Below, piece after piece: positions 1 through 64,000 of a stretch of DNA of 64,000 bases. How positions within the stretch are numbered: position 1 is the first letter of the stretch; each line of letters begins with the position of its first letter. Below the pieces are notes generated by a model, which was given only the letters and a program-made list of their open reading frames with translations, had not been told where the DNA came from and did not search any database. The DNA comes from Coffea arabica. Its lineage: Eukaryota > Streptophyta > Magnoliopsida > Gentianales > Rubiaceae. A program made the position numbers and the translations under genes. The stretch spans positions 39,518,287 to 39,582,286 of the forward strand of contig NC_092326.1 in assembly GCF_036785885.1 (NCBI RefSeq), in the 5' to 3' direction.

Positions 1-1698
1 ATGATAAACGTACATCCTTTAGATAAACCATAAGTACTTAGAAAATCAAACACTGAGTATAACTAGGAACTGGGTAAATCACTGACCAAATTTTATTCGA
101 GTATTGCAAAGAATATCTGGATTTGGAGTGCGGCCACATCGGTACTCCTCAATAATATAAGAGACCTAAACATGAAACGAACACAGAAAAAGTCACAATA
201 AAGGAGCAACCAACAGAAATCTATTGTTTAAGTAGGTTAAAAATCCTATAGGAGTAAAAAATTCTAGTTTTGAGAAAAATTTAAATCATACAAGAATAAA
301 ATAAGTAGCCAATAAAAAATAAACAAATAATGGTAAGCAATTCAATTAGCCACAAACTGCACATACCACATTATTCCAGTATTCATCTGTCAAATGGACA
401 ACTTCCAGAGGAACATCAACCTGTAGATCCAATTTAGGTGCAGTTTTTTCAGGAATGGTAGGATATTAAGAACTACATGCCTACAAAAAACTAATAAGTA
501 TAATGTGCCCATGAAAGATGGAACATAATGACACATATTTCAGTTAGGACTTGGTTATGCAATAGCAAAAGTACAAAACAAAGACGAAAACCTGCAGTAA
601 ACTATTTTTTGTTGATATTAAGTTCTTAGGACATTTACTCAATTGTAAAATGTACTAAGAACTAAAATGATAGAAAAGAAGGAAGTATTACCTGAGCACA
701 GACAGCTTTAGCATACTTCAAATCATCTTCCCAAGGACATTCAGACCAAAAGTTTTCGAATTCTTCCTAAAAGGAAATGGAATCAAGTCAGATGGCAGCT
801 TAGTGTGCGCAAACCCAATTTGCTACATAAAGAGTAGGGAACTGCAATTGGGTAGTGAAAGTGTAAAATATTATGGTATGGTAGGGAACCTTTAACAGGA
901 AATTTGTTCATAAGCATTACATGACTCTTATGTATGAATGACTGTAGCAGATCTTCTTCACTTGAAGCATTGCAAGATAATGAATCTCTTAACTAAAGCT
1001 TAACCCGAAATGTCATACTAGTAGCTCACTCAAGAATTTGACGAAATGCATAACAACTTTCTTCTCCACAGAATTAATACATCCCAAATTCTACAGAGAA
1101 TGTTCAAATGATAATCAGTTCTCTAGACTGTTGAGAATTTCGCCCAAAACTCATTACACACAACACGGAAAAGCTATAAAAAAAAAAACCTGAATTCGCA
1201 GCAAAAGGGAACCATCAATATATTAGTAAAAAAGAAAAAAAAAACAGAGAGAGAGTAGTATAAAAAAGAAAAAAAATGCCCAACGTGAAACCAAATTTTG
1301 AGGTAGAAAGCAGTGCAAGAATGGCCAGCGAGATGGAGGAGGCGAAGGGCAACGCTGCTGTCGACTCCACCACTGAGGAGAACGGCGATTTTGAGAGGCT
1401 TTTTGTGCGGCATAGAGCAAGAAAGATAACATTTGGGGTCGATGAAGATGCTTTTGTTGGGGGTGTTAATCTCCTTCTGAACGATATTAACATCACTGCT
1501 ATTAGCAACGGTGCAAAGGGGTGCTAGAAGGGAAGCAGCAGATGGTTTGGCGGTGGTTGATAGCAAATGACGAAAAGGGAATTTGGGCATGGGGTTTGAG
1601 AAAGTGAAGAAGAGGCTATTGGAGAGACTTCTTTGGATTGAGGATTGGAGAGTGAAGGAGATTGCAGAACCCATTGAGGCTGCAGTAATTCTTAACAT
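1..1698 (-). CDS. tRNA-specific 2-thiouridylase, MnmA/MTU1 family, organelle-targeted (3' part outside window)
   Basis: Family role: adds sulfur to C2 of the wobble uridine of Lys/Glu/Gln tRNAs, in plants presumably in mitochondria and/or plastids. Four exons are visible: 1285-1698, 692-766, 367-420 and 87-165, all with GT/AG junctions and consistent phases; the last ends in phase 1 at the window edge, so the C-terminal part is missing. Exon 1 gives 138 residues. Roughly the first 95 are Ser/Arg/Leu-rich and look like a transit peptide, followed by the PP-loop ATPase motif SGGVDSS at 109-115. Exon 3 carries EYWNNV; exon 4 carries GRTPNPDILCNTRIKF, where the Cys matches catalytic Cys102 of E. 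coli MnmA. A second in-frame ATG (1674) is 8 codons downstream and could be the start. The exon-1 donor (CAC|GTTGGG) is a weak match and is placed by homology. Confidence 0.9.
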
Positions 1699-2116
1699 TA
1701 TTGTTTATTGCATGTAGTGAATACTGATGCTGGAGATGGATGGATGGAGCGTCGAACTAAGTACTAGCTTTTACGCCGGGAAGAGAGTCGGGGAAGGATA
1801 ATCGCCCGACCGAACACATACATACTCGCATCAAGACTGAATGCTGAACTAAACTAAAACTCTTCGATACTTAAATTATTGATTCGACTTGATAAGAGTT
1901 TGTTTAAATTAATTTAATTCAAATTAATTAATCATATTTTTTTTTATGTTTGATAATTTTTAAATTCAATAAAAAATTTCTTCAACTTGGATTCAGCAAA
2001 AAAAAAAAAGTCAAACAAAATTTAAAATTAATTAAAATAATCAAATAAATTTGAGCGCTGAAATATTCAATTCGATTGGCCTCATTCATACATCTACTCT
2101 CAACTATTATTACTTA

Positions 2117-2433
2117 GGGTTAATGCCACTTTGTCCCCCCAAACTTTGAACGATTACCCATTTCAGTCCCTAAACTTAAAAATGAGACACTTAAGTACCT
2201 AAACTTATAAATACCTCCCACTTAAGGAAAATTGTTAACAAATCCTGAATGCCGTTGGTGGTCGAAGTGTCCCATGTTATAAGGGTTTAGGGATTTAAGT
2301 GTCCCATTTTGTAAGTTTAGAAATTTAAGTGGGAGGTATTTATAAGTTCAGGGATTTAAGTGTTCCATTTTGAAGTTTAGGGACTGAAGTGGGTAATCGT
2401 CTAAAGTTTTGAGGGACAAAGTGAAATTAACCC
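2117..2433. mobile_element. Mutator-like MITE, 317 bp, long terminal inverted repeats, 9-bp TSD
   Basis: The first and last roughly 108 bp are inverted copies of each other, so the element is almost entirely foldback. It starts GGGTTAATGCCACTTTGTCC and ends with the near-complement. Identical 9-bp direct repeats TATTACTTA flank it at 2108-2116 and 2434-2442, which is diagnostic of Mutator-superfamily insertion. It has no coding capacity. Its ends resemble those of the 4.87-kb MULE at 32316-37189 (GGGTTAATCGCACTTTATCC), so that family is the likely source of transposase. Confidence 0.92.
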
Positions 2434-2776
2434 TATTACTTATTATAGACTAGTTGCTTAGGAACTTTCATGAACCCGAAAAAAAAAATAATGAAGCAAA
2501 AGAAATGTTTGCATTAAGGTTTTAGGTTAAATTTATTTTTTACGTTTTCTACTAGCACATTTATTAGTCAAATTTTTAATTCATATACATTAAATCATTG
2601 TAATGCATTTTTCTATAAAAAAAATTCCAAAAAAAGAACAATCTAATAAAGGAGTTTTGGCTTTTGGAAACAATTTTTGAAAAGGCTATTGAAAAAAAAA
2701 TAACATTTTTTTATTTTTCCAGAAAAGCGCAAATCAAAAGGGTCCTCTCTTTGGACCAAAATGAAATTTATGAAGA

Positions 2777-2814
2777 ATATATATATATATTTATATATAT
2801 ATATATATATATAT
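2777..2814. repeat. AT dinucleotide microsatellite
   Basis: Nearly uninterrupted alternating A and T for about 38 bp in the intergenic region upstream of the ELF9-like gene. Confidence 0.9.
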
Positions 2815-3776
2815 GAAAGTAATTATTTTAATCAGAGTTCCTACGTGACATGTCTAATTAAAGAGAATTAATGGATTATGGATCACTTAGATTTTACCTA
2901 TATTGAATCCTATCTAGATTATATTATATGCATAAAAATTCTCTCTAATTTTAAAATAAGTTTAAAAAATAACTAATCTTATCTTAATAATTTCTACTTT
3001 CTATCCTGTTATTATATAAAACTATAGTAAAACCATTTTCAAATCACAATTATTGAAATATTATATGTCCCATAAATTACTTCTTTTAATTATCATATCG
3101 TTGATTAGTATTCAAATTGTTCATCATCTCTTCTATTAATTTTGAATCACCTTAGTGTAAAAAAGAGAATTAATTGTTACACAGACAGATTTACCAATAT
3201 TATTGAAAACTGAATATTTATTAATGAAGAAAAAATGAATTGCAGATCCTTTCTACTTAATTAAATATATAGTTCTAGATTTATGGCCATTATAAAAATT
3301 TAATAATGTTTATAAAAAAGAATATCTACTAAGTTTTTAATATGAAGTATATTATTTGGTGTATACTATCATATTATAGTGAGAGTATATGAACAAAATT
3401 TTAAAAATTAGTAAATAATTAAATATTTAGAATATATTAAAATTTTAAAATTAATATGAATGAATATGTACCATTGTTATTAATTTTTGTATTTAAATTA
3501 TTCATATTTATGGGAAAAATTTCTTGTATATAACGATGACAAATGAACAGTTGGGCCCATAATGCCACGCTCTGACGGATATACATGCATACTTCTTGAT
3601 GCTTCGTGCCGGGGCATTTAATTGACACCCGACCCGCATAAGACCCGTTTCAAGAACTGAGCTATCAGACCACCGCCGTTTGTGTAGTCCTATGAATTGA
3701 GCAGGAAAGACTACGGTAGATTGCAGAAAGGAAAACATTTTCGCCCCTTGAGGTAGGAAGAGAACCCACAGGCCCT

Positions 3777-6700
3777 ATGGATTCATCGCGTCCAGGTTCC
3801 AAACTCTCTTCTGTCTTTTGCTTTTTAGAACTATGGCTCTGTATGGATTTGGAATTTTTTTTCAAAAACTGTTTCTGTGCGTTCAATTTCATTGATATCT
3901 ACCCCTGTTGTGGTTTCAACTCTTTAGTGTGTTCAAACTCTTAGGTCTTTAGGTTGTTTTCCTGGTTTTTGTGTCTGAAATACATGAGCATGTGTGCATT
4001 ATTTAACATTTGATGATTTTGTATATTGTCTATAGATAGTATCTGATGAAGAAATGTGGTATTAGTATTCATCTTTTGTAGAATCCCTTTTATATGCTGG
4101 AAGTTTTGTTGCTGAGTAACGAGTTGGTTCAATTGGGTCAATTCCAGATGGAGAAAACAATGGCCTCACCAGCCTCACAACCTCTGCTACTGATGTGGCT
4201 TGGTTTGTTCTTGGCCCCGACCAACAACCCATAGGCCCTTATAGTTCTTCTGAATTGCGAGGTGAGTCTTCTTTTTTAGGGATGCATTTTGTTTTTTTCT
4301 TTAATTGTGTATTCGTTCGTTCTCAGCTCAGCTGCCCTTTTGTTTCCATCTTATTTTATTGAATTTCAGTTGTACGTACAAGTAATCAATAGGCTTGGTA
4401 TTGGAGCAAATTGGTTCATCTGTATGATATTGAACCAATTACTTAAGCTTGTTTAATGTCGCCTGGACAGAGCATTACTCCAGCGGGTATCTTTCAGACG
4501 CTACGCTTGTGTGGTTCCAAGGGGCAACAAACTGGCAGCCAGTGTCCTCCGTCCCTGGATTGTTGACTGATCTACCTGTGCAAAATGCTCAAATTCAGTT
4601 GGCTGGTAAATGAAATGTTATAACAGGGTTTAGGGATTAGATGTCTCGTGTTTGATTTTAATTCGTGAGTTTGTATATTTGCAGTACCCAAGACATCCAA
4701 TGAGGAGGATGAGTTTGAAAAATGGCAAAGGGAGGTGCGAGAGGCTGAAGCAGAAGCAGAGAGAGCAGTAACTATCGAGCCTGAAAAGCCTTCAACACCA
4801 CCAGAGGGTGAGGAGGAATTTACTGATGATGATGGCACTTTGTACAAGTGGGATAGGACGCTTAGAGCTTGGGTCCCTCAGGTAGGTTGATCTTATTTGC
4901 AATCATATATTGCTTATTCCTCTTATTGCAAGTTGTTAATTTTGGGATGGCATTCTTCCCCCATATCACTATCTTATTAGGGTCATGAATCATTTTCTTG
5001 GTCAAGTCCCTGTTTTTTAGCTTCGCATTTGAGTCTGTTCATTGGTTATTAGCACAAATTGGCACTTTATCTTTGCATTTTTTTTATGCCATTTTATTTT
5101 AATTTTTTTATCTTTGTTACAGGAAGACAATTCTGAAAATACTGCCAATTATGGTGTAGATGATATGATTTTTGTTAAAGAAGAGGAAGTTTTCCCAACT
5201 ATTAAAGCTGATGATTTCCCTGTAGAGGAAGAAATCAAGGGTACCAGTGATACTGTGGAAGCAAACCCTAATGGCAAGAGAAAGTTGCCTGAGAAAACCG
5301 CTGAGAAAAAGGTTTTTCCCCTTTATCTCTCTCTCTCTCTCTATGTTCCTTTAGATTTGGTATTGGCTTCTACCTGGCAACTTTAAAGTTAAACATTTAG
5401 GGGTGGTTTATAATTTTCTACCATTTTGTTGACATAACTACTTCAGATGTTACTTGTTAGTGATGCTAGTGTCATATCTATAATGAATACGTCTCATTTG
5501 GCGTTTTATTTGATTATTATGCTGTGATATTGAAGATGCACTTTTCTGTGGCAACATATTAAGTTTAGTATATGCATTTGCAGGAAGCAAATAAGCCTCC
5601 TGACAGTTGGTTTGAGTTGAAAGTTAATACACATGTTTACGTAACTGGGTTGCCAGATGATGTTACTGTTGATGAGGTTAGTGAGTAATGTTGTTTCTTT
5701 TGGTTTCTCGCATTTCTAGTGAATTGATAAAAAGAACATTCAGCATTTCAATATGCCTTTTATTGGTTTGGAACCTTTCAATGTTTTAGCAGCTTATATT
5801 TCCTCTGTGGATGTGGCCAACATGAAATCTTGTGCAGGTTGTAGAAGTATTCTCGAAATGTGGAATCATAAAGGAGGTGAGACCTCTCTGCATTGTCTTA
5901 ATCATCCTCAGATGCAGTAAAATACATCTTTTTTCTTTCAACCTTGTGCCTTAAGCTGCATCTGTGTGAGTTTTTAAGGCAATGGCTACTAAGCTATCCA
6001 GCTATTTATAGGATAATTATTAAATTTTGTTGCTTTGTATAGATATCTATTAAGTTGCTTATGATACTTTGTCATAGCTATCTTGTCTTGTGGTGCTTAG
6101 ATACTTGAGATGCTTCATGTAACTTTTCTTTGACAAGTTCCTATGGTTCTGACGTATAGGATCCTGAAATGAAGAAGCCTCGTGTAAAGATCTATGTTGA
6201 CAAAGAAAGTGGTAGGCAAAAGGGGGATGCACTCGTGACCTTTTTAAAGGTACTGTTGGAATTTGTATCACTGAATTCTGCATCCTTTTAGCTGTGGATC
6301 TTACGTTCTTTTTGCTGTGCATTCAGGAGCCTTCAGTAGATCTGGCAATCCAAATTTTGGATGGTACACCTTTCCGGGCTGGTGGCAAAATTCCTATGTC
6401 TGTTACAAAAGCTAAGTTCGAGCAGAAAGGTAATACATAATATATCTGGATGACAAGTTTCCTCCCAACAACAGTTCTTCATACATTGGATTTCCATTCA
6501 TCGTACTGTTCAATTAGCATAGATACATCAAACAATAAACTTTATTGCTTAATGGTGGATGCTGGATTGTGCTAGATTTACGTGTCTTATCATGCTGATT
6601 TGACAACCCTTTGTTGATTTTACAGGGGAGACATTCTTACCGAAGAAAGTGGATAAGAGAAAGAAGAAAAAGCTACAGCACCTTGAACGGAAAATGCTTG

Positions 6701-9700
6701 GCTGGGGTAGAGTTTTTCTTTCACATTTTTACTTTCTTATGGACATATTTGGGAAACAGAAAATTATAACTTGGTGCTCTTTCTCCAAATAATTTTTCCT
6801 TTTAGTTTTGGGGGTTCTTTTTTTTCCCCCTTTTTCTTTTGCACCGGGGAGGGGGGAAGGGGGGGAGGATAAGTTTGCTATTGCATTCTTTAGGCTCTTT
6901 CACTTATCACTTGCTTTAAGCTCGCAATCAGAATTTGTAAAGACCCTGAATATAGGATTTGTAATCAAAGTGAATTGTGTTACCCAAGGAACTAACAAAA
7001 AGGAAAAGTAAAGAATCATGAATTTATATGTAGCACTTCGAGTCAATTCTAACATGACTGCGCCAAATATTATGGAAATTGCTGTTACATTATTTCTGCA
7101 CATTAACTTTATGTAACATGCTTCTCTTTTTCGCCTGCTGCATCATTGATTATCTTGATGCCACTTTTATGTTCTTGGATTTGTTTTTTATTTGTTTTTG
7201 TTGCTAGGTGGTCTAGATGATGCCAAGTTGTTGATTCCAGCTACAGTAATTCTGCGGTATATGTTCACCCCAGATGAAATCAGGGTACTGCTAAGAGCAT
7301 ATCTTCTCCTCATCGTTTTATTATATACCGTTGCTGAATACTTCAATTGGCAGTCATTATTTGATAATTGTTGGATATTACCTAATTTATATTTATAGGG
7401 AGAACTAAAATGTTTGCTCAGAATCATGGACATTTCCAATTAGGTTAATTATTATACCAAAAAAAGGAGACATTTTACTGTTTAAAGCTTTTCTGGGCTA
7501 TTTATAACGTTTTAATATTTGGATGAGAATTTAACCTTGCCCTCGTTGGTGGGTCTAATCACAGTTGAAGCTACTTCATTTGTGCTTCTCTGATTGCAGT
7601 TTTTATCAGTTGCTATATTAAATTATCTTTTGGGTCTGTAATCTGCTTTAAGTTGCAAATTCCTGTTTTTGATAGGCTGATGAGAACTTACGTTCTGAAT
7701 TGGAGGAAGATGTTAGAGATGAGTGTACAAAGCTTGGTCCGTTGGAGTCAGTAAAGGTATCTGTTATGGTTCCGGCCAAGTGTCAATGACCTGCTTGATT
7801 ATGTTCTTGTCAGCCTACAAGTTGTGCATTTGTTTTCCTCAGTGTGTGTGTTTTGATGATGCAGGATGTTATGTACTTTCTGCCTTGCTAAAGTTTTACT
7901 GAACTTGTAATCTTAACTTTTAGTAGATTAACATTATCACTCTAAACATCTTTAGTAATGGTACTTTTTCTTCTTTCTATGCTTTTTAAGGCTAGAAAAA
8001 TATCTTTAGGGATTATTATATGCGAGTTAAATTCACCTGTTGCTCCTATCTTGTATTAAACTCTTTAATACATTGCATGATGTTGTGGATTGTTGTACGC
8101 ATGGATCTAAGGAAATGAGTTTTCTTTTGAGGCCTAGTGTTTACTCTTATATTCCAGTCATGAATGGCTGATATTTGTTATCTTGATAAAACAAGTTGTT
8201 TGTAAGATGATAAATGTACTGTTTGGTTCTTTTGCCCATTGATGAGGTGCATGATTATGGGCTGAGTTCGTTTTTCCATCACTTTAGAGATGCTAGTGAA
8301 TAGTGATATGCAAACAGGGTCAGAAGTATCCTAGTGTTGAACGAGTTTCTCATTTGAGTTGCTTTAATTGAATGAATGAATAGTGTGACAAATTGGGTGA
8401 TCATATTTCCATCTGTGAGAAATGTTGATTTTCAGGAGGTTTTGAAAGCAAAATGATACATTTTGAAGTCATTAAAGACTTATAATGGGGGTCCAATAAG
8501 ACTATCTTTGCATATATTTGGCAAAAATATTCAACTTCCTGCTAGTGTCAACCATTGGTTTCAGCAACAACATGCCAATAACATGGTACATGGATGTCAT
8601 TCTAGAGGGCGACTCCACTTCTGTAAGTAATGTCATTTTGGTGTTGGATGCTCCAACAGCATACTTCTCCCAAAATGAAGAGCACTTGGAGCACTTTTTG
8701 TGTGTTGGTATAAGGGAACCTTCACCTCTGTTTTATTGAGACAGGGAAAAACCAGGCTCAATCAGGATAAAAGACAATTTGAGGTTGTATGTGTTCAAAG
8801 TGAAATGTCATGGTCATGGACAGCTCAAAAGATTAGGGATTATATTTGTGATTTCCCTTTTTGTTTTCTCTTGGTTTGCTAATTGTATGTGGTCAGTAAT
8901 CTTGTCTTTTCCTATCTCTTATTTTTGCCAGAAAAGTTTGTTTCTTTAGAACTTCTGCTTTGATTCTCTGAGACTGCTATTAGATGTGCGGATAGACATT
9001 GCTCATGTTTTTTCGTTTTCTGTTTGTAGGTGTGTGAGAATCACCCTCAGGGTGTTATTTTAGTCAAATTTAAGGACAGAAAGGATGCTCTGAAGTGCAT
9101 TGAGTTGATGAATGGACGATGGTAATGTTTCTGTGCTTGAAAATTTTCAAGTTATTTTTTCATCATTAAGTTTGCTGTTATAATAAACCTAATTATAGTA
9201 GTAAAAGGTTATAACAGCCGAAGTAATGCATAGTAAGCATGTGTAATCTTTAGATCTGGGAGCTGATGCTACAGTATTCATTCAATCAAGAACATTAACC
9301 TCTTAAGTTGCATGTTTTTTATTTTCTTGAAAAGAACAGAGCACATGTAAGATATTTTGTTTGTACGCAAGACCTGATAAATTATGATAGCATTTCTAAG
9401 TCATCTTCATTGCTTTTTTTTTTCGCCACCCTGTGAATCAAGTTTGCCTTATTTCTACTTTCCTTTGTTCTGTGTCTTCTGGTCTCCTTCTGCTTAAGAT
9501 TCTATGTTAAATACCTTATTCACATTTTTGCACCAAAGAAAAGGAAAAGGAAAAGGAAGTCCACTATTGCTGCAGTATAGTTTTTGAGTTGTCGTAGGGT
9601 GAATTTTAAGCAAAAAGTACCTGCATTTTTAGATATTCCTTTTTGTGATAAATGAAATGTCCGTATTGGTGATATTGAACATAAAGACTATGTGACCATG

Positions 9701-10337
9701 AGCCCTGACGTTAACATTCCGTTGAGAATAGCTGCCATGTGGTGATGTGGGTAACAAAAGTTGTAGCAGCTTTCCCGAACGAGATTTAGGAAGGGGTGCA
9801 GGAAAAACCCTTTGTTTGGTGCAATAAGTTCCTTACTTGAGCTAAGTACAGTTCTGTAGTCAAGACGGAAAATGGTGGTGAATTAAGCATTTTGGGGGTT
9901 TGCAAAAGATACGGGGGAAGGGACTTTGATTTTGTTTATTTACTGCTAATCTGATTTTTTTGTGAACCATAATACGTTGCTCACACTTAGTAGACGCTTT
10001 CTGTGCTATGGATTCTTGTACGGGTTTTTGGCTTGATTCACCTGGAAAATGGAGTGAACTTCTAGAGCACTTTTACTTGCATAGCTATTCTGTTTTGCAA
10101 TGCATGATCGAACAACTTGGAAATATGTTAGTTGTGGTAGAATGTCCATTCTTGGGGAGAAGGAATTTTTTTTTGTTTTCAGTCTGTTATTCTGATGGTG
10201 GGTTTCCTTTCAGGTTTGGTAAGAGACAGATACATGCTAGTGAGGATGATGGATCTGTTAACCATGCTTTGGTACGGGATTTGGAAGCAGAAGCTGATAG
10301 GTTGGAGCAGTTTGGAGCTGAACTAGAAACTGATTGA
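3777..10337 (+). CDS. ELF9: Tat-SF1/CUS2-type U2 snRNP splicing factor, ELF9-like
   Basis: RNA-binding splicing factor homologous to human HTATSF1, yeast Cus2 and Arabidopsis ELF9 (At5g16260), which in Arabidopsis affects flowering through SOC1 mRNA. Fourteen coding exons: 3777-3795, 4148-4261, 4471-4605, 4685-4881, 5123-5311, 5584-5676, 5838-5876, 6160-6249, 6327-6429, 6626-6706, 7208-7284, 7676-7756, 9030-9121, 10214-10337. Phases join without a stop and give 477 aa. Order: GYF-like segment (about 22-85, [20 protein letters not shown]); acidic linker; RRM1 (about 233-318, [11 protein letters not shown]); Lys-rich stretch; second, UHM-type RRM (about 362-450) with the diagnostic GRWFGKR. Introns 12 (1.27 kb) and 13 (1.09 kb) are the longest. 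Exon 1 has only 19 coding nt; it is chosen because it supplies an ATG in phase and its G completes the Asp codon. The other joins are secure; this one is less so. Confidence 0.93.
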
Positions 10338-10756
10338 GGTGTCTTTTATTCTCGTGTACTGCCTCAATGCAACAGTGATTAACCTCTTTGTAGAATCCAG
10401 AAAAAGGAGCTTGTACATGATCATGACGAACTTCTTCTAGTGCAAACAAGTAGAATCTAATGCTGGTTTTTATCCTTGTATCAATGCTACAGAGTGGTTT
10501 TGCAGGCAGTGACTGTCTTGCACATTCATTACGGTTTCTTTGTATGTTGAGAAAAGGTTTTCTGATATTTGTCGAGAAACTGGGAATCTGATGTACTGTT
10601 TTCCACTCGGACTACAAGGATAGTTACTGTTGATATTGAGAGATATATTTATGGCTTATTCTCTTGACTCTGCCCTTGCTGTCTAGTTTTGGACCCTTAC
10701 AGTGATTTTTCTTCTAGCTTTTTCTACTTGCAGTTTTGAAATAATGAATTTTATGA

Positions 10757-11245
10757 AGGAAAATTACTAATCGCCTCCGTATGGTTTTATCTATTGCCAC
10801 AGAACCTTCCTAAAGTTTTCAAATATCCACTTCACCCTCCTGTAGCAGAAAATAGATAATAATGTAATGTTATTAGTTAAAATATCAGTAGTGTCATTAA
10901 TTAAATGTTAAATTAAAAGATGATTTAATCACCTTGTACAAAATCATAGGGGAGTTGCACGGATAAATGCAAAAATTACAAGAGGATAAAGTGGATATTT
11001 ATGCAAATTAATAGGAAGGGGGGTTAAGTGGGCATTATAATTTCACTACACGCATTTTTAAACCTCATTTGGTCTATTGACGTAATTGATTATGTATTCA
11101 GTATATTTTCTATTTTACATAAAATTATACGAGTTATGTGATTATTTTGAAACGTTAGAGAAGTCATCTGACATTATGTAAAATTATAGGGGGTCATATG
11201 TAATTTAATGACATAGAGGAAGAGTAATGGCAATAGATAGCAAAA
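10757..11245. mobile_element. Degenerate MITE-like foldback, probable Mutator type
   Basis: Just downstream of the ELF9-like gene, TATCTATTGCCA near 10792 recurs inverted near 11230, with partly complementary flanking bases. Internal phrases about TATCCACTT also recur inverted. I found no clean target-site duplication, so the boundaries are approximate. The remaining 11246-12055 is AT-rich spacer with no coding signal. Confidence 0.4.
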
Positions 11246-12055
11246 AAGACCCGGAATCACCATATTTGAAACTAATCGTGAGCAATTAATCACTATCTTT
11301 TGCTTAATAAGTAGGGAGATTCTACGGTCCTTTTGAATATCATATTTTCAAGTGACATTCATCGTTGAATAGTAAAAGAAGTGTTATTGACCCTTAGATT
11401 AAACATTGTTAAAGTATTTAAAATTAAACTATTTTCTTTAGTGAGTGATAAAAGTTGAGGGAATGGTATTCAAAAAAGACCATAGAATTTTCCCAATAAG
11501 TAAGTCTATAATGTAGAAGAAAAAAAATGTATTTAGCACATATTGATAGGTCAAATTCTGAATGAAATTGTTAACGTAGTATATCCCATATAATAATAAA
11601 ACTCTTGCTCCCCAAAACTTTATACTTGGATATACATCATCTTTTAGATGTCTAAATGTATAATTTGCTTTTGATGAAGGGCAAATAACAAATATAACCA
11701 AACACTGAAAAGAGTATCAAAGGAAAAAGGGGAAAAGAAAGAAAAGAGAGAGAGAGTAAGAAATGAAACTATGAAAGACGGAAGAGGACATAGTAACACG
11801 GCAACGGTAACAAATGAACCGTTCCATCTATTCTTTTCTATACTTCTCACAATTCACAACGGTCATATTTGAAAACATAGCCGTTGCAGCCTTTTCTCTC
11901 ACTATATCTACTTCATATTCTTCAGCTCCACCCTCTCCAGAACAGACTTCATTTGCATTGAATCCAACATCATTTGCCTAATTTCCAAAATCCCATATCC
12001 CTGAGTCTCGCGAATCTCATAAGAAGAAGACGACCAATTGCAGAAAAATATACAA

Positions 12056-12631
12056 ATGGGCTTTTCAATCAGCAACAGTTCATCCAATGAGTCCCATTCC
12101 CAACACCATACTCTCAAAGTTTTCCTTTTCTGCAACTACATCTTAATAGGTGCAGCCTCCAGTTGCACTTTCCTAACTCTCTCTCTTAGACTAATCCCAT
12201 CTCTCTGCGGATTCTTCTTGATTCTCCTCCACATCTTGACTATAGCAGGGGCGATTTCCGGCTGTGCAGCGGCTTCCTCTGGTGCAGGAAAATGGTATGG
12301 AACTCACATGGTTTCTACAGTCTTAACCGCAATCTTCCAAGGCTCTGTTTCAGTTCTTATCTTCACGAGAACCAGCGATTTTCTTGGGAATTTGAAGTCC
12401 TACGTGAGGGAAGATGATGCTGCCTTGATACTTAAACTGAGTGGGGGACTGTGCGTTGCGATTTTCTGCCTAGAGTGGGTGGTTCTAACACTTGCATTTT
12501 TCTTGAAGTATTTCGTTTACGCAGATGGTGATAGTAACGGTGGTGCTAGTGGAACAAATGGGATGAGGAGAAGTGCTAAGGTTCAAGATCAGGAGGATTT
12601 GAAGGATTGGCCATGGCCATTCCAGGTCTAA
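12056..12631 (+). CDS. Plant-specific four-span membrane protein (At5g16250/At3g02640 type)
   Basis: Single uninterrupted reading frame of 191 aa. The first ATG is at 12056; the frame is open slightly upstream but only from a TTG. Four hydrophobic segments lie at about residues 22-42, 44-68, 85-106 and 128-153, with a short Ser/Asn-rich N-terminus and a polar C-terminal tail that ends in the motif KDWPWPFQV. The spans and the tail are typical of an uncharacterised plant family; biochemical function is unknown. Placement between the ELF9-like and stearoyl-ACP desaturase genes matches the Arabidopsis order At5g16260-16250-16240 as I recall it, which supports the family call. Localisation (plasma membrane or endomembrane) cannot be read from the sequence. 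Confidence 0.85.
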   Translation: MGFSISNSSSNESHSQHHTLKVFLFCNYILIGAASSCTFLTLSLRLIPSLCGFFLILLHILTIAGAISGCAAASSGAGKWYGTHMVSTVLTAIFQGSVSVLIFTRTSDFLGNLKSYVREDDAALILKLSGGLCVAIFCLEWVVLTLAFFLKYFVYADGDSNGGASGTNGMRRSAKVQDQEDLKDWPWPFQV

Positions 12632-13699
12632 CCAGTTGGAAAATCATATGTTGGAGAGATGTAAAACTTTGTTGCTTGATGCAGTTAATGAATTGATTCT
12701 TTTATTGGTTTTCAGGGGATTGAATAATTTTATGAGATTTAGTTGCAAATGATTGCACTATGCTACTACAAGATATATCTACTACACATGATTCTGCATT
12801 TCTACACTGTGTGCGTACCCCCATTGTGAAGGGAATGTTGCAATTCTGCAACTTTTTGATTGGTTTTTTGTGTGTCTCATTATTGAGAAATATATATGTA
12901 TGTTTGGATTTTCTCAAGTCAATGTTTGTTTGTCCTTCACTTTATTCTTTAACACTGTAGAACAGCAACCAAACAACAAACCAGAAAAAGTACTAAAGCG
13001 AATAAGGAAGGGGACAATATCTATAATTCTCCAAAATTACATTATACTTGTTTGTTTTTATGGGCTTTGAGTAAAAACACCTTTCAGGAACAAGTTTTCT
13101 TTAGGGTCCTCCAACCTTGTCAGCTCTAGTGCTCTAGGAAATTAAGAACCGAAAATATACACATTGATGACTGCTGATGAATATATTGATTAGCAGCAGC
13201 ATATTGAACTTAAAATATCAATTTAAGTTCATGGCTGGCTGCATTTACCTATTAATTGCTGCTACAAGAGCAGGAGGGTCTTCCCAACCAGAAGCTCAGA
13301 TTGATTCAGTCTAAAACAAGCCATGAGTAGTAGTAGTCCGCACTGTTCAAAGTTCCTGAATCACATTAAAGACTCTCCCCGGCCGGACCTCTCAAGTCTT
13401 CAAAGAGCCAAGGTAAAAGACATGCCCAATTAATTATTTTTGTAACACAGCTCCGATATAAAGCCAAGCGTATGTACAAGGTTCCCACATACTCATTTTA
13501 GCTAACAAATCATCTCTTGACAGGAAACAGAAAGACTATTTAACTTGGTTACTACATGCAATCCTGCAACTATTTCTAATACTCAATACTCCCAAACAGA
13601 CACTGGTGGGGGAAAAAGGAAAGCAAATACTGGATGCTAATACAATAACCTTCCCTTCTTTAGTGCTCCTCAGAAAATAGATCTTTTCATGCTGGGCTT
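12632..13699. other. Intergenic region between convergent genes
   Basis: Contains the 3' flanks of the membrane-protein gene (+) and the desaturase gene (-). Short frames here lack homology, codon bias or splice context. No repeat or RNA gene recognised. Confidence 0.6.
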
Positions 13700-16600
13700 T
13701 TAAAGCATGATTTCTTTACCAAAAACCCAGCTAAAGGGAACAGATGATGATGCCTGCTTCGCCCTTGCCTGGGCTCTCTCCTCCAATTTTCTAAACCTTG
13801 GTGCCAGCCCGCATACATAATCTTGAGCTTTACGCCCCTCACTGGAAAGGCCTGTCAATTTCTCCACTTTCCATCTTTCAACCAGAAACTCCAAAATATC
13901 TGCATAGTCCTTGGCAGTGTAGACTCCAAGGCGCTGTGCTACAGCAGAGAAGTGTTCAAAGAGGTTGTCATCCCTGCCATCATACATCAGGTGTGCAGGC
14001 ATTGAGATTTTTTTCCTCATCATGTCTGCTAGGGCCACCATAGTGCCATCTGGGTCAATCTCAAATAGCTTCTCAACGATCTTGGTATATGCAGTTTCAT
14101 GGCGCTTCTCATCTGCAGCAATTGTCCCACATATTTGTGCCAGTTTCAGGTCGCCGAATTCCTTGGCAAGCCTGGCAGTGTTCCCATGGGAAATGAAAGT
14201 TGCCCGCTCCTGGAACGAGGTGTAAATGAAACCAAGATAGGGGTTGTTTTCTGTGCGAGGGTCCTAAATTCAAAGATGGGATACAACGGTCAATAGAGTA
14301 TTCAACTATAAAAGAGCACCACACATAGAATACTGAGTACATGACAACATAACCAAAGCTATATACATCAATGCAATTAAAGAAGCAGCAGGGCCATCAC
14401 ATCATTCAGTATAAGCATATGCCTGTACTAAACTGGAACAAAATGCATGCCTCAAACCCTACAGAGGCTTGCATTGGAGCTCCAATAGGGAGTTAGTCTC
14501 CATACTCCATAGTTGTAATGAGTGTAGAAATGCAAAAGTAATGCAAAAGTAAAACAAGCAAGATCTTACCATCCCAGAACCCATCAGGTACTGGATAGTC
14601 TTTTCAATTTGCTTCATATCCACCCTTCCAGAAAGAAAGAGATATTTGTTGAGAAGGTCGCCATGCCTATTCTCTTCAGCAGTCCATGCCCTAGTCCAAA
14701 CTGCCCAAGAAGTAGGACTGGCACCAGTTTCATCTCGAACTCCATCAAGAGTGTTAAGCATAGTCTGGTAAGTTGGAAGTGCTTCCTCGGTAATCATATC
14801 TCCAACCAACACGATGAAGTAGTCATCAGGAATTTCCTTGGATCTTTCCCTCAGTTCCTTTACCTGTTCCTCAAATCCTTCAGAGGCAGGGTCTGGGAGA
14901 AAATCACTGGGCTGCCATGATTTCTCAACATCCTTTAGTAGCACCAAAATGTTCTTCTCAGCCCAACCATCCAGAGATTTGAAAATCTCGCGCTTTTCTG
15001 GTGGCATTGAATGAGTCACTTGAACATGCACCTCTCTTGGTGGGGTGAAAGGCTTCTTCACAGTCTTAACATCCCTATATCCAAATGGCATTTGAGTATA
15101 AAGCATTCTTTTACAAAACTTAAACCATAGAAGCAACAAAACTTAAACGAAATCAAGCAAAAAAAATCTCCATTCTTTCCAGCCTTGAAAGATCAGATAT
15201 AAACTGTACATAGAACTCAATAACTGGTTGAGAGTTCAGAAAGCGAAAATGAAGCAGAAAGTCTGAATCTTGGGATGGAGAGATGGGAAGATGATGCAGG
15301 GTAACAAGAAGCATCACTCAATTGGCAAGCTTTTACACAGGTATACGATCTTTAGAAGGCCAATAATAGTGTACTCCAAACCAACATCACAGATACAGGT
15401 CAAATATACCGCTTGCAGAAAACTAGGAGCCAGTAACGACCAAGTTGCAAGTTTCAAGGATAACCCAAATATCTTTTGTCGGTATTATTCTTAATTTTAT
15501 CTTCGTGGGACCAACAAGATGTTTAGCAAAAAAAAAAAAAAAAAAGTTGTAAGCAGAAAACCGACAAGAAAAATATTAAAAGTTTCGTTAGTTTCAGTCA
15601 GAGAAGAAACAGGACAATGTAGACCAACAACCATAACAGATACAAGCATAAACTAAAAGTCAGAGCTACATTTAGAAAAATCATCAAGTTAGGAACCCTG
15701 CAATGAAGAAACAACAAACAAGTGAAAATCATTGCTATAACCCTAAAATACATCAAAAAAAAGTGACAGAATGATAACATAAAGATTATATAATCGCAAC
15801 AGCAAAGATTATATACCAGGCACAAATGGAAGGCCCAAACCAAATGAGAGCAAGAAAAACAACCATTAATCAGAATAACACAAAATTGATAACTTAAATC
15901 TCATATGAAAATAATACAAGTACAAGAATTACTTCACTTTGAATTTTCTCTCAGAAGCTAGTACCTTTACATGAGGACCACCACTGCAGAGACTGAGTTA
16001 AGAATTACTTCATTTTGCAACTCAAAGGAGCTAGTGGGGTTATATTTTCAGGACCACTGTTTCAAGTATTGACAAGGACTAACGTTTTGTTGTGAATAAC
16101 ACGAAAACATATGTTTAGAAAAGAACAAAAACTTCAAAGACTGCATGGTCAAACCTAATTTTGATTCACTAATCGTACAACTAAGGTTGGATCAACATTC
16201 ATAGCATTGAAATACATAATTTGTATTAGCACCTTCCTGAAGAAATCTATTGACATAGAGACCAGCACAGACAACACATGCAGATTTGAAAAATATAAAT
16301 AGACATTGAATTAAACTAATACGGATAAATAAATTAATTGAAACAAGAGAAAGCGAAAAAAATTATTAAAAAAATCTGACAAAGATAGAGGGGCAACCAT
16401 GCATGCATTGGTACAAGTTGAATACATACACCAACGGAGACATGAAAATACACAAAATAAATTTAAAAAAAAAAAAAAAACAAATGGGAGAGAGAGGTCT
16501 TCGAGGTTTCAATCAGATTGTGAAGTAATTAGACAAAATCAAATACAAGACGTTTAAAACGGGTTGCTATACAAGCCCAGATGGAAAAATATGATAAAGA

Positions 16601-17132
16601 TTCATTTTTGAATCTTGATCATCAACCATTTCATGTTACTCAACCAAAAAAAAAATGGTCGCACGCGTAATATTTATTTTGGTCAAGAAAGCTCGGATAA
16701 AATCAGTTGGGGGATGTTTGAAACTGATTTAAAGACAAACCCAAGTCAAAAAATTATCATAAAAAACCGTTCTTGAATCTTGATCATCACCCCTTTTAGC
16801 TTATTCAACCAATAATGCTGGCTCAGAGATACACACCGTTATAGAAATTTTAATTGAAATCATACATATCAGAGTAAATCCATTCAAGAAACAAGGCTAA
16901 AAAACCATTTCTTGATTAAAAAGACAGCATTTGCGTTTTGCAAGAAAAGGAAAAAAAAAAAAAAGAGAGAAGAAGTGAAAGAGAAAAACGGATGAGCGAC
17001 TCACAGAGAAGAAGGGGAATGAAGAGTGGACGCCATGACAACTCTGTTATGAGATCTGCTGGGGCGAGACCCATTTGTGAATGCAGACACCTTGCCGGTT
17101 GGGAAGCTCACAGCATTGAGTTTCAATGCCAT
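13700..17132 (-). CDS. Stearoyl-[acyl-carrier-protein] 9-desaturase, plastid
   Basis: Soluble diiron enzyme of the plastid stroma that introduces the delta-9 double bond into 18:0-ACP using reduced ferredoxin. Three exons: 17005-17132, 14570-15074 and 13700-14263; 128+505+564 nt give 398 aa, the usual length. Residues 1 to about 34 form a Ser/Arg-rich plastid transit peptide. Numbering is castor mature enzyme plus 34, so all six diiron ligands are present: E139, E177 and H180 (EENRH), E230, E263 and H266 (DEKRH). Pocket residues tied to 18:0 preference also match (M148, L152, P213, T215, G222). Intron 1 is 1.93 kb and AT-rich, a common pattern for this family. A weak TATA-like TTAAATAC lies about 205 bp upstream of the ATG. 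Sequence identifies a SAD/FAB2-AAD family member, but not which paralogue. Confidence 0.97.
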
Positions 17133-17762
17133 ATCAGACTAGTTTCGATAACTCCTATGTCGATGCTTTCTTTCTCTGACTGAAATAGGAAACGGTTTGT
17201 GTTTGTAAGAACGAGTGCTTTATGGAAGGCTTATAGCAGTTGGAATTGGTGAAAGAGAGGCAGAATTGACAAAGAAAACAAAAGGCTGAGTGGAATAGAA
17301 TGGAGGGGGCAAGAGAAAGGAAGTGATGAGTGATTAGTATTTAAGTGAGGAGGAGTAATTGTGATGGTTTAGATCGTTGGGAAGGAGAGACGGACGGACA
17401 GCACGTAAATGGAGAAAACAGGGGGCTGAAACAGGGCAAGTGTTCTATGTTAAGAGAGATAAACAGCGTGCTCTCAAGAGTTAATTGAGTCAATAACGCT
17501 GTTGGTTTGGGAATTACCGACAAAAATTTTTTTAATCAAATTTCTCAATCGCCACTTTCTTTTTTTTCCCATATTATATCTTTTCCCTTTTTTTTTTTGT
17601 TCACAGCCTGTGCCTCTGTACATGCTTGTCATCATACAGGTTCGATTTTCGGGTGGGGTGGCCAGTCGGCCACACAGTGGGTGGCATGTAATGAGTCTGT
17701 CCACCGGAGATGTTCCAAGTATACGCACGAGGTTGAGATTTGAACCATGAATTCGGCCTTTA

Positions 17763-17905
17763 TCATGGTGTTCCTTGACCGGGTGGCTTGGGGTTCTAAA
17801 TGCATCCAACCACCTCGTAATTGCTAGAGCTAACTGGATCTAAAGATCGACTTTAATTGCTGTTGATTAAGTTTCAGTTGATTTCAAATGATTTGATTCG
17901 AATTC
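17763..17905 (+). repeat. Diverged direct repeat, copy 1 of 2
   Basis: Shares an ordered set of words (ATGGTGTTCCT, GGGTTCTAA, ATAATTGCT/GTAATTGCT, GCTAAC, TGATTTCAA) with 18919-19062, about 1.16 kb downstream in the same orientation. Clearly related but much mutated; probably fragments of an old dispersed element. Confidence 0.6.
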
Positions 17906-18639
17906 GAGCTTTATTTAACGAATTCAAGTCAAGTTTGATTCCATTAAATTGTAAGTAACTCAGTTAAACTTGTACGTAATAATAACTATGCAAAATTTAA
18001 ATTTAAAATTCAACTTTTGCACGCATGTCATGAATCAAACGGTGATAATATATACACTGTCAGTGTATATAAGATTTACTCTAAATTTAGACCGATTTTT
18101 TTTTTTTTAAATACTCGAGCTAGTCGCTTTATTGTAAGTCAGTACAAAATGATTTTTAATTACTTAAACAACAGTCCTAAAAAAACATAAAACCCAAATG
18201 ATGTATACAAAACCCCACTCACATCTTGGCTTCCAATTCTCCCTGCTCTTCCTAAACACTCTCTCACCAGCCACTTCACCTCTTTCATCTTGGTAAACTA
18301 TCCTATTTCTAGCCCCCCTAGAATCAAATTAAATTCAAGAATCATGTGGGTGAATTTCACGATTCTCCCTGTAGCTTGAAGAGGCCATAGTTCATGCACC
18401 TATGCTTCATTTTCAACTCGCAAAATCTAGGCAAAACCACCATTTCCCCACCTATACTTCAGTGCACTAGCCGTTGATTCAACTTCGTAAAGAAAGTTAG
18501 TTGGTACTTATTTTTTTACTCTTTGTTGTTTGCACTTACCTCCCCTCATTTTTGTTAACATAATTTCATTTTTTCACTAACACAACTTATACATATGTAT
18601 GTATAAGGGGTATTTGTGAAATCAAAATTTCACTCACCT

Positions 18640-18798
18640 TTTTCCTCAAAGTACTTTCTGAATGGTACTTTTTCAGACTCGAACCGATTTTATTATCAAA
18701 ATCTTAACTTTAGAAGAGATTAATGTAATTTTGCAAACTTTGGAAAAGGTAATTGAAACTGTTAGAAACCTTGAGGGAGGTTTATGAAATTATCCCTC
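18640..18798. mobile_element. Truncated end of an 885-bp-family MULE-MITE
   Basis: Ends with AGAAACCTTGAGGGAGGTTT followed by ATTATCCCTC, the same terminal pattern as the elements at 29716-30603 and 31252-32136. The opposite end was not found, so this is a fragment. Confidence 0.5.
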
Positions 18799-18918
18799 AT
18801 ATAAGGTCTTGAACAGTTGAGAGCCCTTGGCTTGCATGCACCTGCACTATGAAGTATGCATCCATAAACACACCCTAAAGTACCATACTGCATCATGACT
18901 TTGACACTAGAGTCGTCT

Positions 18919-19062
18919 TTATGGTGTTCCTACATAGATGAATTAGGGTTCTAAGCGAATCGAACCATCTCATAATTGCTGGAAAGCTAACTTGGTTATA
19001 AGATGGATTTTAATTGGTATTGGTTGATTTTCGATTGATTTCAAGTGACTCGATCAGGAAAC
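18919..19062 (+). repeat. Diverged direct repeat, copy 2 of 2
   Basis: Counterpart of 17763-17905 in the same orientation. Neither copy has LTR-type TG..CA ends that I can see, so an LTR pair is not claimed. Confidence 0.6.
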
Positions 19063-19079
19063 TGAATGAGCATGAGTGC

Positions 19080-19720
19080 AAAGATACTAATGGTTAGAAC
19101 TTGACTAGGGATAATATATACACATATTAGACTCAAGTAAATTCAAAGTATAGCTCGATTTGAAATTTAATTAGGCTCGACCCCTTGTGAAAAATACTCA
19201 AGTCAAGTTCAAGTTGTCATTAAAATCTGGAATTGAGTTTGAGCTCCACCTTAGGTGCTCAAATGGATTCGTTGGGGCGAGGTTGAGCCGGTTGGTAGTC
19301 GATGCTACTAGAGCTTAAACAAGTTGAATCGAGCGGAGTTTTGATGTAATCAAACCGAGTCACGACCCAATTTTATTGAGTTTGAATTTGAACTTGAATT
19401 AGATGAGCTTTCAATGTAAAATTTGAGTTCAAATTCGACCTTAAATTCGAATCTAGTCGAATTCGAGATTGAGCCTAATCGAACTTAAAAAATAAAAAAT
19501 AATATATATATATATATATATATATCTGTGTGTGTATGTGTATATATATTCGGGTTGACTTGCAAGCTAACGAGTTGAGTTTCTCTATACTCAACTTGAG
19601 TTCAATGGCTCGACTTAGTGGGTTCAATTTCGACTCGAGCTTGAGTCGAACTTTTACCGAATTGACTTGCAAGGGACTTAATTCGTTTGCAACTCTGGGT
19701 GCAACCCTAAAACTTTGAAA
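19080..19720. repeat. Low-complexity TCGA/CTCGA-rich dispersed repeat
   Basis: Repeated short words such as CTCGA, TTCGA, GAGTT and CAAGTT in both orientations form a degenerate foldback-prone tract. An AT/GT run sits at about 19500-19550. Reading frames here are accidental. Confidence 0.5.
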
Positions 19721-20704
19721 ATTTTAGGTCCCAGCCCCCCAATTAATAAAATAATAAGATATTAACCCCTACCTTCCCATCCTCACCGCGAGTAGAATCT
19801 CAATTTCAAACATGATAAACGAGTACAGCACCACACATCATTGGATTAGAACCATTTCATTTTTGCCATCTATTTTCCTAGTTTCTTTTTACTTCTTGCA
19901 TTAAAAAGGACACTCAGTTTTGGCCAAACTCTCAAATTCTCATGTATCCTTTTCTTCACAACTGTAGCAGGATAGCTCTGGAAGTGTCCCGGCCCCTCAA
20001 AGTTGAATTCTGGCACTTGCTATCGGTTTCAGCTATTTAATCTTGTACTGATTGATGAGCCGGTCACCCAGTACAACAATTGATAAGCTCCAAATTCTCC
20101 GAATTACAAATTTGTCAAGGATCAGCAGATTATATGATATACATCGTTGGACTTCACAAAAAATGTTCTATGTTATTTTTGTTTTCGAAATGATTCACAT
20201 GGTTGAACAAAAAGACTTGTGATTTTTCGTTGAAAAACATTTTTTCGTCCCGCTCATTCGCGTACATCAAATCGTTACAATATATTTTTTTACAAAAATT
20301 TTTAAAAATTTACAACACTCTCATGTGAATTTCATACACCACATGAAAAATGAAATAGTACATCATCTCAACGGTTCGCCTGCGGCGCCGATTCCACAGT
20401 TTTCAAACTCGTGCATCATAAAGCTAGGCGATAGCCGATCAAATCTTCATCATTGATGAAGATGTGTAATGTAATCGGTGTTTTTCAAAGCCTCGTGTGT
20501 AGTGTACCAAACAACTTTTCTGTTCTTGATTTTTCAAGTATTCGGTTTGTCCTCATTTATTGATTGCGCAACCTTTTCTCATCAAAAATTTTGATGGCGA
20601 GATTTGTCTATTGAAATTAAATTGGCTAAAGTAGTACATGTTTTATCGGTACAAAATCATTTTTCACCAAAAAAAAAAAAAAAACACAGCAGGCCAGTGA
20701 ACTG

Positions 20705-21184
20705 TGTTAGGAAATTGGCTTAATTTTTTTTAGTCAGATTTTTTATTTTATGTGGAAATAACTAGTTTTCTAATTGATTTTAGTTACGTGAAATAGTAAC
20801 TAAAGAATTTCCCATTTGTATGAGTTTAAGAATTGGGAGTTATTTCCTATTCTATTTGAGATTAGGAATTAGGAGTTATTTCCTGTTATTACTTAGATGT
20901 TGACCAAATAATTGAGCTTATAAATAAGTGGGGGTTGGCATACCATAAGGTAGCACACAAGGGCGACACGTAGCTTTACACATGGGGGGTAAGAAAGGGT
21001 TCTTGAAATATAAGAGATGATATGCAAAAGTTGGATTTGAATTCAAGTTGTATTCTTGTATAATGTTTTCCTCTCATAATAAATAATTGATTTCTCTCAA
21101 TGGACATGGACTCAATAATAGAGTCAAATTTCTAGTTTGTGATTAAATTGTTGTATGTTTGATGTCTCAATTTATGTACCAACA
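20705..21184 (+). mobile_element. Probable solo LTR (Copia-like), 480 bp
   Basis: Begins TGTTAGG and ends ACCAACA, the TG...CA form of LTR ends. Inside are a promoter-like CTTATAAATAAG (about 20917) and, about 165 bp later, AATAAATAA-type polyadenylation words followed by a CT-rich U5-like end. No second LTR, primer-binding site or gag-pol is seen nearby, so a solo LTR is the simplest reading. A clean 5-bp target duplication was not found, which lowers confidence. Confidence 0.5.
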
Positions 21185-21419
21185 ACGTAATGGTTTTTTT
21201 TTTATACTAATAGTTACGGATGTATGGCACATGCGCATAATTTGAATTTTATATGAATTTAGCATTATGATCTAAGCTTGCTATTATACAAAAAAAAAAA
21301 AAAAAATTGTATGACAGTGTAAAAAAAAAAAAAAAAAAAACATGCTCCTAAAATAATAGTTATACTTATATCACAAACACATTTTCTAAATATTTTTTAT
21401 TTTTAATTATTTTTTATCC

Positions 21420-21421
<2 letters not shown>

Positions 21422-21453
<32 letters not shown>
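21422..21453. repeat. AT dinucleotide microsatellite
   Basis: About 32 bp of alternating A and T, following two long A-tracts at 21290-21340. Confidence 0.9.
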
Positions 21454-21454
<1 letters not shown>

Positions 21455-22493
21455 TACTATAAAAAATAGTACTATAATAATTCTAAATAATACTAGTTAT
21501 CTCAAATATCACTCTGCCTGGAAGCCAGCACTATTACTTGTTATTAGTAGACAAACCAGCTGAAAAATATGGGGCTTAGCAGTGAGAGGGACATTGGGCA
21601 ATGGGGCACGCAAGCTTTGCTTGTAGCCTCCCAAAGTTGTTCTACTTCATATGCCTACGTAAACCATTGCCCAAATTGAAAGCATTGGGCGTCAATTCCA
21701 AGGCCTCATTTCAGATCCAACAAATTGACACTTTCCAACATACCAATGGGAAAATTCTCTCTCAATCATCACGTTATAATCGATGATGTTTCAGACACCC
21801 CAACCCAAATGGTTCCTTACAGTTTGGTGAGCAATTTCGACCTTTTGGTGTCATATGTATTCATGGTTAGGTGTACTGTATTCAGGGTTAGGTTCCTAAC
21901 AGTTTGGCGAGACAAACCATGGGACTTGTGTGGCCAAATACCACCAGAAAGGCATATATATATATACATTGATCCAAAAGAACCCTGGATGCATTATCCT
22001 CCACCACAATAGTTTTAGCTAGCTGCTAATCCCGATCCCATGCTTTGATACATGAATCTTTTACAGGAAGAAGAACACAAAAAATGGTCAAGTAGATCTC
22101 AGAATTTGTCAAATCTTCAAAGATATTAGAATTCATGTTGTAGAGTCCAGGTATCATTCTTAACTACACCCATGCGATTTTTGTTGTAGAAAACATTTCC
22201 CAGCAGCAATTAAGACAGACATTCTATGCATTGCAGCATTACATATAACAAGTAGAAATACTCACCTGAATTGCAGGCAAACTAGTAAGTTTTGTTCTCA
22301 TAAGATAAACCAAAAATCACAATCCTAATCCAAAAGCAAAACTTTAGATATATGACCAGTATCGAATATACGATCTGGATTTTAATGTACATATCAAAAA
22401 TATTTCAGGCTGTGAAAAAGGGGTGGGCCGGAAGAAACAAACACAGTTGAACATCCATGAAAGGAACAGAGTGGAGCAGGGAAAAGCATCTTT

Positions 22494-25400
22494 TCAATGC
22501 TCTTGTGCAGTACCCTCCTGTTGCTGAGTAGAAGATGCAGGTTTCTGGGATATTTGAGGGGACGTTTCGTAAGGATTAATAGATTTCGCAGAGGGAGGCA
22601 GGCACCTCTTGGAAAAAAATGTGGCAATGCTCTTTGTCCTCCCGCCGCCTTTTTCTGCAGAATATCAAGAATCTCACTCAACCAAACAATACAATGCTGA
22701 CTACTGGTGCTCTCAAATGCAAAAGAATAATTGAGTTCACAAATGGAGGAATAAGTAACCATATAGTAACCAACTACCTGGTGATATTGTTAAACCGAGC
22801 TTCACCACTACCTCTTTCTTAACCTGCATCAGAAGAGTAAGCCAACATAAACAACTAAACTGCAGTCTGAGAAACAAGCTTCAGATTAATTAAGCATGTC
22901 CCTCCAGAGGTCCAAGAACTAAAAGTCCAGAACAAAGGCACCAAGTCTTCCTAAGGGAGGAGAGAATGAAGCTTAAAAGAACTGTAGAATTGTATTGCAG
23001 TTCAGATTAGACTTGGACGCATAATGCTATGGACAACCCTTTTTTTTTCAGTTCACAAACAGATGAAGGTTGATTATTATCAAAACTCTTATGTCATGCG
23101 AAAAACATTTTGGAAAACGAAAAAGCAAATATAACCCGCCATATCTTCTTATTGGCAGACAGCTGGAGGTGTGGGCAAGCAAAGCATAAGAACCTCCAGA
23201 GTGCATGAACTTGCCTTTGTAGTGCCCGATATTTCTTAAACTCCACATTACTTGTGCAAAGGGTTTAAAATAGATAAATATCTCAGAAGTTAAAGAAGAA
23301 CCTATTATTATTCAAGATGCCTGTTTATTATTCAGCAAATTCGAAAAGTCACGAGTTTAATGTAACCATAAGATCATGTTACATGCTAAGAGTGAAGCAG
23401 CTTTTCAATCTATTGTCATATAAAGCAACAGAAAATCATGGTTACCACCTCAGGTCAATAAACTTTGTGAGATTGAAAGGTCAGGTCTCAAACTAAACAG
23501 ACAAAAATCATCAGAAAGGGAATTTTAACCTCCTAAGCTTGAAAGAATATATACATGAATAATTGAAAATAACCTGCCACCGATTGTCAACAAAATCTGA
23601 TATTTCTCGCACTTTGTTTCTCAATTGAGACTTGGAAATGGTGGGAAACTTCTCATGTAAACATTCCACCACTTTGTTTATGCCATTGGAACATGATTGA
23701 ATAACAGATACCTGAAAATTCAGTAGAAAATTAGTCTGGCATTGCAAGCTTTATCAACATATGGATTTTCCAAAAGAAAACTCCAATCCACATAATTAGG
23801 CCAATCTTTCTCCATTGTGAAAGAATGTTGACAAACTTATAAATATCATATAGCAAGAGCCATGGTAACTATACGCGAGCAAAGCATTAGAAGCTTTTGA
23901 ATGAAAACATCAATACTAAAGGCATAAAAATAACTTACAATCTGAGCCAATTCAGAGTCCAATATGGTTGGTGGACTTGCAAAAGTTGTGGAGTTGGTTT
24001 TTGTACTTGAGGTGCAAGCCCCTTGATCTTCTGTGTCATCACTGATTGAAATCTGTACAAATGTGCCGACTGGGAATGCACATATACTCAAAGCTTGCAA
24101 ACATATTTGCTCATGTTTTTCAGCGCCAGTGACATTATCAGCAGAAAGCAAAGGGGCTTTTTGATGCATTATATTCAGAACGACTAAAGGCTGGTTTTTC
24201 CGAAGAGCATGCTCAGTTAAATTGTATAGACACTTTTGCTGTCGAAACAGCTGATTTACCACCTCCTTGGAACTGGGCGAACTTTTGGTCTCCTCAGCCA
24301 AGTGATTCGCCTCCAATTTGTCAACTTCTACTCCCTGCAAGACGGAGTGTTAAAATGCAGACGGATGAGGAAAACTAAAACATTGCCTAAAAAGAAATAA
24401 AGAAAAAAAACACAGAACAAAATCCAACAACAGCTGATAATTCTTTCATCTTGTTCGACCATGCAAGTTTGGTTCACATCTTTCCTTTTTTATCACACTT
24501 AAAACCAGCATTTGGCAGCTCAATACAACAAGGATGATACATTACATTAACACCATGTCACTGCTGGGCATTTCTGTACTGGACAGTTAACAATATGGGA
24601 ACTCAGGGACGCAATAACATATAATACATACATTGTTTGAAAAAAAAAATCCTCATCTCAAAGCTTGAAAAACTCCATTATGAAGATCTACGAAAGGACA
24701 GGTACGTGACTTCCTCATTGCTTATGAGAGAAGAAGGCTAAGTGGTCAATTTAATAAGATAGACTTTGAAAGCATACACATGAAAGCACCAAAATTGATT
24801 ATTGACAAAAAAGAAAAACATGGCAAATAAAAAATAAAAGAACAATGAGGAACCTAAGCAAATTTTATGTCAAAAATTGCTTTGGACAATCATGGTGAAA
24901 CTTCCTTCACTAAATGTAACAAACAACTTAGCATGATATTCTTGGTTCACAAGTGAGTTAAACATGACTTCTTAATTTGTCACACAAACATACTCCATTT
25001 CTTTGGTTGAATGCCCAATTAATGATCATCTTTATGTACTGATTATCATTCTGGCAATGAATACAATAAAGATACTAGAAACTTTTACGCAAAAGCTCTT
25101 GGAAATACCTCATCTTCTGAGAGATATCCATCAGGAACAAAGAAGCCATCTTCACTTTCATCATCACCATCATCCCTTGAGCATCCTTCATCCAAACTTT
25201 CCTCTTCTCCATCCTTTTCACAGTCTGATAAGCTCTCACCAGGTTCCTCCTGTGCAAACAATTTTGTAAAGATAGTTTTCGAGACAATCAAGCAACAATT
25301 AAGCTTAAATATGCACCATACCTCTTCCCATTCTTCATCACTGTCAATCTCATAATCCAACTCTGGATCCTTTACGAAAGGGTGACGTGCACTTACAACT

Positions 25401-28400
25401 TGACTGAAAAGAGAGCAATAAATGAAATTAGAGCCACTCTCAACCAACCTCCTGGATGACATTCAGCTATAGCCACAGAACCAAATAACGTAGTGGCTAC
25501 CATTCCGCAATAGACTTACCTTTTCTTCAGCCTAAATCCGTAAAAAGCAGGCCTATGACTCTTATCAAATTGCAATAACTGTTTACTTTGTACATGTGCT
25601 CGGCCGTTTGCAGTTATGCTGTCTGAATTGGTAGGAGACAGTCTACTGTCAGTACTAGAACCAACCCATCCATCAACAAGTTTCTCAATATTCATCTCTT
25701 CCTCACGAGCCAGTCCTTTATTAGCAGTTAGCTTAAGTTTCTTGACAAGATCAGTCTTAGGTTTCCGACGAATGCCCCAATGCATATGTCTGTTTGAACG
25801 AATTGAATTGCCTAGGCAGTGCCAAGAATTTAGATGCAGGCTGCAAAATGTAACCAAAACTAGTTATTCTTTTGGAAAAACAATGGTTGCTTCATTGCAT
25901 GAGCACAAATGAGGAAAACGGAAAAAGGGCCTCACTTCCATATATCTTCCACTTTAACTTCAGTGTCCATGGAGAGCACAGAGTCCATTGCCAGAGTAAT
26001 TGAGTCAGTTTTCTCTTTGTCCATCTTAGGAGACGGATCAGTTGCACTTCTTGGAGGCTGATCATTTTTTGAAAATGGATTTGCACCTCGTTCAAGAAAA
26101 CGCTCCATGAGTGATGCTTGCTTTTGCAGAGAAAGTTTCTTTTTGTTTTCAGCTTCTTCCTTCTCCTTGCGCCGTTGATCTTTTTCAGCTTCCTCTTGGT
26201 GCCTTTTTATCTGTTTCTTCATTTCAGATTCTTTTTTCTCACGACGCTTCTCCTCTTTTTTTGCCTCATCTTGAGACCGCTTTAGCTCTTTTTCCTTTGG
26301 AGGATGTAGACAGTAAGAGACTTGAGGATAACAAGTATCACATACAGAAGAAGATCTCAAGAATCTCAATTACACAATGTTCCATCAAATTCAAAATGGA
26401 ATATCAATTTTCTCCATGGAAACATTGCATAGATACAGTATCACAAATCTAACAAACCCATCAACTGGTATAAAAACTAAACCTGTAACAACAGTTATTG
26501 AAAGACAAACACTTTGAAAGCAAGGGCTTACATTTTGCAACTTCTCCTTCTGAAGCTCCTGCTCCATCCTTCTCTTCTCTTTCGCCTCCTCCCGTTTGTT
26601 TTTCTCCAACTGCTTAATTAACAACTTTTCTTCTTGTTTTGCTTCCTTTAATGACCTTCAACCATTACAAGATCACCCTAAGATAAGGGAAAACCATCTC
26701 TATAACAATCAATGGTACATAACATAACTATGGATGCCACATACCCTTCAGCCTCATTTTTCTGCAAAGAATTACCAACAAGAAGACGAATCTCTGCTTC
26801 ATTAAATGTTTTACCTAGCTTTTCTGCAGCTTTCATCAGCTCTTGGTGGTTCTGATGGTTCTTTGATTTTTCTAGTGCTGCTATCATTGCTGAAACAATT
26901 CATAGGTATCAGTAATCCACTGGTTGAGAAAATCTTAGAGGAATGAACTAATTATGCTACTTTAAACAACATTGTGACATTTTTTATCATATCTTCCTAC
27001 AAGATTAGAAATAAAGCTTAAGCATCCAGCAGGCATCTGAAATTGTTTTTCCACAAATATCGCAAATACTGAATTAAAAACGGATGAGAAACACATACAC
27101 TCTATTCCCACAAAAGCATTACTAAAAAGCTTCTAGATTCACCAACTTGAAGAAAAACTCTATAATGCCAATCAAAATTTCTAGCAAACATCTCATGAAA
27201 GATCACATTGGTTTGAAATTTATCCTTTGTATATGATAGATTAATGAACAGGGTATAAACTCTCAAGAGACCAAACAAAACCCTGGTTGATCCAACTTAA
27301 CAGCGTTGCCTCAAAAAGATCATAATCTTTTGAAGATATGGGCCACACAACTGTAACAATTATATGATAAACCTCTTGTTTGGTTAAGCAAAAAGCCAAG
27401 CAGTAATTATGGACTGAATGAATGATCGGTTACAAACTTGAATTAATCCAGGAAAGGAACCAACTGTAAGGCCTACTGGACCCACTTGCATCAATTAAAC
27501 AAAAACGCGCTTCTCATCTTAGTGGTACAAAGTGAGTCAAGATTACCACCCGTAAACTACTCTTAGGTGACTTTCAAGTACTGAAAAACCCAATATGGGG
27601 CACCGCCCCATATTGGTTCTCCAATCTGTAAACTAGTGCTTGCATATGTACCAACAAGAAACTGCCCATTGTACACTAAAGGTTCCTACAATCTTATCGA
27701 TGCAGAAATCAGAGGCAGTTGAACAATGGCAGCTCGGTAACTAATTCGTATCACTATATAGGCAACAGGGGCTAGTCCAACAAAGCGAGGAAGGGGAGCT
27801 ATTTCAAACCATACACCAGTCGAAATGTGAAATCCTAAACTATTTTGACAGATGGGCAAAATTCTTAAATTCCCCTCTTAAGAACCACATAAAATTCAAA
27901 ATTTTAATCAAAAGAAGTAGAATCCTTGATTCATTAAACAAAAGCAAGTTAACTTTTCCAAAAACAAGAGTTATTTAATGCAGGATCCCTCCTCCATTTC
28001 TTTTTTATTTGGTGCACCAAACCAACTACTGAAGGAATACATTAGACTTTCATTATAGATTTGCTTTTGCCCCCTATTTTCAACTACCCCACCAAATAAA
28101 AAACAGCCTCATTTCTCAATTTGGCATAGTGCTGCTGCTCATAATAATCTTTCCCATGAACAAATTGAATGTAGAAGGCTTCCTTGCTTACTTACCTGAA
28201 ATAGCAATTATCCTCTCCTGGATCTTTTTCCGATAAGTTCGACGACTTTTCAGCACTGCTCGCATAGATTTTGGCACGAGTTTCATATCTCTTGTCTGCA
28301 AAATGAAATGTTCAGACAACAAATCAGCAAACAACTCTCTAAACACAAACAAGTAGATGACAGCCCAATAGTAATGTGATACTTTCTACTAAACATGGAC

Positions 28401-29434
28401 CACAAAATGGAATGAACAACGAACGCGTGTGCTTTATAAGGTTGCTGTATGAAAAGACAATCAAGGGTCAATATTTAATGATAATATGAATGCATACACA
28501 GACGCTTACATGTCGATGAATGACAACTAATACGTGTCTCGCATTTAAATTGGACAGCAAAAGCAAGACACTATACTACACCAAACCAAAACATTTTAGT
28601 AACTGCAATCACTTCGAATGTAAAACTGCACATTAATGCCTCACCAATGCAAAATCTTACGCACGGCACAACTACATTTAAATCATAGTTTCCATTTCTC
28701 ACAAAAAAGGAATATGCTAAGATGGGCTATTCCCAGCTAGTTCTGAGCTACTACTAGAACAGCAAGTTTACTAAATACAACTAGTAATAGCAACGAACTT
28801 AACTACCATATAATGCTACATTTAAAGAACCCATTTCAACTAGCACATAATTAACCCCCAAAACTAAACTAAAAAACAATACGAATCACATAAAAACCCT
28901 ATTAGTAGATGGTGAAATAAGGAAATGTAATTTGACCTCCCAACACCAGAGAGCGGACTCAGAATCATCTTCCAAGAGATCAGCATCCGCATCTGAAATC
29001 CCATAAAAAACCCTCTGCCCAATCAAAAGAAGTCTGCTTTTCACACTAGCCAAACTACTCAAACCCCCACCACCACTATTGTCACTTCCAAATTTTCCCC
29101 TGAGTTTCTCTAAAATCTCAACCGCCAACCTGCTCAACGGTAGCCGACTCTCCTCCATCAACACTGCAATTGCCGAATCCACATTATTATTATTCAAAGA
29201 ACCATCCTCCACATTCTCATTTTCTTTATTCCCATTTAATTCCAGGTAAAAATTGAACAAACTTTTCATCTCCTCCTTCAAAGCTTTGATTTTTGCCGAT
29301 TTTTCTTCTGGCGTGAGGTCTGGTAACCCTCCAGCAAACCCCCGCTTCCGCTTGAGGGCTTTCCTCTTATCTGAGCCGCTCATCTTCCCCGTCGGTGCCG
29401 CCTCGTCAACGTCGATTACCATGGGCTCCGCCAT
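22494..29434 (-). CDS. FAS1: Chromatin assembly factor 1 large subunit, FASCIATA1
   Basis: Large subunit of the CAF-1 histone H3-H4 chaperone that deposits nucleosomes behind replication forks. Twelve exons: 28937-29434, 28196-28295, 26745-26889, 26532-26655, 25936-26294, 25520-25840, 25322-25403, 25109-25249, 23939-24334, 23574-23711, 22778-22823, 22494-22654. Phases join cleanly to 836 aa, close to Arabidopsis FAS1. Order: basic N-terminus (KRKALKRKR); a long K/E/R-rich helix (KER, about 248-375); LQKQASLMERFLERG, PIP-box-like, just after it; the conserved HWGIRRKPK and RPAFYGFRLKK segments (about 420-515); an acidic ED region (about 528-590); a winged-helix-like C-terminal domain (about 720-785); and a C-terminal TKSIATFFSKR, again PIP-like. 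The exon-5 acceptor (CTCCAAAG|GA) is purine-rich and was chosen by homology. Introns 1 and 2 (641 and 1306 bp) are transposon-free as far as I can see. Confidence 0.96.
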
Positions 29435-29715
29435 TTTACTATTCCTGATGATAGATATTGAAACCCTGATTCAAAATCACTACATGCAAGTGCTTAGATT
29501 GAAAGAAAAATGAAATGGAGGAAAATGGAAAAGAAAACGAAAGAAGATTTCTGAAGAAGATGCAGCAACCTTTTGCCCTGAATAACTACAGAGTATAAAG
29601 CATTAATTAATGGGTTATTTCCCTTTTTTTTTCCACATTTGCGAAAGTTTAGTAGATTTTACAAATTGGATTCCCGCCGAAAAATTGGTTTGGCGCCCAG
29701 CGCCACTGTAGTAAA

Positions 29716-30603
29716 GGATAATTTTAGAAACCTCCCCTGAAGTTTCTAACTATTTCATTTGCCGCCCTCCAGATTTCAAAAGTTACACTAACATGCTTGA
29801 GATTAATTATCTCGTAACATTTAAACCCAATCAATAATTAAAAAGTTGTATTATGACAGAGAAAATAATATGATTCCATCATTGCTCCCCATCTACTACA
29901 TTATTTACTCAATTTAATACTAACTGACACATTAAAAAAAATACTAAAATTTGTTATTTATCATTTGAGATCAAATCATATATAACATCAAAAAATAGCA
30001 CACCTTTTATATTTTTGACTTAATACAATATCCAATTTACTTTATCAGTTACATATACGTTGTCCAACATGATTAATAGCAGATAATCTAAAATTTTGCC
30101 ACCAAAATATTACAGAGAACAAACTTGAACATCAAAATTATCCTTGTTAACATATTAAAGTTAGTTGTTGAGATTTTTATGGTATTAAAGTTCGTTCTTT
30201 GTAATATTTTGGTTACTGATTTTTTTGATTATTTGTTGTTAATCATATTTAACAATAAATTTGTAACTGAAAAGAGTAATTTGGATCATATATTAAGTGA
30301 AATATACAAAATAATATACTATTTTTAATGTCATATGTGATTTAATCTCTAATAATAAACAGTAAATTCTAGTGTTTTCTTTAATATTTGGACAAATATT
30401 AGTTTGAGTAAACAATTTAGTATATGAGCAGAAATGGTGGAATCATATTATATTTTCTATCCTAATATTAAATTTTAATTATTGGTTAGATCTAAAATAC
30501 TATATGATACTAGAGATCAATGGATGTTAATGTAATTTTTTAAATTTAGAGAGAGACCAATGAAATAGTCAAAAACCTCAGGGGAGGTTTTTGATATTAT
30601 TCC
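29716..30603. mobile_element. MULE-derived MITE, 888 bp (family A copy 1)
   Basis: Inverted ends: GGATAATTTTAGAAACCTCC at the left and the matching complement GGAATAATATCAAAAACCTCC at the right. The core is AT-rich and noncoding. Flanking 9-mers TGTAGTAAA and TACAGTAAT agree at 6 of 9 positions, a decayed duplication. Nearly the same size and ends as 31252-32136. Inserted about 280 bp upstream of the FAS1 ATG, so it may abut the FAS1 promoter. Confidence 0.75.
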
Positions 30604-30712
30604 TACAGTAATTTAGAATCTGGCTGGTTTTATCCAATCTTTACCCAACAAGTCCCAGCACTGTATAATTCAGCTCATATAGTCACATGCACACGTATGG
30701 AATGATCATATA

Positions 30713-31065
30713 CTCTTCCGTCTCACTTTGATTGTTTTAGCATTTTTCCCCCAATTAAAAAATATTAGTTAACTTGATTGGAAGCATTAATTTAACCTAC
30801 TATTTTTCTAAAATGCCGTTACATTAATATTAGTAGCATAATTGACCATTATATCTTTATATTAATTGCAACAAGTAATATTGATAAAAAGTTGTAACAA
30901 TAATATTAATGAATAGGATAGGTTATATTGACTGATAACAAAATACGTCAAATAAGTACATTTTAGAGAAGTTAAAAGTTAATTATATTTTTCAATTGAA
31001 GAGTTGACTATAATTTAGAACAGATGAAAATTAAAAACAATATTATCAAATTAGAATGAAGGGAG
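30713..31065. mobile_element. Stowaway-like (Tc1/mariner) MITE, 353 bp
   Basis: Left end CTCTTCCGTCTCACTTTGAT and right end complementary to it (ATCAAATTAGAATGAAGGGAG), flanked by TA on both sides. The CTCCCTCCGTCCC-type terminus with TA duplication is the hallmark of plant Stowaway elements. The core is AT-rich and noncoding. Confidence 0.8.
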
Positions 31066-31251
31066 TATATGGTTTTAAAAATACATATATGTACATATTG
31101 TAGGGTGAATTACATTTACTTCTTTGAGGTTTGGCCAAAATTAACATGATGACAGATATCTCCCATCGGTGACTTTTATTAATTATTTCAAATGGAACCC
31201 AATGAAAAGACCAAATGGCACAACTCCAAAACAATTACTAGTTTAAATAAA

Positions 31252-31653
31252 GGGATAAATTCAGAAACCTCCCTTGAGATTTTTGACAATTTTACTATCC
31301 TCCTTTAAGATTTTAAATATTTCACTTACCGCCATTGTCAGTCATTTGGGATCCAATGCTTACATCACTAATGGCTAAATAATTTTATTACCCTTAACAT
31401 TTAGGATAATTATACATATATGTGCAGGAAAAGAGTTAAAATTTTGCAAACTACATTAACCATAATTTGAATTGTAAAAAGTTAATTAATTTGCCATCTA
31501 AACATAGAGTCAATATTAGGTACATCTTTTTTAATTTTTATATACTTGACAAATAAAAGAAATTAGATGTAATACAGCTGATAAATTAAAGGATTTAGAC
31601 ATGAAAAGTAATTAAACAATTTACCAACTAAATTAACCGTAATTTGAAATTTT

Positions 31654-31707
<54 letters not shown>

Positions 31708-32136
31708 GGCATCTAAAAGAGGATCCAATACTAGGCATCATTTTTCCAATTTATGCACTTTATAAATAAAAGAAATAAAAAGCAAAGAGATTTTAATTGA
31801 GATAATTTTTCTTATAATTGTGATGATAGCAAGAATCTTAAGGTACGAAAAAAAATGCTTTGTTAAATTTTGGAAGTTGTTATTTTTTGTCAGGGATAAT
31901 GGACATTTTTTGGTGACCATGTATAGTAATGGCCTCCTAAGTAAATTAATAAGTTAGATCAAATATTTAATCTAACTAATATAATAGTTGAGGGGTACTT
32001 TTGGCATAAAACAAATCTTTTCACATCTGATTTTTTTTTTGTTTTTTTTATTGGACTAAATTGTTACAAAAAAATTGGTTCCAAGGGAGGCTAGTGATAT
32101 TTTTAGAACCTTAGGGGAGGTTTTAGAAATTATCCC
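31252..32136. mobile_element. MULE-derived MITE, 885 bp (family A copy 2)
   Basis: Inverted ends (GGGATAAATTCAGAAACCTC; the right end is complementary) flanked by perfect 9-bp duplications TTAAATAAA at 31243-31251 and 32137-32145. Inside is a roughly 47-bp AT run (31656-31703). No coding capacity. The perfect duplication suggests a more recent insertion than copy 1. Confidence 0.9.
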
Positions 32137-32681
32137 TTAAATAAATTCTCGTAACTCTCACGAGTGGTACTTAGTGGTGGTGACCGGTCACCTCGTTACC
32201 TCACGTCAATAGCACTATTTAATCCATTTGGTCACTCCCATTTTTTCAATCCAAAACATTTTGTAATATTGGATAGAACAACTATGATACTTTCTAAAAC
32301 ATGAGATTTATTTAAGGGTTAATCGCACTTTATCCCCTTCAAATATAGGCCATTTTTCACTTTACCCTCAAACGTTTGCTTTTCCTCAATTTACCCCTTT
32401 CGTTAGCAATTGCACCATTAAAAACTTCAAGATTTCGAAATTGCCATACGAAAAGGGCCGTTGGTTTTACCTGACAAAAAATGTCCCTCAATGGCGTTTG
32501 ATGCTTTTAGCCTATTTTTTCCCTCAAAGAGCCGTTGGTTGGTTTTAGTCGTTGGTTGGGTTCTATAAAAGGTGATATTTTGCAGCCAATTTTTCTCATA
32601 TATTTTAGCAGATTTCAAAGTTCCTAAAATTTCTCTCCAAAGTTCCTAAAATTTCTCTTTGTCAACCAAAAGCATCATAAA

Positions 32682-33130
32682 ATGTCACAAAGTACTTCAA
32701 ATAATGTTGAAAGATCACCCCAAAAAATGTGTGGATGTGGTAAAAAGGCACCATTGTGCACCTCTTGGACACTTGAAAATCCGGAAAAAAAGATTTTACG
32801 GCTGCTCAAATTATAATGTAAGAATTTTTCATTAATATTTGTAAATATTGTCTTTAATTTGGTTCTATACCTGAATAAGTTGGAAAGAGTTTAAACAACT
32901 AAATTTTTTATTTAGAACCGACATGCATGTGGGTACATTCATGGGCAGATCCTGAAGTTTGTAGCAAAACAAAAGAAGTAAGTGCAGTGCTACAATCTAG
33001 ACTGGTGGAGCGAAAGGAGAAACCAATGTACTTGCAAAGGGAGCATGAAAAATTGGCAAATGAGCATGAAAAATTGAAAAGCAGATATAAAGCCTTAGAA
33101 ATAGGGATGTTGCTGCGATATGTTTATTAG
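32682..33130 (+). pseudogene. GRF-type zinc-finger / coiled-coil gene carried by the MULE, frameshifted
   Basis: Starts at ATG 32682 with MCGCGKKAPLCTSWTLENP, the opening of a GRF zinc finger (CxCG...TSWT..NPG..FYGC). Within a run of seven A (about 32788) the frame shifts; the next frame reads RFYGCSNYN, so one base has been lost or gained. An intron (about 32819-32915, GTAAGA...TTTAG) follows, and the second exon again needs a shift between CGYI and WADPEVC to complete the finger. It then continues as a heptad-like coiled coil (QREHEKLANEHEKLKSRYKALE) and stops at 33130, before the membrane anchor often found in this plant family. The GRF finger family binds single-stranded nucleic acid in other proteins; its role in the element is unknown. 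Confidence 0.7.
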
Positions 33131-33326
33131 TCAAATAAGAGGTGTGAAAATGTGGGGGAAGAGGAGGTGTAAGTGATTGTGGCCACAAACGGTAGGGAAA
33201 ATGTGTTGGATGGTCACGTTTAAAGATTTTTTGTGACTTGAAACCTAAAGACCAGTTGGGCGTTGCAGTTAAGCAGAAAGGGGATATGAAAAGTTGAAGG
33301 GATTCCAACTGTAAATGTGAAATGTG

Positions 33327-33927
33327 GGGCTCTTTTATTCAACAACGGGTTTATTTTTATGTTATCCGATAAATAAATTAGAAATTAAGGAAAATGGGCA
33401 CTGTGTAAGTATAATGAATGAAAGTCATAAAGAGTTGGTATTTTATTCAACAACAGGTTTAAATTTATTTTTAAATGACAAGTAACTTTCTATTTAAGGC
33501 ACCCTGGGTACTGTGTGAGTATAATGGACGAAAGGTATAAAGAACTGGTCTTTTATTCAATAACGGGTTTATTTTTATTTTATCCGATAAATAAATTTCT
33601 ATTTAAGGCACCTTGGGTACTATGTTGTTGTAATGGTGGAAAGCCATAAAGAACTTGTTTTTTATTCAACAAAAAGTTAATTTTTATTATATTCGATAAC
33701 TAAATTTTTGTTTAAGAAAAGTGGGCACTCTATTCTTATAATGAATGAAAACTTTGAAAAGTAGGGCTCTTTTATTCAACAACGGGTTTATTTTTATGTT
33801 ATCCGACAAATAAATTAGTATTTGAGGAAAATGGGTACTCTGTAAGTATAATGAACGAAAACCATAAAGAGCTGGTATTTATTCAACAATGGATTTAAAT
33901 TTATTTTATCCGATAAATAAATTTCTA
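33327..33927 (+). repeat. Tandem array, about 109-bp unit, six copies, inside the MULE
   Basis: The phrase TTTTATTCAACAACGGGTTTA and variants recur at about 33331, 33440, 33550, 33659, 33767 and 33875, spaced 108-111 bp. Each unit also carries GATAAATAAATT, GGGTACT(G)TGT and TATAATGAA words. Units differ from one another, and copies 1 and 5 are most alike, hinting at expansion by a higher-order step. Confidence 0.9.
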
Positions 33928-33960
33928 AACCGCCCGCTCCTATTATAGGTGACACTTAAT

Positions 33961-34040
33961 TTTTTACAAATATTCTCTTCATCCTCCGTATATGTCAGCT
34001 TTTTTACAAATATTCTCTTCATCCTCCGTACATGTCAGTT
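33961..34040 (+). repeat. 40-bp tandem duplication
   Basis: Two adjacent copies of a unit starting TTTTTACAAATATTCTCTTC, differing at only a couple of positions, directly after the roughly 109-bp array. Confidence 0.9.
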
Positions 34041-34415
34041 TGCAACGTGTCTGCTTCTTTGCCATATTTTTTACCTTTCCATACCTGTCTTGTATTAGTT
34101 GAATACACTACAGAATTTACCTAGAAATAGAAGTCTATGTCTTACAAGTTGAAAACCAACAGTTACAGCAACAATACATGATGGTCAAAGTTGCTCGATC
34201 TTCATCATGAAGAAAAACACTAGCCATTACATTTATAATTGCTAGCATTATGTATATGTACTCTATTTCAGAACCAAAAGGTAACATAAATCTGTTTTAT
34301 CTACCATAGTTGTAAGCAAATATATATGAAAGAAAATTATATTAAGTTAAAAGCATTTTGCACATCATATTACATCTTAGCATGTGTCTGCATGGCCACC
34401 CAAACAAAGGCCATT

Positions 34416-36301
34416 TTAGTAGAATCTAACCAAAACATATGGGTTTTTGTTGTCTTGCACAAGTCCAGCACATGCATGGACATATGGAATTCCTGTCATA
34501 TCCCACTCATTACATGTGCAAGACCTTTGAATTGCATTAACAGCAAAAGTTCCTACTATACCAGTCATCTCATACACCTCTCTTGTAGACACAAGTGCAT
34601 CAAATTGAGTTACCTGTTTTTTCCTCTCTTCAATTTTTTGACAAATCCTAGGACAAATATGAGACTTCACCTTTTGAATCCAGTGTCTTTTTTCTTGAAA
34701 TCTGCACATTATCTGCCTTCGAATGGCTTCAAACATAGTTAAAATAGGCTCCTCCCTAGCATCCTTAATGTATTGATTGAAACTCTCACATATATTATTA
34801 TCTAAAAGGTCACATTTTGTCATTGGAAAAAATGTGTGTCTACCCCATAGGTTAGCTAGTATGGAACTAAGCCATGCATGTGCTTCTGGGGCTACTAATT
34901 GCAACTCTGTCATTTTGCTTTCATAGTGACTGGATAAATAAACCATGGTTGCCCCCCACATTAAATCTCTTAGGTGCTTATCCTTGAATTTCAGCTTGAA
35001 GTTAGCATACATGTGTCTAACACATAATATATGCTCCATTCCAGGATACTTATTCTCAATGCAATCAATTAATCCCTAACATAAAAACACAAATCACAGC
35101 AATTAGTGACAGGAGCAAGTAAGGAATAAAGGAAAGTAAATCAGATTGTAGTGGTGCTGACCTTTTTGTCTATATGATAGAAATATCCAACCCCTTTCAA
35201 TTGGAGTCCCAATGGCATCGGTAAGACTGTCCAAAAACTACACCAACTATCTTTGCACTCAGACTCAACAAGAGTTATAGCAATTGGAAACATATGGTTA
35301 TTAACATCCCTACCAATTGCAGTCATAAGCTACCCTCCCATGATTCCCTTAAGATGACATGCATCCAGCCCTATTACAGGCCTACATGCATTTACAAAAC
35401 CTTTCTTTTGTGCAAAGAACATCACAAATATTCTCTTGAAGATTGGGCTTTTACAAAGTTGGGGTTGTTCAATTAAAATAAATGCCATTGAACCTGAATT
35501 TCTTTGTAGAAGTGTAGCACAATAGTCTCTTAATCTTACATACTGCTTTTGCACATGACCTTTTCTTAGCTTCCTCTGCATTCTCTTTTGCTATATACAT
35601 TTGAGAGTTTGTACAGTTCAGGTTATGCTTTCTTTTTATGCTCTTCTTGAACCCTCTTACTTTCATATTTGGATGGTCAGCAATCCCCTCTGTAAACATC
35701 CTAGACAACCACCTAGAATTTTGGGTGACAATCTACTTCACCACTATCTCTCTCTACATCATCTATAGGATCACATGCATTATTTAAATCATCCCCATCT
35801 AGGAAAAAATCAAAATCAGAGTCATATTCAACTTCCCTACGACCATCCCTATCACCTTCCTGCGAAGCATCTGAAGCATCACTTTTGGCCTCATCATTTT
35901 GGGGTTGTTCAGCATTAGGATTTAGATTTTATTCACCATCAACCTCAATATTATCCTTTACAACAGTTCCATTAGCATGCATATCTTCTTCATGGATCTC
36001 ACCAACATAAAGTTTTATGATGCTTTGAGTTCTATTTGCCTCAAACATTTATAGAACTATCTGGTCACTGTTTAACAGTTTTAAGACCAACCTGAAGGTC
36101 AAGATTTCTAACCCTATAGTACACTGATGTTTTATGTGAAATTCTAGCGTCTTTAAAAGCATCTCTTAACTAAAAAATTGACATCAAATCAGGGTCAACA
36201 TCATAAAAATTAGCAACTTCTCCCCTCACATATTGTAAATTTGGGACATGGGCAAAATGACCTCTGTAGTGAACCTTTTAAACATAGGTTTTAAAATCCA
36301 T
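34416..36301 (-). pseudogene. MuDR-type transposase, broken
   Basis: Homologous throughout to plant MULE transposases. A 5' part from an ATG at 36301 reads HVPNLQYVRGEVANFYDVDPDL but has at least two in-frame stops; an acidic linker follows. At about 35.56 kb a frameshift separates KENAEEA from VQKQYVRLRDYC. The catalytic core has VIGLDACHLKG (first Asp) and an amber codon (about 35330) where GQL is expected. A short intron (35076-35161) joins HIDKK to GLIDCIENKYPG. The final exon (34416-35075) is open, with the family's NNICESFNQYI (catalytic Glu) and the SWIM finger CTCNEWDMTGIPYVHA, where the third zinc ligand Cys is Tyr. The frame closes at 34416. Lesions are described, not corrected. Confidence 0.9.
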
Positions 36302-37524
36302 TCTTCTGTAATTACACAAAGGCAACTTTTTTAGTGCATGCACAGGTAATACAGAGCAGGCATCTTTTATTGTCCCATAAAAATAAAAAATCATAGTTTG
36401 TCCATCTAACAGGACATATAACCAACCAAAGTAAACAAAGAATTCAGCAAATTAATAATTAAAAAAGACAAAAGTTGATAAAAACCCATCATTTTCATCC
36501 TAACCCGACAATGTAGCATATCTTCAAGGGACCATACCAACAGATGATTCAAACAAATAATTGTCTACACATTAAAGCCCATGCAGCCATTAAAAAAACC
36601 CATACCATTGTTTCTGTGCAATACAATTGATTAAAAATTAGAAATTTCTAAAATCGAGAAAAAATTGCAAAATCGAACCGTAAGGGCTGCCCAAGCTCTC
36701 ATAATCTCCTTTCACAATCCTCAAATTCAATTATGTCATCTGCTAACAACTTCATCGATTGCCCGTTTTTCCATTCAAGATGCCGGTGAATTTTCAAGTT
36801 TTTTAATGGAGGTTTTGCTAAGGATTTGGCCACAAGTGAAGAGAAAGCGACCTGACAATGGCAAAAGGGAAGAGAAAGTGACCTGACAATAACAAAAGGG
36901 AACCTTCTATCTGTTCCCTGATTTTTTTTTTTCCTGTCCCGTGCCAAATGGAGGGAAATTTCCCTCCGTTATTCCAGGGTAATTTTGGAAACTTGCATTT
37001 CATAAACCAGCATATATGGGTATTTTGGGTTGTTCAATATTTTCATAAGGATATTATTGTCTTTTCAATATTCCGTTTATGTCCATTAGAGTTGACAATT
37101 AGTTTTTGGAGTAGACTGAAGAAAAACAAACGTTAGGGGGTAAAGTAAGAAATGACATATACTTAAAGGGGATAAAGTGCGATTAGCCCTTTATTTAATT
37201 ACATCTTATATTTTTAGTAAAATGTTTACCACCCTAAATAGTGAAATATTTGAATTTGGACACTTCCCCTTTTTAATCGAAAACCTAACAAATTAAAAAT
37301 GTGAGTTCGGACAATGATATTTTAGACCTGTATAGGCCAGATTTGAGTTCCAGCATTACTTTTTTCGTATTGATTTAGATTTGGACTTATAAATACCTGA
37401 TTAAATAAAGTGCAATTTATATAGCTCTGCGATACGAGAATATTTTTTCAAATCTCGATCTTAGTATTTTAGAGTAAATTTCATATACACTGACGGTATA
37501 TATATTATTGTCATTGGATCTATA

Positions 37525-38123
37525 CTATGTTTTCAGAACCGGACCGGATATCGACTCGGCCGAGGTCAGGAGTCAGGGGTCAATGGGTTCGACCGGGGGT
37601 CGATAGGGGTCGAACCGGATGACGTCATAAATAAAAATTATTTAAAAATTAAATTATTGTATATAAAATATCCAATAACATATTGATATTAATAAAGGTA
37701 TATTCATATATATTTGATGTTTCAAATATATTTAACACGAAAATACAAAGAAATTAGAACAATCAAGTAACAATTTATATTATTTAATAAACTTTAACAA
37801 GTTTAGAATTAAAATTATGGATTTAATTGAAAAATAACATCAAATTTTAGGACAATATTTATAAAGTATGAAATATTTGAGGTATATTAATAAGTTTCAC
37901 ATTTTAGGGGGCCAAAACATAATATTAAAAAAGTTTGAACTTTTTTAACAAAAGCTCCTGTTGGATCGGTTTTTCCGGTTTTGTACCGGTCAAACCTGAT
38001 TTTTGACCGGAGTTGACCGGGTCTTGAATCTCCCGGTTCTGATGACCAACTCGGACCGGACACTTGGCCGGTTTCCGGTTCAACCGGTCGGACCGCCGGT
38101 CCGGTCCGAGTTTGAAAACACAG
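37525..38123. mobile_element. hAT-like MITE with GC-rich CCGG ends, 599 bp
   Basis: Ends CTATGTTTTCAGAACCGGAC and the complement of CTGTGTTTTC at the right, flanked by 8-bp duplications GATCTATA (37517-37524 and 38124-38131). About 100 bp at the left and 170 bp at the right are dense in CCGG/GGTC words, while the core (37640-37950) is very AT-rich. No transposase is encoded. A hAT origin is inferred from the duplication length. Confidence 0.75.
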
Positions 38124-38957
38124 GATCTATATTATTTGTACAAATGTTGAATTTTAAATTTAAATTTTATATAATTATCAATTATTTAATACTGATACTG
38201 TTAGTGTAAGAAAGATTAATCCATTATTTTAATCATACAAACTTACAACATAAAAGTTATAGAATCCACCCGATGCTAGTAGGATGGCTAACTTGAAGAA
38301 TGTTGATTGAACCATCTTAACACAGAATCAGTAGACTTTCTACAGCGTTAACTGAACCCATCAGAATTTTGTAATTTATGCCTATATTTCGTAAGGTAAG
38401 AGGTTGTTTAACCATTCATAGTACGTTTTTGAATATCCAATAAAAATTAACATTAAGTGTATGACACCTAATATTAATAGTATATGATGTCTAAATTTGT
38501 GTTAGAAAACTTGTGTACAGCATAAATTTGTGTTGATTTTGATATTCCTATGAATCAGATTTTTTTTGTGCCAATTTGTGGTGGTCTCGGCTTGTTATAA
38601 TGGCTAGTATAGTTGGCAAGTCGTAAGATCCCATTTTCATTGCTCTATTTGTATCTTACAAGTCTCCTTTGCCAATGCATTGTCTCCTACAGAGCATTTC
38701 AGTCATTTGGAAATCCAAGTCTGAAAGCTTTCTAAAAGAAAACCAATACTAATTAACATAAGGAAATAAAGATTATGAAAGGGCATCAAAATGTATGGGA
38801 GGTAAAAAGATTGTATGAGATGTGAAATAATTTATGGCATTCTTGATATACTAAAAAAGGAAATTGAAATTTTCGATTTTCAAACTAAAATCAAGTGACA
38901 TCGCTTAGGTGCTTGTCATACTTGTTATATGTCATGGTAATAATATGTGGAATGGGT

Positions 38958-39290
38958 ATGATTTAAAATATTATGCATATGTATATTATATGAAAATTTT
39001 TAATAAGTATGATAAAAAAAATTTTGGTATAAAAAAATGAATTTGACAGAATCACACATATAAATCCCTACATAAATGTATGCATGCATTTAAAGTTACA
39101 AAACTAAATGTACAAGTAATAATTATGATTTAAAATATTATGCATACGTATATTATATGAAATTTTTAAATAAGCATGATAAAACATTTTGGTATAAAAA
39201 ATGAATTTGACAAAATCACACATATAAATCAGTACACAAATGTACGAATGTATTTAAAAGTTACAAAACTAAAAGTACAAGTAATAATTA
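38958..39290 (+). repeat. Tandem duplication of a 167-bp unit
   Basis: Two adjacent copies beginning ATGATTTAAAATATTATGCA at 38958 and 39125 and running in parallel to GTACAAGTAATAATT. Divergence is modest (single substitutions and A-run length). Confidence 0.92.
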
Positions 39291-39420
39291 CTACAATGAG
39301 TTTTAAAAATGATGCTATACTAGTACAAATTTTGATTCTAAACCTTGTGTGTGAGACATTAAACTTGTAAAATTTTATCACTTAATTTGTGTATATATCG
39401 ATAGATCTATAAAAATTATG

Positions 39421-39516
39421 ATATACATTGTTTTTATTTTATATACAACTCAAAAGAGACGTTATGTGATATACATTGTTGTTATTTTATATATAACTCA
39501 AAAGAGATGTTATTAT
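39421..39516 (+). repeat. Tandem duplication of a 48-bp unit
   Basis: ATATACATTG...ACTCAAAAGAGACGTTAT repeats immediately with a few substitutions. Confidence 0.85.
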
Positions 39517-41771
39517 CCTTGCACAAATATTAAAAAATCGAAGCATAATTTGTAAAGTATAATATGTCAAAAGTTTATCGTGTTGTATACTATTACTTGA
39601 AAATTATAGCTATTTTAAGAGTATTTTTTAAATCTATAATATACAAAATATTTTCTCAATTAGAGCTAGGTACGTACAAACATGTACCATACGAATATAG
39701 CACAAGTTTTTACTAAATGGGGCTTTTGTAATAACTTTTTAAATGAGGGAGCATACCTTCCCTTCAAGAAAAGAGGTAAAGATTAATTGTGTTAGTTAAC
39801 ACATCATAACGAACCAATAAAAAAGGCCATCCTAAAGAATTTGATCAAGAAAATTTGTTGAAAGTACCCAGTTTACATCCCAAATACTTTTGTGGTCATA
39901 TTCATGTAATTTAACATTGCATGTCATACTGGCTTTTTTTTAGCAAGAAAGAAAGTAATATGTACATTATACAATTAATGAATCCTGCAAGAAAGTGCCA
40001 AGAAATTAAAAATTGTTAGTAATTGATGCATCAATCTTGAGATTTTAGGTATGAAGGAATAAAGTAAAGATGGCGATAATACACCAAGAGCAAACACTTG
40101 ATACAAACTAGCCATGATTACATGTTGCTCTTTTACTTGGTAGGGGAATTTTTTCAAAAGGGCATGCCACAACACAAAGTTCATGAAGAGGGCATAATTT
40201 GACAATTCAAATAAAATTTAAGAGTACATGAGAAATTTGTCCAAAAATTATATTAACGCATGAAACCATAATTATTGCTAGAAATAACAACAGTCGCAGT
40301 GAAGAGGGAAAGATCTTGTATCTGCTAAGAAGCTAAGAAAACTTAGAGCTGGATAAGTTACCTTCCAAAGAAACACTAAGAATAATGCAACTGAAAATGA
40401 TCTAACAAAGAGCAACATTCAAGAATTCCTTAACCATAACGCAAGTATACGCAGACACCAATTTGAATGTGTTGTGTTAAACTGAAATACAAGCAAGCCT
40501 GTCGAATGTCTGTAAGAAAATGCACGAGGCTGTTGGGGTCAAATGTAAGAAAGGGGATATATTCAAATTTTCAATTGACTTGCTGACCAATTCCACTTCA
40601 GTATTCACATTGAATATATCGACAATATCTCCATTTTATACTAATGCTCCATGATATGCTTGCAAAACCTTCTAAGAAATGCATAATGATCCTGAAGAAT
40701 CTGGGGGATTTTCCCCTCTAATGAAGATTTCTCTCAAGTACGTTTGGTCCATGAAAGAAGAAGCCGCTCAAGGTACAATGGTTGATTAAATTTTTATCCA
40801 TGATTTTCTCTTGTAATCAGTTGAAGGTGGTTAAACTTCAAGAACTAATTTGTGCCACTTACATTTACCCCTCAGTTATTTTGAAGGTATCAAAACAAGT
40901 TTCTGCGCTTTTACTGGCTGGTGTTGTGATGCCAATAACCACGTTAATCCAAGAATACGATAGATTTTTATGGACAACTGGCAATCGATGCTCCTGGTCT
41001 CTCCTGCTATCCATATATGGTATAAGACATCACCAAGAAATTCCAACTCTTTAAACTAAAGAGACAAATACTAGATACCCTGTATAGTTTCAGAACAGAT
41101 GTGCAGTTTATTGAAAGACTAAACAGGATAAACAGAAACAGGTTAACCTACACTGAATAAACAGAAACAGGTTCACTCCTATTCCTATATGCTACTCGTT
41201 GAATGTAATCACTGTGATACAGGCATATCAAAGGTGCTGCAGGTTCTCAGGAAGTATGAAGCGGATTATTGAAAAACAATTCTGGCCCAATTTAACTTCA
41301 GCAAAAATCAACTTAAGGTGGATAAGGAAAGAGATATCAGATATCCCTAGAACTTGATCATAGATATTGTAAGAAAAGGGCATATTTATCATATTTGAAA
41401 GCAAACGGAAATTGTTCATTCCAAAATGTAGACAAAGCTTGGATTAGTACAAGACATACAGATCATGGTCCAAGTAACTGAAGTCTATCCCAAGCTCCAG
41501 CAATCCTTTTGGAGTGGATCAAGTACTTGTTTCATGGATCCCTAGACGATCTTAAATTTTTGTCTCTGAGATCCCACCAAAGGTTATACATTCATTTGCT
41601 TCGCCCTTGATCGGTAAGCCCTCTTCACTATAGTGACGCCAAAATATTTCAAATAATTTTAAGAACCAATGAATTGATGACATACCCAACATAAAGCACA
41701 CTCATACTATACTACTATATTATCTTCATTATTATCATCTGATATATGAAATTAACAGTTCGTTAAAAGGC

Positions 41772-42332
41772 CTAACCAAGGCGAAGCTCCAAATCCACCT
41801 CATCTTCTTCCTCCCAAGTGTTGTTCCCATAGCTTTTACTCATGTTTTCGTGATGATAATGATCAATATGCATACTCAGGTTGAGACCTTCATGGTGATC
41901 CCCATACAAGCTAAGATACTCCTGCCTTGGAGCAGCGAAATCACCCAAATGATCATACCCCTGTGAAAAATTAGGGTTTGATCCGGGAAAGAAGTACTGA
42001 TAATTATTCATCTGGCTTTCCGTAGGAACAGCATAATATTGAGGTTGCTCAGTTGAGAGCCTTTCATAATTTCTCGAACTCATAACTTCTTCACTGGATT
42101 TGCTCGCAACCGAAGACTTTCTCGCTTTCTGCTTCGCCTTTGCCTTGTCTTTCCTATGTATATTCATGTGACCTCCCAAGGCCTGAGCATTTGTGAACCC
42201 TCTTTTGCAGAAAATGCACTCATAAAATCGACCAGCGCTGGTGTTTTCATTGGTGAATTTTTCAGCTGGCTGATCATTTTCTTCGCTTGATGTCTCAGAA
42301 TTGCTAGGCTTTCCTTCGTACTCCACGTCCAT
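41772..42332 (-). CDS. Single C2H2 (QALGGH) zinc-finger repressor, TAC1/SUPERMAN-like
   Basis: Intronless 186-aa nuclear protein. One plant-type EPF finger, [20 protein letters not shown], has ligands C39, C42, H55 and H59; it is followed by a basic stretch ([14 protein letters not shown]) that can serve as a nuclear signal. The middle is Gln/Tyr/Asn-rich, and the last residues DLELRLG form an LxLxL EAR motif that recruits TOPLESS-type co-repressors. [22 protein letters not shown] is closest in my memory to Arabidopsis TAC1 (At3g09290) and its SUPERMAN-clade relatives, so a DNA-binding developmental regulator is expected. The exact orthologue cannot be set without a tree. The ATG at 42332 is the first in frame. 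Confidence 0.9.
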
Positions 42333-45300
42333 CTTGACAAATGATGATCAAGAAATGATCAGTACAGTGAACTTCTTGTCTTTCAAGAAAACTTCAAGAA
42401 CAAAATTTGCTAGGTGCAAAAGGGCACAAGATCAAAAAGTATTGATGATATTATCTCATTAGCTAGAGAGGTATAAGATGATGTTGAAATTATTTAGGGT
42501 TGAGAAAAGGGAGAGAGAAAAAGAGAAGGGGACAAGTTCAGAAGACTTTGAAATTTCCTTTGTGTCTTGACTGTTATTTGTATTGATGCAGACATGTTAA
42601 AATTTTTCACCTCCTAGCCGGCTCGCAGATGCCCCTTTTCTTACAATCTTTGTCAAGACTTTCTTTTTGGGAGTTTGGAAAGAAAAGAACCGGTTTTTCC
42701 TCCCTCATTTCAACGACAAAGGAGAAAAGTATGGCTTCTAGTGAATTAAAATAAAGAGACCAGAAAATCAACCCTTTCACATGGACAAAAGACTTGATGG
42801 TGATTACTTCCAAGAATTAAACCTCATCCATCTATAAATCCGAAGTGAGTATCCAAATAAGGTTTTAAAGTGAGATTAACATTTTACATGCTTTCAATTA
42901 GCCTGATTAATATGAGAGAAGTAACTTTTTTCTTAACTAAAGTGACAATGTTAAGTTTTAATTGCCTTCTGTCATTGTCAGCATTAGTGCTAATTCTATT
43001 TTTGTGCTTTGCACTCCAAAATCCAACTTTTAAACATCTGTGCATGCTTTTAAGCTTATCTATCCATATCTAGTCTGCACATAATAGCTCATGCAATTTT
43101 GCATGAAAATTTGGCAATTGTATGCTTAAGATACGCTACAAAGAGGCTGATGATCATATCTTCTAACCAGATGATCTCGTTCATTCTGATTTCTTGAAAT
43201 TTTTTTTTATCTAATATTGTAAAAAATGAATTGATTGCTCATGCTACTGAGAACTGGACACAAATTAATGTTCACAAACTAGATTTTCGCCTATAAAACG
43301 TCCCAAGTCAGTAATTTGAAGGTACAAAGAGTAGCTTTGGATCAACTCCTAAGTGGTGTAAGATCAAGAGAGATCCAATTTGTGCTTAAACAAGAAAGAA
43401 GAGAAAAATGGGAAAAACGTCAAGCTTCCTTCTACATGTGTCGGTAAGACTGTTTATACACGAGGAACGTAGTTCTTTGTTGTTAATACTAGACGTCGAC
43501 AACCAGCTGGGAAAAGAAACGAGAAAGTGTATCTCTTAAGATCCTTTTCACAGGCTAAATAGTTCCTTAAAGCCAGCATTATGGAAAGAAAAATTAAATG
43601 GCATTAAGGGAGCTTAGAGGAATTACTCTGAAACATGTATCTCACTATTTACTACGGAGTAGTAATCTATCTGAATTTGATGGGATCCGGTGCATTAATT
43701 AATGCGAGTATAATGGTACCAAAAAGAAATCTATCTGAATTTGTTATGAAATTAATTTACACTAGACTTTTAAAACGTACACAATGAAAAGTTAAGTGTT
43801 TTTCTCTCTTTTTTTTTTCTTAGTTATTTCTTAATTTGGGAACTTCTTTGTTTTGTTACATGTGATGTAACCCTGAAGTCACAGGAGTCCTGTTGTTAAA
43901 GATGCAAACAAAGCATAAAAATCGAACAACATATAATATTTTAAGCCCATTTTTGTTAATAACTAGGGAATGCATTGGAAAAAGTCCTCCTATGACATAT
44001 TCTTCAACTGCTGTTTTAACTTGCTAGTTCTTGTTCTTGGAGACCAATTAATAAGACACTGACTTGGACGGTTTCTTCCACCTCTTACTATACTCCCCAA
44101 ATGAGCTGCATGGAGTGTGCAAATGAGCATCACTGATCACGTTGAAGAAATACTGGCTAGCTAGCTAAGAACTTCCAAATGAGATAGCTGCATGGAAATC
44201 GTAAACTCCATAGAAAGGTTCAGAAGAAGAATTAGTACTCATGACTCGTGAGAAGAACGAGGGCTGCACAAATGCATGCATAAAAATGAATGTACGTTCC
44301 CTATTCGAATTTAGTAATTGTCCTACTGCTACATTCCTAGCTTCTGGTCCTTCTCGATGGCAAAGACGGCCAAATTACGCGTCTTAGTTTTTTTTTTCTT
44401 TAAGTGTTCTCTGCAGGGAATTGTCTTATGAGGAGATGCTCAGCATATTTACCATATTTATATAGCTTTGACCATTCCATGTGATCGAGCGATGAAATCA
44501 GTACTTGGACTAATGCTGGAAGACGGCCTCTTCTTCACAAAAGTTTTTGAATCAACAATGCCATTAATGGAGGAGAGAATCCATGACAATTACATAAGTG
44601 CAGCAAATTAAATTTTGTGCAATTCAATCAATTTAGCACAAGATCGTCCTTTGTCTTTTGATAGATAAGGGATATTTATTAATTAATGAGATTTTTGGAA
44701 ATCGTTCAGCACGATTTGCTTAACAAAATTAGAATTGGCGTTCCGTAGGAGTCACTACAATTGGCAGATTTTGCACGGAAGCTAGATTAATTATGAGACA
44801 TTTCCTTTTCCTCATGGATTAATTACTTCTCAACCAAAAGTTAGTTGCACAAATCTGATTTGCACTAAAAGTTGAAGTCTTTAGAAGACACATTAATGAC
44901 ATTTTTGATATACTATTAAATTGTCAGCTACTGCACAAAAAAAATATTTATTGTCAAGGTGAATCACAATATAATTTTGTTACTCTTGTAAATATCACAT
45001 AACCAATTCGTATACATATTGTATTAGCTCAACTTATTTGGCCAATAATTGCTTTGCTCCTAGTTCTTGGGTAAGATTTGTGTTTTACTGCTTTTGTTCT
45101 CTGCTAAGAACAATAAAAAAAAATGCTTATTATTTTGTTCTTAAAGAAAAATAGTATATACATAATGTGTTTGATTCATAATAGCATTTTGAAAACAAGA
45201 CAATATGTCTATATTTGGTTGGACATTAATTATTATTGTGTTTTAAAAAATGATTATTGGAGCTTAAGGGTAACACAATCTTAAAATTGATGCATAATTA

Positions 45301-47437
45301 AAAGTGGTTCGGCTTGGACCAAATTAAGCTCAACGTAATATGTTTAATACTTATACATGTATAAAATAAATAAATAAATTCAGAAGAAATAATTGTGTTT
45401 TTGATAATAATATATTTATCTTAAAGCATTATTGTTTCTATTAAATAATACATAATTCAAAAATTAATAAATATGTATAGTAAGTATATGAATTTAGCAC
45501 TTTTTTACTCGTATATTATATGTAGGCATTTTAAAATCGTACAATATGTATGCTTTTTTTTTTTTTTAAAGAAAATTTAACCTAACCCAATCCCCCTCGA
45601 AACTCATTTTGAAAAGATGGACCAAGACAAGGCTCACGCGTGTGAGCTTTGGATGGGCCGAGTTCATGCTAACAAGTGATTTGTTTTTCCTCTATGCAGT
45701 TTGGGCTTGTCAAAGCCCAACTGAATAAGACCAAATTGTAGGTTTTAATGACAACATATGAGTCGAGCTTAGTTGAACTAGGGGATAAGTGGTTGAATAG
45801 GATGGAGTATGGTAAGATAGATTAATGGTCTGAGGTTTTGGCTCGTTGATTAATTATTCGAGATTATTTTATCATAGCTGACATTTTGGGCTGCATTAGG
45901 CCGGTCGCAGAGAGGCCTCCCTGTACACAAGTGGTCAATCCAGCCCGAAAAAACCGTTAAAGTCAATCTTGGTCCAAAGAGGGAACAACAGAAGTCAACA
46001 AAGGACGTGGTTTGCCACTTTGCCAGTGGGGTCGGACTATGCCTGGTTAAAAAGTATTGAGCTCGAGTCAAGATGGGCTGAACGTGGACTGGAAAAACTA
46101 GTTCGAACCAAGCCCAACACTTTCTGAGTCAACAAAATTTGTCGAAAAATAATTAAATAAAATATTACTTTTACCAGGTCACTTATAAAAAAAAAAAAAA
46201 ACGACTCTTAAAACACGAGCTAACTCAGTGATACAGAAGTGTGCGAGGGCGGGCAGGAGGGTTAAAAAAATAACAACCCTAGATTTCTTATCAAGAGATG
46301 AACCATCTTTTAACTTGTTCATGTCATATAAGTCGTGTCTTGTCAATTATGTTGGTTAGTAGAGATTTTTCAATTTTTCTAGTATTTAAACTAACACTAG
46401 GAATAAATTACTCGATAAGTTACTCAATTAGTGATCGACTGATAGTGTATAAGTAGTGTTAAATTTCTTTGAAAAGCTAAAATAGACCACGAGAAATTTG
46501 GTAAATAGCCTTTCAAGAAATTTGGAATATTCTTACACCTGAAAGTATTAAAATGCTAGTTTTTTTTTTTTTTTTGGAGGACTTGATCCAAGCATATTAA
46601 AGAATATCATCCCCTTCAAAAAATTAAGAAGAAGAAGAAGAAACAGTCTAAGGCACCAATTTACTTCTTATCATCACATACGCAACTTTTTGTCTTCATT
46701 TATGTAATATGTACTTATAGTTGCACATTGAAAAACTCAGAATGCCCATGAATTAGACAAAATGACATTCAAGACTGTGGAGCTTAATCAAAATGACATT
46801 GAACAAGCTTGCAAGCCATTCGATTGAATTTGACTCGTTTGTAGCCCTATGCCACAGTTTAGAGGATAGTTCAAGCCAAAGCAATCCAAGTATTTGGAGA
46901 GCTGGAGATCTTAAAAGCAGTTCTAATTTATGCGATCTATTGAAAGTAAAGGAAACTGAATTACAGGACACCAAACCAGGAAACTCTTTCACGGATACAT
47001 TATATGTTCTACCCTCTATGATTCAGTGCTGCAAAACTGAACTGCCAAATCTCATGCTTCCCTGATTCGTCACAGTGCAAAAACAACAAAGCAGTTGAAC
47101 AGCTCACATGCATCAGGACTCACATACAACAGTGATATTTACAAGCACCGTTTCATGATATTTCCATCTTTCAATCTTCACAAGAAAACTGAGATAACCA
47201 CCCCGTCAACATCTTTTCTTTTCTTCTGGTCAGTGGTCACGAATCCTTCTTCCATCTTCTGGAACGAAACAATCCCCATTGACCAACAATTAGCAACCAT
47301 AAAATCGTCCGAGAATCTTCATTTTTTCAAGAAAAGACTTGATTCAATCTAGACTCTTTTTTTCAAAGCCAATCAAGAATCAATCAGCATCATCAAGATT
47401 AGTCACGGTTTCTTCTGAAGAGGAGGAACAAAAAAGT
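42333..47437. other. Intergenic region between zinc-finger and BLUS1-like genes
   Basis: 5.1 kb of AT-rich DNA with poly-T tracts (for example 45552-45570) and no transposon with clear ends. An ATG-initiated 90-codon frame at 46793-47065 (+) has no recognised homology and overlaps an equally long antisense frame. The segment 47066-47437 is the likely 5' leader and promoter of the kinase gene. Confidence 0.55.
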
Positions 47438-49006
47438 ATGTTTCAGTATCCACTGGACTCTAAAGGTTATCAGATTCTTGATGAAATTGGTCGAGGAGCC
47501 AGTGCAATTGTCTACAAGGCCATCTGTCTTCCCATGAACTCTTCAACTGTGGCTATCAAATCCATTGATCTTGATCAAGCTAAAGCAGATTTTGACAATG
47601 TCAGGCGTGAAGCCAAAATCATGTCACTTCTTTACCATCCTAATATCCTTAAAGCCCATTGCTTTTTCACCGTTGATCGTCGTCTTTGGGTGGTGATGCC
47701 ATTCATGTCTGGCGGTTCTCTTCAGTCCATCATCACCTCTAATTTCCCTGATGGATTACCTGAGCCATGCATTGCTGCGGTTCTTAAAGAAACCCTTTCT
47801 GCTTTATCATATCTTCATGATCAGGGCCATCTCCACAGAGATGTCAAGGCTGGCAATATTTTGATGGACTCAAATGGTTCGGTGAAGCTTGCTGATTTTG
47901 GTGTATCCGCTTCGATTTATGAATCAAGCTCATCTTATGGACCGTTACAAGGTTCTCCTTCATCAAATTTGATGCTGACCGATGTTGCTGGAACCCCTTA
48001 TTGGATGGCACCAGAAGTAATTCACTCACATACGGGTTATAGTTTTAAGGCCGATATATGGTCTTTTGGGATTACTGCATTGGAATTAGCCCATGGAAGG
48101 CCTCCTCTGTCCAATCTTCCTCCTTCGAAATCTTTGCTGATGAAGATTACCAAGCAATTCCGGTTCTCTGATTATGCTAAGTTTCATGAAAGTAAGAAAA
48201 ACAAGTTTTCAAAGTCTTTCAAGGACATGGTGGGACTATGTCTCGATCAAGATCCATCAAGAAGGCCTTCTGCTGATAAATTGTTGAAGCATTCATTTTT
48301 CAGGTACTGCAAAGGTCCCGAATTTTTGGTCAAGAATGTTCTTCATGGTCTGCCCACCGTGGAACAAAGGTTTCGGCAGTCGAAAATTCAGAGACTTCTG
48401 TCCTTGAATAAAACTGAGGAGGAAGATGAGGAAGATTCATTGAGGGAAAATATCAAGCAAAGAAGAATCAGTGGTTGGAACTTTAATGTCGAGGATTTTG
48501 AATTGAACCCTGTTTTTCCAAATGAGAAAGAAGAAGACAGCATTGTAAAACAAGTCCGATTTGGTGGTGAAACTATTATACAAGAGAAGGGAGGGGACAC
48601 GGATGGATCAATTTCAAGTAATTCTCCAGGGCAGACTGTGAGTGTGGCTGGAACTCAGATTTTGTCTGATCAAGTCTCTGAGGTTTCTGATGATTTGGTG
48701 CAAAATGTTGGGAGCACTAGTGAGGCTGAATCTGTGATTAGCGCCAGTGATCAGGGTAGTGTGGATGGCGAAATGATGTTGAGTAGCCTCTTGTTCCTGA
48801 AGAAGAGTTTGGAGGATCAAAGGAATGAGGTGATGACCATGATTGGCTTGATACAGGGGAAAAAGTTCACAGAAATGAGCAGGGAAGAGCAACTGATGCA
48901 AGTGATTGAGAAGATGAAGGTGGAATTGGAGAATGAGAAGAAGAAGAATGCTGCACTGGAATTAGAATTGGAGTTTCTGAAGTTGCAATACAGCAGTGGA
49001 CAGTAA
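47438..49006 (+). CDS. BLUS1: Ste20/GCK-type Ser/Thr kinase, BLUS1-like
   Basis: Intronless 522-aa kinase. Kinase domain (about 11-290): glycine loop [15 protein letters not shown] Lys41, helix-C Glu58, HRDVKAGN (133-140), DFG 153-155, [10 protein letters not shown] 184-193. The sequence tracks Arabidopsis BLUE LIGHT SIGNALING1 (At4g14480) along its whole length, for example KAICxPMNSxxVAIKxIDLDQ and [21 protein letters not shown]. The tail keeps RRISGWNF; its Ser (345 here) aligns with BLUS1 Ser348, the phototropin target that triggers plasma-membrane proton-pump activation in guard cells. The C-terminus is a Glu/Lys-rich coiled coil (about 455-515). The first in-frame ATG is 47438; the frame is open upstream only from non-ATG codons. 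BLUS1 orthology is inferred from tail conservation; GCK paralogues are the alternative. Confidence 0.93.
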
Positions 49007-49437
49007 TATGATTAAGCTGTATTTAGTTCTACATGGGGATTTGAATCAATTTCTATGCAGTACATGGTTTATTCCACTCCAAATCCTGCTGCCATAGAGA
49101 ACCATATAGAACCTTAGTTTCATATTATAGGCGATCTCCTTTTAAAACTCCTATATGATGATGTTACCGGTTAAATTTTATACAGCCAATTTCATATTGG
49201 TTTGATTGTTAGTACAATTTAGTTCCAAAACGTCAGTGATCATTGTCGACCAAAATTTGTCAAATCACCTCAAGAATCAATGCAGATTACAAGATGTTTG
49301 GTCATTTCATCAGATTTCCCTTGTTTCCCTTTTCTTGCTATTTTATAATTTCTATGATCAGCTTCTGCTTCTTATTTTTTTTTCCTTCCTTAATTGGTAT
49401 ATTGCCTAGCATATATAGGAATCAAGGCGAATTCAAA

Positions 49438-49583
49438 CCCGTCTGGATTGTTATTTTTTGGAGTTTTTATAGAGAAATGTGCTATAGCGATTTGATGTAC
49501 GTGAGATAAAAGAAGTGATTAAAAAATGTGTTCATGGAAAAAGTAAAAGATTTTTGGAGGAAAATAGCAATCCATACAAAAGA
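49438..49583. mobile_element. Tourist-like MITE, about 140 bp
   Basis: Ends GTCTGGATTGTTATTTT and the complement of TGTATGGATTGCTATTTT; the interior (GCGATTTGATGTACGTGAGA, AAAAATGTGTTCATGGAAA) closely follows the element at 57612-57751. Exact ends and the 3-bp duplication are unclear. Confidence 0.6.
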
Positions 49584-49916
49584 AAAGAAGCAAATTTGCA
49601 TTGAACAATTTTATATGTAGAGGAATTTGCAGTTTAACAGCAGCCATAGCCAGGACTTCAGTTATTCCAATTGTGTCAGTAGAATAGAATGTCAAGATAT
49701 TGCATCTAATCTCATGAGATGAAGAAGTTATTATTGAATTAGGAAAAAAAAAATAAGTTTTTAGTTGAATCACACAAATGAAAATTGTAATTAAAGAAAA
49801 TAAGAATGCAAAGAAAGCAGGTATTCTGGGGGGTTTTTTTTTTTTTTTAAAAAAAACAACAATAAATGAAAATAAAAATTTCATAGGAAAGTCAAACTAT
49901 TGACTGATCCAAGTCA

Positions 49917-50198
49917 ATGTCAAGCAGCTCATTCCCACATCGACTACTCACCGCAAAAATTAGTGCTTTACTTGAAGAAATGAGCGAGCCACCGTGGCAT
50001 ACAGCGGAGGTGGTGGAGCGGGGGCCGGCGCATGCAATTATTAACCCTAAACCACTCTGTCATCAGAGATGTTTAGTTCTCAAGGGGGTGGTTTACCCCG
50101 GTGTTTTCCCCCGCCGGAAAAACAAGAAACACCGATGTCCGGCATGCATCGGTCCTCAGTGGCTGAAAATTAGCTCCAGAGAGGCTTGCAGGGAATGA
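49917..50198 (+). CDS. Hypothetical 93-aa Cys-rich protein
   Basis: ATG-initiated frame ending in TGA. I do not recognise the family. It is visibly richer in G+C than the AT-rich DNA around it, and the peptide has a non-random look: a Ser-rich start, SEPPWHTAEVVERGPAHA, then PKPLCHQRCL, a basic segment (FPRRKNKKHR), CPACIGPQWLKIS. Cys48/Cys52 and Cys74/Cys77 with His72 could form a small zinc knuckle. There is no obvious intron, but a GT-donor extension past 50190 cannot be excluded, so it may be an exon of a longer gene. Neighbours are the BLUS1-like gene upstream and repeats downstream. Function unknown; could be a gene remnant. Confidence 0.4.
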   Translation: MSSSSFPHRLLTAKISALLEEMSEPPWHTAEVVERGPAHAIINPKPLCHQRCLVLKGVVYPGVFPRRKNKKHRCPACIGPQWLKISSREACRE

Positions 50199-50688
50199 CT
50201 GCCGGCGTGTAAGAAAACATGCCTCGTGGTTGTTGATTTGTCTCCTCGCCTCTCAGCCACCTCCATTTTCATTATCTATGTGCCAGAATTTTTGTTATTT
50301 TTCTTTTCTAACTTTGAAGAATATAATTCCATCAATTAAAATGGCAGACCAAACTTTGAATTATGTATGGATTAGTCGATTCAAGGTTTGTTATCAATAT
50401 TACTTCAAAAAAAGAAAAGGTTTTTTATAAATATCATCGTTGCTTTATGCTTTCAAGGATGAACAACAAGACAAATTATTTCAAAATGTGTAAAAACTAG
50501 CCTGACAATACAAACAATATCATGAACAAATTGGAAGGGAAAAAAGGATAAATTTTTCATGTACTAATAATAAATAAACTAGTAGATGTAAATACATGTC
50601 ACATAAATTTTAGATTTTAACTCTAAAGTAGAATCATATGGGATATTTCAAAACCCATTAATTTATATATTATCAGTGTTTACGAGAT

Positions 50689-50690
50689 TA

Positions 50691-50736
<46 letters not shown>

Positions 50737-50737
50737 C
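50689..50737. repeat. Compound (AT)n(GT)n microsatellite
   Basis: About 25 bp of AT repeats pass directly into about 22 bp of GT repeats. Confidence 0.95.
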
Positions 50738-50882
50738 TCAAAAATTTTTGGCAAATAAGACTATTTTTTTTGTCTTGTACAAGCTAGCCCGCCCTCCATT
50801 TACACTCTAATCTCAAGTTCCACCCTTCATGTTTCGATTGCATCAATCTCTATCCTTAATCTTTTTCAAGTGGATTATAATT

Positions 50883-51222
50883 CTTCCTCTGTCCCATTTA
50901 ATATGTCATGATCAACTTTGCACGCAGTTTAAGAAAAATACAATTTGACCAAAACATAAAAGCTAGTATTAAAGTAACTTTTTCCATTATTGCCCCTCAA
51001 TTGACATTAAATATTTTGTTAGTTGAGTTAAATGTCTGAAAAAAAGAACAACTGCCAAGATACAGAAATGATTTGTAACACTATTTATTAGGAGAACATG
51101 ACTTGAATGTGTTTTCTTGGAAATTGTATAAAGGGTACAATAGGAAAGTTGGGCATTTTTCATTTTTATTTTTAAATCATGACAAACATTTTACCAAAAC
51201 ATATAAAGTGAGACGAAGGGAG
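50883..51222. mobile_element. Stowaway-like MITE, about 340 bp
   Basis: Left end CTTCCTCTGTCCCATTTAAT and right end complementary to it (ATAAAGTGAGACGAAGGGAG) followed by TA; the left flank has TT, so the duplication is imperfect. Related in end sequence to 30713-31065. Confidence 0.7.
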
Positions 51223-51271
51223 TAGTACCATTAATTACTATTCTGACAGAACATATATTTGCACCCTTGAT

Positions 51272-51274
<3 letters not shown>

Positions 51275-51329
<55 letters not shown>
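51275..51329. repeat. AT dinucleotide microsatellite
   Basis: About 54 bp of uninterrupted AT repeats. Confidence 0.95.
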
Positions 51330-51333
<4 letters not shown>

Positions 51334-51990
51334 TATTTTTCTGGGTAAATTTTTGCCCTTCAATTCCTAAAAGTTATTTTTGGGAAAATGCATGCTAGTT
51401 GTTAAAGTTTCCTCAAATCCAACTTTAAAGCTAACAAATTTTTTGTTACGCTATAATTTATTCATGTCATGAAATTACATAGGGAACAAAGGCCGGAGTC
51501 TTATTTCATTGAGTAGATTACTATTTAACGGAATGAAATGAGTTCATGAACGCATGCAATATGTCATTTTAATCACTAGAATAACAGCAGAATTTTTTTT
51601 ATCGGAAGAGGGATGATACCATTCTTCTTTCCTACTAAACTAGCAGATTTTATGTCTTTTCCTCTAAATACAAAACTTCAATCACATCCCCAGGCTGATT
51701 GACTAACAAATTATTTTTCTTATCATTTAATGTTTTTATGTTAGCATATGTATGTATTAGGATTTTTCAAACCGATGGGCAAAATACATTGATTAATTTA
51801 ACCATCCAATATACTAAAATCATTTTGCTTTTAAATTCAAGAGAATGGCACGAAACTTGTTACTAACTAGTCTGGATAGGAAAAATTCCTAATACCAATG
51901 GTCTCGTGAAATTGAAACAAAGACGGAATTGCAAAATTAGGACAAAGTTGATGAAGACAAAAAATGGAAGTAGCCATCTTTCTTCATAGT

Positions 51991-52339
51991 GGATCTCCTG
52001 TCTCACTCCCGATGCCACTCTCTGTTTCATTTTTTATTAGATTGTTATTTCTCCTTCATAAACATCGTATTTTAATTCTTTTTTGTTTCTTTAAAATCCC
52101 ATAACTATTAACATAGTAAAAGAAATAAATACAACAGTTTCAAAAGTAACATATAATAAACATTAACAAGTATAGCAGAAAATTCATTAAAAAATCTCAT
52201 TTTTTTTGTGTATTTTAATTTTCTAAGATTGTTGAACTTTGTGTTTACTCGATGAACAACAAAGAATTAAAATATGACGTTTATGAAGAAGAAATAGCAA
52301 TAGAATATAGAGTGACATAGATAGTGGGACAAAAAATCC
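51991..52339. mobile_element. Foldback MITE, 349 bp (family B copy 1)
   Basis: The left end GGATCTCCTGTCTCACTCC is complementary, with mismatches, to the right end (GTGGGACAAAAAATCC); inside, CCTTCATAAACATCGTATTT is inverted as AAATATGACGTTTATGAAG. Noncoding. No convincing target duplication was found, so the superfamily is left open. Confidence 0.7.
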
Positions 52340-52385
52340 GTTGCAATCTTTCTCTCAATTTCCTTTTCTCTCCGAAAGCGCAAAC

Positions 52386-52593
52386 TGTCTCACTCCTGCG
52401 CCACTCTTTGTTTCACTTTTTTATTATATTCTTATTTTTCCTTCATAAACATCATATTTTAGTTCTTTTTCATTTTTTTAACATCTAATAACTATTAACT
52501 GACTAAAAAACTAAAAACAACAGTCTCAAAAAAATAACATGTAATAGAAAATTAAAAAATACAGCAGAAAATTCATTAAAAAAAAAGTCTCAT
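52386..52593. mobile_element. Partial direct copy of family B foldback element
   Basis: Repeats the left two-thirds of 51991-52339 about 387 bp downstream in the same orientation, from the GTCTCACTCC word to the AAATTCATTAAAAAA...TCTCAT word, but lacks the right arm. Either a tandem insertion or a local duplication. Confidence 0.65.
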
Positions 52594-53769
52594 TGTTAAT
52601 GCATGAACTAAAGGGTGCATGGCCATGAACTAGAATGCAAGAACTGCTTAAACCAGAACAGGTGTAGTTTCAAAAAGCCCAGAAAAAGCTCACAGCCATT
52701 TGCATGGACTTCTCTAAATCTCTGATCAAGTCCATTTTTCAGCTCACAAGGCCCATCTATATGAGTTTCTCAACCTTTCTTCTTCTTTTTTTTTTTTTTT
52801 TTTTGAAAAAAGACTTTCAACTTTTGTTGGTGTTCAGCTCTCTAAAACTTATATTACAAACAGTCTAGCAAGTTAGCAGCTGTAAATTCTGAAGGTGAAT
52901 CTTGTAAAAATAAAAAAAAAAGTGTGAAATTTTGCGAATGCCAACTGGGGTCGACTTTAATTTGTTTTCAGTTGTTACTATATTGTTCTCCATCTTCTCA
53001 ATCTAGTGTAAGGACACATTTCACAGTTCATACCATATATATCAGTAGTAATTAGGCTGACATTTGTAATCAGACAACTTACTCGGCCATTTTGCCATTC
53101 ACATGACAAAATTTTGCACTCCACCACCCCACCAAGCATTCAATCCTCAAGCCAAAAAACCAAACAAACACAGCAAATTCGACTACATATTTGAATGCGA
53201 ACAAAAGTAAAAGAAGAAACAGAAGACAATAGCCATGATATTCGTACTACTAAAATCCATACCAATTATGTCTAATTCAAAGATATAATAATGAGTTTTA
53301 CACACCAATTTTTCCAACCAAAGTTTAAAAATGGGCTAGCTCAAGGGTGTAGACTCCTATCTGGACCATCTTCAACTTTTGGTGTTTCTGCATACAAACA
53401 ACACACAGGAGGAGGAGTACCAGCTGACTTAGATATAGCTGATCTTATCATCATTGTGATGGTATCTGCATCACTATTTAATCCCCATAGATAATGAAAA
53501 ATAATAAGAGATGACCACATTAACTGCATCAAGATGCAGTGAAATGGGATGATTTCTTACTATTGATGAAGGAGATATGACCCTAACACATGCATCACCA
53601 TGTGTTACGTAGCATGTAATTAGGGAAGAAGACATATTATTATCAGCACACTTCTTGATCCTACTATTACTTTTTTTTTTTTTTTTTAAAGTTTTTAAGG
53701 CCTCGATACTATTATCATCATTATGTTACGAGTAACATAACATTAATTTTTGCATACTTGGGGGTTCTG

Positions 53770-56186
53770 TTATCGTCTTCTGCCTCCCGAACCACTCTCC
53801 CTCTGGCAGTTGTAGTAAACTGCTGCAACAGGCGAGCCTAGATTGTAAAGTTCAGCAAAGTCCCTGGTGTTGAAGTTCTGGCGCCACCCAGGTGGATAGA
53901 CCGTCTGCCGCCCAAGCTGCCGGAAAAGCACGAATATGAAGCGGTGGATTCCCATTGATGGCCGTGGGCTCTCATAGCACACAACTTCTTGGCCTACAGG
54001 AGGGTATCAATCACGCAAAAGAATGCAAAGTTATTTCTTCAATGCATTCATGACCAGCAAATTTATGGCTTAATTACCTGCTGTTATTTTAGTTTCCCAA
54101 CTTTCGATGACTGCCATTTTATCATTTCGTATCACCTTCAAAGTTTTTTTTTTTTTTTTTTTTTGGTGCTAGTAGAGTAGACACTACTAAAAATGCAACT
54201 TAATTAATTATTATTGCCAACGAAGAAAACAAGCAAAAAGAAAAAAAAAGGGCATAATATATTAATCTTCAAGATCCTCGTCTCTTGTGGGTTTGATCAT
54301 ATATTATAGCATTCCACGATTTTTGATTCAAATACTAATAACATCTACATTTTTTTTTCTTTTTAGGAGTTATATATAAGAGGAGGTTTTGAATATATAC
54401 ATTTAAGTTTTTCAGCTGTAATATTATTACTATTTACATTTTCCAGAGTATCTGGTTGATTGAAATAATGGTCCTATCATCATCATGAGTTCCGTGTAAT
54501 CTTAGTTAAAAAGAAAAAGAAGTAACAATGATTCACATATCTCTTGACAGAGACATCCTTTGACTAAATATGATTGAGAGAAAAGGCACAGAGAAGAATA
54601 GTGATCCTGGTAAAACAATAATTGATACAAATGCCATAATACCAGCAGCTGTCACAGTCTACCATTTTTTCAAAAGTTCCACAAGCATGTGGCTTATAAT
54701 GGGAGCAATCAAATGTAGCTAGCCTCTTTTTTTTTTTTTTTTTTTTTGGGTTGGTTTTTCCAGGAAATAAATCTCTGGGCTGGCTGGCTGGCTGGCTAAT
54801 CAAAGTCCTTTAGTTTCAGCACCCACGACTTCGACTTTTTTTTTCCTCCTTTCATTTTGATACTCAGTAAGTACCCACGTCTTAAAAGAAAGAAGGGTAG
54901 GATAATGTTGGTTCAAAAATGGAAACAGGAGAAAAGGAAAGTTCGAAGGCTCAAAAAAGTATAAGCAAAATTTGATCACATCTCTCGTCAACACTCCCAC
55001 CAGCATGTGATTCTGATCACCTCTACTCATCCCCCTTCTTTTAGATTGGTGCGTACAAGTTATGATGTTCGAGTTGTCCAAGAAGTACTCCGTGACAACA
55101 TCTAGTGGAAATTAAAGGGTAACTCCTACTACTCGACTTTTTTTTTTTTTTTTTTTGCTTTCTTGTTTTCGCTTGCTTGCTTGTCGAAAAAAATCCTCCG
55201 TAATCATTCATGTAATGATTGAATGAACGAATGAATGAATGAATGTTTCACGATGCAGCATTTAATTTAATTGGTTCTTCTTCTACAAATAAATTAGTAC
55301 GACATTTTGATCCTCCTACCTCTAGTAATGACATGTGTAGATGGATAGACGTGAATCGCCATTTTATCTATCTACAAAAAGCATATCAAAATGCTGGAAT
55401 ATATAGGGGGGAATAGATTTGGTGAACTTTTGAAATTTAGAGGCCAAAAGTTTAAGGACACCTGGCCAATAAGGTAACCAAACGTATCTTCTTCTTTCAA
55501 TATAAAATGAGGAAGATTAGTTCTTCAATCTTTGTCGGCAAGCGGGAGCTAGCCAAAAGAGAAAAGGAAAAAAAACCAAGTAATAATAATGTAAATTCTG
55601 AACTAGAAAGACCAGATATGATTCCTTAAAAAGGTTGAAGGACGTCAACTGTAATCTAATCTACCAGTGGGAAAGAGGAGCAAAAAAAAAGAAGCTTTCT
55701 CTCTTCTTTTTTTTCCTTTCTTCTTCTTTCTCATACATGCAACCCCCTTTTTTTTTCTTTTCTTGTTTGGTTGTCATGATGAAACCAAACGTATCTTCTT
55801 CTCATTATACATAAAAAAAAAAATCAAGGGAGGGTAGTCAGTCAGGTTATGTATAGCTTAGCTAGGTAGCCCACATCATATCTTGATTATAAAATGAAGG
55901 TTTTAGTCGTGGAACCAAACGTATCAAAAAAGAAGAGAGCAAGCAAGGAAGGAAGCTTTTCTTTCTTTGATGATGCCCATGTGGTGTGGCCATGTTCATG
56001 ATTCCCTTTTTTTGTTCTCTTCTTTTGGTCCCTTTTTCCTGTTGTTTGATAAAGAATTTATTTCCTGTGTTCATGTGCATATCTAGTAGCCATACATACA
56101 CACACACACACATATATATATATATCCGAAGAATTATTGATATATATATGTATATGTATATGTATATGTATATATATTTGAGTGAG

Positions 56187-56221
<35 letters not shown>

Positions 56222-56463
56222 GAGAAGAAGAAGAAGAAAGAAACATATATATGGAAAAGCCGAATCTTCATGTTGTAACAAAAAGAGATACTCACCAAAC
56301 GATGCTCCCGTGGTGGCTGGAATGTCAGTGACCAACCTGTAAAAAAAAAAAAATGGTTTACAGCAGCAGCATATATATGTATGTCAATGAAATGAACCAA
56401 GAAGTCAAGAATCATCACTATGCAACAAAGTAGTGCTTCTCGCATTATTGGATTGAAGGAGAC

Positions 56464-56512
<49 letters not shown>

Positions 56513-59500
56513 AATTAAGAAGAAGAAAAATTTAATGGATTAATGGAAGCTAAGCTAGCACGGTCGATCAATAATAGCTAGGAGTTTCTTCTCATCCAAA
56601 GTTTGCAGAAGCCCAGTTGGAAGAATGAATGAATTGATTGATTGATATATAAAATTAGCAATTTTCGATTATTAATTTTCAGATATGAAGCAGAAATTAG
56701 TACTCTCTAAAATCCATATATGCCATATATCCTTGTCTTCTTTTCCAAAGGCGAAGAAAGGAGAAGAAATATATTCTACAGTAAAGCAAATTGATCAAAA
56801 CTTTGTCTCCTCTCTTATTGTATGTATGTATTGTATATATGCCCATTGTAAGGCAAGAAGCTGATTGAACAAGAAAAAGGAAGAAAAAAAATATTTAAAA
56901 AGAAGCTGGAGTTCGTACATTCCATATCCACCTTGAAAAACAGATTCCTAGTCCGGGCCCAAACATGGCATACCCCCTGCCTTCTTCTACTATAGACCAG
57001 AACATACGAAAAAAAAAATGAAGCTACGATCAAGTACAAAATAATTTCCCTCATCAGATCGATCATCCATGTAAATTCGTCCTTTCCTACTACTACTACT
57101 ATCACATCAATAATTCCATTCCGATGAGTTTCAGGGCGGCGGCCGGCCAACAAAACAAGAAGCTAGCTAGCAATTACAGCTAACTATAATATATATCCAT
57201 GGTTAGTTGGTTGTATTGTATTGTATGCTGCGATCTTTTCTTGAAAGGAAAACTATAATTATGGTCCATTGTCCAGCAGCTGTTATGGTAATACAATTCT
57301 GAACCAAAAAAGCCCCCCCCCGGGGAGAGGGAGGGAGAGGAGGAAATTAATAGGCAAATATATAGGTGGAGGTACTGCATCAACCATCATGTTTTTGTCT
57401 CAAATTCTTTCGAATCATTGATGAGCTGATTTTGCTCCTATCATCACGAGAAAGTTGAGTTCTTTGGAAAGTTTAGCTCAAAAAATTACAAGTCAAGAGA
57501 TCCAAGAATACTGAAGTGAAAGGACCATATATATATATATATGAAGCGTTTATTTGCTTCAAGCATAGCTCACCTCATCTAATATTAATGAAGAAACGGC
57601 ACCCTAACTAAGGCCTTGTTTAGATTGCATTTTTTCGTAAAAAATTATTGTAGTGATTTGATGTATGTAAAGGAAAAAAAAAAGTAATAAGAAAATGTGA
57701 TCACGGAAACGACGCAATTTTTTGACAAAAAGTGACTGTCCAAACAAGGTCTAAATTTGCATCACTTAATTCATCATCGATTGATCGAAGTAAAAATTAA
57801 AACTAGCTTGCCTAGAACACTGCACTAGTGGCCTCCTCCAAAGCAAAATAAATAAATATATATATATACACAAAAAAAATCATGACATTGAACCCAAAAA
57901 AAAAAAAAATTTGAAATTACCACAGCCACTAGACTTTGGGAGAACCCGTCAAGTAGACAAGTAGGGACCATAGAGCGGCTTTAGAAGTGTATCTGGGATA
58001 GAATTCGTTGGGGCTGTGAATATTGTCACAGTGGGGAGGTGAGTTGAGTGAAAGATATGTGCAAATCAACCAATGAAAAAAGAAGGCAAAGCAAAGACAG
58101 ACGGATTGGTCTCATTCCTGAATATTCACACGCTAACAACAACATCAACAAACAACAGCAACGTGGACTATATTTCTTTCTTTCCTTCTGTTTTATTCTT
58201 CCTGCGATCCTGCTGCGACTAGTCCGATGGGATCCCATCCCATGATTGATAATATACACTATCCCTTCCCGACCACTCGATTTCGACAATACCTTCAAGA
58301 TCCCTTTACTTCAGCACGCCAAACTCTCTTGTCAGTCTCTGCTTGCTTACTATTTTTACCGGATTTTAACAGAGATTTCGTAGGCTGTGTGTCATCACTG
58401 TCTCACGTCATTCATCCTACATCTCCAGCACTAGCTAGTTGTGTCCTTCTCTCTCTCTCTCTCTCTTAAAAAAATTTTTACTTGTATTTTTTTCTTCTTT
58501 CTGGAGTACTTTGCAGTGCAACAGTATGCTAGAAAGTAGTATGATATATTTTCTTGCAGAAAAGTTTCTGCAATGAAAAGTAATGGTTAATTTCTCCCAA
58601 GATCCCCCCGTTAACCATTGTGATTGGCCAAAAGTTGAAAACTGTACGATTGAAACAAGTTTTCATATATACTTCATTTTTTGAACCAGGTGCGAAAACT
58701 GTGTCACAAATTTACCTTGTGTTCAAAATAATACTAGTAGCTTATAACTTTGAGTAGTAAACGTTTCTATAACCTTGTCTTGGATTCAGTTCCTCCTCCT
58801 CCTTCCCCGCTTCTCATATCCCAACCCTCACCTGCTTTGAAAAGAGAAAAAAGAAAAAAAGAAGCTTTTATTTTACAACCTATTGAAAAGGTTGTAAAGT
58901 GAAGGTTAGCAACGAAACTTTGCCTTTCCCAGTTGCCCAGTGTCATATTTTGATGTTTCTAATCAACATCCAAGACGACCAATCCTAAGACCCCAACCTG
59001 AGCTGCATGGACCAGTGATTGCATGCACGAAACATGTAGAGAAAGAGAGACAGAGAGCCATTTCGAGAGTCCGTACGTACCAGTGCAAGTATTCCCTAAG
59101 GTTTGGATCGCTGGGACTTGGAGCATCAGGGTCCACCATCACCTTCATAAACAACAATCAAAAGTTGGTGAAACATGCTCTCATGACGAAAGAATGAAAC
59201 CCTAAAGAAGAAAAAACCATCCATCTGAACTCCGCTTCCTGCCCTAGCTAGGCTGGAATACTCAATATTCAAGAAAAGAGGTATGTTCAAAACAAAAAGG
59301 GAAAACAAAAAACTACTCCTGGGATTTTTCTTGAAGTTTACTATACTTACCAGAGTATAGAAGGTGCGAAGATCGTCACCTCCAATCTCAACCCTAGGCT
59401 GATTCACAACCTGAGAGGGTCGAAACTCACAACCATTGCTCACTTCTCTGCTACCATAGGTCACGCTAAGGCTTAGGGACCTGGTGAACTGGTCCAAAAC

Positions 59501-59551
59501 ATCCCCTATTACTCGTCCAACCACCAGTGGGTCTCCTCCCCCTCTAGGCAT
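53770..59551 (-). CDS. FT: FLOWERING LOCUS T (florigen), PEBP family
   Basis: Mobile floral activator made in leaf phloem; it binds 14-3-3 proteins and the bZIP factor FD at the shoot apex. Four exons: 59351-59551 (201 nt), 59081-59142 (62), 56296-56336 (41), 53770-53993 (224), giving 175 aa; these exon sizes are the FT/TFL1 signature. Tyr85 (not His) and Gln140 (not Asp) mark it as an activator-type FT, not TFL1. 14-3-3 contact residues Arg62, Pro94, Phe101 and Arg130 and the segment-C LYN triad are present. Segment B reads [15 protein letters not shown]: Tyr134, Gly137 and Trp138 are kept, but position 135 is Pro where most FT proteins have Ala. Introns are 208, 2744 and 2302 bp; the large ones hold microsatellites and a MITE. 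The upstream in-frame TTG at 59569 is not used as start; the first ATG is 59551. Confidence 0.98.
56093..56220. repeat. Compound CA/TA/TATG/GA microsatellite in FT intron 3
   Basis: Successive CA, TA, TATATG and a roughly 30-bp GA run lie 75-200 bp inside intron 3 from its donor. On the sense strand the GA run is a CT tract close to the 5' splice site. Confidence 0.95.
56466..56509. repeat. AT dinucleotide microsatellite in FT intron 2
   Basis: About 44 bp of TA repeats, 130 bp upstream (sense strand) of exon 3. Confidence 0.95.
57612..57751. mobile_element. Tourist-like (PIF/Harbinger) MITE, 140 bp, in FT intron 2
   Basis: Inverted ends GGCCTTGTTTAGATTG and the complement of GACCTTGTTTGGACAG, flanked by TAA on both sides (57609-57611 and 57752-57754). 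The 3-bp TWA duplication and GGCCTTGTTTGG-type terminus are those of Tourist elements. Noncoding. Confidence 0.88.
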
Positions 59552-59693
59552 CGTCTTAGTTTGTTTCAACCTCGAAAATGGATACTATTAGACTACCCCA
59601 GGAAGGGGAACAAAGCCTGGTTCTACAAGCTGCTAACAGTAATGGGGAGGGAAGCGGAGGGGTGCTATGTACGTGCTCATGAAAGCCTTTCGC

Positions 59694-59701
59694 TATTTAT
59701 A
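59694..59701 (-). promoter_or_regulatory. FT TATA box
   Basis: On the minus strand the sequence reads CTATAAATAGC, a near-ideal plant TATA box, 143 bp before the FT ATG. It predicts a 5' leader of about 110 nt. Confidence 0.7.
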
Positions 59702-60617
59702 GGTTTTTTTCTAAGTTGCCTCCAGGTATCTATGACTGGGCAATTTTTTCTTTTTCTTGTTAGGAATCTTACTTTTTCTTTTTCCAAGAATTTTCTTTTG
59801 TTATCAGTCGTTTTGGTTTTGGTTAATTGATAAGGTTTAAGAAATGGACAGCCGAAAGAGTGTTTTAGTTTGTGCCAAAACATTAACTACAGCACAAGAA
59901 TTGGAAAAACGACACATATCCTAATGGTATTAACCTGTAACCGCTCTTTTAATCCAACTTTCAAGACTGTAAAGCAAGCTACCCCAATATAGCAATGTGG
60001 ACCTGCGGGTAAAACATATTCTCAATGATGGTGCTGAGGTTGGGATTGGTCCAGAGCATCACAATTCACAACAAGCATCCTATCATTCAATTTCAATCTC
60101 AATTTGCGGTAAGAAAAGTCATAATTTACTTTTTACTTCACCCACGTCAAATCGTTAAGGTGCATTTTTTTTTCCACTAGAAAATAACATCCAAAAGATC
60201 TCTAAATCACTATGATTATGTGACCATAGTATAGGTCGATAAAGATAAAACGAGAGTCTTACACCTTATTCTTCTGCTCTTCTTTTTCTCTGCACGCTCT
60301 ATTTTCTAGTTTGTTGTAAAAATATATTGCAATATACTTTCACGTTATTTAGCAATGCTGTCCAATGACTATAAGAGGGCTGAGCAATTGTTCCAAACAA
60401 TATCAAGGGCCACATTTTTCCTAAAATTTGAAAACAGATCAATCGATGTTTGATGCTGGCAAAATGATGTTCATTTTTCACATTTTGTCTAAAATCATAC
60501 ATAATTGTAGACACGAGATATGCAGTCTATTGAAAGCATTGCCTGACTCCTAGTCCTGCATCAATGTCATATCTCACATGGATTGATATTGGCGTGTTTA
60601 ATAGTTAATCGCAAAGA

Positions 60618-60977
60618 ATTTTCTATTCCACTTTTTATCCTACTCATATTTCACCTTTCATTATGTTACCATTTGTCCTTCATAAATATATTACTTTAAT
60701 TCTTCTTCTTTTTTTTAAGCTCTAATAACAAATAACAGGGTGAAAAACAAAATACAACATACTAAAAAAATATCAAAGAAAATGGAATTTTTTGATGAAC
60801 TTATTGCTATATATATTTTTGTTTTTACTGTATAGTGTTGTTTTAACTTGTTGTAGTTTGTTTTTTTTTTTTTTTTTTACCCTGTTTAGTTATTGAAACT
60901 TATAGAAACCAAAAAAGAAATCAAAACATGATATATATGAGGGGCAAATGATAATAGGATAGAGAGGGGAATAAAAT
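60618..60977. mobile_element. Foldback MITE in the FT promoter (family B copy 2), 360 bp
   Basis: Ends ATTTTCTATTCCACTTTTTA and the complement of ATTTTATTCCCCTCTCTATC. The interior word CCTTCATAAATATATTACTTTAATTC matches the family at 51991-52593, and a T-tract sits near 60860. It lies about 1.07 kb upstream of the FT ATG. Confidence 0.7.
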
Positions 60978-61300
60978 ATAAAATGTAGAACAGAAGATCG
61001 GTTGTATTACTTACTCTCTTCTTGAAACTAGTTGCTTCATGTATCCGTCCAGCATTGGATCATAACCATCAACTTTGGCCCATGTTTTTAGCAGGATGAA
61101 GCCCCCATCGACCAAATTTTTCCCAATTGGCCTTTGACCTCTTTATCAATAGAATTTTTCCAAACGTTAGGATTTGCTACTCGGGGGAAGAGGAGAAAGG
61201 AAGAAGGAAAGAAAAAAGTAAAACAACTTTGAAGACGACAAAAAGATGGAAAAGCATGAAAAAGAAAGCAAACACATTAAGATGATATGTTTACCAATTA

Positions 61301-62049
61301 CGGGGGACTAATGGGGCGGGGGCAATCCCCCGCGCTTAGAAACAGGGAGGGGCCCCATCTCCTGCCCCGCCACCCGCATGAAAAATATAAATATATAAAA
61401 AATATATATATTTATATGTATGTATATAATTATATATAATATATCATTTAATTAGTTACAGACTTATGATAATGATATTATTAGTTATATGTATTATATA
61501 ATGTATATTAGTATATGTAATATAATTGATATTATTAATTATACTAATAATTATATATATGTACTAATACAAATTATTAATTAGTTATACTAAATTTGCT
61601 AATACATTTATACTAAATTCCTAATTACACTTAATACAATAACATTTTTTTCTCAAAAAAAAAAGCACAAGCACAATAATGAATTAGTGATTGTATTTAT
61701 GTCAAAAGTGAAAACTTGACTACTTTAGTTGTATTTATTTCATCATGTTCGATTGTATTCAAATAACTTTTATTTGATTGTTTTTATAAGTTTCAATTGT
61801 GAAATTACAATGAATAATAATTTGGTGATGTGTTGATATTTTAGTACCTGATTATTTGCTAAAATTTAACTATAATAAAATTATATAGCAAATTTTTATT
61901 AATCGCACGGAAGTACTCGCTAGAAAAGCAGGGCAGAGCGGGGATGGGACGGGGGGAGGGGGAGCGGGGGACAAGAAGAATTTGCAGGCAGCGGGGCGGG
62001 GGACGGGAGGGTTGGGGCTGCCCCTCCCCCGCCCTGTTGCCATCCTTAG
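61301..62049. mobile_element. GC-ended foldback element in the FT upstream region
   Basis: Two GC-rich flanks (61301-61380 and 61935-62049), full of GGGGCGGGGG and CCCCGCC words in inverse relation, bracket a 550-bp AT-rich core. The arrangement resembles widespread plant MITEs with GGGGCGGGG termini. No clean target duplication was seen, so superfamily and exact ends are open. The right flank holds five closely spaced G-runs (61939-61970) able to form a G-quadruplex. Confidence 0.6.
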
Positions 62050-64000
62050 ACGAAACGAGTATTGGTTATCCTTGGAATTAGTTCCTTAAAAGCTGAACTT
62101 TTTCTACCTCAACTTCTCATTGGTATTGGTGGATCAATTGGAAGGCATGAACCGGAAATTATATTCTGTACTTGGCCTTCAAAAAACAAAGAAATGTCCA
62201 CCGAAATATAGTTAATAAACAAAAGAATAAAACATGGATCAACAACTTTCGGCTAAGAACCAAACTAAGGGGATGGGGAAGGGCCGCTACTCCGAAGTCC
62301 CTCCGAAGTCCATGATATTTGGGTTTTCCCCCCTGAAAAATTTCTATACTGCCAAAAATGTCCTTGACAATTTATTTTTGTTACCCTTCAAAAATCTTAG
62401 AAACCTTTTATATTCAGTCCAAATTTTGTATGTATGTGAAATTTGCCTCCGCAACGTAAATGTTCTGATTCCATCTCTGCAGTTTCACTAGGCTTAGTTA
62501 TTTTCGAGTATAAGGGATGAATTTAGTGTGAACAATTTATAAACGTGCGTCTCATCACTTGTTTTGAATTTCACTTTCTTCTTGAACAAAACTTGAGATC
62601 AATATGTGATTAACTAATATAATTTACAAAAAAGGTATTTAGAAAATTTTACAGTGTCAATGTTCAATAGATTAATCGATTCTAGAGTCCACGGACCGTG
62701 TATTCCAAAAACATTCTTGTTTTGTTTCATTATTTGGATTTTACATGCGATGCCTCATTTATCACGCATTAGCTTCTTCTAGTGTTCATATCCATTCAAC
62801 TTTTAATTCTTTTTTTAGGGTAAATAACATTCCTTTTATGGTTTGCAAAACTAGCTACTTTTATCAGTAAATTATCCTCCAATAGTTTACTATTGTTTTC
62901 ACATATTTTTTTTATGGTTTCAAAAACTATATATGATTCTTTTCAATTTTGAATTAAAGTGTTAAAATGATGGAATTTACCCTCTACAATGAAACTGTTA
63001 AAATATCAAGAATACCCAAATGTCAAAATAGATACTGTTTGTTAACTTTTTTTTTTTTTTTTCGGAAACGTTAGAAGATTAGATACTGTTTGCTAACTAT
63101 AATAGGTTTATATATAGATTTTAAAAATCAAAAGAGAACTATATGAAAAAGCACTAAATTATATATGGAGTTAACGTGTAATATATGCTATATTTGTGAA
63201 TTTCGGCCACTTTAGTCATTATCGTATCTAAACGAGGGTAATTATGTATTTTAATTGCTTATGTTACAAAAGACAATTTCCATTGAGGAGGTTGTGTATA
63301 AATTTTGAGAATACAGGATGATTGTATGAAAAACTGCTAAATCATAGGAGGCTAAAGTGTAATTTACCCCATTGTTTATTTATTTTTTGTGAGCAACCAA
63401 GCTATCCATCTCAGAAAAGGCTACCCTTAGTTTATCCCGCATGTTCTGCATGTACCTACCTAATTAATCCTCTATTTTTTTTTAATTTTACTGTGCCATT
63501 TGATCCATAAAGGGATGACATGATTATGTAGCGGACTTAACTATCATGTACAAATAGCTTGAATCACTTCCATTCCTCAATTTTAACGAAGAATACATGA
63601 GATGAAAGACACTATCTATGGTAACCACGTTCTTCAATTGTGTTTCTTTTTCTCGACAAATTGCCATACTAATTAAGTTACCACTGGCTTCACTAGCGGA
63701 TGGAGCTGACAAATATTCCAAACTACCGCCGCCTGAAGCAAGTTTTGGGCTGCTAGCTAGCTAGTGTGTAACACAAATTTTCTACCTTTGCATTAGAGCA
63801 ATGGCTGGAATTTGACAAGGCATCAACTTATTTCCTATAAATAGGAAAGGAAATAATTTTTCTAATATTTGTTCCTATGCACTTTACTGTAGACGTTAAT
63901 TTTGTCAAGAATGCTCATTGTCTGAAGAAATGTCACGACAAAAGAGAAAAGGAGAAGAAAAAAAAAAAAAAAAGGGAAGAAAAGCATTTAACAGTTACAA
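62050..64000. other. Distal FT upstream region, no gene seen
   Basis: AT-rich sequence with poly-T and poly-A tracts (63040-63062, 63958-63975). Short frames at 62234-62491, 63322-63510 and 63524-63721 have no recognised homology. It may contain distal FT regulatory DNA, but no motif is strong enough to call. Confidence 0.5.

What the first reader, a model, noticed from the sequence alone, without database searches (positions are those of the whole stretch)
32316..37189. A two-gene MULE: MuDR transposase plus a convergent GRF zinc-finger/coiled-coil gene
The sequence shows a bounded 4.87-kb element (inverted ends, perfect 9-bp duplications) with a transposase on one strand and, converging on it, a second frame with a GRF finger followed by a coiled coil. 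This mirrors the mudrA/mudrB layout of maize MuDR, where the second gene helps insertion, yet the second protein here is of a different type. GRF fingers bind single-stranded nucleic acid in other proteins, so a helper role in transposition is a testable inference. Many plant genomes carry GRF-coiled-coil 'hypothetical proteins', which may be transposon genes that are annotated as host genes.
Basis: partly seen in the sequence, partly recalled or inferred. Interest (0 to 1): 0.72.

Follow-up and report, generated by a model that had tools for sequence, protein, structure and literature searches.

The report
MULE transposons with resident GRF gene
A dead plant jumping gene carries, facing its transposase, a small zinc-finger gene that proves to be a regular second gene of many related jumping genes in the same genome, so a class of unexplained plant proteins may belong to transposons.

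Summary
The 4,874-bp element is real: 82-bp terminal inverted repeats, exact 9-bp target duplications. It is a dead Mutator-like element (MULE). Its transposase has five in-frame stops, frame changes and two deletions; its GRF gene is a two-exon gene broken by two frameshifts, a stop and a nested 1,017-bp insertion.

Three sister elements with perfect 9-bp duplications all carry an open GRF gene converging on the transposase. Of the 24 best transposase rows (window copy included), 23 have the GRF exon within 10 kb, all 23 convergent. Of 150 scored GRF hits, 68 lie within 20 kb of a scored MULE transposase, 65 convergent; shifted controls average about 1 per list. A second family has open 135-aa GRF and 952-aa transposase frames inside 147-bp repeats. 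GRF genes also stand beside FAR1-type transposases.

So in this genome GRF is a resident gene of several MULE lineages, not a one-off capture. The nine GRF proteins checked end in a hydrophobic segment. Function is inferred; one genome only; no paper on the link found.

The parts
32316..37189 (.). whole MULE, 4,874 bp
   Evidence: TIR + 9-bp TSD; sisters 5,681-5,682 bp with the same ends
32307..32315 (.). left 9-bp target-site duplication TTTATTTAA
37190..37198 (.). right 9-bp target-site duplication TTTATTTAA
32316..32397 (+). left terminal inverted repeat (82 bp)
   Evidence: 68/82 identical to the right one
37108..37189 (-). right terminal inverted repeat (82 bp)
32682..32817 (+). GRF gene exon 1 (N half of the zinc finger); frameshift in the A7 run 32785-32791
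   Evidence: sister copies open
32818..32915 (+). GRF gene intron (GTAAGA...TTTAG)
   Evidence: same junction in three sisters
32916..33104 (+). GRF gene exon 2, first part: C half of the finger (frameshift near 32935) and leucine-heptad helix
33105..34121 (.). 1,017-bp nested insertion with 9-bp TSD TAGAAATAG (33096-33104 / 34122-34130) that interrupts GRF exon 2; absent from the three fetched sisters
33331..33927 (.). 110-bp x 5.5 tandem array inside the nested insertion
34122..34309 (+). GRF gene exon 2, rest: hydrophobic C-terminal segment and stop; one in-frame stop before the hydrophobic segment
   Evidence: against sisters
34419..35075 (-). transposase exon, 219 aa open, with SWIM-like motif (PF04434 15.4 bits, below cut-off)
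35076..35161 (-). transposase intron, 86 nt (inferred from GT/AG and frames)
35162..36301 (-). 5' transposase exon, broken: stops at 36280-36278, 36172-36170, 36067-36065, 35931-35929, 35332-35330, frame changes, and about 449 bp missing near 35720 where the sister encodes PF03108
34436..34438 (.). deletion point: about 1,371 bp present in the sisters is missing here

Best explanation
SHOWN: this is a decayed copy of a two-gene MULE family whose standard cargo is a MuDR-type transposase gene and a convergent GRF gene, both between 82-bp TIRs. Other MULE lineages of the same genome, MuDR-type and FAR1-type, have GRF genes beside their transposases, nearly always convergent. INFERRED: each gene is read from its own TIR, as in maize MuDR. 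The GRF protein (zinc finger, short leucine-heptad helix in this family, hydrophobic C-terminus) is a membrane-tethered binder of single-stranded nucleic acid that serves the element after transcription or excision, most likely by protecting or routing its RNA or DNA intermediates (integration helper like MURB, or silencing escape like VANC). Residency I put at about 0.95, service to the element at about 0.75, the specific mechanism at about 0.3.
For: Three sisters with perfect TSDs and open GRF genes; 23 of 24 best transposase rows and 44 of 71 merged GRF exon-2 loci paired within 10 kb, 44 of 44 convergent, shift control mean 0.30, maximum 4; 34 + 34 of 150 GRF hits paired with two transposase lists, 65 of 68 convergent, control means 0.8-1.1; 4 of 5 probed GRF loci unpaired in the lists have a convergent transposase; second family with both frames open, 5,728 bp, TSD TTATTTATT, 99.8-99.9% identical to another copy in the shared parts; GRF dN below dS in the comparisons that are not saturated (0.104/0.340, 0.126/0.383, 0.283/1.733, 0.034/0.051); hydrophobic C-terminus in nine of nine GRF proteins checked; GRF binds ssDNA in APE2 (PMC6122073, passages).
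Against: No expression or binding data. Many MULEs have no GRF hit: of the 20 MULE loci fetched, four have a scored GRF within 20 kb (coordinates), and 20 of 41 mid-distance transposase rows lack the sister GRF exon within 10 kb. For L046-L052, GRF exon 1 has dN 0.041 above dS 0.029, and L070-L072 is only mildly constrained. L068 shows no TSD. For the FAR1-type pair fetched at both copies the left end was not reached, so one element is not proven there. A membrane anchor fits poorly with a nuclear role in integration. In Abermu MULEs the antisense ORFR may be unimportant for transposition (PMC9168764, passages).
Confidence: 0.62

Rival explanations
1. One-off capture: a host GRF gene was picked up by this element (Pack-MULE style) and has no role in it.
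For: MULEs do capture host genes (PMC6446971 and PMC9168764, passages); the gene here has an intron.
Against: 23 of the 24 best transposase rows have it, all convergent; it recurs in other lineages.
Confidence: 0.03
2. Old capture kept as a passenger: the GRF gene was captured long ago and spreads with the elements, but does nothing for them.
For: Not all MULEs have it; Abermu without ORFR is polymorphic in rice (PMC9168764, passages); one pair shows no constraint in exon 1.
Against: Open frames in several families, fixed orientation, dN below dS in four comparisons.
Confidence: 0.2
3. Silencing escape: the GRF protein is an anti-silencing factor that binds element RNA or small-RNA precursors at a membrane, analogous to VANC in effect but not in sequence.
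For: Hydrophobic C-terminus; GRF finger; VANC precedent (PMC6446971, passages).
Against: No data on RNA binding, location or methylation.
Confidence: 0.3
4. Host GRF genes merely attract MULE insertions nearby.
For: MULEs tend to insert in or near genes (PMC6446971, start of abstract in the listing).
Against: Recurrent spacing, 65 of 68 convergent, GRF inside TIR and TSD in four fetched elements.
Confidence: 0.02

Closest known systems
maize MuDR (mudrA/mudrB)
   Same: TIRs; transposase plus a second gene in opposite orientation (PMC9168764 and PMC8224964, passages)
   Different: the second protein here is a GRF finger with a hydrophobic end; comparison with MURB was not run (no MURB sequence fetched)
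Abermu MULEs with antisense ORFR (PMC9168764)
   Same: second ORF antisense to the transposase, between it and the other TIR in the two-ORF type
   Different: ORFR sequences of distant plants share no detected similarity; the word GRF does not occur in that paper's main text
plant MULE groups with an antisense PMD (PMC6446971, Table 1)
   Same: antisense extra domain in MUDR-type groups
   Different: PMD, not GRF; GRF does not occur in that paper's main text
VANDAL/Hiun with vanB and vanC
   Same: MULE with extra genes (PMC6446971, passages)
   Different: VANC is an anti-silencing protein; no sequence comparison was run; TIRs here are clear
GRF fingers of NEIL3 and APE2
   Same: same zinc-finger class; the only PDB row up to E 10 for the read-through finger is NEIL3 7omk (E 0.25, not significant)
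   Different: no enzyme domain found here

Membership tests
MULE (Mutator superfamily) | terminal inverted repeats | tested here: met
   82 bp, 83%; sisters 82-85 bp, 95-98%
MULE (Mutator superfamily) | 8-11 bp target-site duplication | tested here: met
   9/9 in the window copy and in 4 of 5 fetched elements; none found for L068
MULE (Mutator superfamily) | MULE transposase domain PF10551 | tested here: met
   window copy 43.8 bits read through; sister exon 39.2, L067 74.0 bits
MuDR-type MULE | PF03108 DNA-binding domain and SWIM finger | tested here: met
   PF03108 missing in the window copy (deletion) but 42.9 bits in the sister and 45.3 in L067; SWIM 39.0 bits in L067, 15.4 (below the 19.6 cut-off) in the window copy
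GRF zinc finger PF06839 | profile score over cut-off 25.9 | tested here: met
   window copy read through 20.2, not over it; sister spliced gene 37.9, L067 40.3, L058 32.7, L052 38.7, L069 35.8
mudrB | sequence homology to MURB | not tested
   no MURB sequence was fetched
autonomous element (this copy) | open transposase | tested here: not met
   five stops, frame changes, two deletions
tail-anchored protein | single hydrophobic segment at the very C-terminus | tested here: inconclusive
   15-residue Kyte-Doolittle maxima 1.9-3.2, with 1-13 residues after them, in nine of nine proteins; no location data
coiled coil | heptad helix | tested here: met
   leucines 44, 51, 58, 65 of the window exon-2 peptide; helix 17-74 in a single-sequence fold; sister gene gives only below-cut-off helical matches such as HALZ 19.8 bits; not tested in the other families

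The most novel reading that the evidence does not exclude
GRF genes with a hydrophobic tail are a large modular accessory family of plant MULEs, exchanged between lineages with very different transposases (the GRF of MuDR-type L067 is 45% identical to that of L058, which pairs with a FAR1-type transposase, while it has no significant match to the GRF of L064, the relative of its own transposase). They would form a membrane-tethered nucleic-acid binder used by transposons, and most plant 'GRF-type' hypothetical genes would be transposon genes.
Probability: 0.33. Interest if true: 0.8.

Novelty: new variant of a known kind. Interest (0 to 1): 0.62.

Why it matters
It gives a large set of unexplained GRF zinc-finger genes a home: in this genome at least 68 of 150 scored GRF hits stand beside a MULE transposase, and the lists are capped. 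Gene counts, gene-family expansion claims and trait candidate lists that include 'GRF' genes (such as PMC7729826, passages; PMC10359422, passages) may partly count transposons. It also offers a further kind of MULE accessory gene, beside mudrB, the van genes and PMD, in families with near-identical copies, which suggests recent movement and makes function directly testable.

Tried and rejected
Viral and prokaryote collections: the transposase exon found no relative in viral contigs or genome contigs; a GRF DNA pattern gave 29 viral stretches, 0 of 29 GRF-like by two motifs; the TIR pattern gave 0 in viral contigs. These say nothing about plants.

A protein regex for GRF in the 28 genome loci held then (L030-L057) found none, and the window transposase exon had no tblastn match at 1e-3 in them. 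The regex was too strict: the Pfam search later placed GRF hits inside two of them, L046 and L052 (coordinates).

Papers, ten of ten searches: eight aimed at GRF with MULE or transposon words, one at MULE second genes, one at GRF binding. Four of the eight listed nothing; the other four listed six papers. I read passages of three (PMC11734081, PMC10359422, PMC7729826): none joins GRF to MULEs. I did not open PMC9274236, PMC9743578 and PMC4191409. The library is open-access only. Recalled, from no call: that GRF/At4g04775-like genes are common in plant annotations.

The tail and coil rest on hydropathy, leucine spacing and one single-sequence fold. The last 8 residues of the folded peptide lie in the nested insertion.

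The L046/L052 pair (FAR1-type, GRF on the same strand) showed no inverted repeats and could be a duplicated host locus; it is among the 3 same-strand pairs, and I do not claim it as a transposon.
Full report
OBSERVATION. The window copy runs 32316-37189. The two ends match over 82 ungapped bases at 83%, and TTTATTTAA stands directly outside both. Shuffled ends never exceed 39 of 82 in 2,000 trials. Three GGGNTAA-ended elements with 9/9 duplications exist in the window; 300 shuffled windows gave 6 pairs with 8-9/9 duplications, none with more than 14 of 30 TIR matches. The minus strand holds MULE transposase pieces; only the read-through passes PF10551. The plus strand holds a GRF gene that is not one frame: exon 1 32682-32817, intron 32818-32915, exon 2 from 32916.

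STATE OF THIS COPY. Transposase: five in-frame stops at checked coordinates, several frame changes, about 449 bp missing where the sister encodes the PF03108 DNA-binding domain, and about 1,371 bp missing near 34437. GRF: frameshift in an A7 run, a second near 32935, a 1,017-bp insertion at 33105-34121 flanked by TAGAAATAG, and an in-frame stop beyond it. The 110-bp array lies inside that insertion. It is a relic.

SISTERS. The host genome (1.198 Gb, 131 contigs; the window is C17:39518287-39582286) was searched with the 219-aa transposase exon: 150 scored of 1,851 candidates. Three copies with 89% protein identity were fetched; their DNA matches the window element in pieces of 88.5-93.7%. They are full elements of 5,681-5,682 bp with the same termini, 82-85-bp TIRs at 95-98%, and perfect TSDs ATTAAAATA, TTATGGTAA and TATTATTTA, and are 99.1-99.5% alike. 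All three have the two-exon GRF gene open from ATG to stop, 167 aa, with the splice junction predicted from the broken copy. Spliced, it scores 37.9 bits for PF06839; the 5' transposase exon of L064 has PF03108 and PF10551 over cut-off.

GENOME-WIDE TEST. PF06839 gave 150 scored of 763 candidates, all over cut-off. Against the 150 scored PF10551 hits (of 2,147 candidates), 34 of 150 GRF hits lie within 20 kb, 31 convergent and 3 on the same strand; random placement mean 0.79, maximum 5 in 2,000; local shifts mean 1.12, maximum 6. Against the transposases another 34 of 150 pair, 34 convergent, 31 within 3.5 kb; shift mean 1.09, maximum 6; the union is 68 of 150. With the sister GRF exon 2 as query (81 rows from 302 candidates, 71 merged loci; 13 rows are 100% identical, the query included), 44 of 71 pair within 10 kb, 44 convergent. 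Of the 24 best transposase rows (76-100% identity, window copy included) 23 have it; of the next 41 rows, 21 have it; shift mean 0.30, maximum 4. The lists hold only the best 150, so 68 of 150 is a lower bound. Of five GRF loci unpaired in the lists, four have a convergent L067-like transposase (76-99% identity) in a 1.6-kb probe downstream; the fifth, C6:19046913, does not. These five are five of the six unpaired plus-strand rows among the top 16 (C13:15030818 was not taken), so they are no random sample. A search with the L067 GRF protein gave 150 scored of 619 candidates, eight of them 100% identical (pairing of that list was not counted).

OTHER LINEAGES. L067 is a 5,728-bp element, 147-bp TIRs at 96%, TSD TTATTTATT, with an open 135-aa GRF frame and a convergent open 952-aa transposase frame (PF03108, PF10551, SWIM). 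L068 is 99.8-99.9% identical in the shared parts but shows no TSD. Two of the partners were typed as FAR1-type (PF03101 + PF10551): L057, with a GRF 8.8 kb away, and L056, with a GRF 16.3 kb away, both convergent; the other distant partners were not typed. In one search the convergent distances are 6.7-8.8 kb for 7 pairs and 11.1-16.6 kb for 24. In the pair C6:12229639/C22:53162007 the two copies are identical over the 8.3 kb fetched through and left of the GRF, so the left end was not reached and one element is not shown. Its GRF (L058) is 45% identical to that of L067, while L057, whose open frame has the same length (733 aa) and score as the L058 partner, and the L067 transposase share 22%; L067's transposase is 39% identical to the L064 exon, whose GRF has no blastp match to L067's. 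This hints at exchange of the GRF gene between lineages; it rests on three families and no tree, and slower change of GRF in some lineages is not excluded.

SELECTION AND FORM. L069-L070 dN 0.104, dS 0.340; L069-L072 0.126/0.383; L069-L071 0.283/1.733; L070-L072 0.034/0.051; the other 17 of 21 pairs have dS above 2 or not computable. Against: L046-L052 GRF exon 1 0.041/0.029, exon 2 0.050/0.116, transposase 0.020/0.034. Seven GRF proteins have a 15-residue hydrophobic maximum of 2.6-3.2 with 1-11 residues after it, the sister gene 1.93 with 13 after, L046 2.75 with 2 after. The window exon-2 peptide folds as one helix with leucines at 44, 51, 58, 65.

HOW IT PROBABLY WORKS. Shown: residency, orientation, open frames in several families, near-identical copies. 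Inferred: expression from both TIRs, by analogy with MuDR, whose TIRs are promoters for both genes and whose mudrB is required for integration (PMC8224964, passages). GRF fingers bind ssDNA in APE2 (PMC6122073, passages). A hydrophobic C-terminus suggests a membrane-tethered form, which points away from a purely MURB-like nuclear helper and towards handling of element RNA or silencing escape; I cannot decide between them.

WHAT IS KNOWN. Extra and antisense ORFs in MULEs are known: mudrB, MutB, van genes, PMD (PMC6446971, passages and Table 1), ORFR (PMC9168764, passages). The term GRF does not occur in the main text of either paper. Ten searches of the open-access library turned up no paper that joins GRF and MULEs among those listed and opened. 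A comparative genomics paper lists GRF-type with SWIM among enriched zinc-finger domains next to transposon domains (PMC10359422, passages).

Noticed in passing
window 2117-2433: 317-bp MITE with GGGTTAAT ends, 109-bp TIR at 88% and 9-bp TSD TATTACTTA: a small MULE-like element.
   Followed up: partly
window 31252-32136: 885-bp MULE-like element, about 55-bp TIR at 75%, TSD TTAAATAAA, 179 bp left of the finding; its TSD is the reverse complement of the finding's TSD.
   Followed up: partly
window 33105-34121: Nested 1,017-bp insertion with 9-bp TSD TAGAAATAG, no obvious TIR by eye, holding a 110-bp x 5.5 tandem array.
   Followed up: partly
G000:C6:14110237-14130429: Six transposase hits spaced exactly 3,915 bp apart, a tandem amplification beside a GRF hit at C6:14107238.
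   Followed up: no
G000:C9:8634100-9047553: Five equal-scoring GRF hits clustered within 0.41 Mb.
   Followed up: no
G000:C16:40868144, C15:48975434, C8:47033774 (L046, L052): GRF 2.1-2.3 kb beside a PF10551 gene on the same strand (FAR1-type in L052), no inverted repeats found in the two fetched: possibly a duplicated host locus of transposon origin.
   Followed up: partly
window 1174-1704, 13700-15142, 47303-49006: Host genes around the element: tRNA methyl transferase HUP domain (PF03054), fatty acid desaturase (PF03405), protein kinase (PF00069); an FT-like exon at 59126-59584 is my reading of the sequence, no Pfam hit.
   Followed up: no
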